In this document: piece by piece, positions 1 through 64,000 of the stretch | Position numbering within the stretch: the first letter of the stretch is position 1 | Layout of the letters: each line of letters starts with the position of its first letter | Virus record (IMG/VR): IMGVR_UViG_3300008117_000004 | Location: 62,001-126,000 of that record | Direction: 5' to 3' (one strand) | Length of the DNA stretch: 64,000 bases | DNA from: a virus | Position numbers and translations under genes: made by a program | Notes under the pieces: generated by a model | Database searches by the model: none | Told to the model about the DNA's origin: nothing | The model's input: only the letters and a program-made list of their open reading frames with translations

Positions 1-8
1 ATATTCAC

Positions 9-728
9 ATGGAGTATAATATAGTAGCAATAGACCCCTCACTTATATCAACAGCACTAGTGGTAAGTTCTGGAAATACATTCAAAATTTACAACTATTG
101 TAGAGAAAGTAAAGTGATGGGTAAGAAAGGAATGACTAAATGGTTTAAGTTAGCTGAACAATATGTTAGTTATAAGTATGTTGAATATAGAGATTTTAAA
201 GACTATTCAGAAGGTGAATTGGTAAAATTAAAAGACTATGATAAAATAACTGATCAAATCATTGAAGATATTTTAGAAAATATAGACATCAAAAAACCAA
301 CTAAAGTTGGTATCGAAGGTTATAACTTTGGTGCTCAAGTTGGTGACTTAATAGACCTTGTTACATTCTCAACACTTTTAAGAAAAAAATTGTTTGATAG
401 GATAACAAAAGATATTTTAGTTCTTTCACCATCGTCTTTAAAGTTGGAATCTTGTAAATTAACTTACAAACCAATCATAACAGAGGTTGGTAAGAAAAAG
501 AAAACGATAAAAGAAGAATGGAGAAATAATATAGGTATAGCGGGTGGAAAATTCACAAAATCTGATGTTTTTTTATCAATAATAGAAAATAGTAATTGGA
601 ACGATTTTTGGTCTAAACATTGTAAGTTAGTTAAAGATGATATTATAGGTTTATCGACTATTCCGAAACCATACGAGGATATTTGTGATAGTTTTATCAT
701 ATTCAAATATCTAAGTGGTCTCTCTTGA
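9..728 (+). CDS. RuvC-like Holliday junction resolvase
   Basis: The 239-residue protein has an RNase H-fold layout. It begins with the acidic strand AIDPSLISTALVV (first catalytic Asp near residue 9). A second acidic strand, GIEGYNFGAQ, holds Glu near residue 103, and a C-terminal EDICDSFIIFKYL supplies the last Asp. This order matches phage RuvC-like resolvases, which cut branched DNA during recombination and before packaging. The start at 9 sits directly before the first beta strand, as is usual for the family, although the frame stays open to the window edge. The 3' end overlaps a convergent HNH gene by 26 bases. Family assignment is from motifs only. Confidence 0.75.
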   Translation: MEYNIVAIDPSLISTALVVSSGNTFKIYNYCRESKVMGKKGMTKWFKLAEQYVSYKYVEYRDFKDYSEGELVKLKDYDKITDQIIEDILENIDIKKPTKVGIEGYNFGAQVGDLIDLVTFSTLLRKKLFDRITKDILVLSPSSLKLESCKLTYKPIITEVGKKKKTIKEEWRNNIGIAGGKFTKSDVFLSIIENSNWNDFWSKHCKLVKDDIIGLSTIPKPYEDICDSFIIFKYLSGLS

Positions 729-1482
729 TATATCTATTAGTGTAGCTACATAGGGGTTGTAGGTTTGTATAGTGATTTAGTTTAATTATATCCTCCTCTG
801 TTTCTGCTGTGGATAATGGTATTATATGATCTATATCCCAACCATAATTCAATTCACCATTATACAATCCTCTATTCTCCCATGTCATCCAATCTTCAAA
901 TTTTGCCTCTAAATGTAATTTTAATTCTTCAAAAGAGCATCCTAATATATTATAGGTTCTTGATGATTTTTTATAACCATTTTTTTTAAAGCATTCATAT
1001 ATGTAATTTCTTATACTTTTTTCCAATGAAAATAAAATATCAGTTTTTAATCTTTCTCTTCTTTTGTAATTTTTTATATTTTTATAATTAGATTGATAAT
1101 CTTTTATTTTATCTTTGTTATTCTCTCTATATTTTTTGGATTTTAGTAAAAACTCTTCTCTGTTGTTTTGATAGTATTCTTGTTTTTTTAACTTTTGTTC
1201 ATCTTCGTTTTCATCTCTCCATTTTTTATTATACTCGGATATTTTTAATTTATCCTCTTGTGTGAGATTATTTCTTCGTATTTGATCTTTTTCTAAAATT
1301 GAATCAATATTTTTATTTCTCCAATCCTTTTTATATTGTTTTATAACATCTTTATTTATCTCATGATATAATTTTGATTGATCATTATGACATTTTTTAC
1401 AAATACTTCTATAACCATTTTTCTTCTTATAAAAATCAGTTATATCTTTCATTTCTTTACATTTACTACATTCTTTTTCCAT
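703..1482 (-). CDS. HNH homing endonuclease with N-terminal zinc ribbon
   Basis: This 259-residue free-standing HNH endonuclease opens with two CxxC pairs (CSKCKE and CKKCHN), a zinc ribbon. A long charged helical linker follows, and the protein ends with an HNH core: WDIDHIIPLS, then LNHYTNLQPLC. It probably cuts a related phage genome and spreads by repair. A TAATATATA element lies 4 bases before the start, so the gene carries its own putative promoter. It converges on the resolvase and is the closest in-window match to the HNH relic at 19605-19715, sharing LNHYTNLQPLC. Confidence 0.85.
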   Translation of the reverse strand: MEKECSKCKEMKDITDFYKKKNGYRSICKKCHNDQSKLYHEINKDVIKQYKKDWRNKNIDSILEKDQIRRNNLTQEDKLKISEYNKKWRDENEDEQKLKKQEYYQNNREEFLLKSKKYRENNKDKIKDYQSNYKNIKNYKRRERLKTDILFSLEKSIRNYIYECFKKNGYKKSSRTYNILGCSFEELKLHLEAKFEDWMTWENRGLYNGELNYGWDIDHIIPLSTAETEEDIIKLNHYTNLQPLCSYTNRYIKRDHLDI

Positions 1483-1544
1483 AAACTATATATTAGTTTA
1501 CTAAAATGGAAATGTTTTCAAATACTCTAATTGAGTGACTTTTT

Positions 1545-2054
1545 TTATAACATATCGTCTAATCCAACCAACATCTCACAAGTAAGACCTTTTCTATTTC
1601 TTAGGTTAACATTAGTTTTTATTACTCTACCATTATAACTTAATTGTACTGGAACAAAAGCTCTAATAGAAACACCTGATGAAGATTTAACTATCTTAAC
1701 ATAAGATATATCACCTGGGAATTCTTTTTTAAGTTTATTAGTATAGAAAAACTCTATTTTACTTTTCTCAAGTTTACCAACAGTAAGTGGTATACTATCA
1801 ATTTTTTCTAATTCTTTACATTTTTCTAATAACTCTTTTGATATACCCAATTTCTCAGCAACACCAAAATCAATACTTGATGACTTAGCACCGGTATCAA
1901 ATTTTGCGGTTACTTCAACACTTCTACCATTATGAGTTAAGGTAACTTTGTGACTATTATAGTAAATCTTATCTTTACTTGTATATTCAAGATTTACATC
2001 ACCACCAGTTGATGATGATGTAAACCATTGATTAAATTCTTTTAAATGTTTCAT
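1545..2054 (-). CDS. Retropepsin-like / RimK-associated-type protease, tagged
   Basis: The core is an aspartic-protease-like flap region: a strand ending in AKFDTGAKSSSIDF, with the DTG active-site motif, then a hydrophobic strand late in the protein (MLVGLDDML). This fits the family annotated as RimK-associated 'ATP-dependent zinc proteases', which have a retropepsin fold. I chose the start at 2054 (MKHLKEFNQWF) over one five codons upstream because its ATG overlaps the TGA of the preceding gene (ATGA) and gives the short N-terminal tag seen in many proteins here. A second protein of the family lies at 45803-46207. Substrate unknown. Confidence 0.6.
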   Translation of the reverse strand: MKHLKEFNQWFTSSSTGGDVNLEYTSKDKIYYNSHKVTLTHNGRSVEVTAKFDTGAKSSSIDFGVAEKLGISKELLEKCKELEKIDSIPLTVGKLEKSKIEFFYTNKLKKEFPGDISYVKIVKSSSGVSIRAFVPVQLSYNGRVIKTNVNLRNRKGLTCEMLVGLDDML

Positions 2055-5000
2055 AAACTTAAATGCCATTTTTTATCTTTAGAAGTTTCTTTCCATTGTT
2101 CAGGTTCATATTTCTCAATATAAGGTATTATGAAGTCTGCTAATTCTTTAAGATCATTATTATTTAATTTTCTTGAGTTATATGCCCAAGTATAAGCTTG
2201 AATCCATCCAAACTCAATTCCCATATTAGCACAATATTCTAAAATATCCAATCTCGCGTATTCAGAAGCCCATTTAAGAACCATCATTCTTCCTCTTGAA
2301 TCTGTTAGCTTAACATTTCTCTTAACAAGTAATTCAAATGTTGTTAAGTAACTCTCACCTCTGTCACCAGTTCTTTTGTAATTAGCGTCATCAAATGAAC
2401 CTCTACAAGATCTTCTAACCGGTAGTGAATTTTCAAAATTAGGATCAACATTATTATCCAATAGGAACTCAACCGCATTTATATCACCACTGATAGTTTC
2501 ATAAACTACTGGTGTTACAATTGATTGGTGTGAAATCAATAACTTAATCATATCTAATGATTTAGCACCATTAATAACTGCTGTTTTCTTATCAGGAACC
2601 ATCTGACCATTAACATTAATTTGTCTAACATTTGGATCAGCACCCATTTCAAGTATATACTTAGCTTTCTCTAAATCATCTTCTTGGACAGCCCAATCAA
2701 GAGCACATTTCTTAGTTGAATAATCAAGGTGGTTGATACTAGCTCCCCATTTCTTAACATATTCCTCTAAGTCTTTAATTGTTTTACCAGGTTTAGTAAT
2801 TTCAATTTCAGCTTCTCTTGATTTTCTTCTTCTTTCTAATTCCTCACTTGAAAGTGGTCTCATTAAAGCGAATACTGGACCATAACTAGAAATATCAGAA
2901 TCAGATGCTCCTAATTCTTTAGCTTTCTTTTCAGCATCAGCATTAATATCGTATTCTTTACCCCAGTCTCTTAATATATCAACTAGTCTTGAAGCAACAT
3001 TACCATCTGTTTTATTATGAGCTGCTCTAATATAGTTTCTTGAATTTGGTTGAATTGTTACACCAATTGTCCACATATTATTTGTTGATGGTAAATTAAA
3101 GTTATAAATATAATATTGTTTATTTTCATAAGTTAATCGTCCATTTGTGCTATTTACATAACCATCCCATTGTCCACGGCTTGTAACAATACAGTGTGTT
3201 GTATGACCATTTAGCATTCTATTAGCCTCATAAGAAGCAACTTCTAAAATTAAAATTCCTTTTTCAAAGAAAACTTCTTTTGCTCCAGATGCTCCCCATT
3301 TCATATTACAAGCTTGTAATTTTTTATAGAATTCATCAAATGAACCATTACCACAAGAGTTAAGATAACCATTCGCATTTTGTATTAACTCAATAATTGT
3401 CTTAAATCTTGATATAGGACTTCTAAAAACAACCTTACCAAATGTTTTCGAACCTTCTCTATCATCCATCATCATCTGACCCCAGAAACCTTTATATAAT
3501 TCTGGATCTAATTCACTAAAAGAAGAGGCTAAATCTCTGAATTGATCCTTGATATAATTAGGAGAATCTTTTAAATCTCTTTTTAGGTGTGGTGGTAAGT
3601 CAGACTCTAATCTCTTGTAAGCTCTTTGAGCAGGTAATTTATTCAATGAGTCAATTAATTTCTCATTATTATTTGGTATTTTAATATCAATAAAGTTTAA
3701 ATCAAAAGGTTTATCTAATAAATTAAGAATATCTTTATTCTCAATTAATTGTTGATATAAGTTTGTTAAATCTTCTAATGATATATTCTCAGCGTAATAG
3801 AAATAAACAAAATTAAATAACCAACCAATATTATCTCTATCCAACTGATATTCTTTACCATCAACCGTTGTTTTTATTTCACGAATTGATTTAAATTCAG
3901 GGGTTGTAATTAACTCTCTTAATTTATCATCATTTACCGGAATAGTTCTCATCACACCTGATAACTCTTTTCTTTTCTCAGAATCAACTAAAGTAAAGTC
4001 ATTAGGTGTAAGTATTTTCTTCTCACCTCTTCCTAACTCTAGTTTCATTTTATCAGAAGTTGATTGATCAAATAAGTTTTCTAAACCAATTTTATTAGCC
4101 GCAGTTGTTAAGATATAAGTATCTTTCATAAACTTTTTAGCCTTATCTAAATTCTCATTTAAGATAAATTCGGATTTAATCAATTTTGATTTCTCTCTGA
4201 TTTTAATTCTTTCATTCAACATCTCTATTTCTCTTAAATAGATTTCTTTACCTTCTTTTAAGAATTGAGAAAGAAACTTAACTTTTTCATAATCACCACT
4301 ATCTAAAGCATCATCAATTAACTCTTGGATTTCTCTTGGTGACATATTACTATAATCTTGTTCTCTTTGAGCTGTAGCTCTTTTTAATTTTTCAATTTCA
4401 TCCTCTTCATCATCAACCGTTGTCTCTGGTTGTTTTGGCTCGTTTTCGGAAGGAAGAGCAGATTTAAGATCTTTTTCTCTTTCCATTCTTTCCATTTCTT
4501 CTTCAAAATCAACTTCTTCTTTAATCAATTCTTCGATTTTAGTTCTAGCAATCGATTCAACAAATCTTTCTTCATTAATAGTAAACTCTATTTTACCACC
4601 TTCAACGACTTTATTAAAAGAAGAAAATAAACTCTTTGTTATTTCCAAAAATTGTTCATCCGTAAATTTACCATTATTATCAATATCCATTGCTAAAAAG
4701 TATAAAACTCTCTCAACCATATTTGGATATCTATCAGCGTCTTTACAATGATAAATAAAATCTCTAAACATCTTTTGAGCTAATGGTCCATATCTAAAAT
4801 CAGAAGCTTCGTCCATATAAGAAGAAGTAGCCATTTTAATTTCCTCAGCTAATTCCTTATTCTTTTTAATAGCTGGTGATTGTAAAATCATATAGATACC
4901 TTTTACAGCCTCATGTATCAACATAGGAAAATCAACTCCAAATGCTTTAACAACAATTTTACTATAATTAGAATTTTCTTTTAATAATTCTAATTCATAT

Positions 5001-5854
5001 GATATGTTTTTACTTTCCCACAAAACTCTAACAGCCCCTGCAATTCCACCTGGATTATCTTTAAATAGATTTGATTTAATGTGTATAGGAGTTGTCCAGT
5101 CACCTTTATCAGCTTCATCTGATATAAGACCCCATAATTTTAAAATCTCACCAGAATTATCACCTAAAATGTTTTTTAATTCAGAGGAAATTAATTCAGA
5201 AAACTTGATTATATCTTTGGTTGCTTTACCAGCACCTTGAGTAATCATATTTAAGATTTGTGTTTTATCAACAGCCATAGCGACATCTTTATTAGTTACT
5301 TCTGGCTCAATAATATTTTCTAAATCTTCCTCTTCATTAGATTCTTGTTCTTCGTCATCACCTCCAAAAAAACTAAAGAAATCGTCGTCTTCTTGTGATT
5401 GAGATTGTGACTGAGTTTCATCAGATTGTTCTTCATCGGATTGAGATTCTTCTTCTTTATAATCAGGTCTAACACCAGGTTGTTCTTGTTTTTTTCCCAA
5501 TTCAGGCATTTCACCCATAACAGATTCACCTGGTCTGATTAGTCTAATATCTAATTCAATTGGTAGAAACTCAAATACTGCTTTATATTCAGTCTCAATA
5601 ACTTTTTTTGCTAAGTTTTCCAATTGAGTATATTTCTCTTCAATCTGATTTTTTGGAATAGATCTACCCATTAGTTGATCAGCTTTATCAGCATATTCCA
5701 TCAATCTACTTCGAGTTGGTTGATCTATATTAATACCTAAATTTTTAGTTGCTTCTTCTTCAGCTCTTGATGTAAAATCTTTCGGAAGACCGATGTTCTT
5801 TTTAATATCAGCTTCTTCAAAAAATTGTGAAAAGTCTTTTAATTTTAATTTCAT
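2051..5854 (-). CDS. Giant ankyrin-repeat phage protein with capsid-tag-like N-terminus
   Basis: The protein has 1267 residues and no single recognised function. It starts MKLKLKDFSQFFEEAD, similar to the T4 capsid-targeting peptide. Residues about 130-180 are Gln/Ser/Glu/Asp-rich and probably disordered. About 445-560 is a charged coiled coil. Around 870-960 is a Cys/Trp-containing domain (HCIVTSRGQWDGY). From about 1035 to 1230 there are degenerate ankyrin repeats (AKYILEMGADPNVR, VEFLLDNNVDPNF). Ankyrin repeats bind other proteins, so a host-directed role after injection or a structural role are both possible. It ends by overlapping the next gene (ATGA), indicating translational coupling. 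Confidence 0.7.
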   Translation of the reverse strand: MKLKLKDFSQFFEEADIKKNIGLPKDFTSRAEEEATKNLGINIDQPTRSRLMEYADKADQLMGRSIPKNQIEEKYTQLENLAKKVIETEYKAVFEFLPIELDIRLIRPGESVMGEMPELGKKQEQPGVRPDYKEEESQSDEEQSDETQSQSQSQEDDDFFSFFGGDDEEQESNEEEDLENIIEPEVTNKDVAMAVDKTQILNMITQGAGKATKDIIKFSELISSELKNILGDNSGEILKLWGLISDEADKGDWTTPIHIKSNLFKDNPGGIAGAVRVLWESKNISYELELLKENSNYSKIVVKAFGVDFPMLIHEAVKGIYMILQSPAIKKNKELAEEIKMATSSYMDEASDFRYGPLAQKMFRDFIYHCKDADRYPNMVERVLYFLAMDIDNNGKFTDEQFLEITKSLFSSFNKVVEGGKIEFTINEERFVESIARTKIEELIKEEVDFEEEMERMEREKDLKSALPSENEPKQPETTVDDEEDEIEKLKRATAQREQDYSNMSPREIQELIDDALDSGDYEKVKFLSQFLKEGKEIYLREIEMLNERIKIREKSKLIKSEFILNENLDKAKKFMKDTYILTTAANKIGLENLFDQSTSDKMKLELGRGEKKILTPNDFTLVDSEKRKELSGVMRTIPVNDDKLRELITTPEFKSIREIKTTVDGKEYQLDRDNIGWLFNFVYFYYAENISLEDLTNLYQQLIENKDILNLLDKPFDLNFIDIKIPNNNEKLIDSLNKLPAQRAYKRLESDLPPHLKRDLKDSPNYIKDQFRDLASSFSELDPELYKGFWGQMMMDDREGSKTFGKVVFRSPISRFKTIIELIQNANGYLNSCGNGSFDEFYKKLQACNMKWGASGAKEVFFEKGILILEVASYEANRMLNGHTTHCIVTSRGQWDGYVNSTNGRLTYENKQYYIYNFNLPSTNNMWTIGVTIQPNSRNYIRAAHNKTDGNVASRLVDILRDWGKEYDINADAEKKAKELGASDSDISSYGPVFALMRPLSSEELERRRKSREAEIEITKPGKTIKDLEEYVKKWGASINHLDYSTKKCALDWAVQEDDLEKAKYILEMGADPNVRQINVNGQMVPDKKTAVINGAKSLDMIKLLISHQSIVTPVVYETISGDINAVEFLLDNNVDPNFENSLPVRRSCRGSFDDANYKRTGDRGESYLTTFELLVKRNVKLTDSRGRMMVLKWASEYARLDILEYCANMGIEFGWIQAYTWAYNSRKLNNNDLKELADFIIPYIEKYEPEQWKETSKDKKWHLSL

Positions 5855-5862
5855 AATTTTAA

Positions 5863-6039
5863 TTATTTTTGGAAATAAGAATCGATTTCATTTTTTTCTT
5901 CTTTTGAAAGTTCTTTATAGATTCTTTCTAATCTATCAACAACATCTTTTTCAGTAGCTGTTTTTGTTTGTTCTTTAACAACCGGTCTTTCTAAAACCTC
6001 GTTTTCAAACATTTTAATATACTTATTGATGTATTTCAT
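5863..6039 (-). CDS. Small tagged protein of unknown function
   Basis: This 58-residue frame begins MKYINKYIKMFENE, close to the tag shared by many proteins here, and ends DRLERIYKELSKEEKNEID, a charged amphipathic helix. A TTAATATATA element lies 22 bases before the ATG on the minus strand. The stop is 8 bases before the start of the ankyrin-repeat gene, so it is the first gene of that minus-strand group. No function is recognisable. Confidence 0.6.
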   Translation of the reverse strand: MKYINKYIKMFENEVLERPVVKEQTKTATEKDVVDRLERIYKELSKEEKNEIDSYFQK

Positions 6040-6095
6040 AGTAAAAAATATTTTTATAGGTTATATATTAAAATGAAATTTTCAGTTTTATCTTT

Positions 6096-6105
6096 TTAAT
6101 ATATA
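6096..6105 (+). promoter_or_regulatory. TTAATATATA promoter-like element
   Basis: The perfect element lies 21 bases before the ATG at 6127. It belongs to the longer-spacing class (15-22 bases) of this recurrent motif. Promoter function is inferred from recurrence only. Confidence 0.5.
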
Positions 6106-6126
6106 ATTAAAAATTAAAATATTATT

Positions 6127-6714
6127 ATGAAAAGGTTTTCTGATATACAAAAGAAATCAAAACTTAGAAAATTCAACGAAGACGCAAATCTTCCAACAAA
6201 TTATGATGAATTATCTAAAGATGAACTTGTAAAAATGTTACAAGGTCAAGGTGCTCAAAGTCAATCTCAGGCACAATCACAGGCTCAAGCTCAGGCACAA
6301 AGTGAAGAAGAACCAAAACAATTCTTAGGCGAAGGTTCAAATCCGGGTAAATTCTTCTCTAAATTATTTGAAAGTAGAGAAATGGCACATATTTATCACT
6401 TACAAGTTAAAGGTGATATGGGTTCACATGCTAAACATACAGCGCTTGGTGATTATTATGAAGATGTTTTGGAATTAATTGATGATACGATAGAGGCATA
6501 TCAAGGTCAATATGGTATTATTGAAGAATATGATGTAATTGATACAAAAGAAACCGCTTCTAAAGATACTATTGAATATTTCAATGAATTAGCTACTTTT
6601 ATTAAAGTTGAGAGAAAATGTATTAATGAGGAAGATACTCATTTACATAGTATTATTGATGATATTGTAGTTCTTCTTTATAAAACACTTTACAAATTAA
6701 AATATACTAAATAA
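6127..6714 (+). CDS. DUF5856-like helical protein, tagged
   Basis: The 195-residue protein begins with a tag-like stretch (KSKLRKFNEDANL at residues 11-23), followed by a low-complexity Gln/Ser/Ala run at about 41-59. The C-terminal two thirds look like a helical bundle, with MAHIYHLQVKGDMGSHAKH, then ALGDYYEDVLELIDDTIEAY and a trailing QGQYG. This His/Glu pattern resembles the phage family DUF5856, thought to have a ferritin-like bundle. Function is unknown. Its stop overlaps the next start (TAATG), so the two are probably coupled. Confidence 0.6.
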   Translation: MKRFSDIQKKSKLRKFNEDANLPTNYDELSKDELVKMLQGQGAQSQSQAQSQAQAQAQSEEEPKQFLGEGSNPGKFFSKLFESREMAHIYHLQVKGDMGSHAKHTALGDYYEDVLELIDDTIEAYQGQYGIIEEYDVIDTKETASKDTIEYFNELATFIKVERKCINEEDTHLHSIIDDIVVLLYKTLYKLKYTK

Positions 6715-7076
6715 TGAAATATTTGAGAAGGTTTAATGAGAGTTATGAATTAGATCCAGTTAAGTCTAACTTAGAAAGAATTTTATATAAATTAGAAAAA
6801 TTTGATTTCAAAACAAAGGTTGATAACAAAGATAACTACCTTATTATTGAGATAACAAAAAACTCTGATGGAATTAGAGTCTTTAACTCTATTGATATTA
6901 AAGATGTAATATCTGAAGTTAATGAGTACTTAACATTAGGTGAAGGTTTACATCTAGAAGATATCGAGTCAACCGAAGTTAGAGGATTTCATCCAGAAAA
7001 AATCTCTATCGACATTAATAGACTTTTAAGAGATGATAGAAATTTTGTTAAATTAGTCTTATATTACTTTATATAG
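6714..7076 (+). CDS. Tagged phage protein of unknown function
   Basis: The 120-residue protein begins MKYLRRFNESYE, one of the clearest copies of the shared N-terminal tag. The rest is a mixed alpha/beta sequence without a motif I recognise. It overlaps the preceding stop by one base and ends just before a bidirectional terminator hairpin. A head-packaged role is suggested only by the tag. Confidence 0.6.
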   Translation: MKYLRRFNESYELDPVKSNLERILYKLEKFDFKTKVDNKDNYLIIEITKNSDGIRVFNSIDIKDVISEVNEYLTLGEGLHLEDIESTEVRGFHPEKISIDINRLLRDDRNFVKLVLYYFI

Positions 7077-7082
7077 ATAATT

Positions 7083-7108
7083 AAACCCACTTTTAAAGTG
7101 GGTTTTTT
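7083..7108. terminator. Bidirectional intrinsic terminator
   Basis: ACCCAC pairs with GTGGGT, extended by flanking A/T pairs, with T runs on both sides. It lies between convergent genes; the minus-strand gene's stop codon is inside it. Confidence 0.8.
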
Positions 7109-7362
7109 ATTTCAATCTTTCCAAAATAATTACTATTTACACTTGTAACAGAATATCTTGATTTAACTGCCATTTTTGGTGAAAATTGACTATCTTTTAT
7201 TTCTCTATTAAGGTTATAAACTTTATTTATTTTCACCCTTCTAATATTCTGTTTTAAACTACCATCAATTATAGGATTAGATGTTTGTATTATATACGGA
7301 GCAAAAACATAACCAGGTTCTAAATTACTTTTCTTTCCTACTAATTCCATATATTTTTTCAA
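7093..7362 (-). CDS. Small phage protein, unknown function
   Basis: The 89-residue protein (MKKYMELVGKKSNLEPGYVF at the start) has no recognisable domain. It is basic and contains several short beta-like stretches. Its first 38 bases overlap the upstream small gene, and its last codons lie inside the bidirectional terminator. It is probably the last gene of a minus-strand operon that begins at 7804. Confidence 0.55.
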   Translation of the reverse strand: MKKYMELVGKKSNLEPGYVFAPYIIQTSNPIIDGSLKQNIRRVKINKVYNLNREIKDSQFSPKMAVKSRYSVTSVNSNYFGKIEIKNPL

Positions 7363-7483
7363 TTTTTTTCTTTCTCATTTTATGACGAGTGATTTGAAAT
7401 GGTTGGAACCAATGACTATATGGATTTAACCTGGAACCAGGACCACCAAGTACAATTGTATTAGGATCGGGAGCTACAAACAT
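7325..7483 (-). CDS. Small protein, unknown function
   Basis: A 52-residue frame begins MFVAPDPNTIVLGGPGSRLN and ends in a very basic tail (HKMRKKKIEKIYG). It starts 4 bases after the stop of the upstream gene and overlaps the downstream gene by 38 bases, an operon-like layout. The Gly/Pro-rich start suggests a small virion component, but this is a guess. Confidence 0.45.
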   Translation of the reverse strand: MFVAPDPNTIVLGGPGSRLNPYSHWFQPFQITRHKMRKKKIEKIYGISRKEK

Positions 7484-7486
7484 AAT

Positions 7487-7804
7487 TTATTTCTTTTCTA
7501 TATAAAGGTATTTTCTACCTTCATCTTTATATGAATTTAAGTTACTTAAAGTTGTGTCTAGCTTATCAAATGTATTATCTAAATCTTTTTTAACGAGCTC
7601 TAAAGAAGCTATAGAATCATCTATTTGATCATTTCCTTTATCTGATAGATTTTTATAGTTATTTAATTCAATTATTAATGACTCTAAATATTTATTTTTT
7701 TCATTTAAAACATCTAAAAAGTCTTCAACTTCATTGATAATCTCATCTACTCTTTCGTTAGATAGTTCAACTTGTTCATTTTCAAAAAATCTCTTAATTC
7801 TCAT
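7487..7804 (-). CDS. Tagged coiled-coil protein
   Basis: The 105-residue protein begins MRIKRFFENEQVE (shared tag) and is then almost wholly heptad-like helix, for example from RVDEIINEVEDFLDVLNEKN through the Asp/Leu-rich C-terminal half. It could be a small internal virion or scaffold-like protein. It is divergent from the endonuclease gene at 7839 across an A/T-rich gap containing a TTAATATATA palindrome. Confidence 0.55.
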   Translation of the reverse strand: MRIKRFFENEQVELSNERVDEIINEVEDFLDVLNEKNKYLESLIIELNNYKNLSDKGNDQIDDSIASLELVKKDLDNTFDKLDTTLSNLNSYKDEGRKYLYIEKK

Positions 7805-7822
7805 ATTTTCAATAATTAAATT

Positions 7823-7832
7823 TTAATATATA
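7823..7832 (+). promoter_or_regulatory. TTAATATATA promoter-like element
   Basis: It lies 6 bases before the ATG at 7839, in the short-spacing class. The sequence continues as an inverted repeat (TTAATATATATTAA) and so could also act leftward for the gene starting at 7804. Confidence 0.5.
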
Positions 7833-7838
7833 TTAAAT

Positions 7839-8735
7839 ATGTCAATTCAAAGAAATACTAAAAAGAAAAATACTAAATCATTTATTGAAGATTGTATCAC
7901 AAAAAGAGGTGATGAGTATGATTATTCATTAGTATCTTATGTTAATAACAAAGTTAAAGTTAAAATAATATGTAAATTTCATGGTATTTTTGAACAAACA
8001 CCTAATAATCATTTAAGAGGTCAAGATTGTCCGGAATGCTCAGATAAACATTTTAATAAAAAGAATAATAAAGATATAATTAATGACTTTATCTTATTAA
8101 ATGGTGATAAGTATGATTATTCAAAAGTGGATTATAAAGGTAGTAAGATAAAGGTTAAAATAATATGTAGAAAACATGGTGAATTTGAACAAACACCTAA
8201 TAATCATCTAAAAGGACAAGATTGTCCAAAATGTAAAAAAATAACAACTGAAACTTTTATAGAAAGGTCAAATAATATACATTTGAAAAAATATGACTAT
8301 AAATTAGTTGAGTATATCAACATGAATAAGAAAGTTGATATAATATGTTTGAAACATGGAAAATTCAAACAAATGCCACATTCACATTTAAGTGGAGTTG
8401 GTTGTCCAAAATGTCAAGAATCTAAAGGAGAAAGAGAGATTAGAAGAATATTAGAATTTAATAATATAGAATATATAAGTCAACACTCATTTAAAGAATG
8501 TTTTTATAAAAAAGAATTAAGATTCGATTTTTATTTACCTAAATTAAATATTTGTATAGAATACGATGGTGAACAACACTTCAAACCTATTGATTTTTAT
8601 GGTGGTCAAGAAAGTTTTAAAATACAAAAGAGAAGAGATTTGATAAAATCAAATTATTGTAATTCTAATAATATCAAACTAATAAGAATATCTTATAAAG
8701 ATGATATAAAAAATAAAATAGAAGATAATGTCTAA
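7839..8735 (+). CDS. DUF723-repeat homing endonuclease (copy 1)
   Basis: The 298-residue protein has three N-terminal zinc-binding repeats of the form YDYS...V.Y...V.IIC..HG.F.Q.P..HL.GQ.CP.C, a DUF723-type treble clef. A C-terminal nuclease-like domain contains FDFYLPKLNICIEYDGEQHF. The same architecture occurs at 32267, 34174 and 47027. The C-terminal domain has a Vsr/PD-(D/E)XK flavour (E-Y-D-G), which fits mobile phage endonucleases. It was probably inserted in the divergent promoter region; its stop overlaps the next start (AATGTCTAA). The catalytic assignment is inferred. Confidence 0.75.
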   Translation: MSIQRNTKKKNTKSFIEDCITKRGDEYDYSLVSYVNNKVKVKIICKFHGIFEQTPNNHLRGQDCPECSDKHFNKKNNKDIINDFILLNGDKYDYSKVDYKGSKIKVKIICRKHGEFEQTPNNHLKGQDCPKCKKITTETFIERSNNIHLKKYDYKLVEYINMNKKVDIICLKHGKFKQMPHSHLSGVGCPKCQESKGEREIRRILEFNNIEYISQHSFKECFYKKELRFDFYLPKLNICIEYDGEQHFKPIDFYGGQESFKIQKRRDLIKSNYCNSNNIKLIRISYKDDIKNKIEDNV

Positions 8736-9426
8736 TAGAATAATAAAAAAATTTGAAAAATTTAATGAAAGTTTTACCGAATTCAATCTTCAAAGATTTG
8801 GTGCTGAGACATCAGCTGGGTCTATATCAGGTGTTGATGATCCAAAATTATCTTTAAATGCGTTTGATAAAAACCAAGATGCTATTAGACAAGCAATGGC
8901 TAGAATAAATGATATTATGTTTAAATTATCAGGTTCAAATGCTTATGCTCAACTAAGAGGTAAATTAGCACTTGAAGATCAAGATATAAAAAGTATGAAA
9001 ATACTTAGAATTTTAAAATCTCATAATATTTATTATAATGTTTATTTAACTTTTATAATTGGTGAAAAAGAATATTGGGGGGTTATTGAAAATATTTTTA
9101 GTCCAAATGCTGAACTAGAATCAGAAGTTTTTAAAGACTATGATTTATACCAAGCAAAAGAATGGGTTATTAAAATAAAGGGATTGATAATTAAAACTAT
9201 CAAAGAGTGGTTAAAACCAGAACCAGGAACATATAAACTTATAAATGATGAAATTATTTGTTATTCAATTGAAACTGGAAAACAACTAATCATGGATAAA
9301 GGTTTAGAAATAGAGGTTGTAAGATCACACCCTGATAAAATCATAGTAAGACATGGTGATGAAACTTACAACCTTGTAGGTGATAATTATATTTACTTCA
9401 ATTGGTGGTTCGAAAGGGAAGTTTAA
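8728..9426 (+). CDS. Tagged phage protein of unknown function
   Basis: The 232-residue protein begins MSNRIIKKFEKFNESF, a tag variant offset by three residues. The C-terminal third is beta-rich and ends in an aromatic segment (YIYFNWWFEREV). No family is recognised. Its start overlaps the endonuclease stop by 8 bases, so the endonuclease insertion may have replaced the native leader. Confidence 0.55.
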   Translation: MSNRIIKKFEKFNESFTEFNLQRFGAETSAGSISGVDDPKLSLNAFDKNQDAIRQAMARINDIMFKLSGSNAYAQLRGKLALEDQDIKSMKILRILKSHNIYYNVYLTFIIGEKEYWGVIENIFSPNAELESEVFKDYDLYQAKEWVIKIKGLIIKTIKEWLKPEPGTYKLINDEIICYSIETGKQLIMDKGLEIEVVRSHPDKIIVRHGDETYNLVGDNYIYFNWWFEREV

Positions 9427-9447
9427 ATAGTAGTTCAATTAGATTAC

Positions 9448-11538
9448 CTACGGATTGACTACCGATTCAACCATAAAACATAGCCTTATTGTGTACCCAC
9501 CTGATGCCAAAGGTTGAAATTGCATTCTTATTTCAAGAGTACTGGAATCAATAACTTTACCCGATATATGTTGACAATAATAGAGTATATTAGGATGTGT
9601 ATCTTGTAAACCAAAATTGGAAACAACAACGTTATCATCAGGACCACCCGTAAATGTACCAGAAGCGAAGGTTATGCGAACTGTTATCCAACCAGATGTG
9701 GTTGAAAAACTACTACCGATTCCAGATACATCAGTTACAGCAATCACTCCACCTTTTTGAGTACCATAGTAACCAAATCCACCACCACTCGAATTTCTAA
9801 CAAATACAATATACCCGGATGTATGATTACTGACGATATTATTAACTCTACCAATCATCACACCTTGATTATTTATCTCCATTTTTTTAACACCAAGAGA
9901 GGTAAAACCAATCACACCCGGATCACTTGAATAAAGACCAGTTGAAGTACTATTATTAAAACACAGTGATGGTTTTGTAATAGTACCAGACACGGTTGGT
10001 GTCTGTGCTACTCCAGTATATCCCCACAATTGAACACCCTGAGAATTCACATAAGCAGCTGTATAAGTATTTGAACCATCTTCCACATCAAATCTGGTGA
10101 TTGTTCGACTACTAGAAAGTTCAGATGTTGTAAATCTAGCAGTTATTAAAACGCCATAAGCAAGTGATGTTCCATTATTTTTTATTTGAGTTCCATACCC
10201 ATTAGAGATATTAGAATATATTAGAGTTTGGCCAAGACTCGAAAGTTGAATGTAGTTGTTTGTTATTTCATTATAGATGTTAAAAGTACTATTGTTAGAA
10301 TTTCCAAATCCTAAATAAGCTGATCTAGTTGGAGTTAATGTTGTGTCTAATCCACCAGTTCTATAAAATTGTATATAAGTACCACCAGCAGTAGTATCAG
10401 AACCTCCTTGTGATCTACCAAACAAACTTAAAAGACCCCCATTTCCATAAATTCTAACAGAACCAGAACCTTGTGATGAACCACTAGTAAAAACTCTAAG
10501 AACCTCATCACTATTAACAACTGTACTGATATAAGTACTAGCTTGATATAATCCATAATTAGATATATTAAATGTTGTACCAGTACCACCAAATCTTAAA
10601 CCTAAAGAAGATTTACTACTTCCGGATGGAACTCTAACATAAGAAGAATCAACCTCCAATCTTTGATTTCCTGATGTTGAAATAGATACTTGGTTTGTAG
10701 AAGATAAGTAAATACCACTTGATAAATTATTAATAAATGAATAAGGTGGAGATGAAGGTGATGATGTTGATTTAACCAATATTTGACCAGTTGATGGTAT
10801 AATACCAATCCTTTGTGTAGCACTTTGGTTATAAATAAGTAAAGAACTTTGTGATGGTTGATTATCGGGTACTGAAGTAAGATAGTGTATGTTATTTGAA
10901 CTACCACCACTCGTAGAAACCGAGCTAATACTAATACCACTAGACAAAGCTGATGAAGCAACCCACTCAAGAGCACTACCAGCCGAATTTGTTCTTAATA
11001 TATAATCAGCAGTTCCTGGTTGAATTTGAGATAATACAATTTTAGAAGAGGATGTATCAAAATTACTAGGAACTATATTTGTAATATTAGCACCATTTCC
11101 AGAAAATGAAGTAGCTTTAATAGTACCAGATACATCCAACTTAGCAGTAGATGTAACAGAGCTAGCATTGTTATGATTTATAGCAATAGTTTTACCAGTA
11201 ATCACACCAGCTGGTGTTGTGTATTCAATCTCAAACATATTACTATTAGTAAGAAAGTTATTAGAATTTAAAACCTTTAAAACCTGACCCAGTCTATATG
11301 TAGTTGTTTCGGTAAATGTAGGTATAATAGTAGTCGGAACTGATAAACCTGTTGAATTTTCTTTCTTCCATCCATTATTTACCCAAACATAAGGTACTCC
11401 CTCACTAGTATCAAATACTCTCAAGCCCTCATATTTATATACTATAGCATCTCTTGCATTTGATCCTGATGCTACAATTCTATCATCTATTGGTCTAGGT
11501 GAACTAAGTTTAAAACCATCTATAATTTCTATTGCCAT
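9448..11538 (-). CDS. Tail fibre / receptor-binding-type structural protein
   Basis: The 696-residue protein is rich in Ser, Thr, Gly and Asn. Its N-terminal domain includes RDAIVYKYEGLRVFDTSEGV followed by PYVWVNNGW, a layout I associate with attachment regions of phage tail or appendage proteins. The middle is made of short beta repeats typical of trimeric fibres, and the C-terminus is a compact beta-rich domain ending TIRLCFMVESVVNP. It likely sits at the virion surface. It is the last of three minus-strand structural genes (14720 down to 9448), with a 4-base A/T spacer between a TATATATA element and its ATG. Confidence 0.65.
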   Translation of the reverse strand: MAIEIIDGFKLSSPRPIDDRIVASGSNARDAIVYKYEGLRVFDTSEGVPYVWVNNGWKKENSTGLSVPTTIIPTFTETTTYRLGQVLKVLNSNNFLTNSNMFEIEYTTPAGVITGKTIAINHNNASSVTSTAKLDVSGTIKATSFSGNGANITNIVPSNFDTSSSKIVLSQIQPGTADYILRTNSAGSALEWVASSALSSGISISSVSTSGGSSNNIHYLTSVPDNQPSQSSLLIYNQSATQRIGIIPSTGQILVKSTSSPSSPPYSFINNLSSGIYLSSTNQVSISTSGNQRLEVDSSYVRVPSGSSKSSLGLRFGGTGTTFNISNYGLYQASTYISTVVNSDEVLRVFTSGSSQGSGSVRIYGNGGLLSLFGRSQGGSDTTAGGTYIQFYRTGGLDTTLTPTRSAYLGFGNSNNSTFNIYNEITNNYIQLSSLGQTLIYSNISNGYGTQIKNNGTSLAYGVLITARFTTSELSSSRTITRFDVEDGSNTYTAAYVNSQGVQLWGYTGVAQTPTVSGTITKPSLCFNNSTSTGLYSSDPGVIGFTSLGVKKMEINNQGVMIGRVNNIVSNHTSGYIVFVRNSSGGGFGYYGTQKGGVIAVTDVSGIGSSFSTTSGWITVRITFASGTFTGGPDDNVVVSNFGLQDTHPNILYYCQHISGKVIDSSTLEIRMQFQPLASGGYTIRLCFMVESVVNP

Positions 11539-11556
11539 AAACTATATATAAAATTT

Positions 11557-13095
11557 TTAATATCCAAATTGGAAAATTTCTGAAGGAGGTCCAATTTCAA
11601 CACTCTCCCACTTATAAACATAAAATTCTTTTGATTGCCAGTAACCATCTGGTGATGAAAGTACTTTAGTTGTATATGAAAACGAAGCTGATATAGTAGC
11701 ACCATAACTATTATAAATATTTGATAGTGTACCATAATCTTTATCATATATAAAAAAGAAGTTTCCAATACCTGTTATATCATAACTTTTATCCTCTTTA
11801 GGTTCAATTTTTTTAGTTAAACTGGATAAATTGGCTATTGTTATTGAACTAAATGTACTAAATCCATAAAAATAAGGATAAACACCAACAACTGATTTTG
11901 TTATACTATTACTATTTAATCCATCATTGACAGTCATAGTAAATGTTGATGTTGTTGCTTGTAATGGTGTTATAACAGCTCCTTCTATTTCACCATTTAT
12001 TTTAAATGAATAAGGACTAGAAATAGGAGCATAACTACTAGGTATCATATTAGTAAATAATGTAGGTAGTAAATCATTTGTTCTTTTATAGATAGTATAA
12101 TCTAAAAATATTTTTGGTGAAGTTCCTACTTCTAAATATTTATTAGTTTTTAATACAAGATCACATTCAGGTGCTTGATATTCATAAATTATTCTACTAA
12201 GTAAATCGGAAAGACTATTTTTTGAAAAAGTAGATCCAGGTTCTATATCACCGATTTTAATTGGAACCATTCTATGATCAGTAAAGTCAAGTGAATAACC
12301 ATTTAAATTAGCAGGATTACCATATAAATTAAGTTCAGAACCAGTGACACCAGCCCAATCAGTATTAGTAACTTCAATTTTTGACCAAGTAAGTCCTCCG
12401 TTAAACCATGTTAGTATCTTACCATCTAACCCATCGGTTGTTTGCTCATCAGTTGATTGTTGTATAGTAGGGTAAATAATATTATTAATAGAAACAGTAC
12501 CTCCAGAATTGGTATTTAAGCCAGTATATGGATCTATACCACGTGATAATAAAGATATATCACCACTTGAATTTATTAAATTCAAAGTTAATTTTGAAGC
12601 TGTTGTACCAACAACATAATCACTTGATATGTATGGTGATTTAGTGTATATTGATGAGTTTGTACCAGATAAAATAACGATTTTAGTTTGTAATTGTGTT
12701 ATAGAATCCTTCTTAGTATTGAATAAGAAAAGATCCACTTCACTACTCAACAAATCATTATTCATTATTTCAGTAGTTGAATAGGTACCATTACTATAAT
12801 ACCTTTTACCTAAATATATTTTTTTTGTTAAATCTTCATTTGGATTTCCTGTATCTATACCAATATAATATGAACCACTAGCACTTGTCTCTTTAAATGG
12901 TGTTGTGTCCCATATTGATAATATAGAGTCTCTCAACATTTTTGGTGAAATTAATTTATCCTCATTATCAAATAAGTTAGTATAAACATAGTTATTACCA
13001 AAAGAATATGATTGTGTTCCTGAATCAGACAATACTAAAACACTACTCAATGAGTAGTAAGAAGTTGAATCATATTTACTATAAGTACCTGCCAT
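11557..13095 (-). CDS. Virion surface/tail protein, paralogue B
   Basis: The 512-residue protein shares its N-terminal 170 residues with the neighbour at 13098-14720. Both have KLISPK, then R-D-A/S, then IGID-S/T-GNP, then IYLGKR, an ...LFNTK-like strand and (A/S)GTNSS followed by YT-K/Q-(A/S)PYI. Later parts are Ser/Thr-rich beta sandwich-like sequence. The shared part probably anchors both proteins to the same virion site, while the divergent C-termini may bind different partners. Two bases separate it from the upstream paralogue. Confidence 0.6.
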   Translation of the reverse strand: MAGTYSKYDSTSYYSLSSVLVLSDSGTQSYSFGNNYVYTNLFDNEDKLISPKMLRDSILSIWDTTPFKETSASGSYYIGIDTGNPNEDLTKKIYLGKRYYSNGTYSTTEIMNNDLLSSEVDLFLFNTKKDSITQLQTKIVILSGTNSSIYTKSPYISSDYVVGTTASKLTLNLINSSGDISLLSRGIDPYTGLNTNSGGTVSINNIIYPTIQQSTDEQTTDGLDGKILTWFNGGLTWSKIEVTNTDWAGVTGSELNLYGNPANLNGYSLDFTDHRMVPIKIGDIEPGSTFSKNSLSDLLSRIIYEYQAPECDLVLKTNKYLEVGTSPKIFLDYTIYKRTNDLLPTLFTNMIPSSYAPISSPYSFKINGEIEGAVITPLQATTSTFTMTVNDGLNSNSITKSVVGVYPYFYGFSTFSSITIANLSSLTKKIEPKEDKSYDITGIGNFFFIYDKDYGTLSNIYNSYGATISASFSYTTKVLSSPDGYWQSKEFYVYKWESVEIGPPSEIFQFGY

Positions 13096-13097
13096 AA

Positions 13098-14720
13098 TTA
13101 AAATTTAAATTCAAATGATCCATTTTGTGAGTAACTACAAGTAGCTACTGTTCTCCAAACAGTGTAATTAGTTGGAGTAGCATAATTAGCGTTTGATAAT
13201 CCAGTACTATAAGTAAAGAATGATGAAGATAAATCACCATTATATAATATAAATCCATTAGGATCCTTTATTCTAGATACAACGGTATTAAAATAAGCTG
13301 TTGGAAAACAAAAATAAAAGTATCCACTACCGGTAGAATTAAATGTAACTGAATTAGTTACCCCTGGATATGGTTGCAATAATTTTGAAATTGTTGTAAC
13401 TCCACTTGTAAATATCGAACTATTTGTTGTAATAACAGAATTTGTAAAACCATAAAATATAGGGTAAATATAGGTAAATGAAGCAGTAGCACTATGACTA
13501 AATCCATAAGGATAAGATGATGCTGTAAAACCATCTCTATCAGAAACTTGAAAACCAAAGCTAACGGTTCCATATGTTGCTCTACTTTTAGATATACTAA
13601 CCGTTCCACTAAATGTTGTACCAGGTAATGATGTTGAAAAAGATAAACCACAATATGGTTGACCCAATGGGTATAAAGTTGTTCCAATTGGACTTGGCTC
13701 ATTTGAAATTACATAATAATCTCTAACATACTCACTACTTTCTCTTGGATATATTGTAAGATTATATTTTAAGTTTAAAGTTGCGGTTGTTCCAACTTCA
13801 GCATAACTATTTAAACTAGATGTATTTATAGCCTCAACTGAGATATGAGGTGGTATATAAGGAAATAATAAATTTCTCAACACTTCACTAATAGGCCAAT
13901 TTTGATAACCACTACCATTATAAAAAGAGTTTGATGAGAAAGATGTTCCAACTGCAATACCACCAACTTTACTTGGCACTATTGTATTATTTATAAACTC
14001 TAAAGAGTATCCATTTAAACTAACGGTACTACCATAAATATTTGTTGGACTTCCTGGACTACCAATAGTAGCAATACTAACATTTGTATTATCCCATCTT
14101 AAACTACCATTAGGATAAGTACCATAATATCTCAATACTTTACCATTTGAAGCAGAAGCGGATGATTCAGCAACAGTTGGAAAAATTATACCGTTGATAG
14201 AAACTCTACCAGTTGAGCTATAGATGTTAATTGAACCACTATTAATTGATGGATTTCTAAACTCAAAATCAAATTTTGTTCCATCACTAATACTTTCTAT
14301 ATAAGGGGCTTGTGTATATAAAGATGAATTGGTACCTGCTAAAATTGCAATTCTAGTATTACTCTGTGTAGATGTATCAGGTTTTGTATTAAAAATATAA
14401 ATATCATTATTAGTATTGTTTAATAATGTAGGATTTAAAATATCACTACCACCAAATTGTCTTTTACCTAAATAAATTTTTTGCTTTATATCACGATTAG
14501 ATGGATTACCAGAATCTATACCAATATATTCAGTTCCAGCAGTTGTGGTGGTTTGTTTAATTGGTGAATTCGCCCAAGTTGATAAAAAAGCATCTCTAAC
14601 ATCTTTAGGTGATATAAGTTTGTGTGTATTATCTGGAATATTTTTTAGTACACTTAATATATCTGGAAGTCTCGAAGCTTCATACTCAGTACCGATGTTT
14701 ACACTATATGTAGCAGGCAT
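13098..14720 (-). CDS. Virion surface/tail protein, paralogue A
   Basis: The 540-residue protein is the paralogue of the gene just downstream, with a matching N-terminal block from HKLISPKDVRDAFLS to the GTNSS region. The C-terminal half is Tyr/Ser/Thr-rich beta structure, ending CSYSQNGSFEFKF. It is the first gene of the structural group, with TTAATATATA 19 bases before the ATG and a minus-strand terminator just upstream that separates it from the previous unit. A tail, collar or fibre role is inferred from composition and neighbours. Confidence 0.6.
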   Translation of the reverse strand: MPATYSVNIGTEYEASRLPDILSVLKNIPDNTHKLISPKDVRDAFLSTWANSPIKQTTTTAGTEYIGIDSGNPSNRDIKQKIYLGKRQFGGSDILNPTLLNNTNNDIYIFNTKPDTSTQSNTRIAILAGTNSSLYTQAPYIESISDGTKFDFEFRNPSINSGSINIYSSTGRVSINGIIFPTVAESSASASNGKVLRYYGTYPNGSLRWDNTNVSIATIGSPGSPTNIYGSTVSLNGYSLEFINNTIVPSKVGGIAVGTSFSSNSFYNGSGYQNWPISEVLRNLLFPYIPPHISVEAINTSSLNSYAEVGTTATLNLKYNLTIYPRESSEYVRDYYVISNEPSPIGTTLYPLGQPYCGLSFSTSLPGTTFSGTVSISKSRATYGTVSFGFQVSDRDGFTASSYPYGFSHSATASFTYIYPIFYGFTNSVITTNSSIFTSGVTTISKLLQPYPGVTNSVTFNSTGSGYFYFCFPTAYFNTVVSRIKDPNGFILYNGDLSSSFFTYSTGLSNANYATPTNYTVWRTVATCSYSQNGSFEFKF

Positions 14721-14739
14721 TTAATATATTCTTTTTTTG

Positions 14740-14749
14740 TATATATTAA
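14740..14749 (-). promoter_or_regulatory. TTAATATATA promoter-like element
   Basis: It is a perfect element on the minus strand, 19 bases before the ATG at 14720, placed right after the terminator of the upstream unit, as expected for a promoter starting a new transcript. Confidence 0.55.
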
Positions 14750-14780
14750 ATAAAAAAAGTCCGATTTAACATCGGACTTT
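14750..14780 (-). terminator. Intrinsic terminator
   Basis: AAGTCCGAT and ATCGGACTT form a perfect 9-base-pair stem with loop TTAAC. A T run follows on the minus strand, ending the unit that contains 14801-15202. Confidence 0.85.
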
Positions 14781-14800
14781 ATATTTTAGAAAATTTAATT

Positions 14801-15202
14801 TTAATTAAATAAAAACTCTAATGTTATTAAATCTTTTACCTTAGCAGTCTCCAATTTAAGATCTTCAAAATTTATTTTATCATAAGGAATTTCATTTTCC
14901 AACTCTAAAAAGTCATTCATTTCATTTTGAAATGCTTCTGGATTTGTTAAATTAACAGCACCTTCTACTTCTTGACCATCTTGGTTATATACTTTAGTAG
15001 GTTGTCCATTTTCATCACGATCAGTATATTTCTCGATTAATCTTTTTTCTAATTTTGCTTTATCTTCAACAATAGAAGATAATTCTTTGATAATTCTAGT
15101 TAATCTAAATGCGCAAGTAGCGTTGATATCAGTATCAATTAATGTATTTAATGCTGATATTGTTTCACTTGATAATTCTGAATTTTTTATTTTAATAGAC
15201 AT
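14801..15202 (-). CDS. Small helical phage protein (DUF1617-like)
   Basis: The 133-residue protein starts MSIKIKNSELSSETISALN and has a helical N-terminal half (RLTRIIKELSSIVEDKAKLE) followed by KYTDRDENGQPTKVYNQDGQ, a turn-rich acidic segment. The layout resembles small phage proteins annotated DUF1617 near tail genes. The resemblance is from memory and not strong. It lies 22 bases downstream of the methyltransferase on the same strand and ends at a terminator. Confidence 0.5.
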   Translation of the reverse strand: MSIKIKNSELSSETISALNTLIDTDINATCAFRLTRIIKELSSIVEDKAKLEKRLIEKYTDRDENGQPTKVYNQDGQEVEGAVNLTNPEAFQNEMNDFLELENEIPYDKINFEDLKLETAKVKDLITLEFLFN

Positions 15203-15224
15203 ATTACTTTATTATTTTTTTATT

Positions 15225-15944
15225 TTATGTATTTATTTCTGTTTTGTTTTCTCCTAACCTATTTTTTATCAATAAAAAATAATTTTCATCCTTTTCAATT
15301 AAAATATATTTTCTATTTAAAATTTGACAGGCTTCACCGGTTGTACCAGATCCAGCAAAAGTATCCAACACCAAATCACCTTCATTAGAGTGTTTTTTAA
15401 CTAAATCTTGTATTAAACTAAGTGGCTTTTGAGTTGGGTGATCCAATCTTTCTTTTCCATGACAAATTGGATATCTATAAACACCATTATCATACTCGGA
15501 GTTAAAAGTAGGTTTCTTACCTTTTACAAAAGTGAAAAAATATTCGTTAGCATTTGAAAGATAATTAACTTTAGAATTTATAGGAACTGGATTGGTTTTT
15601 TGCCATTGACAAACTCTTGCTTGTTTGAATTTATACTTATCGGCTATTTCTTTTATAATAGTTGACTTCCATATATCAAAAAAGAATATTAGAGTACCAC
15701 CATCTTTTAATATTCTAAAATATTCTTTAAATAAGAGATCCCAGTTAATTTCTTCTTTATCCCATTCACCAAAGTCAATAGAGTGACTACCATACTTTGT
15801 TATTATATCAGAATTAGCTTTATCTGAATAGTTTTTAAAATTTGATGACTTGGATATTTGATAAGGTGGATCTGTTAATATCAAACTAATTGATTTATCT
15901 TTTAAATTAGATATATAGTTAAAGCAATCATCATGAACTAACAT
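15225..15944 (-). CDS. DNA N6-adenine (or N4-cytosine) methyltransferase
   Basis: The 239-residue protein has motif IV TDPPYQ (residues 24-29) before the SAM-binding motif TFAGSGTTGEA near the C-terminus. This is the beta-type order of amino-methyltransferases. DPPY favours adenine-N6 or cytosine-N4 methylation. HPTQKP, also typical of this group, precedes the SAM motif. No restriction endonuclease gene is adjacent, so the enzyme is an orphan that may protect phage DNA or mark its own genome. It is transcribed divergently from the baseplate gene. Confidence 0.88.
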   Translation of the reverse strand: MLVHDDCFNYISNLKDKSISLILTDPPYQISKSSNFKNYSDKANSDIITKYGSHSIDFGEWDKEEINWDLLFKEYFRILKDGGTLIFFFDIWKSTIIKEIADKYKFKQARVCQWQKTNPVPINSKVNYLSNANEYFFTFVKGKKPTFNSEYDNGVYRYPICHGKERLDHPTQKPLSLIQDLVKKHSNEGDLVLDTFAGSGTTGEACQILNRKYILIEKDENYFLLIKNRLGENKTEINT

Positions 15945-15995
15945 AGTTGTATATATAAACTTGACATGAGCTCTCTAAAAAAATATATATATTTT

Positions 15996-16760
15996 ATGAG
16001 AATAATTGATTTTATAAAGAATATCTTTTCCAAAAAGAAAGAAATAGATTTAAGTATCTTACCATCACAAGGTTATTTTTATAATAATGACTTTAAAGTC
16101 TTTATCAAAAAAGCAAATGATAAAGATATAAAAGACTATGAGATGGGCTTTGTAATAGATGATTTAAGTGTAGTTCTTAGAAAAGTTAAGAAGATCGTTA
16201 AGAAGAATATTATTATACCAGATAGTTATACATTTGAGTATATAAAAAGTATTGATGTTATTTTCTTATTTTTTGAAATAGTAAAATTTACAAAGAATAA
16301 AAAGATTAAAATTTTCTACTTTGATGAATTTGGTGAAGATCACGTTGTTGATTTTGAATCAAAAAATTTTAACTATTTTAATTTTAAACATCTAAATAAA
16401 AATTGGAATAATGAATTAAAAGAGTTTTTAATTGATGGATATAAATTTACATTACCATCATTAGGCGTTGAAAACTCAATAACTCAATTTCTAATAGATA
16501 AATCTTATGAACCGGGTGCTGAAAAGTATAATGAATATAATTATAACTTTGTTTATTTTGTTGGTAACAAAGACTTTTTAACTTATGATGAAATAGATAA
16601 TCTAATTCAAATATTTAATAATGATTTAGATGATGATGAAAAATATAAAGTTGATAGTATAATAAATAAATTCTTAGGATTACATAAATACACACTCAAA
16701 AAAGGAGATAAAGTTATTGAAATAACCTCTAGAATAAATTTAGAAAATATATGGAAATAA
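15996..16760 (+). CDS. T4 gp26-like baseplate protein
   Basis: The protein has 254 residues from the chosen start (MRIIDFIKNIF). Residues 18-40 contain LSILPSQGYFYNNDFKVFIK. This matches the 'LPS+G+FY' opening of the T4 baseplate hub family (gp26-like), followed by segments typical of the family (DKDIKDYEM; YTFEYIKSIDVIFLFFEIVK). Such proteins join the central part of the contractile-tail baseplate. An upstream ATG at 15966 would add ten residues encoded in A/T-rich promoter-like sequence, so I prefer 15996. A terminator follows directly. Confidence 0.65.
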   Translation: MRIIDFIKNIFSKKKEIDLSILPSQGYFYNNDFKVFIKKANDKDIKDYEMGFVIDDLSVVLRKVKKIVKKNIIIPDSYTFEYIKSIDVIFLFFEIVKFTKNKKIKIFYFDEFGEDHVVDFESKNFNYFNFKHLNKNWNNELKEFLIDGYKFTLPSLGVENSITQFLIDKSYEPGAEKYNEYNYNFVYFVGNKDFLTYDEIDNLIQIFNNDLDDDEKYKVDSIINKFLGLHKYTLKKGDKVIEITSRINLENIWK

Positions 16761-16790
16761 AAAAACCCACTCAAATGAGTGGGTTTTTTG
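16761..16790. terminator. Bidirectional intrinsic terminator
   Basis: AACCCACTCA pairs with TGAGTGGGTT around an AA loop, with A and T runs on the two sides. It separates the convergent baseplate and Ro60 genes. Confidence 0.85.
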
Positions 16791-16793
16791 TTA

Positions 16794-17768
16794 TTAAATC
16801 TCAATGGATTTAATTTCGTTTACTAACGCATTTCTGTCAGTTTTTAGTAATTCAATTACATCAAAAACTTTATCAGAAAAACCAGCCAAACAGTAAACAC
16901 CATTTTCAGGTAGTTGTAAAGTACCATACCCAGCAAGATCCCAAGAGAATACTGAAGGATTAGCCCCAAATCTTTTCTTATATTGGTTAAACTCAGCACT
17001 TGGTGATGTATAACCAATCCAACCTTGCATATCACTTAAAATAACGATGTTATCATAAGCCTTATTAGCATTTTGGAAGATAGACTTAAAGTTAGTACCA
17101 CCACCAGAGTATCTAAAAGAGCTTCTTATTGTCATTACAGAATCCAATGGATTGTAAGTCTTATAATTAGCACTTGTAGAGAAAGTCATAACGTCACAGT
17201 TATTTGCTTTCGCAATAATTGCTCCGAATAAACTCGCAATTTCTGATGGTCTACCACTCATAGATCCAGATACGTCCATTACAAGTAATGTTTCACCTTC
17301 AAACTTTGGTACATTTTGTACTGAAACTTCAAGAGCGTTGTTGATAGCAACTAACACTTGTCTTGTTTCCTTGTTTGAAGGAAGCTTAGAGATTTCTTCA
17401 TAAGCTGTAGAGAATCTGAATGGTAAAACTCTACTCTTTTTGATTAATTTTTCATCAACCAACATTTCACAAGCCGCAGTAACAGATTGTGGAGCTTGAG
17501 AGACAATGTTTCTCAAGTTTCTTAAAAGAGCAAAGTAACCCAATTTTCTTGTAGAGATTAACTCTGTCCAAGCATCAGCCTTTAATTGTGCCAAATCTTC
17601 TGAGTTCTCAGCTGATTGACCAGCTGCTGATAACTTAGCTTCCCAAGTATCAGTGTTTTTTAACTTATCATTGATTAATAAGTTAAGTGCTTCAGAGTTT
17701 TTCTCTGTTGGCACTGGGTGTACTAAGTTAACAACGTCAACTAATTTATACATTTTTCTTTTTTTCAT
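16794..17768 (-). CDS. Ro60-like protein, C-terminal part (TROVE end plus vWA)
   Basis: The 324-residue protein continues the TROVE fold (MYKLVDVVNLVHPVP; LISTRKLGYFALLRNLRNI). It then carries a von Willebrand A domain with a complete metal-ion site: D165-V-S-G-S169, Thr225 in GGGTNF and Asp246 in ILSDMQGW. Ro60 binds misfolded RNAs and Y RNAs in a ring. The N-terminal part is encoded at 18456-18926, separated by an HNH gene. The start overlaps the end of the HNH gene by 23 bases. Whether the two chains assemble is unknown, but both look intact and undecayed. Confidence 0.8.
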   Translation of the reverse strand: MKKRKMYKLVDVVNLVHPVPTEKNSEALNLLINDKLKNTDTWEAKLSAAGQSAENSEDLAQLKADAWTELISTRKLGYFALLRNLRNIVSQAPQSVTAACEMLVDEKLIKKSRVLPFRFSTAYEEISKLPSNKETRQVLVAINNALEVSVQNVPKFEGETLLVMDVSGSMSGRPSEIASLFGAIIAKANNCDVMTFSTSANYKTYNPLDSVMTIRSSFRYSGGGTNFKSIFQNANKAYDNIVILSDMQGWIGYTSPSAEFNQYKKRFGANPSVFSWDLAGYGTLQLPENGVYCLAGFSDKVFDVIELLKTDRNALVNEIKSIEI

Positions 17769-18420
17769 AAATTATACTTTTAAATTTTTCTTCAAATTTT
17801 TCCTCTATACCTTTTATACTATGGTGACATTTTTCACATAATGTAATTCCATTATCTATATCCCAAAGAAAATTACACATGATGTAATCTTCGTATTTTA
17901 AAAGATTGTAATCCTCTACAATCTTTGAGAACTTTATAATATGATGTGAATTTAATTTACCACCACTATTACAAATTTGACATTTATATAAGTCACGATC
18001 ATATATAGATTTTCTCCATTCCTTATATAGAGATGATTGTTGTAATCTATTTCTAAATGTGGATCTACCTCCTTTCCACATAGGGTGTTTAAATCCAGGT
18101 CTAAGTCCTATAAATTTACTTCTTATTTTATCTTTATGCTCATCTGTTAAATTTTTACCTAAGTGTGAATTTGATATATTTTTTTTTCTCTCTTCGGTAT
18201 GTGGCTTGGAATTTGAAAATGAAATTTTTTTCTTATGTTCATCTGTAAATTTTCTACCTTTACCAGCATCTGAGTAGTTTCTTGGTTTAATTTCATATTT
18301 TTTAAACCAGTGATATATAACACCTCGATTTAAGTTTAATTTTTTTTCAATTTTAGAGTAAGATAAATTTTCCACAAAATATAAATACTCCAAATCTTCT
18401 TTTGAAATAAAAAAACTCAT
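17746..18420 (-). CDS. HNH homing endonuclease interrupting the Ro60 gene
   Basis: The 224-residue protein has an N-terminal helix-turn-helix-like part (LNLNRGVIYHWFKKYEI), NUMOD3-like segments (GRKFTDEHKKKISFSNS; GKNLTDEHKDKI) and a C-terminal HNH zinc core (CQICNSGGKLNSHHIIKF, later CEKCHHSIKG). It sits exactly between the two halves of Ro60, leaving 35 bases upstream and overlapping the downstream half by 23 bases. That is too little extra sequence for a group I intron. It carries its own TAATATATA element 15 bases before its start. Confidence 0.85.
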   Translation of the reverse strand: MSFFISKEDLEYLYFVENLSYSKIEKKLNLNRGVIYHWFKKYEIKPRNYSDAGKGRKFTDEHKKKISFSNSKPHTEERKKNISNSHLGKNLTDEHKDKIRSKFIGLRPGFKHPMWKGGRSTFRNRLQQSSLYKEWRKSIYDRDLYKCQICNSGGKLNSHHIIKFSKIVEDYNLLKYEDYIMCNFLWDIDNGITLCEKCHHSIKGIEEKFEEKFKSIIYEKKKNV

Positions 18421-18455
18421 AATATACTTTTTAAGTATATATTATTTTTCAAATA

Positions 18456-18926
18456 TCATTTTTTCCATTTAGACAACTGATAACCATCAAATCTATCAAA
18501 TGATTTTGCGAATCCCTTTTTAATAGAGTTAGGAATTTTAGTCCCACAATTTGTATTATAATAAGCTAATATCTCCATCATATCATCAGGTCTAACAACT
18601 ATTTTATCATAGAAATTCTTAGCAAAATCTTTTCCAGATAAATACTTTGCTAACTCACCTGCTAAAGCATGTGCAACAGATCTCATACCAAACTTATCTC
18701 TGGCATAAATAGCTGCTTTAGCGGCAAAAACAGGATCAACTTTGATTAAAAGTTTTTTCAACTCATTCAAAGATTGATCAGATGATCTATAAAATTGATC
18801 ACTAACAAATGATGTTAGTAAAAATGATACTAATGCTAATTCATCAGATTGTGAATAAGCTTGACCTCCTGCTAAGTTATTAGTTAAGGTCTTTTGTTTA
18901 GGTAATGTTGCGTTAAATCTAGCCAT
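18456..18926 (-). CDS. Ro60-like protein, N-terminal TROVE part
   Basis: The 156-residue protein begins MARFNATLPKQKTLTNNLAG and contains the TROVE signature AAIYARDKFGMRSVAHALAG. It stops right after GYQLSKWKK. In intact Ro60 proteins the chain would run on into the KMYKLVDVVNLVHP sequence found at the start of the gene at 16794-17768. It is probably the RNA-binding N-terminal arm of a two-chain Ro60. A structured non-coding region with a terminator lies immediately upstream. Confidence 0.8.
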   Translation of the reverse strand: MARFNATLPKQKTLTNNLAGGQAYSQSDELALVSFLLTSFVSDQFYRSSDQSLNELKKLLIKVDPVFAAKAAIYARDKFGMRSVAHALAGELAKYLSGKDFAKNFYDKIVVRPDDMMEILAYYNTNCGTKIPNSIKKGFAKSFDRFDGYQLSKWKK

Positions 18927-18972
18927 AATTTCTTTAATTTTATTTTAATATTTTTAATTTCTTTAATTTCTA

Positions 18973-19020
18973 CAAAAAAAAATGACCAGAACTATACATT
19001 TGTATATCCTGGTCATTATA
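18973..19020 (-). terminator. Strong terminator with a competing upstream partner
   Basis: On the minus strand AATGACCAG and CTGGTCATT form a 9-base-pair stem followed by nine T. The left arm can instead pair with GGTCATTAT at 19260-19268. The site ends the candidate RNA before Ro60. Confidence 0.8.
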
Positions 19021-19430
19021 ATAAGTAACAGACAAGAAAGTTTAGCCTAAGCGTCATAGAGAATTCTCCCGAAACTCTATCAATGGTTGTAGTGACCATT
19101 CCACTCGTCTCCGTAACGTGAAGACTAACGGACTTTTTCACCTCAGAATATTCCAGAGAATATACCTTCTTGGTAGTCGTAGCTGTCGCTTTTGACACTT
19201 TTCGATCTGAATTGTTATTTATAGTTCGAAGTATCTCAGAGCTATTGCTATGTCTGTTTTAATAATGACCGAGAAAATTGAGATAAGGTGTGTTTTGAAA
19301 TTATCCTAAAAATTGCGAAGTAACCTTTTCTCTAACTACGGTAATTTTGTTTTTATTTTATATTTATATTTTAAAAAGTTTAAAATTTCTTTAAAAGATT
19401 TTCATTTGTTAAATCTCAGTCAGAAATCTT
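18975..19430 (-). ncRNA. Candidate structured RNA upstream of Ro60 (Y-RNA-like?)
   Basis: This 850-base gap between Ro60 and NrdA has no good gene. Its minus strand shows a promoter of Bacteroidota type at 19434-19464, a stretch visibly richer in G+C than its surroundings (about 19020-19330), several local hairpins (ATATTC/GAATAT near 19150; ATAGAG/CTCTAT near 19060), a 9-base-pair long-range pairing (19260-19268 with 19012-19021) and a strong terminator at the end. These are the marks of a non-coding RNA. Ro60 proteins often have Y RNA partners encoded next to them, so a Y-RNA-like role is plausible but unproven. A leader/attenuator for Ro60 is the alternative. The 5' end is estimated from the promoter. 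Confidence 0.5.
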
Positions 19431-19433
19431 TTA

Positions 19434-19464
19434 CAAATATACATCTTTTATTTTAATTACCAAA
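19434..19464 (-). promoter_or_regulatory. Bacteroidota-type promoter (TTTG-N19-TATATTTG)
   Basis: On the minus strand TTTG (19464-19461) is followed after 19 bases by TATATTTG (19441-19434), an exact match to the TTTG / TAnnTTTG consensus of the Bacteroidota primary sigma factor. It points toward the structured RNA. Confidence 0.55.
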
Positions 19465-19604
19465 AAAAGTTTTAATTTTTTTAATATGATTATATATGTG
19501 TAATTAAAATTACAATCGAAAAAGTGTGGATTTTATACAGAAAATGTACAAAAATGTACAAATCAAATTTAATATATAAAATATGAAAGCTAAAGAAGTA
19601 ATGA

Positions 19605-19715
19605 ATACCATCATCTGAAACAGAAGAGGATGTTATTAGATTAAATCACTATACCAACTTACAACCACTTTGTAGTAAAATAAATAGAGACGTTAAAAGA
19701 GATTTATTTTTATAG
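19605..19715 (+). pseudogene. C-terminal relic of an HNH endonuclease gene
   Basis: Read on the plus strand, this frame encodes 36 residues including TEEDVIRLNHYTNLQPLCSK and ends NRDVKRDLFL, then TAG. It aligns with the last residues of the HNH enzyme at 703-1482, which has LNHYTNLQPLCSYTNRYIKR. A stop lies just before it in frame and no N-terminal part remains. A short ATG-started stub (MKAKEVMN) just upstream in another frame may be the start of a lost gene. Confidence 0.75.
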
Positions 19716-19749
19716 AAAAAAAAATGGCGAAAGTAAACTCTCACCATTT
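19714..19749 (-). terminator. Intrinsic terminator after nrdA
   Basis: On the minus strand a 12-pair stem (AAATGGTGAGAG with CTTTCGCCATTT, including G-U pairs, loop TTTA) is followed by a run of about nine T. It ends the NrdA transcript. Confidence 0.75.
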
Positions 19750-19775
19750 ATAAGTATTTGATAATCAGTTATATA

Positions 19776-21137
19776 TCACGAGCCGCATGCCATGCATTCA
19801 CCAGGATCTGAATCTAAGCTACACGAGATTTCAGCCATTTGTTCTTCAACAGTTTTCTTAGCCGTATCTTGTTGTACAGTGAATTTAACTGCGTCTGCCG
19901 CTGATTTATTTCTTAAATAATAAATACCAGTTTTTAATGTGTATCTCTTATCTTTATAACATCTTGCTTTACCTTCTGAATCGTAAATAACTTGAATATT
20001 TTCTCCTTGTGGGATAATAACTTCACCATTTTCATTGGTCATTAAGTTTCTTCTACCCCATCCATAGAAGTGCATCGCTGTCAACTTAGCAAAGTTTGGA
20101 GAATCCATAAAAATATTCATTGATTGAGTTTGGTCAATAAACGCTCCTCTATCAGCAGCCATCTCGATAACATCTCTTTGTTTAATCTCATAAACAGTTT
20201 TAAAGATTTCTTTCAAGTTAGTTGGTACTTCAGGTACATTTTGAACCGAACCATTCTCAGCAATAATTTTCTTTCTTAAATTTTCATTCCATAATCCTAA
20301 CTTAACTAATTCTTTAACTAAATATTTATTTACCATAATGAAAGTTCCTGAAAGAACACTTCTTGTGTACATATTTGAAGTTTGAGCTTCACAAGATGCT
20401 TCATTACCTAAGATAGAAGCTGTTGATGCTGTTGGCATGATACAAGTTGTTAAAGAGTTTCTAACACCATACTTCTTAACTTCTTCTCTTAATTTATCCC
20501 AATCCCATCTTTTACTAGGTTTAGTTCCCCATAAATCAAATTGGAATTTACCTTGTGAAATAGGTGAACCTTCATAAGTTGCGTAAGTGCCTTGTACTTT
20601 AGCTAAATCACAAGAAGCTTTAATTGAAGCGTAATAGATAGTTTCAAAAATATCTTTATTTAATTGTTTAGCCTCTTCAGATTCATATGGTAATCCTAAT
20701 TGAAAGAAAACATCTGCTAATCCTTGAACACCTAAACCAACTGGTCTATGACATAAGTTAGAAAATTTAGCTGATGGTGATGGATAAAAGTTAACATCAA
20801 TAACATTATTTAAGTTAACAATCGCATCATAAGCAATATCATAAAGTTTATTAAAATTATAAGTTTTATTCTTATTGATAAACTTAGGAAGTGCTAAAGA
20901 AGCTAAGTTACAAACTGCTGTTTCATTTACTTCTTCTTGACCCCAGAATTCACCTAACCCTAATTTCTCTAATAACTCTTTATTTTCTAAAATAGCTTTT
21001 TGCGTTTTAGTAACGCCTGTCGCTTCAACTATTTCAGCACAGTTATGTACTAATATATTATTAGCATAAAAGTTGTGATTTTTATTCACAGTAATGTCAT
21101 AAACTGGTCTATTTTTTACTTTTTCGATTTTGATCAT
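19776..21137 (-). CDS. nrdA: Ribonucleotide reductase large subunit, C-terminal half with C-intein
   Basis: The 453-residue precursor begins with a 32-residue C-intein (block F VYDITVNKNHNFYANN, block G ILVHN). The reductase follows from Cys33 to the end. The extein carries the second active-site Cys (TAVCNLASLALP) and ends with the redox pair CMAC near the C-terminus. The +1 residue Cys33 corresponds to the thiyl-radical cysteine of class I enzymes (the SNLC motif). Trans-splicing with the N-terminal half would give a protein of about 852 residues that makes dNTPs for phage replication. A GIY-YIG gene sits between the halves. Confidence 0.9.
   Translation of the reverse strand: MIKIEKVKNRPVYDITVNKNHNFYANNILVHNCAEIVEATGVTKTQKAILENKELLEKLGLGEFWGQEEVNETAVCNLASLALPKFINKNKTYNFNKLYDIAYDAIVNLNNVIDVNFYPSPSAKFSNLCHRPVGLGVQGLADVFFQLGLPYESEEAKQLNKDIFETIYYASIKASCDLAKVQGTYATYEGSPISQGKFQFDLWGTKPSKRWDWDKLREEVKKYGVRNSLTTCIMPTASTASILGNEASCEAQTSNMYTRSVLSGTFIMVNKYLVKELVKLGLWNENLRKKIIAENGSVQNVPEVPTNLKEIFKTVYEIKQRDVIEMAADRGAFIDQTQSMNIFMDSPNFAKLTAMHFYGWGRRNLMTNENGEVIIPQGENIQVIYDSEGKARCYKDKRYTLKTGIYYLRNKSAADAVKFTVQQDTAKKTVEEQMAEISCSLDSDPGECMACGS
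21042..21137 (-). other. C-intein of split NrdA intein
   Basis: This 32-residue segment ends HN before the Cys+1 nucleophile. It contains the F and G blocks and starts with its own ATG, as expected for a split intein cut at the usual endonuclease-domain position. Confidence 0.88.
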
Positions 21138-21154
21138 AATATTTTTTTTATTTT

Positions 21155-22054
21155 TTATGAAAATTGATTTTTATTTTTCTTAAATGTCTTTAGATATTCT
21201 CTAATTTCATTTTCTTTATTCTTAAATTTATTTTCCCAATCATCCTTATAGATTATATAATAACCTTTTGTTGTATGATATGGATACATTTCCTCTTTTG
21301 AATTTGTACTTGCGGTCTTGGAAACCGACCTATTTGATGAGTTAATATAATTAGATACATCAAAACAATAATCAAATTCTCTAATTATATTGAAGTCTTT
21401 ATCAAAAAGTAAAGTTTTTTTAGCTCTACTATTACCAGATCCACTTCTTTGTTTGGATAGCTTTTCTCTTGTTGATATTGACGCGGTTCTACCCATATTC
21501 CAATGTTCTCCTCTCAACTTTGCTTTATGTGATGGATATTCTTCTAAAGGAAGACCATACATATTATTATTCGATCCTAAAGCATTTCTTCTATGCTTTT
21601 CTCTTATCTCCTCTTTTCTTGGATTATTAGTAAAGTTATCACCACCATCTCCTCCTTTTGATATATTAACTAGAGGTCCTGACTTATCATATCTATTACC
21701 AATGATTAGTATCATATCTTTTTCCTTAAAAAAGGCATCTGATATACTCATACCATCAATATATTTCAATATAATTGGTTCTAATTTATCTGATAATATA
21801 CTCTTTATTATATTCTTTTTGTAATTATTATTTGTTATATCCTTATCGTTTTTCGCGTATTGTAAATGTCGAACTTTTCGATCATGTATAGTTTTACCAC
21901 TAGAAGCACCAACATAAAAAGGTTCATGATTAAATTCATATTCACCATATTTATAGTCTCCTGATTTTCTAGGATCCAGATAAACATAGATAAAGGATGT
22001 ATTATCTATGTTATCTGTTATAAAATCCTCATAATTAAACAAGTTCTTTTTCAT
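21155..22054 (-). CDS. GIY-YIG homing endonuclease between the NrdA halves
   Basis: The 299-residue protein starts with a GIY-YIG-type domain: FIYVYLDPRKSGDYKYGEYE, then PFYVGASSGKTIHDRKVRHL. NUMOD3-like segments follow (GRTASISTREKLSKQRSGSG), with a C-terminal DNA-binding part (LFDKDFNIIREFDYCFDVSN). It overlaps the end of the N-terminal NrdA gene by 20 bases and ends 18 bases before the C-terminal gene. It probably cuts intein-less nrdA alleles. Unlike most endonuclease genes here it lacks a nearby TTAATATATA element and may be expressed by coupling. Confidence 0.85.
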   Translation of the reverse strand: MKKNLFNYEDFITDNIDNTSFIYVYLDPRKSGDYKYGEYEFNHEPFYVGASSGKTIHDRKVRHLQYAKNDKDITNNNYKKNIIKSILSDKLEPIILKYIDGMSISDAFFKEKDMILIIGNRYDKSGPLVNISKGGDGGDNFTNNPRKEEIREKHRRNALGSNNNMYGLPLEEYPSHKAKLRGEHWNMGRTASISTREKLSKQRSGSGNSRAKKTLLFDKDFNIIREFDYCFDVSNYINSSNRSVSKTASTNSKEEMYPYHTTKGYYIIYKDDWENKFKNKENEIREYLKTFKKNKNQFS

Positions 22055-23657
22055 TTAATAATAAAATATCATTTTCTTCTAAATCACCAGCTCTAACATA
22101 TCCTCTATTTTGAGTCCAAACTTGATGATCCTCTGTACAGATTATGTAATTCCCACTTTCATCTGTTACTTTGATAGTTTCCGCATTATGATTGGTTATA
22201 CCAGAGTTTTCAACCAAACACCACTCATCAATTCCTGTTTCTAAGTCTCTAGAAAGAACTTCTATTTTCTTACCATTCTTAAACATAAGATCTATTGTGA
22301 CCATATCAAATTCTTTCTCTACACCTTCAACTCTACACTTAACTAAAGTATCTCCATCTAAACATAGATTAGATGAGTGTATCATTCCAATATTTGATTG
22401 ATTTGATTTCTCATTGATTGAATCTTTGTATAATAAGTATGGTGTACCAGTTTCAATTTGAGATTCTAATATTTTATTCCAAACTTCTCTTGCTTTAACA
22501 ACTCTTTTAGCTTTTCCAGCCGCTTCATAAGAAGTATAAAGTTTGTTAAATTCTTCACCATAAGTTTCATTCAATCCAGTACATTCGTGAGGACACATTA
22601 ATGACCAATCAGCATCTAACTCAACTCTTTCCATAAACAAGTCGTTCATCCACATTGCTAAGAAAAGGTCACGAGCTCTAATTTCATCTTTACCTTGGTT
22701 CTTTCTTAAATCTAAGAAGTCCATAATATCAGCGTGCCATGGTTCCATATAAATAGCAATTGATCCTTTACGTTTACCACCACCTTGGTCTACCGCTCTC
22801 GCTGTCTCATTATAGATTTTTAAGAAAGGAATAATACCATTTGAAGTACCGTTTGTACCAGCAATATAAGTTCCTTTAGCTCTTACTTTGTTAAAAGAGA
22901 TACCAATACCACCCGCGTTTTTAGAGATTTGAGCAGCTTCTTTTAATGTGTTAAAAATACCATCAATAGAATCTGATTCAGTATCTAATAAGAAACAAGA
23001 AGATAATTGTGGTCTACCTGTTCCAGAGTTGAATAATGTTGGTGTTGCGTGAGTATAATAACCTTCTGATAATTCGTTATAAGTTTTAATTACTTTTTCT
23101 AAGTTTTCACCCCAAATTTGAAGTGCTGTTCTCATATACATATACTGAGGTCTTTCAGCAACTTTACCATTAATTTTTAATAAGTAAGATTTCTCTAAAG
23201 TTTTGTAACCAAAGTAATCAAAGTTATGATCTCTTGAGTGTACAATAGCTGAATCTAAATCATCAGCGTGTTTTTTAACAATGTTGTAAAAATCCAAAGA
23301 AACAATTGGAGAATGTTTCTCTGTCATTGGATCTACATAGTTATATAAATCTTTAACTGTTTCTGAAAAGCTCTTTTTAGTTTCTTTATGTAAAGAAGTA
23401 ATAGCGATTCTTGCTGCTAAAACTGAGTAATCTGGGTGTTTTGTTGTAAGAGAAGCCGCAGTTTCCATTGCCAATTGATCTAACACAGAAGTTTTAATAT
23501 CTGGTGTAATACCTTCAATAACTTTTTGTGCGATCTCAAACGGTGCTATCCACTTTTGATCTAATCCATAAGTTTGTTGTGTTATACGATCAACAATCTT
23601 ATTGAAATTAACGGTTTCTTTCTTACCATTTCTTTTTGTGACTTTTATCATGCTCAT
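22035..23657 (-). CDS. nrdA: Ribonucleotide reductase large subunit, N-terminal half with N-intein
   Basis: The 540-residue precursor has an N-terminal ATP-cone (IKVTKRNGKKETVNFNKIVD; about residues 1-95) and then the class I large-subunit barrel. This includes LSSCFLLDTESDSIDGI with the first redox Cys, and GIGISFNKVRAKG. At MIHSSNL the extein stops (residue 431) and a 109-residue N-intein follows, starting CLDGDTLVKC. The break falls exactly before the radical cysteine of the SNLC motif. No nrdB was seen in the window. Confidence 0.9.
   Translation of the reverse strand: MSMIKVTKRNGKKETVNFNKIVDRITQQTYGLDQKWIAPFEIAQKVIEGITPDIKTSVLDQLAMETAASLTTKHPDYSVLAARIAITSLHKETKKSFSETVKDLYNYVDPMTEKHSPIVSLDFYNIVKKHADDLDSAIVHSRDHNFDYFGYKTLEKSYLLKINGKVAERPQYMYMRTALQIWGENLEKVIKTYNELSEGYYTHATPTLFNSGTGRPQLSSCFLLDTESDSIDGIFNTLKEAAQISKNAGGIGISFNKVRAKGTYIAGTNGTSNGIIPFLKIYNETARAVDQGGGKRKGSIAIYMEPWHADIMDFLDLRKNQGKDEIRARDLFLAMWMNDLFMERVELDADWSLMCPHECTGLNETYGEEFNKLYTSYEAAGKAKRVVKAREVWNKILESQIETGTPYLLYKDSINEKSNQSNIGMIHSSNLCLDGDTLVKCRVEGVEKEFDMVTIDLMFKNGKKIEVLSRDLETGIDEWCLVENSGITNHNAETIKVTDESGNYIICTEDHQVWTQNRGYVRAGDLEENDILLLNEKELV
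22038..22364 (-). other. N-intein of split NrdA intein
   Basis: The 109-residue segment has block A (CLDGDTLVKC) and block B (NYIICTEDHQVWT with the TxxH histidine motif), and ends LLLNEKELV. The split site is the canonical one, with a long N part and a short C part. Confidence 0.88.
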
Positions 23658-23744
23658 ATTTTAATTTTTGTTTTTTATATATTTCATCGTTTTTTTATTT
23701 AAAATATTAAACCTTTAAAATTTTTTGATTTTTTATAGCTCATT

Positions 23745-24695
23745 TTATAAAAAATCAATGTTGTTAAGTTTATTTAAATTATACTTAAATTTTGTGTTAT
23801 TTAAGATTTTTGTTATAATACTGATATGAATATCATAGATATTTTCATAAGAATCAACTCTAAACATTGAATCATCGTAGTTAGTTTCTAAAACAACTCC
23901 AGTAATTAATTTATCATCACCAAACTCATCATGCCACATGAATTCTATTTCGGTTCCAACATAAATATTTCTATTCATAACTTGTTTAGAATTTGCGTTT
24001 TTACCAATATGTTCTTGTAATTCTTTTATTATCAAATTACGCCATTTATTATCTAATAATTTAAACATATTAAATAGATTATCTGAAAAATAAACTGCTA
24101 ACTCATTAAACAATTCTATATTAGTAAAACTTTCACTTTCTAAATTTCTTTTCAATAAGGTATAATATTGATTAAAATCTGATCTTGAAGGTTTTCTTCG
24201 ATTATTCATGAAATTAAGAGATGTATGTTCCGTTAAAACGGCATAAACTCTTTCTTTAACCAATTTTGTTCTAATATAATTTTCATTATCAATAGATTCA
24301 AAATAGTAGTTTGATGATTTATCAACTTCGATGCTTTCTTTATGATAAAAAGCAAATCCATCCATATCATCTTCACTTAAAGGATCTTCTTTTTTACCCT
24401 TAAAAATAGAATCATATTTTAATGAATGTTTACCTTCGATTTTATGTTTAGAAAGAACTATATCATCTTCATCCTCTGAACTTTTTTTCTCATCATCCAT
24501 CAAATTTAAATCATCATCGTCAATTTCAATCAAAATATCTAAATTGTCATCATCGTCTAAATTCAGATCAGAATCTGATTTTGATTCATCATCAAAATCT
24601 TCTTCATCGTCTAAATCATCAATAATTTCATCACCGACTTCATTATCTAATTCATCATCGAAATCTTCTTCATCATCTCTAACTTTTTTAGCCAT
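23745..24695 (-). CDS. Acidic phage protein of unknown function
   Basis: The 316-residue protein has an extremely acidic N-terminal third (Asp/Glu/Ser, residues about 7-85, probably disordered). A folded part follows with FMNNRRKPSRSDFNQYYTLL and a C-terminal beta-like region (VGTEIEFMWHDEFGDDKLIT). No family is recognised. It lies between nrdA and the helicase on the same strand. An acidic tail next to replication genes could suit an ssDNA-mimic or loader role, but nothing shows it. Confidence 0.55.
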   Translation of the reverse strand: MAKKVRDDEEDFDDELDNEVGDEIIDDLDDEEDFDDESKSDSDLNLDDDDNLDILIEIDDDDLNLMDDEKKSSEDEDDIVLSKHKIEGKHSLKYDSIFKGKKEDPLSEDDMDGFAFYHKESIEVDKSSNYYFESIDNENYIRTKLVKERVYAVLTEHTSLNFMNNRRKPSRSDFNQYYTLLKRNLESESFTNIELFNELAVYFSDNLFNMFKLLDNKWRNLIIKELQEHIGKNANSKQVMNRNIYVGTEIEFMWHDEFGDDKLITGVVLETNYDDSMFRVDSYENIYDIHISIITKILNNTKFKYNLNKLNNIDFL

Positions 24696-24749
24696 AGATT
24701 TTTTTTATTTTTTGTATTGTTTTATATAATTTTTTATTATCTTTGTTTC

Positions 24750-25919
24750 TTATTGATCTAAAAACTGATCGTTTTCTAGTGTTAAATAAACTGGATTTAA
24801 ACTCAATCTAATCTGTGATTTTAAGAAATCACCATCTCTTTGTTTAAGTAGTTTAAATCTATATAAGTTTTGTCTTTTCATTTCTTCTGTACGGATGATA
24901 GCAAAGAAGGTGTCAGCAGTCTCTGCTATTGCTTTTGACTCAGGTACGGCTTCTAATGTAATATCGGATGAGTTCCAAGCATCTTTAGCAACCTGCACAC
25001 CAGTTATAACAGGACACATATATTTTGCTCCCATTGCTCTTAATCCCTCTGCTAAGTGTTTACCCTTAGTATAAAGATTATCAGCATTAGATCCTTTATT
25101 AGCAGCAATCAATGTAATATAATCAACTATAATTAGGTCGATTTTTATACCTCTCTTTTCTTTTAATCTTTGAATATAATTATCAAAGTCATTAACAGTT
25201 GCTGTTCCGGCTGCCCAGAATTTAGTTATAATTTTACCAACTTTATTTTCAAATAAATCAACACCACCTTCTATTCGTTTGAGAGCATCTATCTTAGATT
25301 TAATCAATTCAACATCCTTAGATTGATTATCATAATCATTAATAGGAATTTTTAACCTCATAGCACCTAATCTCTTCATAACTTTACGCTCACTCATTTC
25401 AAGAGTGATATAAAGAACATTGTGTCCCATATTTGCTGATTTAACGGCAAAATTTTGCATCCAAAGAGAATTGTGACTAAGAATATCATTTATATAATAC
25501 TGTTTATTAGAACCCTCTGATAGTTGTAAATCATACATATGTGAATTTTTTCCGGTTTTTGATATATTCATAATTTGCTCCGGTCCATCTTTTGTCATTA
25601 TAAAATTACCCAATTCTAATTTCTCACAATATATCTCTGTCAAATCACATTTTTTTGATGAAAAGTCCATATTATCACATCTATATAATAGATGTTTGTC
25701 AGCGCATATTAAATTTTTACCACCGGAGGTAATAATTTCAAATTCTTCAAATTTTATTGTTTTACCAATACCCTCTATATTAACCCATCCATTTGGGGTC
25801 AATACCTCAAAATTATCCACCTCATATGCTTCGATGAATTTATCATAAAGCGGTCTATCATACTTACCTTCTAATAGACTATCTGCTTCTATTACTTCAA
25901 AATTATCTAAATTATTCAT
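24750..25919 (-). CDS. Replicative helicase (gp41/DnaB type), C-terminal half with long C-intein
   Basis: The 389-residue precursor starts with a 150-residue C-intein holding block B-like KNLICADKHLLYR and the terminal ILSHN. The extein begins SLWMQNFAVKSA, so joining to the N half rebuilds the Walker A loop ETNNGK-S. The helicase part shows VLYITLEMSERKV, Walker B-like IDLIIVDYITLIA and C-terminal TADTFFAIIRTEEMKRQ. It would unwind DNA at the fork as a hexamer. The ATG overlaps the stop of the endonuclease gene by 8 bases. Confidence 0.9.
   Translation of the reverse strand: MNNLDNFEVIEADSLLEGKYDRPLYDKFIEAYEVDNFEVLTPNGWVNIEGIGKTIKFEEFEIITSGGKNLICADKHLLYRCDNMDFSSKKCDLTEIYCEKLELGNFIMTKDGPEQIMNISKTGKNSHMYDLQLSEGSNKQYYINDILSHNSLWMQNFAVKSANMGHNVLYITLEMSERKVMKRLGAMRLKIPINDYDNQSKDVELIKSKIDALKRIEGGVDLFENKVGKIITKFWAAGTATVNDFDNYIQRLKEKRGIKIDLIIVDYITLIAANKGSNADNLYTKGKHLAEGLRAMGAKYMCPVITGVQVAKDAWNSSDITLEAVPESKAIAETADTFFAIIRTEEMKRQNLYRFKLLKQRDGDFLKSQIRLSLNPVYLTLENDQFLDQ
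25470..25919 (-). other. Long C-intein of the helicase split intein
   Basis: A 150-residue C-intein is far longer than the usual 30-50. It carries sequence normally on the N side (FEVLTPNGWVNIEGI, block B TxxH-like ADKHLL), which marks an atypical split close to the intein N-terminus. Confidence 0.85.
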
Positions 25920-27093
25920 TAATAAATTTTATACATTTTTCTACGGTTTGTTTCGGGTTTTTTCTATATTCAGATTCCCAAACAATAAAAACTTCATAAC
26001 CCCTTTTTCTAAACCAATTGATTTTATCAATATCTTTTTTCCAAATTTCTTTTGATGTTACTTTCAATATAGGATGTATAAAGCTCTCATTATACTTATC
26101 AGGGTTACAGTGCCAATAATCACCATTAAATTCAATACATTTCTTTTTACTATGATCAACATAATCAAATCTATAATGTCTTTTATTTATTTTATCATAT
26201 CTAATGGTTTCTGAGTTTAACTCTTCAAAATTAATTTTGTTATTTTTAAAGTTCTCATAAATACTCCAGAAAAGATTTTGTGAAATTTTAGAATATCCAC
26301 CATTATTAAATAATTTTTTTCTATTAATTTCTATTTTCTCCTCTTCTGTTTTTGAATCTATTGTTTCGATCCATTTCCTCTGTCTCTCTTCAAAAACTAT
26401 TTTACCATCTTCTTTGCCATATTTTTCAATACATTTTTGTAACGAAAATCTATTTTGTATTTCAGATATCTTTTCAATAGCCTCCTCTTCACTAAAACCT
26501 CTTTTTAAATAGTACTCCTTTTTCGTTGGATATTTATGTGCATATTTTTCAGGATTTGATTTTAATTTAATAGAGGTTTTTAAATGAATTTCATCCATAA
26601 CCTCTTTTGCTTTTAAAATAGCATTCTTTTCAGAATATCCCTTCTCAATCCAAAAATACTTACAGTTTCTACTTCTTTTTTTGTCCCAATTTTTATCTAT
26701 TTTTCTTAATTTATTTTGTGATTCAATCCTTTCTTTCAACTGCCTTTCATTTTCTATTTTAAATTGAACTTCAGCTTCTTCTCTAGAAAGCATATTTCTA
26801 TACATGAATCCCTCTACACTATGAGAGTTAAATGATTTTTTAACACACTCTTGACTCTCACATAAATTTCTATATCCCTTTGATATAGAAATAAACTTAC
26901 CTTTACTACCACAAAAGAAACAAGAATTGTCTCTGTGATTTATATAAGTATCATAATACTCTTCATGATTCATTTTCAATGTTTTTGTAACATAACAAGA
27001 TAAACCCTGTGAACTCTCAAATATTCTATTACTAATAGGACAAGTGTAAGGAAATTCTATATCCTTATATCTTTTTTTAGCATCTGCATTCAT
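25912..27093 (-). CDS. Vsr-like homing endonuclease between the helicase halves
   Basis: The 393-residue protein has an N-terminal zinc-finger-like region (CPISNRIFESSQGLSCYV; CFFCGSKGKF with CESQEC). A helical middle contains repeated SEKNAILKAKE / SEEEAIEKISE motifs. The C-terminal nuclease domain is KKCIEFNGDYWHCNP followed by KINWFRKRGYEVFIVWE. This domain matches the Vsr-like (EDxHD-type) endonucleases described inside fractured genes that use split inteins. It carries its own TTAATATATA element 17 bases before its ATG, directly on the stop of the helicase N half. Confidence 0.8.
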   Translation of the reverse strand: MNADAKKRYKDIEFPYTCPISNRIFESSQGLSCYVTKTLKMNHEEYYDTYINHRDNSCFFCGSKGKFISISKGYRNLCESQECVKKSFNSHSVEGFMYRNMLSREEAEVQFKIENERQLKERIESQNKLRKIDKNWDKKRSRNCKYFWIEKGYSEKNAILKAKEVMDEIHLKTSIKLKSNPEKYAHKYPTKKEYYLKRGFSEEEAIEKISEIQNRFSLQKCIEKYGKEDGKIVFEERQRKWIETIDSKTEEEKIEINRKKLFNNGGYSKISQNLFWSIYENFKNNKINFEELNSETIRYDKINKRHYRFDYVDHSKKKCIEFNGDYWHCNPDKYNESFIHPILKVTSKEIWKKDIDKINWFRKRGYEVFIVWESEYRKNPKQTVEKCIKFINE

Positions 27094-27110
27094 ACTTAAT
27101 ATTTTATTTT

Positions 27111-27120
27111 TATATATTAA
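27111..27120 (-). promoter_or_regulatory. TTAATATATA promoter-like element
   Basis: The element overlaps the stop codon of the helicase N half and is 17 bases before the endonuclease ATG. The junction GATATTTAATATATAA is identical at the PolB fracture (35147-35162). Confidence 0.5.
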
Positions 27121-27845
27121 ATATCAACACCCCACTGACTAACTTTGGCAAAGAATGTTCCAAAATCAACATTTGAAACATTACCATTATTCTTATCTCT
27201 AACTTTTATCACCGTATCAAAAGAACAACATTTTCCGTTGTTAGTTTCAGCCATTATTACATTTAATGTAGAAATATCCCATCCACCACCTAGCATATGG
27301 TCAATGGTTTCGAATCCACATTTAACTTTAAATTTTGAGGAATCTTGTACGTGATTTTCAGCCTCATCAAAATCTGAACCCATATCATCATCTTGTACAA
27401 ATCTAGTTGATGACATCTCATCAACAATACCTTTAATTCTATTAGCAGCTTCGACTGCTTTATCAAAGTCAGATATTGAATCTAGATTTCTAGTTTCATC
27501 GATGATATCTACTGTACCAGTTTTTAATCGATTTGCTAAAACCCAACCATTAAAGTTTGGTTCTATAAAGTTTTTCTCATCATATTCATCAAGATTAACT
27601 TGAAGAATTGATTTTAAAATCTCTTTGGTTATCATACCTTCTTTATCTTGAAGGTTAACCATGTCTAAAATTTGTCTCGGAGTTGGGATTTCAACATCCG
27701 AACCTTTCAACATATATTCTCTAATTACGCCGTAAACAAATTGAATTTCCGAATTTCTAAAAAAATAAGCCTTTACTATCTCAAAATATTTCTTGTTCTT
27801 TAAAATGTAATTAAAATATACTTTCTCTAATTGTGGAGTAGTCAT
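27117..27845 (-). CDS. Replicative helicase (gp41/DnaB type), N-terminal half with short N-intein
   Basis: The 242-residue precursor contains the helical N-terminal domain of DnaB-type helicases (YFNYILKNKKYFEIV; MSSTRFVQDDD) and the start of the RecA-like domain (IDHMLGGGWDISTLNVIMAE). The extein ends at Lys205 of ETNNGK, inside the Walker A loop. A 37-residue N-intein follows. It needs the product of 24750-25919 to make an active ATPase, and probably acts at the fork with a primase not in the window. Confidence 0.9.
   Translation of the reverse strand: MTTPQLEKVYFNYILKNKKYFEIVKAYFFRNSEIQFVYGVIREYMLKGSDVEIPTPRQILDMVNLQDKEGMITKEILKSILQVNLDEYDEKNFIEPNFNGWVLANRLKTGTVDIIDETRNLDSISDFDKAVEAANRIKGIVDEMSSTRFVQDDDMGSDFDEAENHVQDSSKFKVKCGFETIDHMLGGGWDISTLNVIMAETNNGKCCSFDTVIKVRDKNNGNVSNVDFGTFFAKVSQWGVDI
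27120..27230 (-). other. Short N-intein (37 residues) of the helicase split intein
   Basis: It starts CCSFDTVIKVRDKNN, with Cys1 directly after the Walker A lysine and the block A pattern C-x4-T-x-I/V shifted as in phage gp41 inteins. It ends SQWGVDI. Such a short N fragment marks an atypically split intein. Confidence 0.82.
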
Positions 27846-27901
27846 TTATAATAATTATTTTTTAATCATGAATTATATAAATAAACTAATCTTTGTTTAA
27901 A

Positions 27902-27930
27902 TAAAAAAAATCCTTATATTAAGGATTTTC
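27902..27930 (-). terminator. Intrinsic terminator
   Basis: AAATCCTT and AAGGATTT pair around an ATATT loop; a T run follows on the minus strand. It separates the membrane-protein gene from the helicase unit. Confidence 0.75.
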
Positions 27931-27934
27931 ATTT

Positions 27935-28738
27935 TTACTTATTTTTATTATCATTTATTATTTCAGATCCTAAACGACTATTTCCTAGTGTCTTTTGTAT
28001 AGTCGGTTCTTCCATTTCTTCCACTTCATCTTCTATTTTATCTTCAATTTTCTTTGGAAGTTTTAATTTACTTTTTAATTTTTTAATAACATGAGCTATT
28101 GTGTGTTTAGCAACAATAGTCGCAACACCACTAGCTAACATTAGAAAGTTTTCAGGCATTGTGTCTAAGTTAAGTTTATATTTATTGATTATATCAGCTA
28201 ATGAAACACAAATAGGAGCTAACATAGCACCATAAGCAAACATATCTATAATACCACCAATAACAGCACCAACGTGTTTACCAAATATTTTAAAAACACC
28301 TGTTACTGATTTCAAACATTTAATAACTTTTTTAACAATTCCATCACCAATACCTCTCATTCTCAATTCCTCAAGCATAGATTTCGAATCCTTTGTCATT
28401 TCAACCTCTTCTTTAGGTGATTTAGTTTTCTTTTCTTCTAAATAAATAATTGAAAGTGATGTTAATGCTAATAAAACTACTGTTTCTTTTGTTATTTCAA
28501 CTTGTGATAAACTTGCATTTTTCATTATATTAAGTATAATTGGCATAAAAGCACCAATTCCAAATCCAAATGTCCCAATTAATCTAAAATTAAGATTTAA
28601 ATCACTTACTATTTTTCTTAGTACACTTTTATAATCTTCATTTTCAGTTTCATCTGATTCTGTTACCATTTCAAGTGATTGTATAAAATGTTCAACCATT
28701 GAGTCAACTACAATATCGTTATATCTTTTAATTTTCAT
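27935..28738 (-). CDS. Tagged membrane protein of unknown function
   Basis: The 267-residue protein begins MKIKRYNDIVVDS (variant of the shared tag). It has at least four hydrophobic segments: FGFGIGAFMPIILNIM, VVLLALTSLSIIYL, VGAVIGGIIDMFAYGAML and LMLASGVATIVAKH. The C-terminus is charged (KKIEDKIEDEVEEMEE). It may be an injected or host-membrane protein; the combination of a packaging-like tag and transmembrane segments is notable. TTAATATATA lies 4 bases before the ATG. Confidence 0.6.
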   Translation of the reverse strand: MKIKRYNDIVVDSMVEHFIQSLEMVTESDETENEDYKSVLRKIVSDLNLNFRLIGTFGFGIGAFMPIILNIMKNASLSQVEITKETVVLLALTSLSIIYLEEKKTKSPKEEVEMTKDSKSMLEELRMRGIGDGIVKKVIKCLKSVTGVFKIFGKHVGAVIGGIIDMFAYGAMLAPICVSLADIINKYKLNLDTMPENFLMLASGVATIVAKHTIAHVIKKLKSKLKLPKKIEDKIEDEVEEMEEPTIQKTLGNSRLGSEIINDNKNK

Positions 28739-28742
28739 ATAT

Positions 28743-28752
28743 TATATATTAA
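28743..28752 (-). promoter_or_regulatory. TTAATATATA promoter-like element
   Basis: It lies 4 bases before the ATG at 28738 on the minus strand, in the short-spacing class. If it is a -10-like box, transcription would start at or near the start codon. Confidence 0.5.
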
Positions 28753-28759
28753 TTTTAGA

Positions 28760-29812
28760 TTACCAATTATCATCTTGTGTCATATCTCTTTGACTTGGAT
28801 CAATATTAAAAAACTCTTCAACCGTTCCATCCGTTTCTTGAAGTTTATAATATTTACCAGGTTCAGATGGTTCATAATTCATACCAAAACCACCTTGTGA
28901 ATAACAAAATGTATCTAAATATGGAAAATCTTCATTTCTATATTCATCTATATTAGGAAAAACTACTTTTTCTTTTAGTGTAACTACTAACGGACTTCCT
29001 TTCCAATGAAAAGCGTCAATTGAATTACTAGTCTTGCTTCTTGTATAATAGTCATTATCTATAGCCCACTTCATAAACTTTTGATAATCAGCCTCTGTAT
29101 TATAATAAACTCTATCCATTAATTTTTTACCAGAAGTTGTTTCCCAAAGAAGAGCTCTACCCTTTATAGATTCTTGATCATCAAGTAGTACCAATATTTT
29201 AACTCCTGGACAAGCTCTATAAAAATTAACAGAATGATCATCATTCATACAAGAATGGTCTAAAGTTGATCCCAAGTATTCTTCATAATTACCTGTACAA
29301 TAAGCATCTAATACTTTATCAGTTCCCCATATTTGAAAAGTTCCACTTGTATTTGTTGATACCCATCTTTCCACAAATAGTGATATATCTTTATCACTAA
29401 ATGTATCACCTAATAATTTTTTAACAAATCTACCAACATAAATCTCAGTAAATGATAACTTTGTATCAAAATAATAATTATATAGTTTTCCTGGATCTGG
29501 TTTAAATTCGTAAATTCTAATTAAATCATTTAGATTTTGTTTTTTAACAAATCTATTAACACTTGGATTATCAAAAAAAGATTTGACTTTATCCATTGGA
29601 ACATAAAGTATTTTATCTTCACTATGTAGATTTATATAAGTCATTTCTTGTTCACTTCTATCTAATTCTAACAAAGCTTTACCCACTGAATCATCAAAAT
29701 TATTGATAATTATATTTAATTTATGTTTAACTTCTCTGGATAACTTAAATAGACCTTTAAGTCTTTCACCTGCTTCTTCTAACAAGAATTCTGAATAATT
29801 AAAAACTTTCAT
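28760..29812 (-). CDS. Conserved phage protein with T4-capsid-tag-like N-terminus
   Basis: The protein has 350 residues from MKVFNYSEFLLEEAGE, the closest match in the window to the T4 capsid-targeting peptide. The C-terminal half contains SCMNDDHSVNFY and KGRALLWETTSGKKLMDRVY, a combination I have seen in uncharacterised phage proteins. An in-frame extension up to 30037 was rejected because it is the antisense of the acidic gene at 29882. Function unknown. Confidence 0.65.
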   Translation of the reverse strand: MKVFNYSEFLLEEAGERLKGLFKLSREVKHKLNIIINNFDDSVGKALLELDRSEQEMTYINLHSEDKILYVPMDKVKSFFDNPSVNRFVKKQNLNDLIRIYEFKPDPGKLYNYYFDTKLSFTEIYVGRFVKKLLGDTFSDKDISLFVERWVSTNTSGTFQIWGTDKVLDAYCTGNYEEYLGSTLDHSCMNDDHSVNFYRACPGVKILVLLDDQESIKGRALLWETTSGKKLMDRVYYNTEADYQKFMKWAIDNDYYTRSKTSNSIDAFHWKGSPLVVTLKEKVVFPNIDEYRNEDFPYLDTFCYSQGGFGMNYEPSEPGKYYKLQETDGTVEEFFNIDPSQRDMTQDDNW

Positions 29813-29881
29813 AATGTATATATAAAAAGTAAAAAAACGGTTTTTAAAAAATAATATATAATTAAAAATAAAACGTATAAA

Positions 29882-30505
29882 ATGAGATTTATAAAGAAAA
29901 TTAATGAATTTTTCAACCCTGAATCTGAAATTGAAAGAGAAGATGATTTCTATGGTCATGATGAAGAAGAAGGTGATTTCGGTCACGAAGATGATTTCTA
30001 TGGTCATGACGAAGAAGAAGGTGATGAATTTAATCATGATGAAGAAAATTGGGGTGATGAAGAAGATTCATCATTAGGTGGATCAAGAATTTCATCATTT
30101 GATAATTTTGGTTCTGATGAAGAAGAATGTGAACCGTGTAACGATGAAGAGGATGAGTATTCTCACGAAGATTTTGGTCATGAAGACGAAGAAGATTTTT
30201 CTCACGAAGAAGATGAGTATTCTCACGAAGATTTTGGTTCTGATGAAGACGAAGATGAGGATGAAAATTTTGAAGAAGATACTTATGTTGAGTCTTTCAA
30301 AGGTTTCAATGAAAAAATGAATGCTGGTTTCAAAGCTTATTTAGATAAAAAGAAAGCTGAGAAAGAAGGTAAAAAAGAGGATAAAGATGAGAAAAAAGGT
30401 GGTAAAAAAGGTGCTAAACCAGATTTCTTAGATTTAGATAAAGATGGTGATAAAAAAGAGCCAATGAAAAAAGCAGCTAAAGAAGCTAAAAATAAAAAGA
30501 AATAA
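29882..30505 (+). CDS. Tagged acidic-repeat protein with Asp-rich loop
   Basis: The 207-residue protein begins MRFIKKINEFFNPE (tag). It then has repeats of DDFYGHDEEEGD and EYSHEDFG type (residues about 20-130), strongly acidic and His/Tyr-containing, and ends in a Lys-rich tail with PDFLDLDKDGDKKEPMKKAA, whose DLDKDGD resembles an EF-hand calcium loop. It could be a DNA-mimic, a condensing counter-ion protein in the head, or a calcium binder. A TAATATATA element lies 21 bases before the start, and a bidirectional terminator follows. Confidence 0.6.
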   Translation: MRFIKKINEFFNPESEIEREDDFYGHDEEEGDFGHEDDFYGHDEEEGDEFNHDEENWGDEEDSSLGGSRISSFDNFGSDEEECEPCNDEEDEYSHEDFGHEDEEDFSHEEDEYSHEDFGSDEDEDEDENFEEDTYVESFKGFNEKMNAGFKAYLDKKKAEKEGKKEDKDEKKGGKKGAKPDFLDLDKDGDKKEPMKKAAKEAKNKKK

Positions 30506-30531
30506 TTTGACGTATCATCGAATTATAAACA

Positions 30532-30559
30532 AAAAACTCACCAAATTGGTGAGTTTTTT
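30532..30559. terminator. Bidirectional intrinsic terminator
   Basis: AAAACTCACC and GGTGAGTTTT pair around a short AAATT loop, with T runs on both strands. It lies between convergent genes. Confidence 0.85.
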
Positions 30560-32226
30560 TATGCGTCTATTTTAACATTTACTCTTTTGATTGCCTCTTG
30601 AATCCAATCTGGTAAAAAATGAGAAGAGTGTTTTATAACATCACCAAATCCACCATCTAATACAATAGTATCAGCATAATCAGTTATAGATCTAACTGGT
30701 CTACCAGTCATTTGTACTAACCCAGCACAGGTCTTCCAACTATACCAATCCGGATTATTGACTTGTCTCATTTTGTTTTTCTGAGATGCTAAAGAAGGAT
30801 AAGGAATTTTAGCAATAATTTGAAAACGGGCTTTATCATTATCAAAACTAACGCCTGTATCCATTGAAGGACTAACAATAACAGTTGGTTCTGTACTTTC
30901 AAAGTGCATTTTCAAAACCTCATCTTTATTAGATGAATCGTGGAAAATAAGTCTTGGATCTTTAATTGAATCTTCAATCCATTTAGCCAGTTCAAAAGAA
31001 TTTGTGTGTATAACTCCTTTTTTACCTTTATATTTATCTAATAATTTCTGTATATAAGGAATATATCTTTTAAAAGTTTCTTCTTTTGTTTTAAATGACA
31101 TCTTACCCAATGGCATATAAAAAATAGGTCTATTCTTTAATGGAAAAGGAGATCCAATTGAATAGTAAACAGCTTTACTAACATCTAATCCGTTTAGATT
31201 ACAAAATAAGTTCTTATCTAAAATAGTTCCAGACATAAGAAAAACCATATCATAGTGAGCAAAAACATACTTATCTAAGTAATCAAAAGACCAAATTGGT
31301 TCTAAGGATAATTCTTTTTGTCTAGCTTTTTCATTCCAATTAGATTCCAATACCCAGTTATTTGGATTTTCCTTATATTCTTTTAAGAATACTTCTATTT
31401 TTAATTGGTATTGTTTTAAATCTGTAACTAAGTTCATTAACTTAACGTCACTATTTTTACTATTTAAAACTTTTGAGATTTTCAAATCTCTTTTATCAGA
31501 TTTAACATCTCTTTTTGTATTAACCATTCCTTTCTCCATTCCCTCAACGGTATCTAAAATTTCACCATTAAAATATGAAAGAAAATCAACATATGATTGA
31601 ATAGTATTCACAGCTTTTAACTTTTTCAAAATCTCATATTCATTTGAAAATTTAAACCTCTTAACTATTGTCTCAGTTATCTTAATGGAGATAAAGTCAG
31701 ACATAACATCATCAAATTCATGACACTCATCAACAATTAAAACTCTAGCTCCTCTTGATTCCATTAACTTTTGATTATAAATCGCATAAAGAATATAAAG
31801 ATAAAAGTTTGTTAAAGAGATTCCACCACTAATATAGTTCTCTCTAGCGTTTGTATATGGACAAGATTCACAAGTTGTTTTATTAAGTCTATTAAACTCA
31901 CCACCTTGAGCACAAGAACAAGAATAAGATTCACATTCATAATTCTCTTTACCCTTTAAATCAGAAATTGATTCGTAAGTTTCTGAGTATTGGTCTTGTA
32001 GAATTTTACTGTTAGTGATAACATCAACTCTTGCGAATTTACTTACATTCTTTTTATACCAGTCTGCAATCATTAAGGCTAAGTAAGATTTACCCGTACC
32101 AACTGGTAGATTAAGTAGATAGAACTTGTTTAGTTTATTTTTATTATATTCCGAATCTATAAATTCCAATGCTTCCTTCTGTTCTTTTCTTGGTTTAAAT
32201 TTTGCTAAATCTTTTTTAAGTGACAT
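30559..32226 (-). CDS. DinG/XPD-like superfamily 2 helicase with Fe-S cysteines
   Basis: The 555-residue protein has Walker A VGTGKS (42-47) and a cysteine cluster (CESYSCSC, later CESCPY) where XPD/DinG enzymes hold a 4Fe-4S cluster. Other motifs are DEAH-like VDECHEFDD, motif V/VI-like SPSMDTGVSFD and QMTGRPVRS. The order and length fit a 5'-3' DNA helicase. It may help replication, recombination or clear R-loops. It is divergent from the endonuclease gene at 32267. Confidence 0.82.
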   Translation of the reverse strand: MSLKKDLAKFKPRKEQKEALEFIDSEYNKNKLNKFYLLNLPVGTGKSYLALMIADWYKKNVSKFARVDVITNSKILQDQYSETYESISDLKGKENYECESYSCSCAQGGEFNRLNKTTCESCPYTNARENYISGGISLTNFYLYILYAIYNQKLMESRGARVLIVDECHEFDDVMSDFISIKITETIVKRFKFSNEYEILKKLKAVNTIQSYVDFLSYFNGEILDTVEGMEKGMVNTKRDVKSDKRDLKISKVLNSKNSDVKLMNLVTDLKQYQLKIEVFLKEYKENPNNWVLESNWNEKARQKELSLEPIWSFDYLDKYVFAHYDMVFLMSGTILDKNLFCNLNGLDVSKAVYYSIGSPFPLKNRPIFYMPLGKMSFKTKEETFKRYIPYIQKLLDKYKGKKGVIHTNSFELAKWIEDSIKDPRLIFHDSSNKDEVLKMHFESTEPTVIVSPSMDTGVSFDNDKARFQIIAKIPYPSLASQKNKMRQVNNPDWYSWKTCAGLVQMTGRPVRSITDYADTIVLDGGFGDVIKHSSHFLPDWIQEAIKRVNVKIDA

Positions 32227-32266
32227 ACTTTTTTTTAATATATATGATAAAGTTTTATTAAAGTTT

Positions 32267-33244
32267 ATGCCAAAAAAGATAACATATGAAGAGTTTATAG
32301 ATAGATCAAAAGATAAACATGGTGATAAATTTAATTATGATAATGTTAATTATATAAATCAATACACACCTGTTAAAATTAAATGCCCGATACATGGTTA
32401 TTTTGAACAAATACCTAAATCACATATGAATGGAAATGGTTGTAAAAAGTGTTCACAATTGAAAATTGCGGAGAAATTAACGGGAGTTAAAAAATTAAAC
32501 AAGTTAGATGATAAAACAATTATTGATAGATTGGAAAAAATGTATGATTATGATTATTCTAAATGCAAAATAAATGGAACAGGGCAAACTGCTGTTATAA
32601 GTGATATAATATGTCCGGTACATGGCTTTTTCTCTAAAAGATTAAATAATCATTTAAGACAAAATCAAGGATGTAATTTGTGTGGTAAAAATAAATTAAC
32701 AAGAGATATATTTACAGAAAGATCTAATATAATACACCAAAATAAATATGATTATTCAAAATTTGAGTATATAAATAATAGAGAAGCATCTATTATAATA
32801 TGTCCTGATCATGGTGAATTTAAACAAAGACCTGATAAACATTTATCTGGACAAGGATGTCCTGTTTGTTATAGAAATATAATATCAAAGGGTGAGAAAT
32901 TTATAAGAAATTTTCTTATATCTAAAAATATAAAATTTGAAGAACAAAGAATAATACCTGGAACTAAATTAAAGATGGATTTCTTTTTACCATTAAAAAA
33001 TATATGTATTGAATATGATGGTATTCAACATTTTGAACCAAGAGTGAGATTTGGAGGTGATGCGGAGTTTAACAATCAGAAATTGAGAGATATAAGTAAA
33101 AATGATTATTGTAAAAATAACAATATAAAATTATTTAGAATATCATACAAGGATTACTCTAAGTTAAATTCTATTTTAGATGAAATTTTAAATGAAAGTA
33201 TTAAAAGTTTCAAAGAATTCGTAAATCTTATAAAAAATGTTTAA
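32267..33244 (+). CDS. DUF723-repeat homing endonuclease (copy 2)
   Basis: The protein has 325 residues from MPKKITYEEFIDRSKDKHGD. It has three zinc repeats (for example VKIKCPIHGYFEQIP..H; IIICPDHGEFKQRP), then the nuclease-like domain with MDFFLPLKNICIEYDGIQHF. An in-frame extension to 32126 overlaps the helicase gene antisense and was rejected. A TTAATATATA element lies 22 bases upstream. One internal repeat (YDYSKCKINGTGQ) is divergent. Confidence 0.75.
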   Translation: MPKKITYEEFIDRSKDKHGDKFNYDNVNYINQYTPVKIKCPIHGYFEQIPKSHMNGNGCKKCSQLKIAEKLTGVKKLNKLDDKTIIDRLEKMYDYDYSKCKINGTGQTAVISDIICPVHGFFSKRLNNHLRQNQGCNLCGKNKLTRDIFTERSNIIHQNKYDYSKFEYINNREASIIICPDHGEFKQRPDKHLSGQGCPVCYRNIISKGEKFIRNFLISKNIKFEEQRIIPGTKLKMDFFLPLKNICIEYDGIQHFEPRVRFGGDAEFNNQKLRDISKNDYCKNNNIKLFRISYKDYSKLNSILDEILNESIKSFKEFVNLIKNV

Positions 33245-33303
33245 AAAAAGAGGTTTTTTATATTTTTTAGTAAATATATAAGAAAAATAAACTTTTTTCC
33301 CTT

Positions 33304-33486
33304 ATGTATTTACTAGATTATGATGATTTTAACATATACACAACATCAGAAGATGTAAAAGAATATGTCAATTCTTTAATTATTGAAGGATATGAATTTT
33401 CAGAAGAAATATATACTATGTGTATTGAACATTTTGGAGATGGTATAAAATCACTTCTAAATGAGATATTTTTTTATGAAGATTAA
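33304..33486 (+). CDS. Small acidic protein, unknown function
   Basis: The 60-residue protein begins MYLLDYDDFNIYTTSEDVKE and ends SLLNEIFFYED. It is acidic and predicted helical. It overlaps the next gene's start (TTTATGAAGATTAA), so it is probably coupled to the HAD phosphatase. No function is visible. Confidence 0.5.
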   Translation: MYLLDYDDFNIYTTSEDVKEYVNSLIIEGYEFSEEIYTMCIEHFGDGIKSLLNEIFFYED

Positions 33487-34141
33487 AAAGTTTTTTGAAT
33501 TCAAAGGTATCGTCAATCAAGATATTTTATATATTTTTGATTTTGACGATACATTAGTTGAAACTCCTGAATTTGAGGAGTTAGCAATTCCCTACTTAAA
33601 GGAAGATGTTAGTGTTGAAGAGTTAGTCAATAAGTGTATAAATGAAATCGATGTAGATAAAAATTTATTAAAATATTTAGATGGGAGAATTTATTTTGAA
33701 GATCCTAATAATCAATTAGAAATACCATCGAATTCAAAGTATTGGGTAAGAAAAGGTTTAAGAGTTTATCTATTACCACCAAATGAGTTTTCACTATCAG
33801 ATGATAGTTTACCAAAAGAGGTTAAAAGTTTAAAAGATCTTTATGATTCTGTTGAAAATAAATGTATTGTAACAGCTAGACCAGAAATAATCAGAGATAA
33901 AATTTTAAAATCTCTTAAAGATTTAGGATTTAGTAAACCAAAATATGGTTTACATATGTACCCAAGTTTAAATCATAGAAATGCAGGTGAATGGAAAGGT
34001 CATAAAATAGTTCAATTAATTGAAGAAACTGGATTTAAAAAAGCTATTTTTTATGATGATAATTCAAAGTATATCAAAAAAGCTAGAAAAGTAATTACTG
34101 AAAAATTACCTCATTTTGATATAAAATACGTAAAAGTATAA
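33476..34141 (+). CDS. Tagged HAD-family phosphatase
   Basis: The protein has 221 residues. After a tag-like start (MKIKKFFEFKG) comes HAD motif I, IFDFDDTLVETP, then motif II-like CIVTARPEIIRDKI and motif IV-like KKAIFYDDNSKYIKKA. The cap between motifs I and II is unusual. HAD enzymes of phages include nucleotide phosphatases and 3'-phosphatases of RNA/DNA repair. The start at 33476 is preferred over 33461 because it gives the tag and overlaps the preceding stop. Confidence 0.7.
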   Translation: MKIKKFFEFKGIVNQDILYIFDFDDTLVETPEFEELAIPYLKEDVSVEELVNKCINEIDVDKNLLKYLDGRIYFEDPNNQLEIPSNSKYWVRKGLRVYLLPPNEFSLSDDSLPKEVKSLKDLYDSVENKCIVTARPEIIRDKILKSLKDLGFSKPKYGLHMYPSLNHRNAGEWKGHKIVQLIEETGFKKAIFYDDNSKYIKKARKVITEKLPHFDIKYVKV

Positions 34142-34166
34142 AACCACTCGATTGAGTGGTTTCATT
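34141..34166. terminator. Bidirectional intrinsic terminator
   Basis: AAACCACTC and GAGTGGTTT pair around a GATT loop. It lies between the convergent HAD and endonuclease genes. Confidence 0.75.
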
Positions 34167-34173
34167 TTATAGT

Positions 34174-35142
34174 TTATAATCTTTGAATTTTAAAAATCTT
34201 AAATGATTCCTTGATATTCAATATATTTATTATATTCTCTATTTGTAGATTAACATCCTTTTTATCTATATGTTTTCTATCTTGTTTAATTATAATCAGT
34301 TTAATACTATTATCATCACAAAACTTTTGTTTTATACTATCTCTTAATATAGTAAGTTTGTAATTAGGTTCGCCACCAAATAACTCAACTGGTTGATAAT
34401 GCTGTATTCCATTAAATTCTATACAAGTGTTATATTCAGGTAAGAAAAAGTCAAAAGGTAGTAATTGTTTATAAGAACACTCTTTGAACTTCTTCTGTCT
34501 CACATAACTTATTTTATTTTTATTTAAGAAAAGTTCAATTAATCTCTCTCCATATGATTGTGAGCACACAGGACATCCGGATCCTGATATAACATGAGTA
34601 GCTGGTACTTGAGTGAAAGGTCCATGTTTTGGACATATTATAGTAACCGGTGTTTTCATGTTAACATATTCTACGTTTGAATAATCATAATTAATAGTGT
34701 GTACACTCTTTGCTCTTTTTATAAAATTTTCAGTATCTAATTTTTTATTATTTGAACAAGATGCACACCCATTTCCATTCATATGTGACCAAGCTGATTG
34801 TTGAAAAGGTCCGTGCTCAGGGCAGTTTATAGTGGAATTTATTCTATTTTTTTTATAAACAAAATCAGAATAGTCGTATTTATCACCATGTTTACTTCTA
34901 AACTTTTTTAGAACATCATCAAAATTCGACTTTTGTTTTTCTGAAGATCTATTATTACCACAAGTATTACATCCATGTCCTTTTAATAAATTCTTAACAG
35001 TTTGTATAGATTCATGACCTTTATCACAGATCGTTTTTATTTTTGAATGTGTGTTTAAATAATCACTCATATCAAATGTATATTCTGGGTGTTTTAATTT
35101 AAGTCTTTTATAAATTTCATCTTTATCTATTTTAATAGCCAT
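34174..35142 (-). CDS. DUF723-repeat homing endonuclease at the PolB break (copy 3)
   Basis: The 322-residue protein has zinc-binding repeats (IKTICDKGHESIQTV..L with CNTCG; STINCPEHGPFQQS; VTIICPKHGPFTQVP) and a nuclease-like domain with FDFFLPEYNTCIEFNGIQHY. It starts 11 bases after the end of the truncated polymerase gene, on the same strand. The terminator downstream excludes a second polymerase half directly behind it. Confidence 0.78.
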   Translation of the reverse strand: MAIKIDKDEIYKRLKLKHPEYTFDMSDYLNTHSKIKTICDKGHESIQTVKNLLKGHGCNTCGNNRSSEKQKSNFDDVLKKFRSKHGDKYDYSDFVYKKNRINSTINCPEHGPFQQSAWSHMNGNGCASCSNNKKLDTENFIKRAKSVHTINYDYSNVEYVNMKTPVTIICPKHGPFTQVPATHVISGSGCPVCSQSYGERLIELFLNKNKISYVRQKKFKECSYKQLLPFDFFLPEYNTCIEFNGIQHYQPVELFGGEPNYKLTILRDSIKQKFCDDNSIKLIIIKQDRKHIDKKDVNLQIENIINILNIKESFKIFKIQRL

Positions 35143-35146
35143 TAAT

Positions 35147-35156
35147 TATATATTAA
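35147..35156 (-). promoter_or_regulatory. TTAATATATA promoter-like element
   Basis: The element contains the PolB stop codon and lies 4 bases before the endonuclease ATG at 35142. It probably came with the endonuclease gene. Confidence 0.5.
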
Positions 35157-36679
35157 ATATCATTTTCCAATTCTTTGATCATATCAAGTACTTTTTTAAG
35201 CTCTTCCTTTTTGCTCATCATGATATTTTTATTATATTTTCTATCGGCATATATATCTTCCAACATCTTGAGTGTGGGTGATAACCTTTTCTCGAAAACT
35301 ACACCATTTACACATAACACATGATTATTTAAATCAATTTCTCTACCATTTTCACACATAGTTTTATCTCTACTTGATTGAACACCAACGAAGTTTTCAG
35401 GGGCTATGTAAAACTGACGTTGTGTTGTGGGATAAAGTGAGCTGAAATCATAAGTAACACACCATCTGTTCATTCCGACTACTGGATCTTTAACCCATCC
35501 ACCTGCAATAGTTGATTCACCATCTCCCTTTTCGTCTTTGAAAAGAACTATATTATCCATTTCTCTAAATCGATTTCTTAAAACTCCTTCTGTGATTGCT
35601 AAAGAAGCTAAAGCATTATTCATTTGAGAAACAACATCAACAATTCTAATTCTCGATAATGAAGAGATCGCATAAACAATAGAGATATAGTTTCTTGCTT
35701 CGTGAATTTTTTGTACTAAGACACTATCGACAGCGTTATAATACATAAAAGTTTCAAAATCATCCTCATAAAGTTTTTGTAATGATCCTGTATATTTAAT
35801 TTTATCAACACCAACTAATTTCTGAGAAACAAAGTCTAATGATGATGACTCTTTTACCTTGATTGAAGTATCACAAATTTCATATAATTGCATGTAATCA
35901 AAGATCATTCTATGTGCTGGTACCTCAAAATCAGTTCCCCACATTTTATTCAATCTTTTTAAAGGCGATGATTCATTTGGATTGATTCTATATTCTTTAC
36001 CATTCATCCATTTGGATATTTTTCTAGAACGGTTTACTAAATACAACCAGTCATAGTTCAAGAAGTTCCATCCAGTTAAAAGTGGCATTTTAGGAACCAT
36101 TTTATGAAAGAAAGCATATAACATATCAAACTCATCATCATACTTAACATACTTAAACTTATAATCTGAATTAAATTTCTTAAAGTATTTATTTGTGTTA
36201 GTTCTTATACGTTCTTGCATATCTTCAGGCATATCCTTTAAACCTAATAAGATAATTTTATCGTCATAAACAATTGATATTGAAAGAACTTGAGTAGCTG
36301 CTCCTTCTTGTATAACATTACCTTGCTGATCTTTAATATCAGCAGCTTCAGGAAAACCATCAATAATTTCAGTTTCAATATCTATAAAGTAAATCTTTGG
36401 TAGGTTAAACTCAAACAACTCATCTTGTTCTTCTTTTGGAAGTGCGTCTAAATACTCATAGATTGCGTATCTATCAGGTCTCTCAACTTGAACCAATTTT
36501 ACTGATTTACCATCCCAAGATTTATAAGTTGGATGTTTTTGAGGATCATTCTCCTCACAAGTAACGTATTTAACTGGATTATCCCAGTCATAATATTTAA
36601 GTTTTATATCACCGGTTTTATCTACATAACTACAAACTAATTTCTTCGTATTTGTCAAATATTGTGTTTCAATAAGCAT
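35153..36679 (-). CDS. Family B DNA polymerase, N-terminal portion only
   Basis: The 508-residue protein has the 3'-5' exonuclease motifs YFIDIETEI (Exo I), TGWNFLNYDW (Exo II) and YYNAVDSVLV (Exo III). Polymerase motif A DFSSLYPTTQ follows, with AGGWVKDP before it. The chain stops at MIKELENDI, before motif B (K-x3-NSxYG) and the catalytic DTD motif C. Neither motif is found elsewhere in the window. The partner is probably encoded elsewhere in the genome as a separate chain, or the gene is disabled. T4 gp43 relatives are about 900 residues. Confidence 0.88.
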   Translation of the reverse strand: MLIETQYLTNTKKLVCSYVDKTGDIKLKYYDWDNPVKYVTCEENDPQKHPTYKSWDGKSVKLVQVERPDRYAIYEYLDALPKEEQDELFEFNLPKIYFIDIETEIIDGFPEAADIKDQQGNVIQEGAATQVLSISIVYDDKIILLGLKDMPEDMQERIRTNTNKYFKKFNSDYKFKYVKYDDEFDMLYAFFHKMVPKMPLLTGWNFLNYDWLYLVNRSRKISKWMNGKEYRINPNESSPLKRLNKMWGTDFEVPAHRMIFDYMQLYEICDTSIKVKESSSLDFVSQKLVGVDKIKYTGSLQKLYEDDFETFMYYNAVDSVLVQKIHEARNYISIVYAISSLSRIRIVDVVSQMNNALASLAITEGVLRNRFREMDNIVLFKDEKGDGESTIAGGWVKDPVVGMNRWCVTYDFSSLYPTTQRQFYIAPENFVGVQSSRDKTMCENGREIDLNNHVLCVNGVVFEKRLSPTLKMLEDIYADRKYNKNIMMSKKEELKKVLDMIKELENDI

Positions 36680-36743
36680 TTTATTAAATTATTTTTTACA
36701 TGTGTTATATTCATGATTTACAACATGGTTTAAATTTTTTAAA

Positions 36744-36770
36744 ATAAAAAACCCACACTTTTGGTGTGGG
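36744..36770 (-). terminator. Intrinsic terminator
   Basis: CCCACAC and GTGTGGG pair around TTTTG or a similar loop; a T run follows on the minus strand. It separates 36799-37314 from the polymerase. Confidence 0.75.
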
Positions 36771-36798
36771 AAATTAAACTATGAAAAAAAAAAGAAAA

Positions 36799-37314
36799 TT
36801 AAAAATCGCAATCAAAATAGTCTAAAATTATACCATTTTTCTCTACAACAAATTGCAATTCATCTCTCTTTACTAATTGATATTCGTAATGTCTTCCTAA
36901 TTTAAAGAGTGTTCTGATAAATGGAATGTCTTCACTTTCATTAACAACTTTTTCTTCAACCATTAAACATAAAACTTTTTTATCATCTTCTGAATTGTAA
37001 TTAATTAATTCATCATCGTGATTTCTTTCAAGACCTGTTTTACCATAAGCGAAGAATTGCGTTTTTAATTTTTCACCGGAGGTAGTATATGTTAGAGTAA
37101 CATAATCACCAATTTCTATATTAGGATTTTCATCTTTTAAATAAACTCTAGTCCAAAAATATATTTTTTCAGGAGATATTTCAATTTGAACTTCATCACT
37201 GACATCGTCTGATAATTCATCTGTATCTACATCTGCTAGTTGTTCTTGTATAAACTCATATAATGTTTTACCATCATTAAGCTCGTTCATTGTATATTCT
37301 TTATTTTCTGACAT
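36799..37314 (-). CDS. Acidic protein of unknown function
   Basis: The 171-residue protein has an acidic helical N-terminus (FIQEQLADVDTDELSDD) and a beta-rich C-terminal part containing IGDYVTLTYTTSGEKL. No family is recognised. It lies on the same strand as ThyA, 45 bases downstream of it, and ends at a terminator. Confidence 0.5.
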   Translation of the reverse strand: MSENKEYTMNELNDGKTLYEFIQEQLADVDTDELSDDVSDEVQIEISPEKIYFWTRVYLKDENPNIEIGDYVTLTYTTSGEKLKTQFFAYGKTGLERNHDDELINYNSEDDKKVLCLMVEEKVVNESEDIPFIRTLFKLGRHYEYQLVKRDELQFVVEKNGIILDYFDCDF

Positions 37315-37359
37315 TTTAGAAAAATATTTTTTATTTATATAGGATATAATATAATAAGT

Positions 37360-38190
37360 TTAAACAGCTATTTCTAATTTCTGACTTAACTTTTGAATTC
37401 CCTCAATTCCTTCTATGATAAAGTCATCAACTGTATAATCATAAAAATTATCTTTTTGAACTAATGAAATTTTTGGATTTATATCTAAAGGTTTTCTTTC
37501 TAAAATCTCTTTTACAGAATCCATGTGTCTATCATAAACGTGTAAATTTTGAACTAAATGACAGAACTTACCAACTTTATACCCACAATGACTAGCAACC
37601 ATCATCTGAAGAGCAACATATTGTATCTTATTTATGTATCCAGCCATTACATAGTCATTTGATCTTTGAGTTAAAGTCATATCTAAATAATATTCACCAT
37701 CTACTTTTCTTACAGACCAAAGTGTTTCATAAGCACAAGGATGTAATCCTTTAGTTTCTTTCAAATCAGAATATTGAAACATATTAATAATGTGTCTTCT
37801 ACCAAAAGGGTCATTTTTTAAACCATATAAAAGTTGATTCATCAAATCATATCTATTGATAGTAGCGCCATATCGTTGACCAATTGTTTCATCACCAATA
37901 TTCCATTCTTCCCACCAATTAACTCCTAATTCACGAGCAATCTCTAATGAACTAGTTTGTTTTTGATAAATCCAAAGAACTTCTCTAATTCCAGTTTTGA
38001 TTGCAGTATTTCTTAATGTGGTAATTGGAAACTCACCTTTAGAAAGGTCATATTCTTCAAATACTCCAGTAATGAATTTTGTATGAGCTGGTTTACCATC
38101 TGACCAAACTGGTCTTGGATTTTCATCCCAAGAACCTTCACTTAATATCTTATTAAGATTTTCAATATAATATTTATCTGCTTTGTTCAT
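37360..38190 (-). CDS. thyA: Thymidylate synthase
   Basis: The 276-residue protein is a full-length ThyA. It has the double Arg FGRRHIINMF (R131-R132), catalytic Cys152 in LHPCAYETLW, the dUMP-binding QRSNDYVMAG and, near the end, the conserved HVYDRH. It methylates dUMP to dTMP using methylene-tetrahydrofolate and supplies dTTP for the AT-rich genome. The usual LGxPFN after QRSxD is replaced by MAGYIN, a phage-type variant. Its start lies inside the small gene 38174-38347, so translation is probably coupled. Confidence 0.92.
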   Translation of the reverse strand: MNKADKYYIENLNKILSEGSWDENPRPVWSDGKPAHTKFITGVFEEYDLSKGEFPITTLRNTAIKTGIREVLWIYQKQTSSLEIARELGVNWWEEWNIGDETIGQRYGATINRYDLMNQLLYGLKNDPFGRRHIINMFQYSDLKETKGLHPCAYETLWSVRKVDGEYYLDMTLTQRSNDYVMAGYINKIQYVALQMMVASHCGYKVGKFCHLVQNLHVYDRHMDSVKEILERKPLDINPKISLVQKDNFYDYTVDDFIIEGIEGIQKLSQKLEIAV

Positions 38191-38347
38191 TACCTAACTT
38201 TTCTTTTTTACAATAACAAAATTGTTCAAATAAACCACAATCACCGTGGTATTTACCATATAACTCCTCATTTCTGTTATTAATTCTGATAATTATTTCA
38301 TGTGCTGGATTATTAGGATCCAATCCATCGTTTATATTACTTTTCAT
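38174..38347 (-). CDS. Small Cys/His-containing protein
   Basis: The 57-residue frame begins MKSNINDGLDPNNPAHEIII and has a C-terminal cluster of possible metal ligands, KYHGDCGLFEQFCYCKKEK. It overlaps the ATPase stop upstream and the thyA start downstream by 11 and 17 bases, as expected for a coupled small gene. Function unknown. Confidence 0.5.
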   Translation of the reverse strand: MKSNINDGLDPNNPAHEIIIRINNRNEELYGKYHGDCGLFEQFCYCKKEKLGNEQSR

Positions 38348-38858
38348 CTAATAATTTATTTATTTTTTCATCTCTATTTATAGTTTTAATAAAGTTTGAT
38401 ATCTCATATACATTACCATCCACTGATACAAAAGTTTGATTTAATCCAGGCAGTCGGTGTATTGAAAATAATTTAATTTTCTCTTTAGGGAAACCACCAT
38501 TATTGAAAGTAAGATTAGTAACGGTAAGTATCTTTTTTGTTTTTATATTCAATATTCTCTTAGATATTTCACTACTGAAAAAATCAATATCATCAACTAT
38601 AATATAATCTATTTTATTCTTAATTACCATTTCATCAATCATATCCATAATCATTAAATCTGATTGTAAATTGGATTTTATATTGGAAACTTTTAGGAAA
38701 AGATGTTTTAATTTTTCTACTTTGAATCGTGAATTAGTACCATCAATTTCTAAGAAAATTATATTACTGTTATATAAACATCCAACTATATCTCTTAGTA
38801 GAAAAGTTTTCCCTAAGGAATTACTTCCTATAATTAGGTTTATATCTTTATCAAACAT
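38337..38858 (-). CDS. Small P-loop ATPase (RecA/DnaB-like core)
   Basis: The 173-residue protein has Walker A IIGSNSLGKTFLLRD starting near residue 9 and Walker B DYIIVDDIDFF. A sensor-like ILTVTNLTF follows. It has no N-terminal domain and looks like a minimal helicase/recombinase core. It may be a shortened paralogue of a RecA-fold protein. It overlaps the next small gene by 11 bases. Confidence 0.6.
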   Translation of the reverse strand: MFDKDINLIIGSNSLGKTFLLRDIVGCLYNSNIIFLEIDGTNSRFKVEKLKHLFLKVSNIKSNLQSDLMIMDMIDEMVIKNKIDYIIVDDIDFFSSEISKRILNIKTKKILTVTNLTFNNGGFPKEKIKLFSIHRLPGLNQTFVSVDGNVYEISNFIKTINRDEKINKLLDEK

Positions 38859-38893
38859 ACTATTTTATTTATTATAATGACAAAAGTTTCTAA

Positions 38894-39751
38894 TTAAACT
38901 TCATTGTTTTTAATGGTGGATTTATTATCCATTGATATGAACTTCCATCCTTTATACTCTGTAATTATTCCGTATCTTAATCTTTTTAGATTATAAAAGG
39001 TTATTTCATATTTATCTGCCATATTTTTTAAACCACCTTTATGTATTATAATATTACCATTGTATTCAAAATAGTAAGTTATTAACTCTTCATGTCTTTT
39101 AGTTGTGTTGTATTTATGTTTATTTCTAAATTCAATGGATTGTGTGACTTCTTTTAATTTTTCAGAATTTCTAAGTGACTCAGATAATTTATTTTTATAT
39201 TCATCACTTCTTTTTATACCAGTTAATGCCTTTGATATTTTATCTCTATGTTCTAATGATTTTGGAACACCTATTAAGGATTTTTTTATACATTCCATAT
39301 GTCCATTGGTATTTTTTTTACCATATCTAGGATTTTTCTCACCAGTATTTATAATTCTATAATATTCTCTAGTCTCATCACTTTTTTTATTTTCAATAGC
39401 TTCCTTCCATTTTTCTGATTTTTTAAGTCCAATTTTAACCATATCCGATACGGAGGTTTTTAAATAGTCTTTTGTTAGGTTACATAAATTATCTAAGCCA
39501 ATTTCATCAATTTTTTCATATTCAATTCTATATGCTTCGAGTTCATCATCAGTTTCAAAAATTTTAGTATATTCAATTTTTTGATCTAATTTTAATATTT
39601 CATTTATTTTATTAAAAAGAGCTGAATTATTATTAGATTTGATTCCTTTTATTGCTCTTTGTTCATGAACATACATTCTATTCTTAGTACCCTTACCTAC
39701 ATAAAAAATTATATCATTGTGGCTTAGTGTATAAACATAATACTTTTTCAT
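38894..39751 (-). CDS. GIY-YIG homing endonuclease with NUMOD3 repeats
   Basis: The 285-residue protein opens with YYVYTLSHNDIIFYVGKGTK, a GIY-YIG nuclease core, then a linker. NUMOD3-type segments follow (NPRYGKKNTNGHMECIKKS; GIKRSDEYKNKLSESL), then a C-terminal DNA-binding domain (KNMADKYEITFYNLKRLRYG). It lies between the ATPase and the Fpg-like genes without visibly breaking either. A TATATA element is upstream. Confidence 0.85.
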   Translation of the reverse strand: MKKYYVYTLSHNDIIFYVGKGTKNRMYVHEQRAIKGIKSNNNSALFNKINEILKLDQKIEYTKIFETDDELEAYRIEYEKIDEIGLDNLCNLTKDYLKTSVSDMVKIGLKKSEKWKEAIENKKSDETREYYRIINTGEKNPRYGKKNTNGHMECIKKSLIGVPKSLEHRDKISKALTGIKRSDEYKNKLSESLRNSEKLKEVTQSIEFRNKHKYNTTKRHEELITYYFEYNGNIIIHKGGLKNMADKYEITFYNLKRLRYGIITEYKGWKFISMDNKSTIKNNEV

Positions 39752-39796
39752 AATTCTTAAAGTTATTTTAAGTATATATAAAAAGAATTGTTCATC

Positions 39797-40579
39797 CTAA
39801 GTAATTATCCATTTTTTTTGAATCCATATATTCCTAGTTCCAAATTTTTCTTTATAGCAAGTTTCCTTATTACCATAAAACTTTAGCCATTCATTTATTC
39901 GATTTTCACCAAATGGATTTTGCCAATCTTTTATCTCACCACCACCAAAACTATACGATTCTTCAAAACACCTAATAATCATATCAAAAAGATCTTCTAA
40001 TTCTTTATTATTTAATTGATTTATTGTACGACGAGGATTGTAATCCAATCGACCAATAATCTCAGCTAATAAATAAGCTCCTATTCCATTAAAGTATTTT
40101 TGATTTAATAATGATTCGCCAAGTTGTTTATCAAAAGCTTTACAACCAATATTATCTAAAACCAATTTCTTAAATTTATCCTTTTCTTTTAAAGGATCTG
40201 GACCTCTTTTAACACCACCAAAGCCACCTAATTTATATTTAGGTCCCATATACCCACCATAAAGTAGTAAAGACCAACCATCAGTTGTATCAAGACGCAT
40301 TCTAACAAATTTTGTTTCATTCCATTTATTAGTTGGTACAAACTTCCAATTTCCGGACATTCCCATAAAGACAGAAAAGGAAAAACATGTAACATCATGA
40401 TATAAATAAACTAATAATTCTTTACCATTTGAATTACTATTTACTTTAAAATCTGTAATAAAATTATCTTCTCTTGGTATATTACCTTTTTCTACGTGAA
40501 AAAACTTGTTGAATTTTTTATCAGAAACTTTATCATTTATAAATTCCGACATTATCTTAACTTCTACATATTCTGGCAT
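39797..40579 (-). CDS. Fpg/Nei-type DNA glycosylase
   Basis: The 260-residue protein begins MPEYVEVKI, so Pro2-Glu3 become the catalytic N-terminus after Met removal. It has a helix-two-turn-helix region LLNQKYFNGIGAYLLAEIIG and an aromatic-rich C-terminus. The usual four-Cys zinc finger is absent (one Cys in KETCYKEKFG), as in zinc-less finger variants. It removes oxidised bases and nicks the abasic site. It overlaps nothing and lies downstream of a truncated DUF4326-like gene. Confidence 0.75.
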   Translation of the reverse strand: MPEYVEVKIMSEFINDKVSDKKFNKFFHVEKGNIPREDNFITDFKVNSNSNGKELLVYLYHDVTCFSFSVFMGMSGNWKFVPTNKWNETKFVRMRLDTTDGWSLLLYGGYMGPKYKLGGFGGVKRGPDPLKEKDKFKKLVLDNIGCKAFDKQLGESLLNQKYFNGIGAYLLAEIIGRLDYNPRRTINQLNNKELEDLFDMIIRCFEESYSFGGGEIKDWQNPFGENRINEWLKFYGNKETCYKEKFGTRNIWIQKKWIIT

Positions 40580-40601
40580 AATAGTTCTAATTTAAATTGT
40601 C

Positions 40602-40760
40602 TTAGAACCATTCTATAAAAAGGTCTTGAATAAGTTTGAAACCATTAGGTAATCTACCAATATAAATATCATAAGGTTCTTTTTTAAAATGAACCACTTT
40701 TATTTTATGTTCGTGTTTTGGTTCTGGCTTTTTAAAACTATTGAAAAAATCATCACTCAT
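40602..40760 (-). CDS. Truncated DUF4326-like protein
   Basis: The 52-residue frame contains KVVHFKKEPYDIYIGRLPNG, close to the start of the phage family DUF4326 (VV....EPYDVYIGR..). The rest of that domain is missing, ending DLFIEWF. Its ATG overlaps the stop of the upstream HAD gene (ATGAGTGA). It is probably a short relic or a minimal form. Confidence 0.5.
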   Translation of the reverse strand: MSDDFFNSFKKPEPKHEHKIKVVHFKKEPYDIYIGRLPNGFKLIQDLFIEWF

Positions 40761-41163
40761 GACTTAAAATATTTCTTATTATATCACATTCTTCTTCGGT
40801 TAAACCAATCCAACTTCTACATTTAATAACATTATCAACGTGTGGTTCTATATCAAATACTCTATCATCAATAACAACATAATTATCAACTTTATTTTTT
40901 GATAACCAATCTTTTATTTCTAATCCTCTGTCTTGTTGATCTATATGAGGTGTATAATCAAATATTTCTATATCAATTCCTTGACTAGTAAAAACATTTT
41001 GTAGTTCTTCTTTTGTATGATTTAATCTCCAGGTAGAAGTTATTACTGGTTTAAGATCAAACTCTTTACATAAACGATTATAACAAGCAATCGCCTTTTT
41101 ATCCCACTTCTTTTTCCAATGAGGATTTAGTACACCATCAATATCTGTAAAAATTACAATCAT
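40753..41163 (-). CDS. HAD-fold protein (HAD_SAK_2-like)
   Basis: The 136-residue protein has motif I IFTDIDGVLNPHW, motif II VITSTWRLNHT and motif III/IV-like NYVVIDDRVFDIEP. The STWR motif and small size match the HAD domains associated with RNA-repair ('Swiss army knife') proteins. It may act as a nucleotide or end-processing phosphatase. It overlaps the upstream tagged gene by 4 bases (ATGA). Confidence 0.72.
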   Translation of the reverse strand: MIVIFTDIDGVLNPHWKKKWDKKAIACYNRLCKEFDLKPVITSTWRLNHTKEELQNVFTSQGIDIEIFDYTPHIDQQDRGLEIKDWLSKNKVDNYVVIDDRVFDIEPHVDNVIKCRSWIGLTEEECDIIRNILSHE

Positions 41164-41591
41164 TTTTTCTCTAAAATAAGAAATTCAAAATAACCACTTT
41201 GTCTAATTGACATAGAAAATACGTAACCCATTCTTTCAATAACTCCTTTAATATATTTTATTTTTTCTTGGAAAAGAAAGTATCTATCATCAGGTATTGA
41301 AAATCCAACTCTCGTATCAGTATAAGTAGTAGCAACTTCGGATTCAAAAAGTTCTTCAAATTGAATTAGATAAGCACACACTTGTTCATTCACACCTCTA
41401 TATTTAGAAAAATCCTTTTCTTTAATATCACCTAACCAGTCAAGTTGACCATTTGGTTTTGTATAAAAAAGTGTGTATTTGATATCGTAATTAAATCCAA
41501 TATCAGAAAACTCTGTTAAAATATATTTTAAGTTATCTTCATCATCAAAGATATCATCACTTAAATTTTCGTTAAATTTCTTTATTTTCAT
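41160..41591 (-). CDS. Tagged protein, paralogue of its neighbour
   Basis: The 143-residue protein begins MKIKKFNENLSDD, a clear tag. The following LKYILTEFSDIGFNYDI and FYTKPNGQLDWLG match the neighbour's IKYILIDLIDLGYTTSYD and FMGADGKL. It overlaps both neighbours by 4 bases. No catalytic motif is visible; the pair may be small alpha/beta virion or injected proteins. Confidence 0.6.
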   Translation of the reverse strand: MKIKKFNENLSDDIFDDEDNLKYILTEFSDIGFNYDIKYTLFYTKPNGQLDWLGDIKEKDFSKYRGVNEQVCAYLIQFEELFESEVATTYTDTRVGFSIPDDRYFLFQEKIKYIKGVIERMGYVFSMSIRQSGYFEFLILEKK

Positions 41592-42517
41592 GCTAATTTA
41601 AAATCAACTTTTATTTTATCTTCCAAACCGATCCAAATATCACGTTTTTTAAAAAATCCACTTTTGATACTTGTTTTATATTCATTAAATGATGATTCAT
41701 ATCCTAAGTTTATAAACTCAATCTTATCACCATTTTTATAATAATAGATTATAGCATTTCTGATATATTGTTGAGTTTTGATATCTTCTAATCTTTTATT
41801 CTTTAAACTCTCAAATTCAAATTTTATATTATACTTTAATTCAAGATTTTTAATAAAGTTCATAAGTGTTTTTTTTATTATATCAATAGACTCTTCTTCA
41901 TTTGAAACATAATCTAAATCCTTTTCCTTCTCTCTAGTTATTATATTTAATAATTCTTCCGACTTTGATTTTCGATCATTGAGATTTAATGAAATTTTAG
42001 AAAATCCATTTTCTGAGTTTGATAATTCCATAGAATAATCATCATCACTTACAAATGAGTTAATAAGTATTTCTTTTAAGTCATTTATATTGAATTTCAA
42101 TTTAGTATCATCCTTCTCAATAGGAAATTCAAATACATAAGTTATATCCCAACTACCACCACCAAACATATAATAAATATCACATTTATCATCAAAAGTA
42201 CTAATGATGTGATTAGTTGTATTAGTTAAAGAACTAAGTAATTTTGTATTTGTATATTTAGTTCTTTGAACATTTATATTACTCGGCGCCTTTAATTTTA
42301 AAATTAATCTTGGTTTAACCTCACTACTATTCTTATTTACTCTTAGTTTACCATCAGCTCCCATAAACGCTATATCATAGGATGTTGTATATCCTAAATC
42401 GATAAGATCTATTAAAATATATTTAATTTCCTCATCATCAGTTTCTAATACATTTAGATAATACTCTATATAATCAGAAACACTTTCAAATAATTTATAC
42501 TTTTTTATATACTTCAT
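41588..42517 (-). CDS. Tagged protein of unknown function
   Basis: The 309-residue protein begins MKYIKKYKLFESVSDY (tag). Its N-terminal domain is related to the next gene (see 41160-41591). The rest is alpha/beta, with KYNIKFEFESLKNKRLEDIK and YYYKNGDKIEFINLGYES. TTAATATATA lies 4 bases before the start. It leads a run of overlapping genes (42517 to 40602). Confidence 0.6.
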   Translation of the reverse strand: MKYIKKYKLFESVSDYIEYYLNVLETDDEEIKYILIDLIDLGYTTSYDIAFMGADGKLRVNKNSSEVKPRLILKLKAPSNINVQRTKYTNTKLLSSLTNTTNHIISTFDDKCDIYYMFGGGSWDITYVFEFPIEKDDTKLKFNINDLKEILINSFVSDDDYSMELSNSENGFSKISLNLNDRKSKSEELLNIITREKEKDLDYVSNEEESIDIIKKTLMNFIKNLELKYNIKFEFESLKNKRLEDIKTQQYIRNAIIYYYKNGDKIEFINLGYESSFNEYKTSIKSGFFKKRDIWIGLEDKIKVDFKLA

Positions 42518-42521
42518 TTAG

Positions 42522-42531
42522 TATATATTAA
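42522..42531 (-). promoter_or_regulatory. TTAATATATA promoter-like element
   Basis: It lies 4 bases before the ATG at 42517 on the minus strand, in the short-spacing class. Confidence 0.5.
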
Positions 42532-42533
42532 AA

Positions 42534-43010
42534 TTATAAATCAAACCTTATACATTGATCAGTAATATATTTAGAGTGTTCTAATTGTAAGTGTGTTGCC
42601 AAACCAATTGTAATGTGTAGACCAAAATAAGGCTTAGGATCTAATCCCATAACAGTTCTTATATTATGAGCATCATCACAATAAGCTTTTAACCACCAGT
42701 GACCTTTTTTATTAGATCTTATATCAGATGGATCGTATTGTATTTTTATTTCTTTACCATGAAATAACTCTCTACTCATCATATACAATTCATCATCAAC
42801 AATATCATTGATAATTGTTAAGTGTGTTCCTCGAATTGGTTTATTTAATACTAAATTAAATCTTTTTTTTAAGAACCAAGAATAATAAGCATAGGTATCA
42901 TCATTATTTTGAAATCTAACCATAGCAACTTTTTTCCATGAGGATTGCTTATCGTGTTTTTTAGTCACGTTTACAGGATCAAATTCTATTTTACCAATTA
43001 TTTCAAACAT
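42534..43010 (-). CDS. 2H phosphoesterase, candidate anti-CBASS Acb1-like nuclease
   Basis: The 158-residue protein has the two H-x-T motifs of the 2H phosphoesterase fold: H63-L-T65 in GTHLTII and H132-I-T134 in GLHITIG, 69 residues apart. T4 Acb1 (gene 57B) is a 2H enzyme of similar size. As I recall, its catalytic histidines (44 and 113) are also 69 apart. Acb1 degrades the cyclic oligonucleotides made by CBASS immunity. An RNA-end-processing 2H enzyme is the alternative. It lies near other small accessory genes. Confidence 0.62.
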   Translation of the reverse strand: MFEIIGKIEFDPVNVTKKHDKQSSWKKVAMVRFQNNDDTYAYYSWFLKKRFNLVLNKPIRGTHLTIINDIVDDELYMMSRELFHGKEIKIQYDPSDIRSNKKGHWWLKAYCDDAHNIRTVMGLDPKPYFGLHITIGLATHLQLEHSKYITDQCIRFDL

Positions 43011-43102
43011 AATTACAAATATAATAAATTATTCCATTGTAAGCTTTGTTCTATATAAAGTAAATAAAGAAAATACTAAAGAACATAAATTCAAAGTCTT
43101 TG

Positions 43103-43492
43103 TCATGAAATTAATTTGAAAAAATAAGAGAGAAAAACGTCAATTAAAATACAAAAAGCAATATAACCTAAAAAGTAAAAAATTAATTTTTTATTGAATT
43201 TATCACTCAAAGCAAATTTCTTAAACTTAATCTTATCAAATTTAAATTTATTTACGAGGTTATCTAATTTCTGGTCTCTCTCACAACTTTTACATAATTT
43301 GAAGTTATTTGTGTTTGAAATATCTTCTATTGTATTCCTTTGATGTCCAGTTTCGGATTTACAGTTATAGCATTTAACACCAGTAGATAAATCATATAAA
43401 ATTGATTTACCTTTTTTAATCATATAAAAGTTATATGAAAAAATAGCCAAGACTCCAAGTAATTGGAATAAGCTTATTGTAATTGTTATCAT
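43103..43492 (-). CDS. Small membrane protein with zinc ribbon
   Basis: The 129-residue protein has an N-terminal hydrophobic segment (LFQLLGVLAIFSYNFYMI), two CxxC pairs (CYNCKS and CKSCER) forming a likely zinc ribbon in the middle, a basic stretch and a C-terminal hydrophobic segment (LIFYFLGYIAFCILIDVF). It is probably an inner-membrane protein. It overlaps the next gene upstream by 4 bases. Confidence 0.55.
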   Translation of the reverse strand: MITITISLFQLLGVLAIFSYNFYMIKKGKSILYDLSTGVKCYNCKSETGHQRNTIEDISNTNNFKLCKSCERDQKLDNLVNKFKFDKIKFKKFALSDKFNKKLIFYFLGYIAFCILIDVFLSYFFKLIS

Positions 43493-43728
43493 AAAATTTT
43501 ATTTAATTTATTATCTCTTATTAGGTCTTTATTTAAATCTAATATTTCTTTATAATTCCATTCTCTTGATATCCAAAGACCTCCTTGGTATTCAACTCTT
43601 TTTTGATAATAAACAGAACATCTGGCACTATCATAATCGATATAAAGACCATTTCCTGGTGTTGTAACAGAAGTTAATATACCCTTACCAGCAGGAGTAT
43701 TTACTTCATCCCAAATAGTTAAACTCAT
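43489..43728 (-). CDS. Small beta-rich protein, unknown function
   Basis: The 79-residue protein begins MSLTIWDEVNTPAGKGILTS and has an SH3/KOW-like beta pattern (LYIDYDSARCSVYYQKRVEY). It overlaps the membrane protein gene by 4 bases (ATGA). Nothing more specific is visible. Confidence 0.5.
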   Translation of the reverse strand: MSLTIWDEVNTPAGKGILTSVTTPGNGLYIDYDSARCSVYYQKRVEYQGGLWISREWNYKEILDLNKDLIRDNKLNKIL

Positions 43729-43753
43729 AATTTATAAATATACAAATATAATT

Positions 43754-43763
43754 TTAATATATA
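43754..43763 (+). promoter_or_regulatory. TTAATATATA promoter-like element
   Basis: It lies 20 bases before the ATG at 43784, in the longer-spacing class. Confidence 0.5.
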
Positions 43764-43783
43764 ATCAAAAATAATTAAAAAAT

Positions 43784-43975
43784 ATGGAAGATAAAAACCT
43801 TAAAATGATTAAGAATGAAACTATTCCAGTAGAAGAAATGAATCTTTTAAGAGAAAAATTCATCAATGAATACTCAAGAAAAAGAGGTTGGAATTCAAAG
43901 GAATTAACATCTACTCAAATGTTAGAGATCGTTTCTCAAGCAGGATACAAATCACCTGGTATCATTCTAGGATAA
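43784..43975 (+). CDS. Small protein, unknown function
   Basis: The 63-residue protein contains LREKFINEYSRKRGWNSKEL and ends SPGIILG. It has its own upstream element and its own terminator, so it is a single-gene unit. No family is recognised. Confidence 0.55.
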   Translation: MEDKNLKMIKNETIPVEEMNLLREKFINEYSRKRGWNSKELTSTQMLEIVSQAGYKSPGIILG

Positions 43976-44007
43976 AAAAAACCTCAGTTTAACTGAGGTT
44001 TTTTTAT
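43974..44007. terminator. Bidirectional intrinsic terminator
   Basis: AACCTCAGTT and AACTGAGGTT form a near-perfect stem with A and T runs on either side. It lies between convergent genes. Confidence 0.88.
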
Positions 44008-45191
44008 TAATACATATCTTCAAAATCAAATCCATAATCATCTTCTTCTACTAACTGAATAGTTTCAGATATTGCTTCCATAGGAACTGTTTTTAGTTCT
44101 GGTAAGTGTTCAATTAAATCACTTCTACTACCAACATACTCAATTCTACCTGATGCTGACTCAGAGTAAAGTGAGTGACCATTCCAAATAATCTCTACAA
44201 AATCAAATGAGTCAATTTGATTTGATAACCAACTATGAATCATTTTCTTTTCTAACTCAATTTGTTTTTTGTGTAAATAAACTTTCTTTTCAGAACCGTT
44301 TAAATAAACGTGAGTAAAAAAATCAGTACTCCAATTAGGATTAGAAGAAACATATTTTTTGGACTTATGAGAAGAATATGAAGATCCACCTCCATATCCA
44401 ACGCCTCCGCCTCCCCAAAAGCCCCAACCATCATCATCATTCCAACCATCATCGTAGTTGTTTTGATCTCTTTCAATTGGTAAAGTCTCCCAGTCAATTT
44501 CACAAACTGTTTTACATAATCTTTTTAAGTATTCAATATCTTGACGTTCTCTTGTGGTATGTTCATCATAATAACCAACAGAAATATTAGTACACTCTGG
44601 AATTAAGTCCATAAACTTAGCCGAGTCTGTTAAGATACCAGTACTATCTGGTCTCATATTCATCGAGTTGTTTGTAACATTCATTCGTTTTGCTAATTCA
44701 ACAGCGAATGTTTCAGAACAACATCTACCAAACATTTGATAAGTAATAATTGAAGTTGTACCACGTCTATCAAAACTAACACACTTGTTGATATGTTTTG
44801 AAAACTCAGTATTTTTCCACTCTCTTGCTAATCTACCTGAACCAATACAACCAACTTCTTCACCAATAAAGAAGTAGTAAAGACCTGGAACTCCTTTTGA
44901 TATCATATAGGAAATAACAGTCATACCAGCTTTATCATCAGCACCTAAGATAGAAGTACCATCTGTACCAATCATATTACCATTAAATACGTGATTTACC
45001 TTTTTCTGAGCTTTATCAGCTGTATCTAAGTGGCATGTAAACATAGTTGTTGGTTTATCACCAATAACTAAATAGTAGTTTCCTAAACCGTCTTCTTGAT
45101 ATCCCTTTGGTAGATTGTTTAATAAACCTAACTCGGTTCCGTGTGGGTAAGTAAACCTTGTTAGTTGTAAAAACTTTTTAGTAATTCTCAT
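44007..45191 (-). CDS. Zinc aminopeptidase-like protein (M20/M28/M42 type) with extra C-terminal domain
   Basis: The 394-residue protein shows a two-metal peptidase core: TCHLDTAD (His54, Asp56), LGADDKAGMT (Asp85), IGEEVGCIGSG (Glu111-Glu112), SFDRRG, and a late YYDEHTTRE. A Gly/Trp/Asp-rich linker at about 245-275 separates a C-terminal domain of about 110 residues not typical of the peptidases. It may process phage or host peptides. A Bacteroidota-type promoter lies upstream, which hints at early host-driven expression. Confidence 0.78.
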   Translation of the reverse strand: MRITKKFLQLTRFTYPHGTELGLLNNLPKGYQEDGLGNYYLVIGDKPTTMFTCHLDTADKAQKKVNHVFNGNMIGTDGTSILGADDKAGMTVISYMISKGVPGLYYFFIGEEVGCIGSGRLAREWKNTEFSKHINKCVSFDRRGTTSIITYQMFGRCCSETFAVELAKRMNVTNNSMNMRPDSTGILTDSAKFMDLIPECTNISVGYYDEHTTRERQDIEYLKRLCKTVCEIDWETLPIERDQNNYDDGWNDDDGWGFWGGGGVGYGGGSSYSSHKSKKYVSSNPNWSTDFFTHVYLNGSEKKVYLHKKQIELEKKMIHSWLSNQIDSFDFVEIIWNGHSLYSESASGRIEYVGSRSDLIEHLPELKTVPMEAISETIQLVEEDDYGFDFEDMY

Positions 45192-45224
45192 TTTATTGAA
45201 GATATATTATTGTTTAATTATATA

Positions 45225-45256
45225 CAAATATACGTATTTTATTTTATTTAGACAAA
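45225..45256 (-). promoter_or_regulatory. Bacteroidota-type promoter (TTTG-N20-TATATTTG)
   Basis: On the minus strand TTTG (45256-45253) and TATATTTG (45232-45225) are 20 bases apart, about 34 bases before the peptidase ATG. It matches the TTTG / TAnnTTTG consensus. Confidence 0.55.
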
Positions 45257-45267
45257 TTCTAAATAAC

Positions 45268-45825
45268 TTATTTTTCATCATCAAATAATGAATCAATTTT
45301 CTTATCTCTTATGTAAGCACCTTTCAATTTGTCTAATTCGGTTGTCCATCCATTGATATTATCTTTAATGAATTTAGATTGTAAATTTCTATTGGCATTG
45401 AAACTTGTAGGTGTTGTGATATTTGGATCAAGATTATATTTTATTTCAACATGAAAATCATTTACATCATCAGTTGATTTGTAGTGATATTCTTTAGCAA
45501 TTATAATGAATTTATAATCTAATTTTTCTATGACTTTTAAGAAGTTTGTTACTTGGTGACTTTTATATTGATAAAGATCAATTACAATTAAGTTAACTCG
45601 AAATAGATTTGACTTATCGTTTACTAACTCTTCAAACTCTTCAAAGTTGTTAAATAATATACAACTATGTAGTCCGTATATAAGACCACAACTTTTCTCT
45701 TTGTTAGGTGCGAAAAGTACATAATTATAATTATCAACTTCAAGGAAGTTAACAACTTCTAAGAGTACACTGGAAATATGATTAGGTGTCCCAGTAAAGA
45801 AATTATACTTTTTTAAAAAAATCAT
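45268..45825 (-). CDS. Phage protein of unknown function
   Basis: The 185-residue protein begins MIFLKKYNFFTGTPN. It has a strand-rich core with VNLIVIDLYQYKSHQVTNFL, reminiscent of a Walker B strand, but no P-loop, and ends in a charged tail (DKKIDSLFDDEK). It could be a degenerate RecA-fold protein. It overlaps the upstream protease gene by 23 bases. Confidence 0.5.
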   Translation of the reverse strand: MIFLKKYNFFTGTPNHISSVLLEVVNFLEVDNYNYVLFAPNKEKSCGLIYGLHSCILFNNFEEFEELVNDKSNLFRVNLIVIDLYQYKSHQVTNFLKVIEKLDYKFIIIAKEYHYKSTDDVNDFHVEIKYNLDPNITTPTSFNANRNLQSKFIKDNINGWTTELDKLKGAYIRDKKIDSLFDDEK

Positions 45826-46207
45826 TTATATTTAAACATTCTTTATTAACATCAACAATAAAGTTGAACTTTTGTAGAAATCTTCTTCCTATTAACATAG
45901 GATATTGCATATTATCACGATTGTTTAGTGAAACATATAATTTATATGGAGTATTTCCTAAAATAACACTTGTGGGAATTGCATAACGTTCTTGTTCATG
46001 ACCAAATGAACTTTTAACATTTATTGTTTTGAATTTTTCATAGACGAAGTTTTTATCGCCTATTCTAAAATGTAATTTACCTTCTAATTCCTCTATCTCG
46101 TCACAATGTAAGACATTACTGTAAGCACCTGTGTCGATTTTAGCAGGTACATTAACCAATCCAAGATCCACAAAATGAAATAATTCTCTCCAACCAACTA
46201 TATTCAT
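45803..46207 (-). CDS. RimK-associated-type (retropepsin-like) protease
   Basis: The 134-residue protein begins MNIVGWRELFHFVDLGLVNV and has the active-site strand PAKIDTGAYSNVLHC, then YPMLIGRRFLQKFNFIVDV. These are the hallmarks of the small 'ATP-dependent zinc protease' family (RimK-associated), which has an aspartic-protease fold with the DTG triad. A RimK-like ligase partner was not seen. This copy is closer to the bacterial family than the tagged one at 1545-2054. Confidence 0.78.
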   Translation of the reverse strand: MNIVGWRELFHFVDLGLVNVPAKIDTGAYSNVLHCDEIEELEGKLHFRIGDKNFVYEKFKTINVKSSFGHEQERYAIPTSVILGNTPYKLYVSLNNRDNMQYPMLIGRRFLQKFNFIVDVNKECLNINDFFKKV

Positions 46208-46271
46208 AAATATTATACTTTATATTAAACAAAGATACTAAAATTTTCTATAAAAAGAAAAAAAATTATAT

Positions 46272-47030
46272 ATGAATTCATATAGTTTTAGCTGTATAAT
46301 TTTATACAGACACAATATACAGAGATGGAACAATCTAAAAAGAATACTGGAGTGGATAACTGGATTTTCTAATGTAGAATTAATAATAGTTGAACAAGAT
46401 ACACATTCTAAAATTGGTCATTTAAACTTTCCAGGAAAACATATCTTTACAAAATCAAAAATGCCATTCAACCGTTCTTGGGGATTTAATGTTGGTTTAA
46501 AACACGTTAATTCAAAAGTTACGGTTTTTACAGACTGTGATTTGATAATGAACCCTGAACTATTTATAAGTGGTTTGAAATCATTAGAACAGTTTGAGAT
46601 GGTTAGTCCTTATAATTCTGTTGTTGATTTAAACCCACAAGAAAGTGGATTTCAATTAGAAGAGATGTTAAAAATTGATAGACCAGGTAGGGGTGAAAAT
46701 GATATTCAAAAAATCAACATCTCCGGAGGTATAACTATGTTTAGAACGGATGCTATTAAAAAAATCGCAGGGTGGAACGAAGACTTTATTTCTTGGGGAG
46801 GTGAAGATGACTTTCAAACTGTTAAGGTGGAGAACTTTTTAACGTGGTATGAACAACCGGGAAGATGTTACCATCTTTATCACGATAAAGAAAAAATTGA
46901 CATGAAGTGGTATCAGAGAAATTTACAATTGTTATCGAAATTGAAGTCATTAACAAGAGAAGAATTGAGTAAACAAATCATGACTAGTTCTCCAAAAATT
47001 GGAATGAAAAATAAATATGATAATTTTTAA
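46272..47030 (+). CDS. GT-A glycosyltransferase (family 2-like)
   Basis: The 252-residue protein has a GT-A fold: an N-terminal strand SFSCIILYRHN, a DxD-type motif in VTVFTDCDLIMNPEL, and a C-terminal galactosyltransferase-like motif KIAGWNEDFISWGGEDDF. It transfers a sugar from a nucleotide-sugar to an unknown acceptor. It is a candidate member of the glycosylation set at 52-57.7 kb, and it converges with the endonuclease gene at 47027. Confidence 0.8.
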   Translation: MNSYSFSCIILYRHNIQRWNNLKRILEWITGFSNVELIIVEQDTHSKIGHLNFPGKHIFTKSKMPFNRSWGFNVGLKHVNSKVTVFTDCDLIMNPELFISGLKSLEQFEMVSPYNSVVDLNPQESGFQLEEMLKIDRPGRGENDIQKINISGGITMFRTDAIKKIAGWNEDFISWGGEDDFQTVKVENFLTWYEQPGRCYHLYHDKEKIDMKWYQRNLQLLSKLKSLTREELSKQIMTSSPKIGMKNKYDNF

Positions 47031-47944
47031 ATATTATTTAATAAAATATCTTCAATTTTATTAAAATCTTTATATGAAATTCTTAAAAGATGAATATTTT
47101 TAGATTTACAATATTCATCTTTTATTTTATCACATTCTATTGTGTATTTTAACTTATCCATTCCACCTTGAAATCCCAGTGGTTTGAAGTGTTGTATACC
47201 ATCATATTCGATTAAAATATTTTTATCTGATAACCAAAAGTCAAATGATAATTTTTTATTTTTTATACAATCATCAAATTTTTTCTGTGTTTCGTATGTT
47301 ATATTATTTTTTATTAGAAATCTCTCTATTCTATTCTCACCTCTAGATTGATTACATTTTGGACAACCCTTACCATCTAAGTGATTTGATGGCATTTGTT
47401 TAAATGATCCATGTTTTGGGCAAATTATTTCCACTGGTGTTTTAGCATTTATATAATTTAACTTCGAATAATCATATAGAACACCATGTGTATTATTCGC
47501 TTTGCTAGGGAAAAATTGTGAGTATTTTTTAATGTTAGTATTTTTAGTTTTTTGTATTTTACATCTAGGACATCCTTGTCCTCTAAGATGTTTATTTGGG
47601 GTTTGGTCAAAATATCCATGTATAGGACAAGATATATGAACTTTCGTACCATCATTAATATATTCTACTTGATCATAATTGTAGAAGTTATTATGAACTT
47701 TATTTGATTGATCAATGAATTTGGACAAACTTTTACTGAATGATTTTTTATTTTTATCAATTGCACATTTTTTACAACCCTTACCAATTAAATGATTATA
47801 TGGTAATTGTTCAAAATATCCATGTATAGGACATCCAATTAGTATCTTCGTTTTCGCGTTTATGTAATTTACTCTATCATAATTATAAAAATTGTTATGC
47901 ACATCATTTGCCTTTTTTATAAAGTTGTAAAACTTATCATCCAT
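47027..47944 (-). CDS. DUF723-repeat homing endonuclease (copy 4)
   Basis: The 305-residue protein has three clear zinc repeats (KILIGCPIHGYFEQLP; VHISCPIHGYFDQTP; VEIICPKHGSFKQMP, each followed by H..G.GC..C) and the nuclease-like domain with FDFWLSDKNILIEYDGIQHF. It is the most regular of the four copies. It overlaps the convergent glycosyltransferase by 4 bases; a TTAATATATA element lies 5 bases before its ATG. Confidence 0.78.
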   Translation of the reverse strand: MDDKFYNFIKKANDVHNNFYNYDRVNYINAKTKILIGCPIHGYFEQLPYNHLIGKGCKKCAIDKNKKSFSKSLSKFIDQSNKVHNNFYNYDQVEYINDGTKVHISCPIHGYFDQTPNKHLRGQGCPRCKIQKTKNTNIKKYSQFFPSKANNTHGVLYDYSKLNYINAKTPVEIICPKHGSFKQMPSNHLDGKGCPKCNQSRGENRIERFLIKNNITYETQKKFDDCIKNKKLSFDFWLSDKNILIEYDGIQHFKPLGFQGGMDKLKYTIECDKIKDEYCKSKNIHLLRISYKDFNKIEDILLNNI

Positions 47945-47949
47945 AAAGT

Positions 47950-47959
47950 TATATATTAA
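47950..47959 (-). promoter_or_regulatory. TTAATATATA promoter-like element
   Basis: It lies 5 bases before the ATG at 47944 on the minus strand, in the short-spacing class. Confidence 0.5.
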
Positions 47960-47977
47960 AAAAATAAGACAATAAAT

Positions 47978-48694
47978 ATGACAACTTTTGATAAAATAAA
48001 AATAATTTCAAACTTTAAAGAGGAGAAAAATACACTACCTCAAATACAAGTCAATTATATTGATTTTGTGTATGAAACTGAAGAAGAAAGATTGAAGAAA
48101 AAAATGGAAAGAAGAAACATCGCAATTGATGTTGTTCTTGATGAGGCTAATGAAGAAGATTTAGTGGATATAGTTCCTGATCAGACATTAAGAGATGAGT
48201 TATCTTTTGGTGGTGTTATAGCCCCACAAGTTTATAGTATGAGTATTCAATCAAAAAGATATATATCAGAAGATAGTCTTTATGATGAAATTATCGACTT
48301 TATTGACAAATCAAACTTGAATTTGAATTCACCTGTTAATTTAGATTTAACTTTATCAAACTCACCAGATGGATCTGATAATAGAAAGTTTATTTCTAAA
48401 GTAATGATGGCTTCCAACTTAATTGCTGTTGAAGGTAGAATAGGTCCTGCTAAAACTGTTATATTAGGAAAGAATGTTTTTTATAAAATGGTGGATTGTT
48501 TAGATATGTTATCTAATACAGGTCTTCAACACTTTGTTGATTATTCAATTGATCCTGATAAAGTGATTGTTTTTAGAACAAACAATACAGATCAAAGTGG
48601 AATTATTTGTATTCTTGATGAGGGAAATGGTAGATATTTCTTAAAAGAAACACCAAATTGGGAGAGACAATATTGTAGTTTTAAAGTTATATAA
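47978..48694 (+). CDS. Phage protein, weakly capsid-like C-terminal domain
   Basis: The 238-residue protein has a charged N-terminal half (ETEEERLKKKMERRNIAIDV). The C-terminal domain includes NLIAVEGRIGPAKTVILGKN and DYSIDPDKVIVFRTNNTD. The 'GRIGPA..VI' strand and the following helix recall the C-terminal part of T4-like capsid proteins, but the match is weak and from memory. It is a single-gene unit closed by a bidirectional terminator. Confidence 0.45.
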   Translation: MTTFDKIKIISNFKEEKNTLPQIQVNYIDFVYETEEERLKKKMERRNIAIDVVLDEANEEDLVDIVPDQTLRDELSFGGVIAPQVYSMSIQSKRYISEDSLYDEIIDFIDKSNLNLNSPVNLDLTLSNSPDGSDNRKFISKVMMASNLIAVEGRIGPAKTVILGKNVFYKMVDCLDMLSNTGLQHFVDYSIDPDKVIVFRTNNTDQSGIICILDEGNGRYFLKETPNWERQYCSFKVI

Positions 48695-48697
48695 AAT

Positions 48698-48727
48698 AAA
48701 AAAGACATCTATAAGATGTCTTTTTTT
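48698..48727. terminator. Bidirectional intrinsic terminator
   Basis: AAGACATCT and AGATGTCTT pair around ATA, with A and T runs on either side. It lies between convergent genes. Confidence 0.85.
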
Positions 48728-49259
48728 ATGCTGGTACTCTTAATTTATCATATTTAAGTAGTAATTTATACATTCTATCCCATTCGTCTTTTGGGTTTTG
48801 TATCTTTTTTTCATACCACTTATTGTTGTTCATGTATTCAACAATCATTCCAACTTTTAAATCATCCATAGTTTTTGGAACCCAATATCTTTTTGCTTCT
48901 ACGAACGAAAATGATACACCATTGTGTAAATATGATTTATTTTCCGAATCGGTATTATACATAAGTAAACCCAGTGGTTGTTCAGAACCATCAAAGAAAA
49001 CTTTTTTAGCATTTGAATCTCCTTGGTATTTTACAATTGCGCAATCTTGATTAAAATGATCTAATAAGAAAATAGCATCTCTTCTTAAAGAATCATTATC
49101 TGGTCCCCAAGCAATAACAGAATCTTCAAAGTTACCTTTATAATAACCTTGTATAGGTAAGATTTGATATTCTTTTGAATAAAGAACAGAAATCATTTCG
49201 TTTAATCTATCAGCTGATAGAATTATATATGAAGATTGTACACTTTCTAATCCGTTCAT
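48726..49259 (-). CDS. Conserved-looking phage protein, unknown function
   Basis: The 177-residue protein has an N-terminal alpha/beta domain (SSYIILSADRLNEMISVLYS; DAIFLLDHFNQDCAIVKYQ) and a C-terminal segment KVGMIVEYMNNNKWYEKKIQ with a small beta-barrel look. Function is unknown. The N-terminal layout is reminiscent of DUF3293-type proteins, but I do not claim it. TTAATATATA is 4 bases before the ATG. Confidence 0.5.
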   Translation of the reverse strand: MNGLESVQSSYIILSADRLNEMISVLYSKEYQILPIQGYYKGNFEDSVIAWGPDNDSLRRDAIFLLDHFNQDCAIVKYQGDSNAKKVFFDGSEQPLGLLMYNTDSENKSYLHNGVSFSFVEAKRYWVPKTMDDLKVGMIVEYMNNNKWYEKKIQNPKDEWDRMYKLLLKYDKLRVPA

Positions 49260-49263
49260 ATTT

Positions 49264-49273
49264 TATATATTAA
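49264..49273 (-). promoter_or_regulatory. TTAATATATA promoter-like element
   Basis: It lies 4 bases before the ATG at 49259 on the minus strand, in the short-spacing class. Confidence 0.5.
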
Positions 49274-49294
49274 TATCTTATAGTTATATATTAA

Positions 49295-50548
49295 TTATAA
49301 AATATTAAATTCTTCAAATAATTTGGTTTTGAAAATTGTTTCGATAGGTTCTTTATATTTTTTAGGAATAATTATACTATCATGTACAGTAACTAATTTT
49401 ACTTCAGGGTAAAAAATCATTATATCTCTTATGATTTTATTAAAAATTAAATTAGATTCTGCTCTTTGTAATTCATATGATAGAATTTTATAATCACCTT
49501 TTTCTTTTTTATAAAGTTTTATAAAATAATGTATTGATGGAAATAATTCAGAAAATACTTTATCTGCTTTACTATTGGAAGCATTCTTACCAAAAAGAAC
49601 TCGGTAAGTCATTTCTTTAACCATTCCTTTATCAGTAGTTTTTAAATGATCCATTACATATTGATAATATTTACCATTTATGGTTAAATATTTGAATAAT
49701 TCAAACTCATCACTTCTAACCCATTTTGAGTTACTATCGGAAATTATTTTTGTTAAAAAAAGAGGTTGGCTGTTGTTGATATCAATTTCACAAGTTTCTT
49801 CACCATCTATCAGTAAACAGTTTTTTCTAATGAATGATTTTAAAATTGTGAAATTTGTGTGCATTCTACCATAATTATCAAAATGATAGAATATGTGTTT
49901 ATCATTTATACACTCTACTGAATATTTATTTCTATTATAAATATCACTATCATTATCTTTTAAATTATCTAAATAAAATATTGATCTATCAAATTGAATA
50001 TCAATATAAAAAAGATCATCTACTAACTTCGTTTTGATATCATCATCTATAAGTTTGTTTTTAATACCATCTTCTTCAATTTGACAAACATTATTTCGAT
50101 ACTTTTTAAGTAAAATATTATCCGAATTTCTATATCGATTTATTTTACCTTTTAGAACTTTATCATTTATTTTATAAACTCTAGCATTTCTACCAGCTTG
50201 GTAATTGGAGATCATTTCTAGTATATTATTATCTACTAAATATCCAATATAATAATTATAAAGATATCCATACTTATCTTTTAGGATAGTTGACATTAAG
50301 TTAAATTTATTCTCTTTTTTAAAATAATATTTTAAAATAAGATTGTGTATTATATCAACTATATAAGATGATTTTAATTTTACACCTTTGTACTCAAAAT
50401 TTTTATTTTCAGATAATTCTTCTAAGATAGTTGGTAAGAATTGTAAACTTGATTTTTTAGTTTCAAGTTTTTTTCTGATAGTTGAGTGAAATTTTTTATC
50501 CTCAATTTCTAAGACTTCTAAATTCATAGATATTATATCATGTATCAT
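49295..50548 (-). CDS. Divergent family-A/T7-like polymerase palm protein
   Basis: The 417-residue protein has an N-terminal part that looks like a winged helix (about 85-130, NYYIGYLVDNNILEMISNYQ). A polymerase-like core follows with YGRMHTNFTILKSFIRK (226-242), motif A-like EIDINNSQP (Asp256), motif B-like KEMTYRVLFGKNA (Lys311-Gly320) and motif C-like VTVHDSIIIP (Asp390). Order and spacing follow DNA polymerase I / T7 RNA polymerase. It is short and has no exonuclease domain. It may be a replicative, repair, primer-making or transcribing enzyme. It has its own group with two downstream-overlapping genes upstream of it. Confidence 0.6.
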   Translation of the reverse strand: MIHDIISMNLEVLEIEDKKFHSTIRKKLETKKSSLQFLPTILEELSENKNFEYKGVKLKSSYIVDIIHNLILKYYFKKENKFNLMSTILKDKYGYLYNYYIGYLVDNNILEMISNYQAGRNARVYKINDKVLKGKINRYRNSDNILLKKYRNNVCQIEEDGIKNKLIDDDIKTKLVDDLFYIDIQFDRSIFYLDNLKDNDSDIYNRNKYSVECINDKHIFYHFDNYGRMHTNFTILKSFIRKNCLLIDGEETCEIDINNSQPLFLTKIISDSNSKWVRSDEFELFKYLTINGKYYQYVMDHLKTTDKGMVKEMTYRVLFGKNASNSKADKVFSELFPSIHYFIKLYKKEKGDYKILSYELQRAESNLIFNKIIRDIMIFYPEVKLVTVHDSIIIPKKYKEPIETIFKTKLFEEFNIL

Positions 50549-50558
50549 GATTTTAGTT

Positions 50559-50732
50559 CTACTTTTTAAAAATTTTCTTTATCTTATTTCTTCTAATTTC
50601 GGATCTTAAAATACCTTCTAAAAAATTATCATCAATACCATAATGATGACTTAAATCTGTCACCATTTCAACACTCCATTCAGCTTTTAATGCTTTAGTG
50701 CTCACCTCAACAGATTTCATTTTTATACTCAT
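50559..50732 (-). CDS. Small protein resembling a gp23 internal segment
   Basis: The 57-residue frame contains VEVSTKALKAEWSVEMVTDL, followed by SHHYGIDDNFLEGILRSEI. In T4-like major capsid proteins a segment of the form 'KSRALKAEYTTELAQDLKAI' with 'GLDAE' is found (from memory). It may be a domesticated fragment or a small capsid-interacting protein. Its ATG overlaps the stop upstream (TAATG). Confidence 0.5.
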   Translation of the reverse strand: MSIKMKSVEVSTKALKAEWSVEMVTDLSHHYGIDDNFLEGILRSEIRRNKIKKIFKK

Positions 50733-52054
50733 TACTTAACTCCTTTCTCATCAACTATTGATGTTATTTTACCACCTTTACCTTTTTTCTTTTTATCTTC
50801 TGATCCTTTTTGTATTTCATCAAATACATCTGGATAAACTTCTCCTTCAGCATCTGTTTCATATTGAATATCAAAAAACTCATCAAAGTCTAAAAGACCA
50901 GATCTTGTTAACTCAACTTCATGTATCTTATTCAAGTATCTATCAATATACTTATCAATATCATCAACAAATAAGTTGAATAACTTAACCGTATTTTCAG
51001 TAAAAACTCCAATTGGTTTTTTTCTTTTCTTATTAAATGAACCAAGAATTATTTTAAAGATATATTCAAGTTTAGAATCTAATTCTAAATATTCTTTAGT
51101 CATCTTGTTTGGAATTAATTCTTTATTTATTTTAAATTTTTCTTTATCAAAAAATTCCGGTATTATAAACTCAAAATTTACTAAGTCATCTTTAACTTCA
51201 TCTAAATAAAAATTGTACAACTTACAAATTAGATAAATATAAATCTCATCTTTTTTAGTACCTTTTAGTTTAATATCTTCTAAATTTAAAGATTGACAAA
51301 AATTCAAAAAGTTAATTAAGATTAATGAGTATATTTCCACATAGTCAGTTGACTTATCACTACTTACTCTTTTATATAGTGGATTTAGTAATTGAAATGA
51401 TATATCTTTACTATCTATTCTAACAATTAGCTTTTCTAAATTTTCTTGAAATTCATCAAGCATTAAAAAAGAATTTTCCGAGAGTGGATTTAATATTTTA
51501 TAAAAGAAAAAGGCAAAAGACTTATCACCAAAAACATATTCTAAATCTTCTTCACTTGTGTTTAAAAAATACTTTATAGCCTCAATCATTCTCTCTGTTA
51601 ATTTACCCTGAAATATAACCGGTATCATATCAACATTCATCAATCTAGAATATTCATCAATCTCTTCGATATTAAACTCATATTTACCACTTTTATAAAT
51701 AGATGTTAATACTAATCCATTTTTTGGAAGTTTATCATATTCTATATTTGCTGGTTGATTATCAGGAAAGTACTCAAAACAAAACCACCATTTTTTATTT
51801 AAAAGTGATTTAACTCTATTATCTAGTGAATCTAAGTATTTTATAGCTGGGTTATAATAATTTTGCATAGCTAAATCAATTAGATTAATAGAATCACTAT
51901 TAATTGATTTTGCTTTTATAGTAAAATCTTTACCATTCCAATTAACCCATATTTTACTTCCTTGAATATCTTCGAATACGGTTATATCATTACTAAACAT
52001 AGAGTTAAGTAATTCTGTATTTTCTAAATCATTAAGTGTTTTTAAATTACTCAT
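50732..52054 (-). CDS. Conserved phage protein, possible ligase-like nucleotidyltransferase
   Basis: The 440-residue protein has KIWVNWNGKDFTIKAKSIN near the N-terminus and WWFCFEYFPDNQPANIEYDK at about 90-109, followed by LPKNGLVLTSIYKSGKYEF. The F-E-Y-F and N-I-x-Y pattern recalls motifs III/IIIa of RNA ligases, but a clear KxDG nucleophile is missing. The C-terminus is acidic and then Lys/Gly-rich. It leads the operon with the gp23-like fragment and the polymerase-like gene. Confidence 0.4.
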   Translation of the reverse strand: MSNLKTLNDLENTELLNSMFSNDITVFEDIQGSKIWVNWNGKDFTIKAKSINSDSINLIDLAMQNYYNPAIKYLDSLDNRVKSLLNKKWWFCFEYFPDNQPANIEYDKLPKNGLVLTSIYKSGKYEFNIEEIDEYSRLMNVDMIPVIFQGKLTERMIEAIKYFLNTSEEDLEYVFGDKSFAFFFYKILNPLSENSFLMLDEFQENLEKLIVRIDSKDISFQLLNPLYKRVSSDKSTDYVEIYSLILINFLNFCQSLNLEDIKLKGTKKDEIYIYLICKLYNFYLDEVKDDLVNFEFIIPEFFDKEKFKINKELIPNKMTKEYLELDSKLEYIFKIILGSFNKKRKKPIGVFTENTVKLFNLFVDDIDKYIDRYLNKIHEVELTRSGLLDFDEFFDIQYETDAEGEVYPDVFDEIQKGSEDKKKKGKGGKITSIVDEKGVK

Positions 52055-52128
52055 ATTTTTTTATACTTTTTGTTTTGATTTTTGTTTTTATCCAAACTTA
52101 CTTATATATAAAAAATATAAAATGTAGT

Positions 52129-53772
52129 ATGAAGAAATTATTATTAATTACTCCGCATTTATCCACTGGTGGTTTACCACAATTTTTACTTAAAAAAATA
52201 GAGATTTTAGTTAAAAAATTTGATGTTTACTTAGTAGAGTGGGATGATATAACTGGTGGTAGATTGGTTATTCAAAAAAATAGAATTAAAGATATATTGG
52301 GTGATAAATTAATTACTCTTTATGATAAAAAAAATATATTTAATCTAATTGATGTAATTAATCCAGATATAATACATTTTGAAGAATTTCCTGAAACATT
52401 TATCGATGATTCTATACTAAAGTCAATTTATATTGATATGAGAAGTGGTTATAATTATGTTATAACTGAAACAACACATGGTACTTTATTTAATAAAGAT
52501 GATAAGAAATATCTTCCAGATAGAACTATGTTTGTTTCTGATATAAATATGATTCAATATAATTCTATTTCAACTAAACCAGAAGTAATACCAATGGATG
52601 TTGATAACAGTGAGTTTAGAAATAAAAAACTTATTGATCTTGGATTAGATCCAAGTTATAAACATGTTATGAACGTTGGTTTATTTAATAGTAATAAAAA
52701 TCAATCAGAAATCTTTGAATATGCTAAAATGATGTTAGATCAAAAAGTTCATTTTCATTTCTTTGGTAATATGGCTGGGAATTTTGAGGAATATTGGAGA
52801 CCATTAGTTAATAATAGACCTGAGAATTGCACATTATGGGATGAACGAAGTGATTTACACAAGTTTTATTCTTGTATGGATCTTTTCTTATTTACATCTA
52901 AATTAGAAAATAGACCATTATCTGTTATCGAAGCATTATCCAATAATATGAGTGTTTTAATGTATAACTTATCTAATTACAAAGGTGAGTTTTCTAAATA
53001 TGAAAATGTTGAATTTTTGACAAATGACTTTGATTATAACGTAAAGTTAATTAAAGATTCATTAAAATTAGAAGAGTTTATTATAGATAATAAAGAGAAA
53101 GTAGAAGATAATTATAAAGAATATAAAATATCTGCTTATCATATGTTAACAGATATTGATACCGATAGAGAAGTAAAATCAATGATATCTTTAACTAAAT
53201 TAAAAGATTATGGTATTGATTATTTTCCTTGTGTGAATAAAAGATGGACTGAATTGCCTCCATCTGATAGTTGTCAATATCCGGAAAAAATAAGTATGGA
53301 ACCAGGTGGTAAATTAACACCAGGTCATTATGGTTGTTATTTGGCACATAAAGACGCTTTTTATAGAGGTATGAACTCAGATTCGGATTTCATTTTCATA
53401 TTTGAATGTGATGCTGTTATTGATATTGATATGAATGAGTTTATGAGTAAGGTTAAATTTGCTTGTGATGTTCTAAATAAAACGGATTTATTGATGTTTT
53501 CTTTTGGTTATCATAATAACTCACATATAATTGACAAATATAATGATTATTGGACAGTTAATAAATTTTATGGAGCTCATGCTTATTTAATACCAAGAAG
53601 AAGTTTTGGTATAATTGATAAAATGTATCAAACTGCTAAGTGGAATGTATCTGATTTATTATTTGTTGAGAATTTAGATCAATATAAAACAGGAATTTTT
53701 GAAGTACCACCAACAAAACAATCGGCTGGTTACTCAATATTAGATAAAATATACAATGAAGACAGACACTAA
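52129..53772 (+). CDS. Two-domain glycosyltransferase (GT4 plus GT25)
   Basis: The protein has 547 residues from MKKLLLITPHLSTGG. The first 340 residues are a GT-B fold glycosyltransferase 4: HVMNVGLFNSNKNQSEIFEY, HFHFFGNM and LENRPLSVIEALSNNMSVLM. From about 350 it continues as a GT25 domain: KLKDYGIDYFPCVNKRW, GKLTPGHYGCYLAHKDAFYR and FIFECDAVIDID. An in-frame extension to 52036 encodes only hydrophobic leader-like sequence antisense to the neighbour and was rejected. It likely adds two sugars to a phage or cell target. Its stop is overlapped by the next gene by 17 bases. Confidence 0.8.
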   Translation: MKKLLLITPHLSTGGLPQFLLKKIEILVKKFDVYLVEWDDITGGRLVIQKNRIKDILGDKLITLYDKKNIFNLIDVINPDIIHFEEFPETFIDDSILKSIYIDMRSGYNYVITETTHGTLFNKDDKKYLPDRTMFVSDINMIQYNSISTKPEVIPMDVDNSEFRNKKLIDLGLDPSYKHVMNVGLFNSNKNQSEIFEYAKMMLDQKVHFHFFGNMAGNFEEYWRPLVNNRPENCTLWDERSDLHKFYSCMDLFLFTSKLENRPLSVIEALSNNMSVLMYNLSNYKGEFSKYENVEFLTNDFDYNVKLIKDSLKLEEFIIDNKEKVEDNYKEYKISAYHMLTDIDTDREVKSMISLTKLKDYGIDYFPCVNKRWTELPPSDSCQYPEKISMEPGGKLTPGHYGCYLAHKDAFYRGMNSDSDFIFIFECDAVIDIDMNEFMSKVKFACDVLNKTDLLMFSFGYHNNSHIIDKYNDYWTVNKFYGAHAYLIPRRSFGIIDKMYQTAKWNVSDLLFVENLDQYKTGIFEVPPTKQSAGYSILDKIYNEDRH

Positions 53773-55333
53773 AATAGGATTTATCATTACATACTTTCAT
53801 ACATCAGATGAAGGTTTGAATTTACTTATAGAGAATTTAAAAACTATTAGTAGAGAAAATTATTACTTAGTTTTAGCAAGTCACTCACCTTTAGATAAAA
53901 ACATTCAGGAAATGTGTGACTTTTATTTTTATCAACAAAAAAATATTGTTGATGATAGAAAATATTCACACGGTGTTGCAGAAAGTAATTTAATTGAAAT
54001 TTGTTTAAAACATTTAAAAGATCAATCAATTAATTATACTTATAAGATAACTTATGATGTTGAAATAGTTGATGTTAATGAGTTTAAAAAATGGAATATA
54101 GATGGATATCAATTTGTTTCTTGTAATTGGGGAACTAATATCATTTGTACAAATTCATTCTTTACTAATATAGATTTTTTACTTACAAATATAACATTTT
54201 TCCGAAGCATTGAAGAAATGTTTTTAGTAAACACAGTTTTAGAAAACTGTTGGGAGGCTAATTTTAGAAATAATAATGTTTTAGATAAAATATATTCGTT
54301 TAGTGATAAATATGAATTTTATGGTCAAAATAAGATAGATCTTTGTTTTTATAACTACAATAAAATAGATTTTTGGTATTCTCCTGAAGAAACAAAATTC
54401 TTTATTATGAATAATAGTGAAGATATGAACAATGTTCACTTTAGAATATTTGACTATTATACCGATATCTGTATTTATTTGAATAGAGATTTTGATTTAA
54501 AACAGAATTTAATTTTTTGGTTTATACCACCATTTAGTTTAAATATTAATAAGTCAGTAAATGGGTTTTACTTAGAAATATACTTAGAAAATCAAGTTAT
54601 TAGAAAAAATATTTTAATAAAAGATTTTGACTTAAAGCATCCACTTTCTAATAAGTTTAAATTAATTAAAGATACTGAAGTTAAGTTCAATGAGTTTTCC
54701 GACTTTAATGATATGAGTATCTATGATTTATTTAGTTTTAACATTGATGAAATTAATAATTATGTTGACATTGGTGCAAATTATGGTATGTCGAGTATAT
54801 CTTTTATTGAGAGAGATATAAAAACATATATGATAGAAGCAGACCAATCAAATGTAGATATTCTAAATAGAATGTGGAGTAAGAATTCTAAAATAAGAAT
54901 TATAGATAAGGCAATTTCATCAGTTGATGGTGAAATTGTATTTTATACAAGTCCAGGTATAGGTTCGGTTGTTTCTTCTTTATATCATACTGATGCTAAT
55001 GGAAATGATATGGAGAGAAAAGAAGTTAGAGTTCAATCTATAACACCGAATAAACTAATTGAAGAATTTATTGATGAGAGTGAGATAGATTTGATGAAGG
55101 TTGATATTGAAGGTGCTGAGTATGATTTCTTTGAAACTATAACAAATGAAAACCTTAAAAAGATAAAAAGAATTATAATAGAATATCACAATAATGATAA
55201 TTATAGAGCTATGAGTATTTTAGAGAAACTAACATATTGTGGATTTAAATTTAAATTATCAAAATGGAGTCATAATTGTGGTAATTATATAATAGAAAAT
55301 AAAATGGGTGTTATTTACGCCGAAAAAATATAA
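53756..55333 (+). CDS. Glycosyltransferase-like protein with C-terminal FkbM methyltransferase
   Basis: The 525-residue protein has an N-terminal GT-A-like domain (KIGFIITYFHTSDEGLNLL; TYKITYDVEIVDVNEF), a beta-rich middle, and from about 335 a SAM-dependent FkbM methyltransferase: NYVDIGANYGMSSISFIE, TYMIEADQSNVDIL and LMKVDIEGAEYDFFETI. It could cap a sugar chain by O-methylation. It overlaps the gene before it and ends 7 bases before the next gene. Confidence 0.75.
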   Translation: MKTDTKIGFIITYFHTSDEGLNLLIENLKTISRENYYLVLASHSPLDKNIQEMCDFYFYQQKNIVDDRKYSHGVAESNLIEICLKHLKDQSINYTYKITYDVEIVDVNEFKKWNIDGYQFVSCNWGTNIICTNSFFTNIDFLLTNITFFRSIEEMFLVNTVLENCWEANFRNNNVLDKIYSFSDKYEFYGQNKIDLCFYNYNKIDFWYSPEETKFFIMNNSEDMNNVHFRIFDYYTDICIYLNRDFDLKQNLIFWFIPPFSLNINKSVNGFYLEIYLENQVIRKNILIKDFDLKHPLSNKFKLIKDTEVKFNEFSDFNDMSIYDLFSFNIDEINNYVDIGANYGMSSISFIERDIKTYMIEADQSNVDILNRMWSKNSKIRIIDKAISSVDGEIVFYTSPGIGSVVSSLYHTDANGNDMERKEVRVQSITPNKLIEEFIDESEIDLMKVDIEGAEYDFFETITNENLKKIKRIIIEYHNNDNYRAMSILEKLTYCGFKFKLSKWSHNCGNYIIENKMGVIYAEKI

Positions 55334-55340
55334 TATATTT

Positions 55341-57659
55341 ATGAGTTTTGATGTTAAAATAAATGGTGATTTTTTAGAAATAAAAAATAACACTGATAAA
55401 TTTTTTGAAAATTGTTTAATTAATTTGAAAAATATATTTTTCGATGATTTAATTTTTGAAAAAACTAATATCATACCAAACAAAGAAGATGTTGATAATA
55501 AAAAATCATTTTTTATTATGAATAAAGATTTCAGATCAACTTGGGGTGATAAAGAGTATTTCTTAAAAATTTATTCAAATGATAGATTAATTTATGATCA
55601 AGTTATAAATGATAGATCAAAATGTTTTGTTTTGGTTTCTAATAAAAAGTATGAAGACTTAACTATAAAATTAATTAATCAATTAGTTAAATTAACTAAT
55701 ATAGATATACTTCATTATACAATTGGTTATGAAACCATGTATAATAATAATCGAATAAAAAATATTAAAATTGATATTAGTAGAGATCTTAACAATCCGC
55801 ATTATATACAATTTACAAAACCGACAGCATTTTTAGATGCTATTTCTAGAGGATATAAGGACTATGTATTTTTAGATTCTGATATTCAAGTAAGAGATAA
55901 TATATCTGAAATTTTTGAATATGCTAAATACATAACGGATGGTCCAATTTTACAAAGAGGATGTTGGGATTATACTTTTGTTAATGGTGCCTATACACCT
56001 GGCGATTTAACAAGAAAATTATTGGGAGTTGATAAACAAACATCACCATATTGTTTAACAAATGTTGTTATTTTTAATCAAACACATAAATCAATATTTG
56101 AAGAATGGAAGTCTGTTTGTGATTTAGAAGAAGTTGAGACTATTTGTGAGAAAGAGTTTTTACATGATGAAATATTATTCAATTGCATTCTATGGAAGAA
56201 TAATATAATACCTAAAATGTTTTGGTTCTTTATAAATGTTTCTAATTCAAATGATGTTAAATTCTTTTTAGAATATAAATATGATGGGTATGAGTTACCA
56301 GTTGATATGAATAAACACGGTAAAGGATATCCATTTCAATCTAGATTTCCATATGATAAAAATAATATCTTCGGGTTTCATTGTGTGAAGGATTTAAATG
56401 AAGTTGATAAAATTCATAATTTAATTAGTAATAGTAATTCAAATTTTGAGGAAAAACTTTTAAATTTCTATGATAATATAGAAAAATCTGATATCAATAT
56501 CAATCCAAAATATGAGGATGTTAGTATTTTAAATCATTATATTGGAGGTGCTTATATTGAAGTTAAGTCAAAATTGAATAAACAATTTAAAGTTGAATTC
56601 TGGAATTCAAAGGGGTTTTGTGAATATTCAACAACCATTGGTAGTAATATGTGGACAAAAACAAATAAGAAGTATTTTGAAGAGTACACATGTAAAGTCT
56701 GGGATGGTGAAGAATTAATCTATGATAAAAAGTATGATGCTACGGGTAAGAGAGTTTTTATAACATTAGAATCGAGATCAATTGGCGATACATTGGCTTG
56801 GTTTCCATATGTTGATGAATTTAGAAAAAAATGGAATTGTGAGGTTATATGTTCAACTTTCTGGAATCACCTATTTAAGGAAACTTATCCAGAAATTGAA
56901 TTTGTTGAACCGGGATCAGTGGTGAATCACATCTATGCTATGTATAATATTGGTTGGTTTTATAATGAGGATAATACTGTACAGTTTGATAAAAATCCAA
57001 CAGATTTTAAAGAAATTCCACTTGGAAAAACATCAGCTGATATACTAGGTTTGGATTTTGAATATGTCAGAGCTAAAATTAACTTACCAAAAGTAGAAAA
57101 AAAGAAAAGAGTTGGTATAGCAATTCACTCAACTGCACAAACTAAATACTGGAATAATCCAACTGGATGGCAGGAAGTTGTTTATTTTTTGAAGGCTAGT
57201 GGATATGAAGTTATGATTCTTTCTAAAGAAGGTGATAATTATATGGGTAATAAACATCCAGAAGGATGTGTGAAATTACCAGAGGGATCAATGGAGAAAC
57301 TAATGGAAACAATGTTATCTTGTGAGTTTTTTATAGGAGTTGGTTCTGGTTTGAGTTGGGTATCTTGGACAATAGGAGTCCCAACATTCTTGATATCAGG
57401 ATTTAGTAAACCAATCTCTGAATTTGAAGGTGAGAATGTATTTAGAATTTTCAATGATTCAGTTTGTAATGGTTGTTACAATAGATATAGATTAGATGCT
57501 GGTGATTGGAATTGGTGTCCGGATCATAAAGGTACTGAAAGACAGTTTGAATGTACTAAGTCAATTACTGGTAAAATGGTTATTGACACAATAATGAATT
57601 CTGGTTTAATAAGAGTGCCAAACTTGGATGAAGATGTTTTACCACAATTTAATTTTTAA
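55341..57659 (+). CDS. Glycosyltransferase with C-terminal TibC-type heptosyltransferase domain
   Basis: The protein has 772 residues from MSFDVKINGDFLE. After a small N-terminal beta domain comes a GT8-like GT-A region (YVFLDSDIQVRDN, near residue 177). From about 470 to 760 there is a GT9-like domain of the autotransporter O-heptosyltransferase (TibC/Aah) type: ESRSIGDTLAWFPYVDEF, IAIHSTAQTKYWNNPTGWQE and FFIGVGSGLSWVSW. The Cys finger CNGC...GDWNWCPDHKGTERQFEC (C-x2-C-x13-C-x11-C) follows. TibC-type enzymes add heptose to Ser in repeat proteins, and Ser/Thr repeat fibres follow here. A TAATATATTT element lies just before the ATG. Confidence 0.8.
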   Translation: MSFDVKINGDFLEIKNNTDKFFENCLINLKNIFFDDLIFEKTNIIPNKEDVDNKKSFFIMNKDFRSTWGDKEYFLKIYSNDRLIYDQVINDRSKCFVLVSNKKYEDLTIKLINQLVKLTNIDILHYTIGYETMYNNNRIKNIKIDISRDLNNPHYIQFTKPTAFLDAISRGYKDYVFLDSDIQVRDNISEIFEYAKYITDGPILQRGCWDYTFVNGAYTPGDLTRKLLGVDKQTSPYCLTNVVIFNQTHKSIFEEWKSVCDLEEVETICEKEFLHDEILFNCILWKNNIIPKMFWFFINVSNSNDVKFFLEYKYDGYELPVDMNKHGKGYPFQSRFPYDKNNIFGFHCVKDLNEVDKIHNLISNSNSNFEEKLLNFYDNIEKSDININPKYEDVSILNHYIGGAYIEVKSKLNKQFKVEFWNSKGFCEYSTTIGSNMWTKTNKKYFEEYTCKVWDGEELIYDKKYDATGKRVFITLESRSIGDTLAWFPYVDEFRKKWNCEVICSTFWNHLFKETYPEIEFVEPGSVVNHIYAMYNIGWFYNEDNTVQFDKNPTDFKEIPLGKTSADILGLDFEYVRAKINLPKVEKKKRVGIAIHSTAQTKYWNNPTGWQEVVYFLKASGYEVMILSKEGDNYMGNKHPEGCVKLPEGSMEKLMETMLSCEFFIGVGSGLSWVSWTIGVPTFLISGFSKPISEFEGENVFRIFNDSVCNGCYNRYRLDAGDWNWCPDHKGTERQFECTKSITGKMVIDTIMNSGLIRVPNLDEDVLPQFNF

Positions 57660-57661
57660 AT

Positions 57662-57689
57662 AAAAAAGAGACCTTTATGGTCTCTTTTT
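57662..57689. terminator. Bidirectional intrinsic terminator
   Basis: AGAGACC and GGTCTCT pair around TTTAT, with A and T runs on either side. It closes the glycosylation group; the convergent gene's stop is inside it. Confidence 0.85.
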
Positions 57690-58361
57690 GTTTACTTTTA
57701 CTTTTACACCAGTTTCTTTTTTAATTGGTCGTATTTTTTTATTTTCATTTAGATTAACTGTTACCTTTTTAGATACTTTAACAATAAATTCATCTTTCCA
57801 AGGTGTGAATAAGTTACCATCAGCATTTACTTCTAGTTTTATATTACCTCTTTGTCCTTCATTAAAAAGGCTTAATTTCTTAATAGGAATGATACATTTA
57901 CCGTTTTTAACCTCACCTTTAAACATAAGATTCCAATCAGCTGATTCAATTACTAATCTAACTTCTGTATCTTTTTGACTTACACCTTCAATTGCTATAT
58001 CACAAATAAATTCTTCAGATTTATCTTTGTATAACACATATGAATCTTCATCATTATAACTTTCGTTATTTTCTTCCAAATCTTCCTCTTCTGAAGAATT
58101 ATCAAATGAATAATCATCTTGTTCTTGTTCTTCCTCACTATTGTAGTTATTATAAGGATTTAAGCTTTGATCAATTTCATCTTCATCATCGGCGGCGTCG
58201 TTGATATTTGTAAATATTTCTTTATCTTCATCAACCTCATCATCTTCATATCTATCTGAAAACAAACCTTCTTTTAATAGATTTGACTTCATCTTTTTAA
58301 GATCTTCCATTTTATTACCACCTAGAAAATCTTCAAATCTAAAAACATCATTATCTTCCAT
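57675..58361 (-). CDS. Phage structural-type protein with acidic N-terminus
   Basis: The 228-residue protein has a very acidic N-terminal half (residues 35-115, with EEEQEQDDYSFDN) and a C-terminal beta-sandwich-like domain (DTEVRLVIESADWNLMFKGE; GNIKLEVNADGNLFTPWKDE) ending in a basic tail (KVNKKRP). It begins MEDNDVFRFEDFLGG, faintly tag-like. The layout is compatible with a virion decoration or packaging protein. An AATATATA element lies 4 bases before the start. Confidence 0.55.
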   Translation of the reverse strand: MEDNDVFRFEDFLGGNKMEDLKKMKSNLLKEGLFSDRYEDDEVDEDKEIFTNINDAADDEDEIDQSLNPYNNYNSEEEQEQDDYSFDNSSEEEDLEENNESYNDEDSYVLYKDKSEEFICDIAIEGVSQKDTEVRLVIESADWNLMFKGEVKNGKCIIPIKKLSLFNEGQRGNIKLEVNADGNLFTPWKDEFIVKVSKKVTVNLNENKKIRPIKKETGVKVKVNKKRP

Positions 58362-58371
58362 AATTTATATA

Positions 58372-58782
58372 TTATTTTTGAAAATCAACTTTTATATTAA
58401 TTGAATCGTTTAAAAAACGATCAAACTCGTTTATTGTTACTTTTATATCTTCTCTCGGATTTTTTATTTTTTCATATTCAATACCTCTAACTCTACAATA
58501 TAATTTTATTATTTTATCGGTATTTTCTCTACCTAAATCCTTATTTAGTTGCCTCCATGGATTATTTTTTTCATATTCTCCTTTATGTGGATATCCACTT
58601 CCACCACCACTCACTCGGCGTGATACCACTTCTAATAAAATAAAAACTTCATCCCAAGTTAATTCAACATTTTCCCATTTTAAATTTACCTCTTCCCATT
58701 TTAAATACTTTTTACCAACTGAATATTCCAAATCACTCCAGTTTACATCTTGGTTTAATAAAGGTGAGTAAATTAAAGGCAT
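58372..58782 (-). CDS. Small virion-type protein with Trp-Glu repeats
   Basis: The 136-residue protein has a short tandem of Trp-centred repeats (YLKWEEVNLKWENVELTWDE at 26-45), followed by a Gly-rich segment RRVSGGGSGYPHKGEY and a helical C-terminus. I associate this repeat with small phage structural proteins next to fibre genes. It has TTAATATATA 18 bases upstream and is divergent from the large fibre gene. Confidence 0.5.
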   Translation of the reverse strand: MPLIYSPLLNQDVNWSDLEYSVGKKYLKWEEVNLKWENVELTWDEVFILLEVVSRRVSGGGSGYPHKGEYEKNNPWRQLNKDLGRENTDKIIKLYCRVRGIEYEKIKNPREDIKVTINEFDRFLNDSINIKVDFQK

Positions 58783-58836
58783 ATAAAATTTTATTTCTGT
58801 TATATATTAAATAATTCATGTTTGGACACATGTTAC

Positions 58837-58846
58837 TTAATATATA
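58837..58846 (+). promoter_or_regulatory. TTAATATATA promoter-like element
   Basis: It lies 5 bases before the ATG at 58852, in the short-spacing class. Confidence 0.5.
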
Positions 58847-58851
58847 CTACT

Positions 58852-61800
58852 ATGAGTTATGATTTTACTGGTGCAACCGTCTCCGGAACATATGGTAGAT
58901 TGGTTCAAGTAGTACATGGTACACCGGATTTATATTATGATGGTTTTGGAAATCTTTTAGATTTAGGAAGTGGTACATCTTCTGTTGGTCCACAAGGTCC
59001 GACAGGACCACAAGGAACATCTATGTTATTCCAAGGAGAATGGGATTCGATGATGATGTATTTCTACTATGATTTTGTTACATATAATGGAAATGCTTAC
59101 TTATGTATTTCTGATTTAACTGGTTCAGCTCCTTGGTCATCACCTGATATAGATACATCTCATTGGCAACAAATGTTAATTGGTTTATCAGGAACTTCCG
59201 GAACATCAGGGATAAATGGAACATCAGGTACAAATGGAACTTCAGGTACAAATGGAACTTCAGGGACTTCTGGATCTAATGGCACTTCAGGAACATCAGG
59301 TACAAGTGTTTCTACTAATTATGCTTATATAACATCAACCTACTCGGTATCCAATACAGATCACTATATTGAGGCTAATGGAACTTTTGATATTACTTTA
59401 CCGACAGCAATAGGTTTTTCAGGGAAAGGATTCATTATAAAAAATACCGGAACTGGTATAATAACAATAAAAACAACTTCTTCTCAGCTAATTGATAATC
59501 TATCGTCATATAATTTAGCATTCTATGATACTCTTACTGTTGAAAGTAATGGATTAAATTGGTTAGTTAATCACCCACAAACTAAACAATTTATCCGAGT
59601 TTATAATAATACTGGTTCAATTATACCTAAGGGATCTGCTCTTAAAATACAGTCATCATATAGTGGTATTCCCAGTGTCTCTTTGTCAATTGCTAATGGT
59701 GTTGGAAATCAACAAGTAATTGGTCTGGCTTATATTGATATTCCAATTGCGTCTGAGGGTATTGCCATATCATCTGGTATCTTATCGGGACTTGATTTAT
59801 CAGCTTATTCGATTGGTGATATTCTTTATTTATCTGATACAACACCAGGTAGTTTTATAAACTCATCAAGTACATTAGATTTTTCATCAAGAACTAACCA
59901 AATTGGTTATATTACAAATAATAGTTCAACAATTGGAACTCTACAAGTTGAAATTAATAATGAGGATATCAATTTATCTCTTACTGATATACAGAGAAAT
60001 ATATTAGAAGGTAATGTCATATCAACAGGTGTTTATAATTATTCGGGACTTGTTAAAACTAGTAGTACAACATTTACAGTGGGTAGTGCTTCTGGTTGGA
60101 TTATAACTAATACAGGTACATATTCTATTAAACCAACAGTTTTACAAATTACTTATGGTGGAACTACAAGTATAACAACACCTTACTTAAACACATTTGA
60201 TAGTACTTATGTTTTATTAACAGCTAGTTCTTCATTACATTTACAAGGTACATTTCCAACAGCACAAGAAAGAAGACAAAATATCTTCTTAGGTAAAGTT
60301 GTACACCCTGATAGACAAACCATTTTAAATGTAAATAATACTGTTGATTATGATGTATCACCAATGTCCGCATTGAGAGATTTATGGTCACCAATCAAAT
60401 TAATAAATCAAGGAATTATACCATCCGCTCATAGTACAACTTTAGAGTTTAATACATCAACTGGTATTCTTTGGGGTAATGGTATAAATTGGACTAATAA
60501 TGAATTAAATCCAAATAGTATTAATATTAGTGGTCAATCTCCGGTAACTTTTCAATATAGAACTCAAATAGGTGGTACATTTTCTAATACAACATTTATA
60601 GATCCTACTCATTATGATAATGGTGGTGTTATTAGTGTAGTAGGTGGTGGTAATGGTTCGTCAACAAATCAAAGAATATATTTATTCCCAACTGGATTGG
60701 TAAGAGTTCAATATGGTCAAACAGTATATGGATCTTTATCTGAAGCGATTTCAGCAGCACAAGAAGAATTATATGTTGAGTATCCAAATAATAGAGATAA
60801 TGGTATTCTTATAGGTATTTTATCTGTTAATAAAAATGCTTCAAACTTATCAGATCCCACACAGGCAAGATTTAATTTTGTTTCTAAGTTTGGTGAGATC
60901 TTAGGTGGATCTGGTGGTATATCAACAACTACATTACAACAAGCTTATGATAACTCATCTACACCAGAAATAGTAACTAACTCTACTTTAGGAGCTGTTA
61001 CAATCAAAAGAGGAAGTTCATTAGAAACCGATAATGTATTTGAAGTTCAAAGTGGTGTTGATGGTGTTACATTTAGTGTAACTGGTCAAGGTAGAACAAA
61101 TACACATAACTTAACGATAACAGGAATTGGATCAACATCAAGTTTAACTAAATATATGGTTGTTGATGATAGTGGAAATACATATTATCAAACAACTAAT
61201 CCAGGTGGTGGTAGTGGTACTTCAGGAACTTCGGGGGTGGGTACTTCAGGAACATCCGGTACATCAGGTTTGAATGGAACAAGTGGTGTAAATGGTGTTG
61301 GTGGTGCACTAGGTTATTATGGTAACTTTCTTGATCTTACGACTCAGCCATTTATTACTCCTGGTGTTGCTCAAATAGTGGGTATTAACACTAATTCAGG
61401 ATCAGTTGGATTTTCCTTATCAGGTACAGGTAGTGTGGTGATTGAAAATCCAGGAACATACACTATGATATATTCTATCCAACTACAAAATACAGATGCT
61501 GATATCCACTATGCTGATATATGGTTAAAATATAATGGATTAGATTATCCAGATAGCACAACTAGATTTTATATACCGGCTAGAAAAAATTCAAATGAGT
61601 ATGGTTATACAGTAGCAACTGTAAATTATGTTGGAACTTCAATAAACCCAAATGATACTGTCGAATTGTGGTGGCATTCTGATAGTAGTTTAGTATCAAT
61701 TCAATATTTACCATCAAGTATATCACCTATAATTCCTGCTATACCTAGTGTGATTTCTACATTTACTCAGGTTATGTACACACAGATAGGACCAACTGGA

Positions 61801-62403
61801 TCTAATGGAACATCTGGTACGAGTGGGAGTCAAGGCACTTCTGGAACTTCTGGAATAAATGGAAATGATGGAACATCTGGTACTTCCGGAATTTCTGGAT
61901 TAAATGGAAATGATGGAACATCTGGTACAAGTGGGAGTCAAGGTACTTCCGGAACTTCTGGTGTTAATGGTGTTGATGGTACTTCCGGAATTTCTGGATT
62001 AAATGGAAATGATGGAACATCTGGTACGAGTGGAAATCAAGGAACATCCGGAACAAGCGGTTCATCAGGAACTTCTGGTTCATCAGGTACATCCGGATCA
62101 TTCGGAACTTCTGGTTCATCAGGTACATCCGGATCATTCGGAACTTCTGGTTCATCAGGTACATCCGGATCATCAGGAACTTCTGGTTTATTACTATTGA
62201 GTGGTTCAACTGACAATGGACTAATAACTTTAAATGGAACTATACCAAATGGCACGGTTGAAAATAATCTAACATTTGATGGTACAAATTTAAATGTAAC
62301 TGGTAATACTGAAATAAGCGGAACATTTAGTAGTAATTCAAATTCAATTTTAACTCAAAATTTAATACAAGCTGGACTATTATATCTATCAAATAATTTA
62401 TAA
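58852..62403 (+). CDS. Giant collagen-like GTS-repeat tail fibre 1
   Basis: The 1183-residue protein begins MSYDFTGATVSGTYGRLVQV and then LYYDGFGNLLDLGSG, an anchor module repeated in the next gene. A GPQGPTGPQGT stretch leads to a small carbohydrate-binding-like module (FYYDFVTYNGNAYLCISDLT). Gly-Thr-Ser repeats occur around 59190-59300, 61215-61290 and 61790-62180, with beta-rich modules between them. The triplet composition fits a collagen-like or fibrous trimer. The last 70 residues close with a short domain ending LIQAGLLYLSNNL. It is the likely acceptor of the upstream glycosyltransferases (inference). An ATG ten codons upstream was rejected because the chosen one follows the element. 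Confidence 0.75.
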   Translation: MSYDFTGATVSGTYGRLVQVVHGTPDLYYDGFGNLLDLGSGTSSVGPQGPTGPQGTSMLFQGEWDSMMMYFYYDFVTYNGNAYLCISDLTGSAPWSSPDIDTSHWQQMLIGLSGTSGTSGINGTSGTNGTSGTNGTSGTSGSNGTSGTSGTSVSTNYAYITSTYSVSNTDHYIEANGTFDITLPTAIGFSGKGFIIKNTGTGIITIKTTSSQLIDNLSSYNLAFYDTLTVESNGLNWLVNHPQTKQFIRVYNNTGSIIPKGSALKIQSSYSGIPSVSLSIANGVGNQQVIGLAYIDIPIASEGIAISSGILSGLDLSAYSIGDILYLSDTTPGSFINSSSTLDFSSRTNQIGYITNNSSTIGTLQVEINNEDINLSLTDIQRNILEGNVISTGVYNYSGLVKTSSTTFTVGSASGWIITNTGTYSIKPTVLQITYGGTTSITTPYLNTFDSTYVLLTASSSLHLQGTFPTAQERRQNIFLGKVVHPDRQTILNVNNTVDYDVSPMSALRDLWSPIKLINQGIIPSAHSTTLEFNTSTGILWGNGINWTNNELNPNSINISGQSPVTFQYRTQIGGTFSNTTFIDPTHYDNGGVISVVGGGNGSSTNQRIYLFPTGLVRVQYGQTVYGSLSEAISAAQEELYVEYPNNRDNGILIGILSVNKNASNLSDPTQARFNFVSKFGEILGGSGGISTTTLQQAYDNSSTPEIVTNSTLGAVTIKRGSSLETDNVFEVQSGVDGVTFSVTGQGRTNTHNLTITGIGSTSSLTKYMVVDDSGNTYYQTTNPGGGSGTSGTSGVGTSGTSGTSGLNGTSGVNGVGGALGYYGNFLDLTTQPFITPGVAQIVGINTNSGSVGFSLSGTGSVVIENPGTYTMIYSIQLQNTDADIHYADIWLKYNGLDYPDSTTRFYIPARKNSNEYGYTVATVNYVGTSINPNDTVELWWHSDSSLVSIQYLPSSISPIIPAIPSVISTFTQVMYTQIGPTGSNGTSGTSGSQGTSGTSGINGNDGTSGTSGISGLNGNDGTSGTSGSQGTSGTSGVNGVDGTSGISGLNGNDGTSGTSGNQGTSGTSGSSGTSGSSGTSGSFGTSGSSGTSGSFGTSGSSGTSGSSGTSGLLLLSGSTDNGLITLNGTIPNGTVENNLTFDGTNLNVTGNTEISGTFSSNSNSILTQNLIQAGLLYLSNNL
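62066..62180 (+). repeat. Tandem 36-base repeat in fibre 1
   Basis: Three near-identical 36-base units encode SGTSGSFGTSGS-type 12-residue blocks. The DNA identity is higher than the protein needs, indicating recent duplication by slippage or recombination. Confidence 0.8.
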
Positions 62404-62417
62404 GAATAATATAAAAA

Positions 62418-62427
62418 TTAATATATA
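62418..62427 (+). promoter_or_regulatory. TTAATATATA promoter-like element
   Basis: It lies 19 bases before the TTG start at 62447, in the longer-spacing class, and supports that start. Confidence 0.5.
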
Positions 62428-62446
62428 AGAAAAATATATTATAGTT

Positions 62447-64000
62447 TTGGCAAGAAATCCTAGATATCAAATACATAATTTAGATACAGATGGTTATGGT
62501 AAGTTGGTTCAAATTATTGATGGTATTCTTTATGATGGTTTTGGAAATCAATTAATTTTTCAAGGTGGTGGTGGAACAGGAACCTCAGGGACATCAGGTG
62601 TTAATGGTAATAATGGTTTAAATGGATCTTCTGGTTATGGAGTACCATCTGGTGGTTCTACCGGTCAAGTTCTTGTTAAAGTTGATTCAACAAACTATAA
62701 TACACAATGGGTAACATTTTCTGGTGGTGGTAGCACATCCGGATCATCGGGAACAAGTGGTCCATCTGGAGCTAGTGGTGCTAATGGATCTAATGGTACA
62801 TCAGGAACCCGTGGATCTTCAGGAACTTCCGGTCCAGCAGGAGAAAATGGAACAAGCGGAACTTCTGGTATTGGATCTAATGGTACATCAGGAACATCGG
62901 CGATTGGTACATCTGGAACAAGTGGTGAAAAAGGAACTTCAGGAACAAGTGGTGAAAAGGGAACATCCGGAACTAGCGGTGGTGGTTCTGCTGGAACGAG
63001 TGGAACATCTGGTATTGGATCTAATGGTACATCAGGAACATCAGCGATTGGTACATCAGGCACGAGTGGTTTAAATGGATCTTCAGGAACAAGTGGCGAG
63101 AATGGAACATCAGGCACGAGTGGTACATCTGGTATTGGATCTAATGGTACATCAGGAACATCGGCGATTGGTACATCAGGAACAAGTGGTGAGAACGGAA
63201 CTTCCGGAATAAATGGATCTAACGGGACAGCTGGAACTTCTGGAATAAATGGCGTTAATGGTACATCTGGAACTTCCGGTGTAAATGGTTCATCAGGAAC
63301 TTCCGGAATAAATGGCGTTAATGGTACATCTGGGACTTCCGGTGTAAATGGTTCATCAGGAACTTCTGGATCTTCTGGAACTTCCGGAATAAATGGATCT
63401 AACGGGACATCTGGAACTTCCGGAATAAATGGCGTTAATGGTTCATCAGGAACTTCGGGTTTTAATGGCTCATCAGGGACATCAGGAACAAGTGGAGAAA
63501 ATGGAACTTCGGGTTCATCAGGAACTTCGGGTTTTAATGGCTCATCAGGTACATCAGGTAGTCAAGGTACATCAGGTAGCGCAGGAACTTCTGGAATAAA
63601 TGGTGGTGACGGATCTTCTGGAACATCCGGATCTTCTGGAACTAGTGGAATTACAGGAACAAGCGGTAGTGCAGGAACTTCCGGAACAAGTGCAACTAGT
63701 GGAAGCTCAGGAACATCAGGTAGTCAAGGAACAAGTGGAACATCTGGTATCGGATCTAATGGTACATCCGGCACAAGTGGAACATCAATGAGTGTATCCG
63801 GATCTAATAATGAACTTTTGACATCAGATGGTTCTGGTGGTATTGTTTCAGAATCTTTGATAACTTTTGATGGTGCTAAATTAAGTTTATTATATCAATC
63901 TGGTGATGAAGGAGGTGAAATATTATTAAATAAATCAGTTACTAATAATACACTTGATGGTGTGGGTATAACAATAGACTCTTATCGAAATAAAATAAGG
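62447..64000 (+). CDS. Collagen-like GTS-repeat tail fibre 2, 3' end beyond window
   Basis: The frame is open for 518 codons to the window end. No ATG is available: upstream TAA at 62426-62428 leaves TTG at 62447 as the best start (ARNPRYQIHNLDTDGYGKLV, then LYDGFGNQLIFQGG). That anchor matches fibre 1 (DGFGN). From about codon 98 the chain is almost only G-T-S, G-x-N-G and GIGSNGTSGTSAIGTSGTSG blocks until 63790. It then reads SVSGSNNELLTSDGSGGIVS and a folded domain starts. It is probably a second fibre or fibre tip protein. Confidence 0.75.
   Translation, partial: MARNPRYQIHNLDTDGYGKLVQIIDGILYDGFGNQLIFQGGGGTGTSGTSGVNGNNGLNGSSGYGVPSGGSTGQVLVKVDSTNYNTQWVTFSGGGSTSGSSGTSGPSGASGANGSNGTSGTRGSSGTSGPAGENGTSGTSGIGSNGTSGTSAIGTSGTSGEKGTSGTSGEKGTSGTSGGGSAGTSGTSGIGSNGTSGTSAIGTSGTSGLNGSSGTSGENGTSGTSGTSGIGSNGTSGTSAIGTSGTSGENGTSGINGSNGTAGTSGINGVNGTSGTSGVNGSSGTSGINGVNGTSGTSGVNGSSGTSGSSGTSGINGSNGTSGTSGINGVNGSSGTSGFNGSSGTSGTSGENGTSGSSGTSGFNGSSGTSGSQGTSGSAGTSGINGGDGSSGTSGSSGTSGITGTSGSAGTSGTSATSGSSGTSGSQGTSGTSGIGSNGTSGTSGTSMSVSGSNNELLTSDGSGGIVSESLITFDGAKLSLLYQSGDEGGEILLNKSVTNNTLDGVGITIDSYRNKIR
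62738..63790 (+). repeat. Gly-Thr-Ser triplet repeat array in fibre 2
   Basis: About 350 codons consist of Gly-x-Ser/Asn/Thr triplets. Three copies of a block of about 48 bases (starting near 62869, 63011 and 63131) encode IGSNGTSGTSAIGTSG, and two copies of GVNGTSGTSGVNGSSGTSG lie near 63250 and 63310. Third-position changes are few, so block duplication is recent. Confidence 0.85.

What the first reader, a model, noticed from the sequence alone, without database searches (positions are those of the whole stretch)
24750..27845. Helicase gene fractured at the Walker A loop by an atypically split intein (37 + 150 residues) with a Vsr-like endonuclease gene between the halves
The N half ends ETNNGK followed by a 37-residue N-intein. 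The C half opens with a 150-residue C-intein ending HN, then SLWMQNF. Splicing rebuilds GK-S exactly. The split near the intein N-terminus is rare (the AceL/VidaL-type split inteins known from metagenomes). The endonuclease gene between them matches the published 'fractured gene' arrangement.
Basis: partly seen in the sequence, partly recalled or inferred. Interest (0 to 1): 0.85.

Follow-up and report, generated by a model that had tools for sequence, protein, structure and literature searches.

The report
Split helicase rejoined by broken intein
A virus of bacteria keeps its DNA-unwinding enzyme as two separate genes whose protein halves are probably stitched together by a self-splicing insert; comparison with relatives suggests how such unusually split inserts arise, spread and keep landing on the same ATP-binding loop.

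Summary
On the minus strand lie an N half (205-aa helicase part + 37-aa N-intein), a 393-aa endonuclease and a C half (150-aa C-intein + 239-aa helicase part); joining GK to S rebuilds Walker A exactly. Of 47 intein-free relatives examined, 45 give one full helicase with that junction. Fourteen lineages studied carry a split intein there, 8 with an endonuclease, 6 without. L018 and empty L040 match closely on both sides of the site, apart from the insert, over 2.5 kb and 0.7 kb. The endonuclease model resembles Vsr / I-Bth0305I. The N-intein is homologous to the start of a contiguous terminase intein, so both pieces belong to one intein cut after its first helix (AceL/GOS-TerL position, not VidaL's). 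'Rare' does not hold: 75 of 80 surveyed related viral loci are split here, in three different ATPases (helicase, terminase, SbcC-like), at GK|S/T in the 68 where the N half was found. Campylobacter phages CP220 (contiguous) and F379 (fractured, endonuclease inside) show both states. Unexpected: in the window's clade the N-intein is about 30% conserved, its partner about 70%. Trans-splicing and homing are untested.

The parts
27231..27845 (-). N-extein: N-terminal 205 aa of a T4 gp41/DnaB-like helicase, ending at GK of Walker A
   Evidence: phrog_19 residues 14-205, E 9e-11; 82-83% identical to uninterrupted helicases of huge phages LR745206/LR756502
27117..27230 (-). 37-aa N-intein (Cys1) and TAA stop
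   Evidence: similar to the start of the contiguous TerL intein of Vibrio phage VP-1, shuffle p 0.0005
25912..27093 (-). free-standing endonuclease, 393 aa, overlapping the C half by 8 bases
   Evidence: related ORF between the halves in 8 of 14 lineages
25915..26298 (-). Vsr-like catalytic domain of the endonuclease (about residues 266-393), with invariant D310, E321, D325, H328, D354
   Evidence: alignment A6, eight sequences; VIA Z 10.4 to Vsr 1cw0, Z 8.9 to I-Bth0305I 3r3p, next unrelated row 7.8; Foldseek E-values not significant, best 0.059; model confident from residue 311 on, weak before
25470..25919 (-). 150-aa C-intein with block-B-like CADKH and terminal SHN
   Evidence: PDB profile match to CatC 6dsl_B E 1e-6, gp41-1 6qaz E 4e-6, VidaL 6vgv E 2e-4
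24750..25469 (-). C-extein: 239-aa helicase ATPase core, beginning with the +1 Ser of Walker A, and stop
   Evidence: PF03796 E 3e-15; model (mean pLDDT 58) matches T4 gp41 8dtp/8gao E 1e-16

Best explanation
The helicase gene was invaded at the GK|S codons of its Walker A motif by a mobile intein whose free-standing Vsr-like endonuclease sits in the loop after the intein's first helix, so the gene is now two genes with the endonuclease gene between them. The two precursors are made separately; the 37-aa N-intein docks on the 150-aa C-intein, and trans-splicing (Cys1, Asn150, Ser+1) joins GK to SLWMQN to give a 444-aa active helicase. The endonuclease cuts intein-free helicase alleles of related phages at this site and the element is copied in by repair (homing). 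Shown here: the anatomy, exact empty sites, scattered presence on the helicase tree, one pair that is near-identical on both sides of the site apart from the insert, loss of the endonuclease with retention of the split, and homology of both pieces to one contiguous intein. Inferred: splicing activity, DNA cleavage, and the order 'contiguous intein first, endonuclease inserted later' for the helicase itself.
For: Exact junction: 45 of 47 intein-free relatives examined give one full helicase ORF reading GKSLW. Mobility: on the helicase tree (59 rows, quick method) the intein label needs 10 changes, at least 5 forced by well supported branches; the window's nearest helicase (L021, 91% identical) has no intein. 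L018 (intein + endonuclease) and L040 (empty) are 97-100% identical in 100-column bins over 2.5 kb left of the site and 92-100% over 700 b right of it. L012 against empty L043: C-extein 56/714 differences versus 46/2000 further downstream (p 5e-10) and 9/609 in the N-extein (p 3e-8), as expected of co-conversion. Endonuclease loss: L009/L010 keep the end of an endonuclease gene (KQTIEKCIKFINE) beside a still-split intein. Intein identity: CatC E 1e-6; VP-1 N-terminal match, 14 N-inteins together score 717 versus shuffled mean 276, sd 15. Endonuclease fold. C-intein under strong constraint (median dN 0.21, dS 1.68). How the split can arise: Campylobacter phage CP220 has the terminase intein contiguous; F379, with 99% identical terminase protein, has an endonuclease ORF in the same loop and two half genes.
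Against: No splicing or cleavage assay. The N-intein profile finds no intein in the PDB, and two of 14 N-inteins (L009, L014) do not match VP-1 better than shuffles. L018 and L040 part beyond 700 b to the right (unmatched stretch, then 74-94%). The co-conversion tract is clear in one of the nine pairs compared; against L045 the contrast with downstream is missing, because L045 is more diverged there. The N-intein is so variable that loss of function in some lineages cannot be excluded. All helicase inteins seen were split; none was contiguous. Label shuffles on the tree give as few changes in 18-24 of 500, so the intein is also somewhat clustered. Tree-conflict tests (p 0.002-0.03) were chosen after seeing the trees.
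Confidence: 0.88

Rival explanations
1. Decayed remnant: the intein no longer splices, the halves work as a two-piece helicase or not at all.
For: N-intein median identity 30% within the clade, dN/dS near 0.75 by medians; L007 and L117 carry damage just upstream of the N-intein.
Against: C-intein and both exteins are strongly constrained; Cys1, SHN and Ser+1 kept in 14 of 14 lineages; the split falls inside Walker A, where a non-covalent two-piece ATPase is unlikely (inference); one helicase over cut-off per record.
Confidence: 0.07
2. A group I or II intron with an endonuclease gene, spliced at RNA level, rather than an intein.
For: Endonuclease ORF inside an interrupted gene; [quoted passage not shown]
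Against: No intron family in Rfam across 24700-27900 at E <= 0.1; the only hit is a microRNA family far below its gathering score. Both flanks translate into intein sequence ending HN|S.
Confidence: 0.02
3. Assembly artefact: two alleles wrongly joined.
For: L007 and L117 show odd sequence beside the junction.
Against: Same layout in 14 distinct lineages from many contigs, several recovered twice, and in a cultured Campylobacter phage terminase.
Confidence: 0.01

Closest known systems
AceL-TerL and GOS-TerL naturally split inteins (engineered consensus: Cat)
   Same: Split after the first helix (S2); short N-intein (25 and 37 aa published, PMC11766414 table row seen; here 37); CatC is the best PDB match of the C-intein profile (second to gp41-1 with the joined profile).
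   Different: Host is a helicase, not the terminase; +1 residue Ser, not Cys; C-intein 150 aa, not 104-115. Whether AceL/GOS have an endonuclease gene beside them I did not see.
[quoted passage not shown] 2009)
   Same: Two half genes, split intein halves, Vsr-like endonuclease gene between them.
   Different: Intein cut near its N-terminus, not at the canonical site; Walker A GK|S site. The paper is not held; this comparison rests on its title in reference lists and on recall.
Terminase (TerL) inteins of cultured phages: Vibrio phage VP-1 (contiguous), Campylobacter phages CP220 (contiguous) and F379 (fractured)
   Same: Homologous intein in the P-loop region; in VP-1 also at GK|T; in F379 split in the same loop with an endonuclease ORF inside.
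   Different: Host gene; F379's insertion lies at Q|S, a little before the site used here; F379's endonuclease ends in a GIY-YIG-type (T5orf172, below Pfam's cut-off) domain instead of Vsr.
I-Bth0305I homing endonuclease / Vsr
   Same: Catalytic fold (Z 8.9 and 10.4).
   Different: Sequence match weak (E 0.03 to Vsr, none listed to I-Bth0305I); the rest of the protein was not matched to them.

Membership tests
Split intein / fractured gene with homing endonuclease | Host gene in two ORFs that rebuild an intact protein at the splice point | tested here: met
   GK|S rebuilt; 444 aa, among the lengths (399, 442-446, 450 aa) of uninterrupted relatives
Split intein / fractured gene with homing endonuclease | Nucleophile at intein position 1, terminal HN, nucleophile at +1 | tested here: met
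   Cys1, SHN, Ser+1 in 14 of 14 lineages
Split intein / fractured gene with homing endonuclease | Endonuclease gene between the halves, Vsr-like fold | tested here: met
   (VIA Z 10.4 and 8.9; Foldseek E not significant)
Split intein / fractured gene with homing endonuclease | Trans-splicing of the two halves | not testable with these tools
   Needs expression of both halves
S2-type atypically split inteins (AceL-TerL, GOS-TerL) | Break after the first helix, N-intein of about 25-40 aa | tested here: met
   Window intein aligned with contiguous VP-1 intein: break falls in the loop between the IGDF region and the KF(I/V) strand; helix itself taken from the published scheme, not modelled
S2-type atypically split inteins (AceL-TerL, GOS-TerL) | Sequence kinship to the Cat/AceL C-intein | tested here: met
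   6dsl_B CatC E 1e-6
S1-type split inteins (VidaL, PolB16) | Break right after strand beta2, N-intein about 15-16 aa | tested here: not met
   37 aa, and the alignment with VP-1 runs past that point
Canonical gp41-1 / DnaE-type split inteins | Break at the canonical site, N-intein about 90-130 aa | tested here: not met
   C-intein covers gp41-1 residues 16-128
Group I/II intron | Intron RNA core in the insert | tested here: not met
   No intron family at E <= 0.1
T4 gp41 / DnaB replicative helicase | DnaB_C ATPase with Walker A | tested here: met

The most novel reading that the evidence does not exclude
One lineage of selfish elements - an intein naturally cut after its first helix plus a free-standing endonuclease with a shared middle region - specialises on the Walker A GK|S/T codons of at least three non-orthologous phage ATPases (replicative helicase, terminase, SbcC-like exonuclease subunit) and moves between them. 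The 'atypical' split is its normal state and arises when an endonuclease gene invades the loop of a contiguous intein. In the window's helicase clade the 37-aa N-intein then evolves nearly free of purifying selection while its partner stays fixed, so nature holds a ready-made series of diverging short N-inteins for one conserved C-intein.
Probability: 0.5. Interest if true: 0.75.

Novelty: new variant of a known kind. Interest (0 to 1): 0.6.

Why it matters
Inteins split near the N-terminus are prized for protein labelling, and the review and paper passages I saw name only a handful of natural ones (AceL-TerL, GOS-TerL, VidaL, PolB16). This locus leads to a large natural family of them: 51 distinct N-inteins among the 68 survey loci where the N half was found, each with its natural partner. 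It also offers states that bear on how they arise: contiguous, fractured with endonuclease, fractured without it, and empty sites. The strong difference in constraint between the two intein pieces makes a testable prediction about promiscuity. The repeated use of GK|S/T in unrelated ATPases bears on why inteins favour P-loops.

Tried and rejected
Recoded stop or read-through: rejected; N-half stops are TAA in the 12 clade A loci checked, and the two half frames differ in five of the 13 loci listed. Intron: rejected. VidaL-type split: rejected by N-intein length and alignment. N-intein profile against the PDB: no intein hit, and the joined profile aligned only from position 44 or later; the N piece was tied in through the phage terminase intein instead. 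Structure of the C half: low to moderate confidence (mean pLDDT 58), and the 50 rows shown by its fold search are helicases, so it says nothing on the intein. CJLB-12 looked like endonuclease loss, but its linker is 65 bases against 102 in CP220, so the frames do not join, and the C frame has no obvious start; left unresolved. Six of the 13 Campylobacter records matched were not opened. Genome-collection scan with the clade-B C-intein found one contig, so the family looks viral. Papers: none of the titles or abstract starts listed by the ten searches was about this helicase case; most subscription journals, including Dassa 2009, are not held.
Full report
WHAT IS THERE. On the minus strand, 27845 to 24750, lie three ORFs: N half (205 aa helicase + 37 aa N-intein), endonuclease (393 aa), C half (150 aa C-intein + 239 aa helicase). 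The helicase parts match DnaB-like phage helicases (phrog_19 in both halves, PF03796 in the C half) and the C-half model matches T4 gp41 (mean pLDDT 58). The record (135.8 kb, a virus fragment) has one such helicase, and so does each of the 19 other records searched, counting matches over the family cut-off; four of these have a second weak match below it. The nearest relatives in the phage collection are uncultured huge phages of 634 and 642 kb with the helicase uninterrupted, 80-84% identical, one place each.

EMPTY AND FILLED SITES. Two scans of viral contigs gave 62 and 30 loci. Of 47 intein-free loci examined, 45 gave one full helicase ORF, each with GKSLW at the junction; L036 and L057 gave none and were dropped, and the fragments L066 and L068 were not examined. 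Intein-bearing loci reduce to ten distinct lineages close to the window (clade A) and four distant ones (clade B: L112, L115, L116, L118), found with the C-intein profile. Dropped as copies or fragments: L007, L008, L010, L016, L020, L113, L117, L019, L111. In all 14 the intein sits at GK|S, is split, starts with Cys and ends SHN. Eight of 14 have an endonuclease ORF between the halves, six do not. The later survey added further split helicase loci (such as L136, L138, L143, L146) that are not in these counts.

MOBILITY. On the helicase tree (quick method) the label 'intein' needs 10 changes, at least 5 forced by well supported branches; 18-24 of 500 label shuffles need as few, so there is also some clustering. 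L018 and L040 are 97-100% identical per 100 columns over 2.5 kb to the left and 92-100% over 700 b to the right, apart from the insert; further right they part (an unmatched stretch, then 74-94%). For L012 against L043 the C-extein is more divergent (56/714) than the sequence downstream (46/2000, p 5e-10) or the N-extein (9/609, p 3e-8), as co-conversion during homing would leave. Seven other pairs and one show no such clear tract or are too diverged; L045, L012's other near relative, is too diverged downstream to show the contrast. The C-intein data reject the helicase grouping of L013, L014, L017, L105 (AU p 0.029) and the helicase data reject the intein grouping (p 0.0025), but these groups were picked after seeing the trees. 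L009/L010 keep the end of an endonuclease gene (KQTIEKCIKFINE; window KQTVEKCIKFINE) just before the C half: the endonuclease was lost, the split stayed.

ENDONUCLEASE. Sequence profile against the PDB: Vsr, E 0.03. Predicted model: mean pLDDT 72, pTM 0.35; block means 79-91 from residue 311 to the end, 40-75 in 261-310. Foldseek puts Vsr first and I-Bth0305I fifth without significant E-values (0.059 and 1.6). VIA-align gives Z 10.4 (Vsr 1cw0, 130 residues, 4.4 A) and 8.9 (I-Bth0305I, 94 of 97 residues, 3.5 A), then 8.8 for a putative endonuclease (3hrl) and a second Vsr entry; the next rows, mitochondrial ribosome proteins, are at 7.8 and below. D310, E321, D325, H328 and D354 are invariant in eight sequences.

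THE INTEIN IS ONE INTEIN CUT IN TWO. The C-intein profile hits CatC, gp41-1 and VidaL (E 1e-6, 4e-6, 2e-4); with the pieces joined the order is gp41-1, CatC, VidaL (7e-6, 2e-5, 4e-5). A clade-B intein with its two pieces joined matches contiguous terminase inteins of cultured phages from its first to last residue, best Vibrio phage VP-1, 38% identity, E 3e-25; there the intein also lies at GK|T. The window's N-intein fits the start of the VP-1 intein better than any of 2000 shuffles; 12 of 14 N-inteins do so at p <= 0.002, L009 and L014 do not. The break falls in a loop after the first helix. By the published nomenclature that is position S2, as in AceL and GOS TerL, while VidaL and PolB16 are S1 (PMC13014065, passages seen). 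A 37-aa N-intein is published for GOS-TerL (PMC11766414, passages and table row seen).

SPLIT IS THE RULE IN THIS FAMILY. A scan with the clade-B C-intein kept the best 80 of 98 viral loci. The C-intein begins its own ORF in 75, is contiguous with an upstream frame in 3 (L155, L177, L197, terminases), and 2 could not be judged (L202, L214, contig ends). By C-extein the split ones are 58 terminases, 13 helicases and 4 SbcC-like; the motif-based call agrees with BLAST against reference C-exteins in 78 of 78, and family profiles confirm one terminase and one SbcC-like member (L165, L169). Near-copies are included: about 61 are distinct. An N half was found for 68 of the 75; all 68 read GK before Cys1, though the search pattern admitted only GK, GR or RQ followed by Cys. 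N-inteins are 32-56 aa, median 37; 53 of 68 have an ORF of at least 110 aa between the halves. In 51 of these 53 an ORF resembles one of the eight helicase endonucleases at E <= 1e-3 (some are the same loci again); the exceptions are L148 and L165.

HOW THE SPLIT ARISES. Of seven Campylobacter phage records opened (of 13 matched), CP220, IBB_35, CP20 and CP21 have the terminase intein contiguous; F379 and CJLB-13 (identical here) have it fractured in the same loop with an endonuclease ORF; CJLB-12 is unclear. CP220 and F379 terminase proteins are 99% identical in both parts; the KFIESYEC of contiguous forms reads KIIESYEC in F379, so the fractured form looks derived. [quoted passage not shown] a paper on F379 has no mention of inteins (PMC7692668, word search).

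A FAST N-INTEIN. In clade A (45 pairs) median identity is 67% N-extein, 30% N-intein, 70% C-intein, 77% C-extein; median dN and dS are 0.70 and 0.93 for the N-intein and 0.21 and 1.68 for the C-intein (37 codons, rough; dS undefined in 8 of 45 C-intein pairs). For 20 of the 39 distinct terminase N-inteins of this family, the 59 pairs with C-inteins 55-85% identical have first-30-residue identity of 47% (median C-intein 58%) against 30% in clade A (median C-intein 70%) (pairs are not independent). Clade B helicases are not fast: 47-77% in six pairs. GOS-TerL's N-intein can be swapped with AceL's (PMC11766414); such tolerance would let the N piece drift.

VERDICT. Observation confirmed; interpretation right in kind, wrong on rarity and on VidaL. 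A new variant of a known kind, at the head of a larger family that looks under-described; splicing and homing are untested.

Noticed in passing
window 19776-23657 (-): Ribonucleotide reductase large subunit is fractured too: N half 22035-23657 with a canonical 109-aa N-intein, GIY-YIG-type ORF 21155-22054, C half 19776-21137 with a 32-aa C-intein. Two fractured genes lie one ORF apart.
   Followed up: partly
L165:2704-3900: Between the halves of a split terminase gene sits a TnpB gene (PF07282, PF01385, PF12323), flanked by what look, by eye, like remnants of the start and end of the usual endonuclease: an RNA-guided-nuclease gene has landed in the homing-endonuclease slot.
   Followed up: partly
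L169, L170, L176 (between the halves); L128:1366-2511: Endonucleases in SbcC-like genes and in Campylobacter phage F379 share the middle (perhaps DNA-binding) region with the helicase enzymes, but L169 (phrog_681 endonuclease) and F379 (T5orf172, below cut-off) have a different, GIY-YIG-like C-terminal part: nuclease domain swapping.
   Followed up: partly
L007:966-1520 and L117:2573-2688: Odd sequence just upstream of the N-intein: a 174-base in-frame deletion in L007 (otherwise like the window) and a scrambled stretch of about 115 bases in L117 relative to L116. Assembly error or damage at the homing site.
   Followed up: no
L014:3545-4990: Its endonuclease has an extra N-terminal part of about 100 aa and falls outside the other clade A endonucleases, unlike its C-intein: the endonuclease may have been exchanged.
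   Followed up: partly
L139:3291-3989 (also in L112): A second ORF of 232 aa without any Pfam or PHROG match lies between the endonuclease and the C half.
   Followed up: no
L143-L145: Endonuclease ORF of 298 aa that stops before the EFNGD/H catalytic motif: an endonuclease in decay beside a kept split intein.
   Followed up: no
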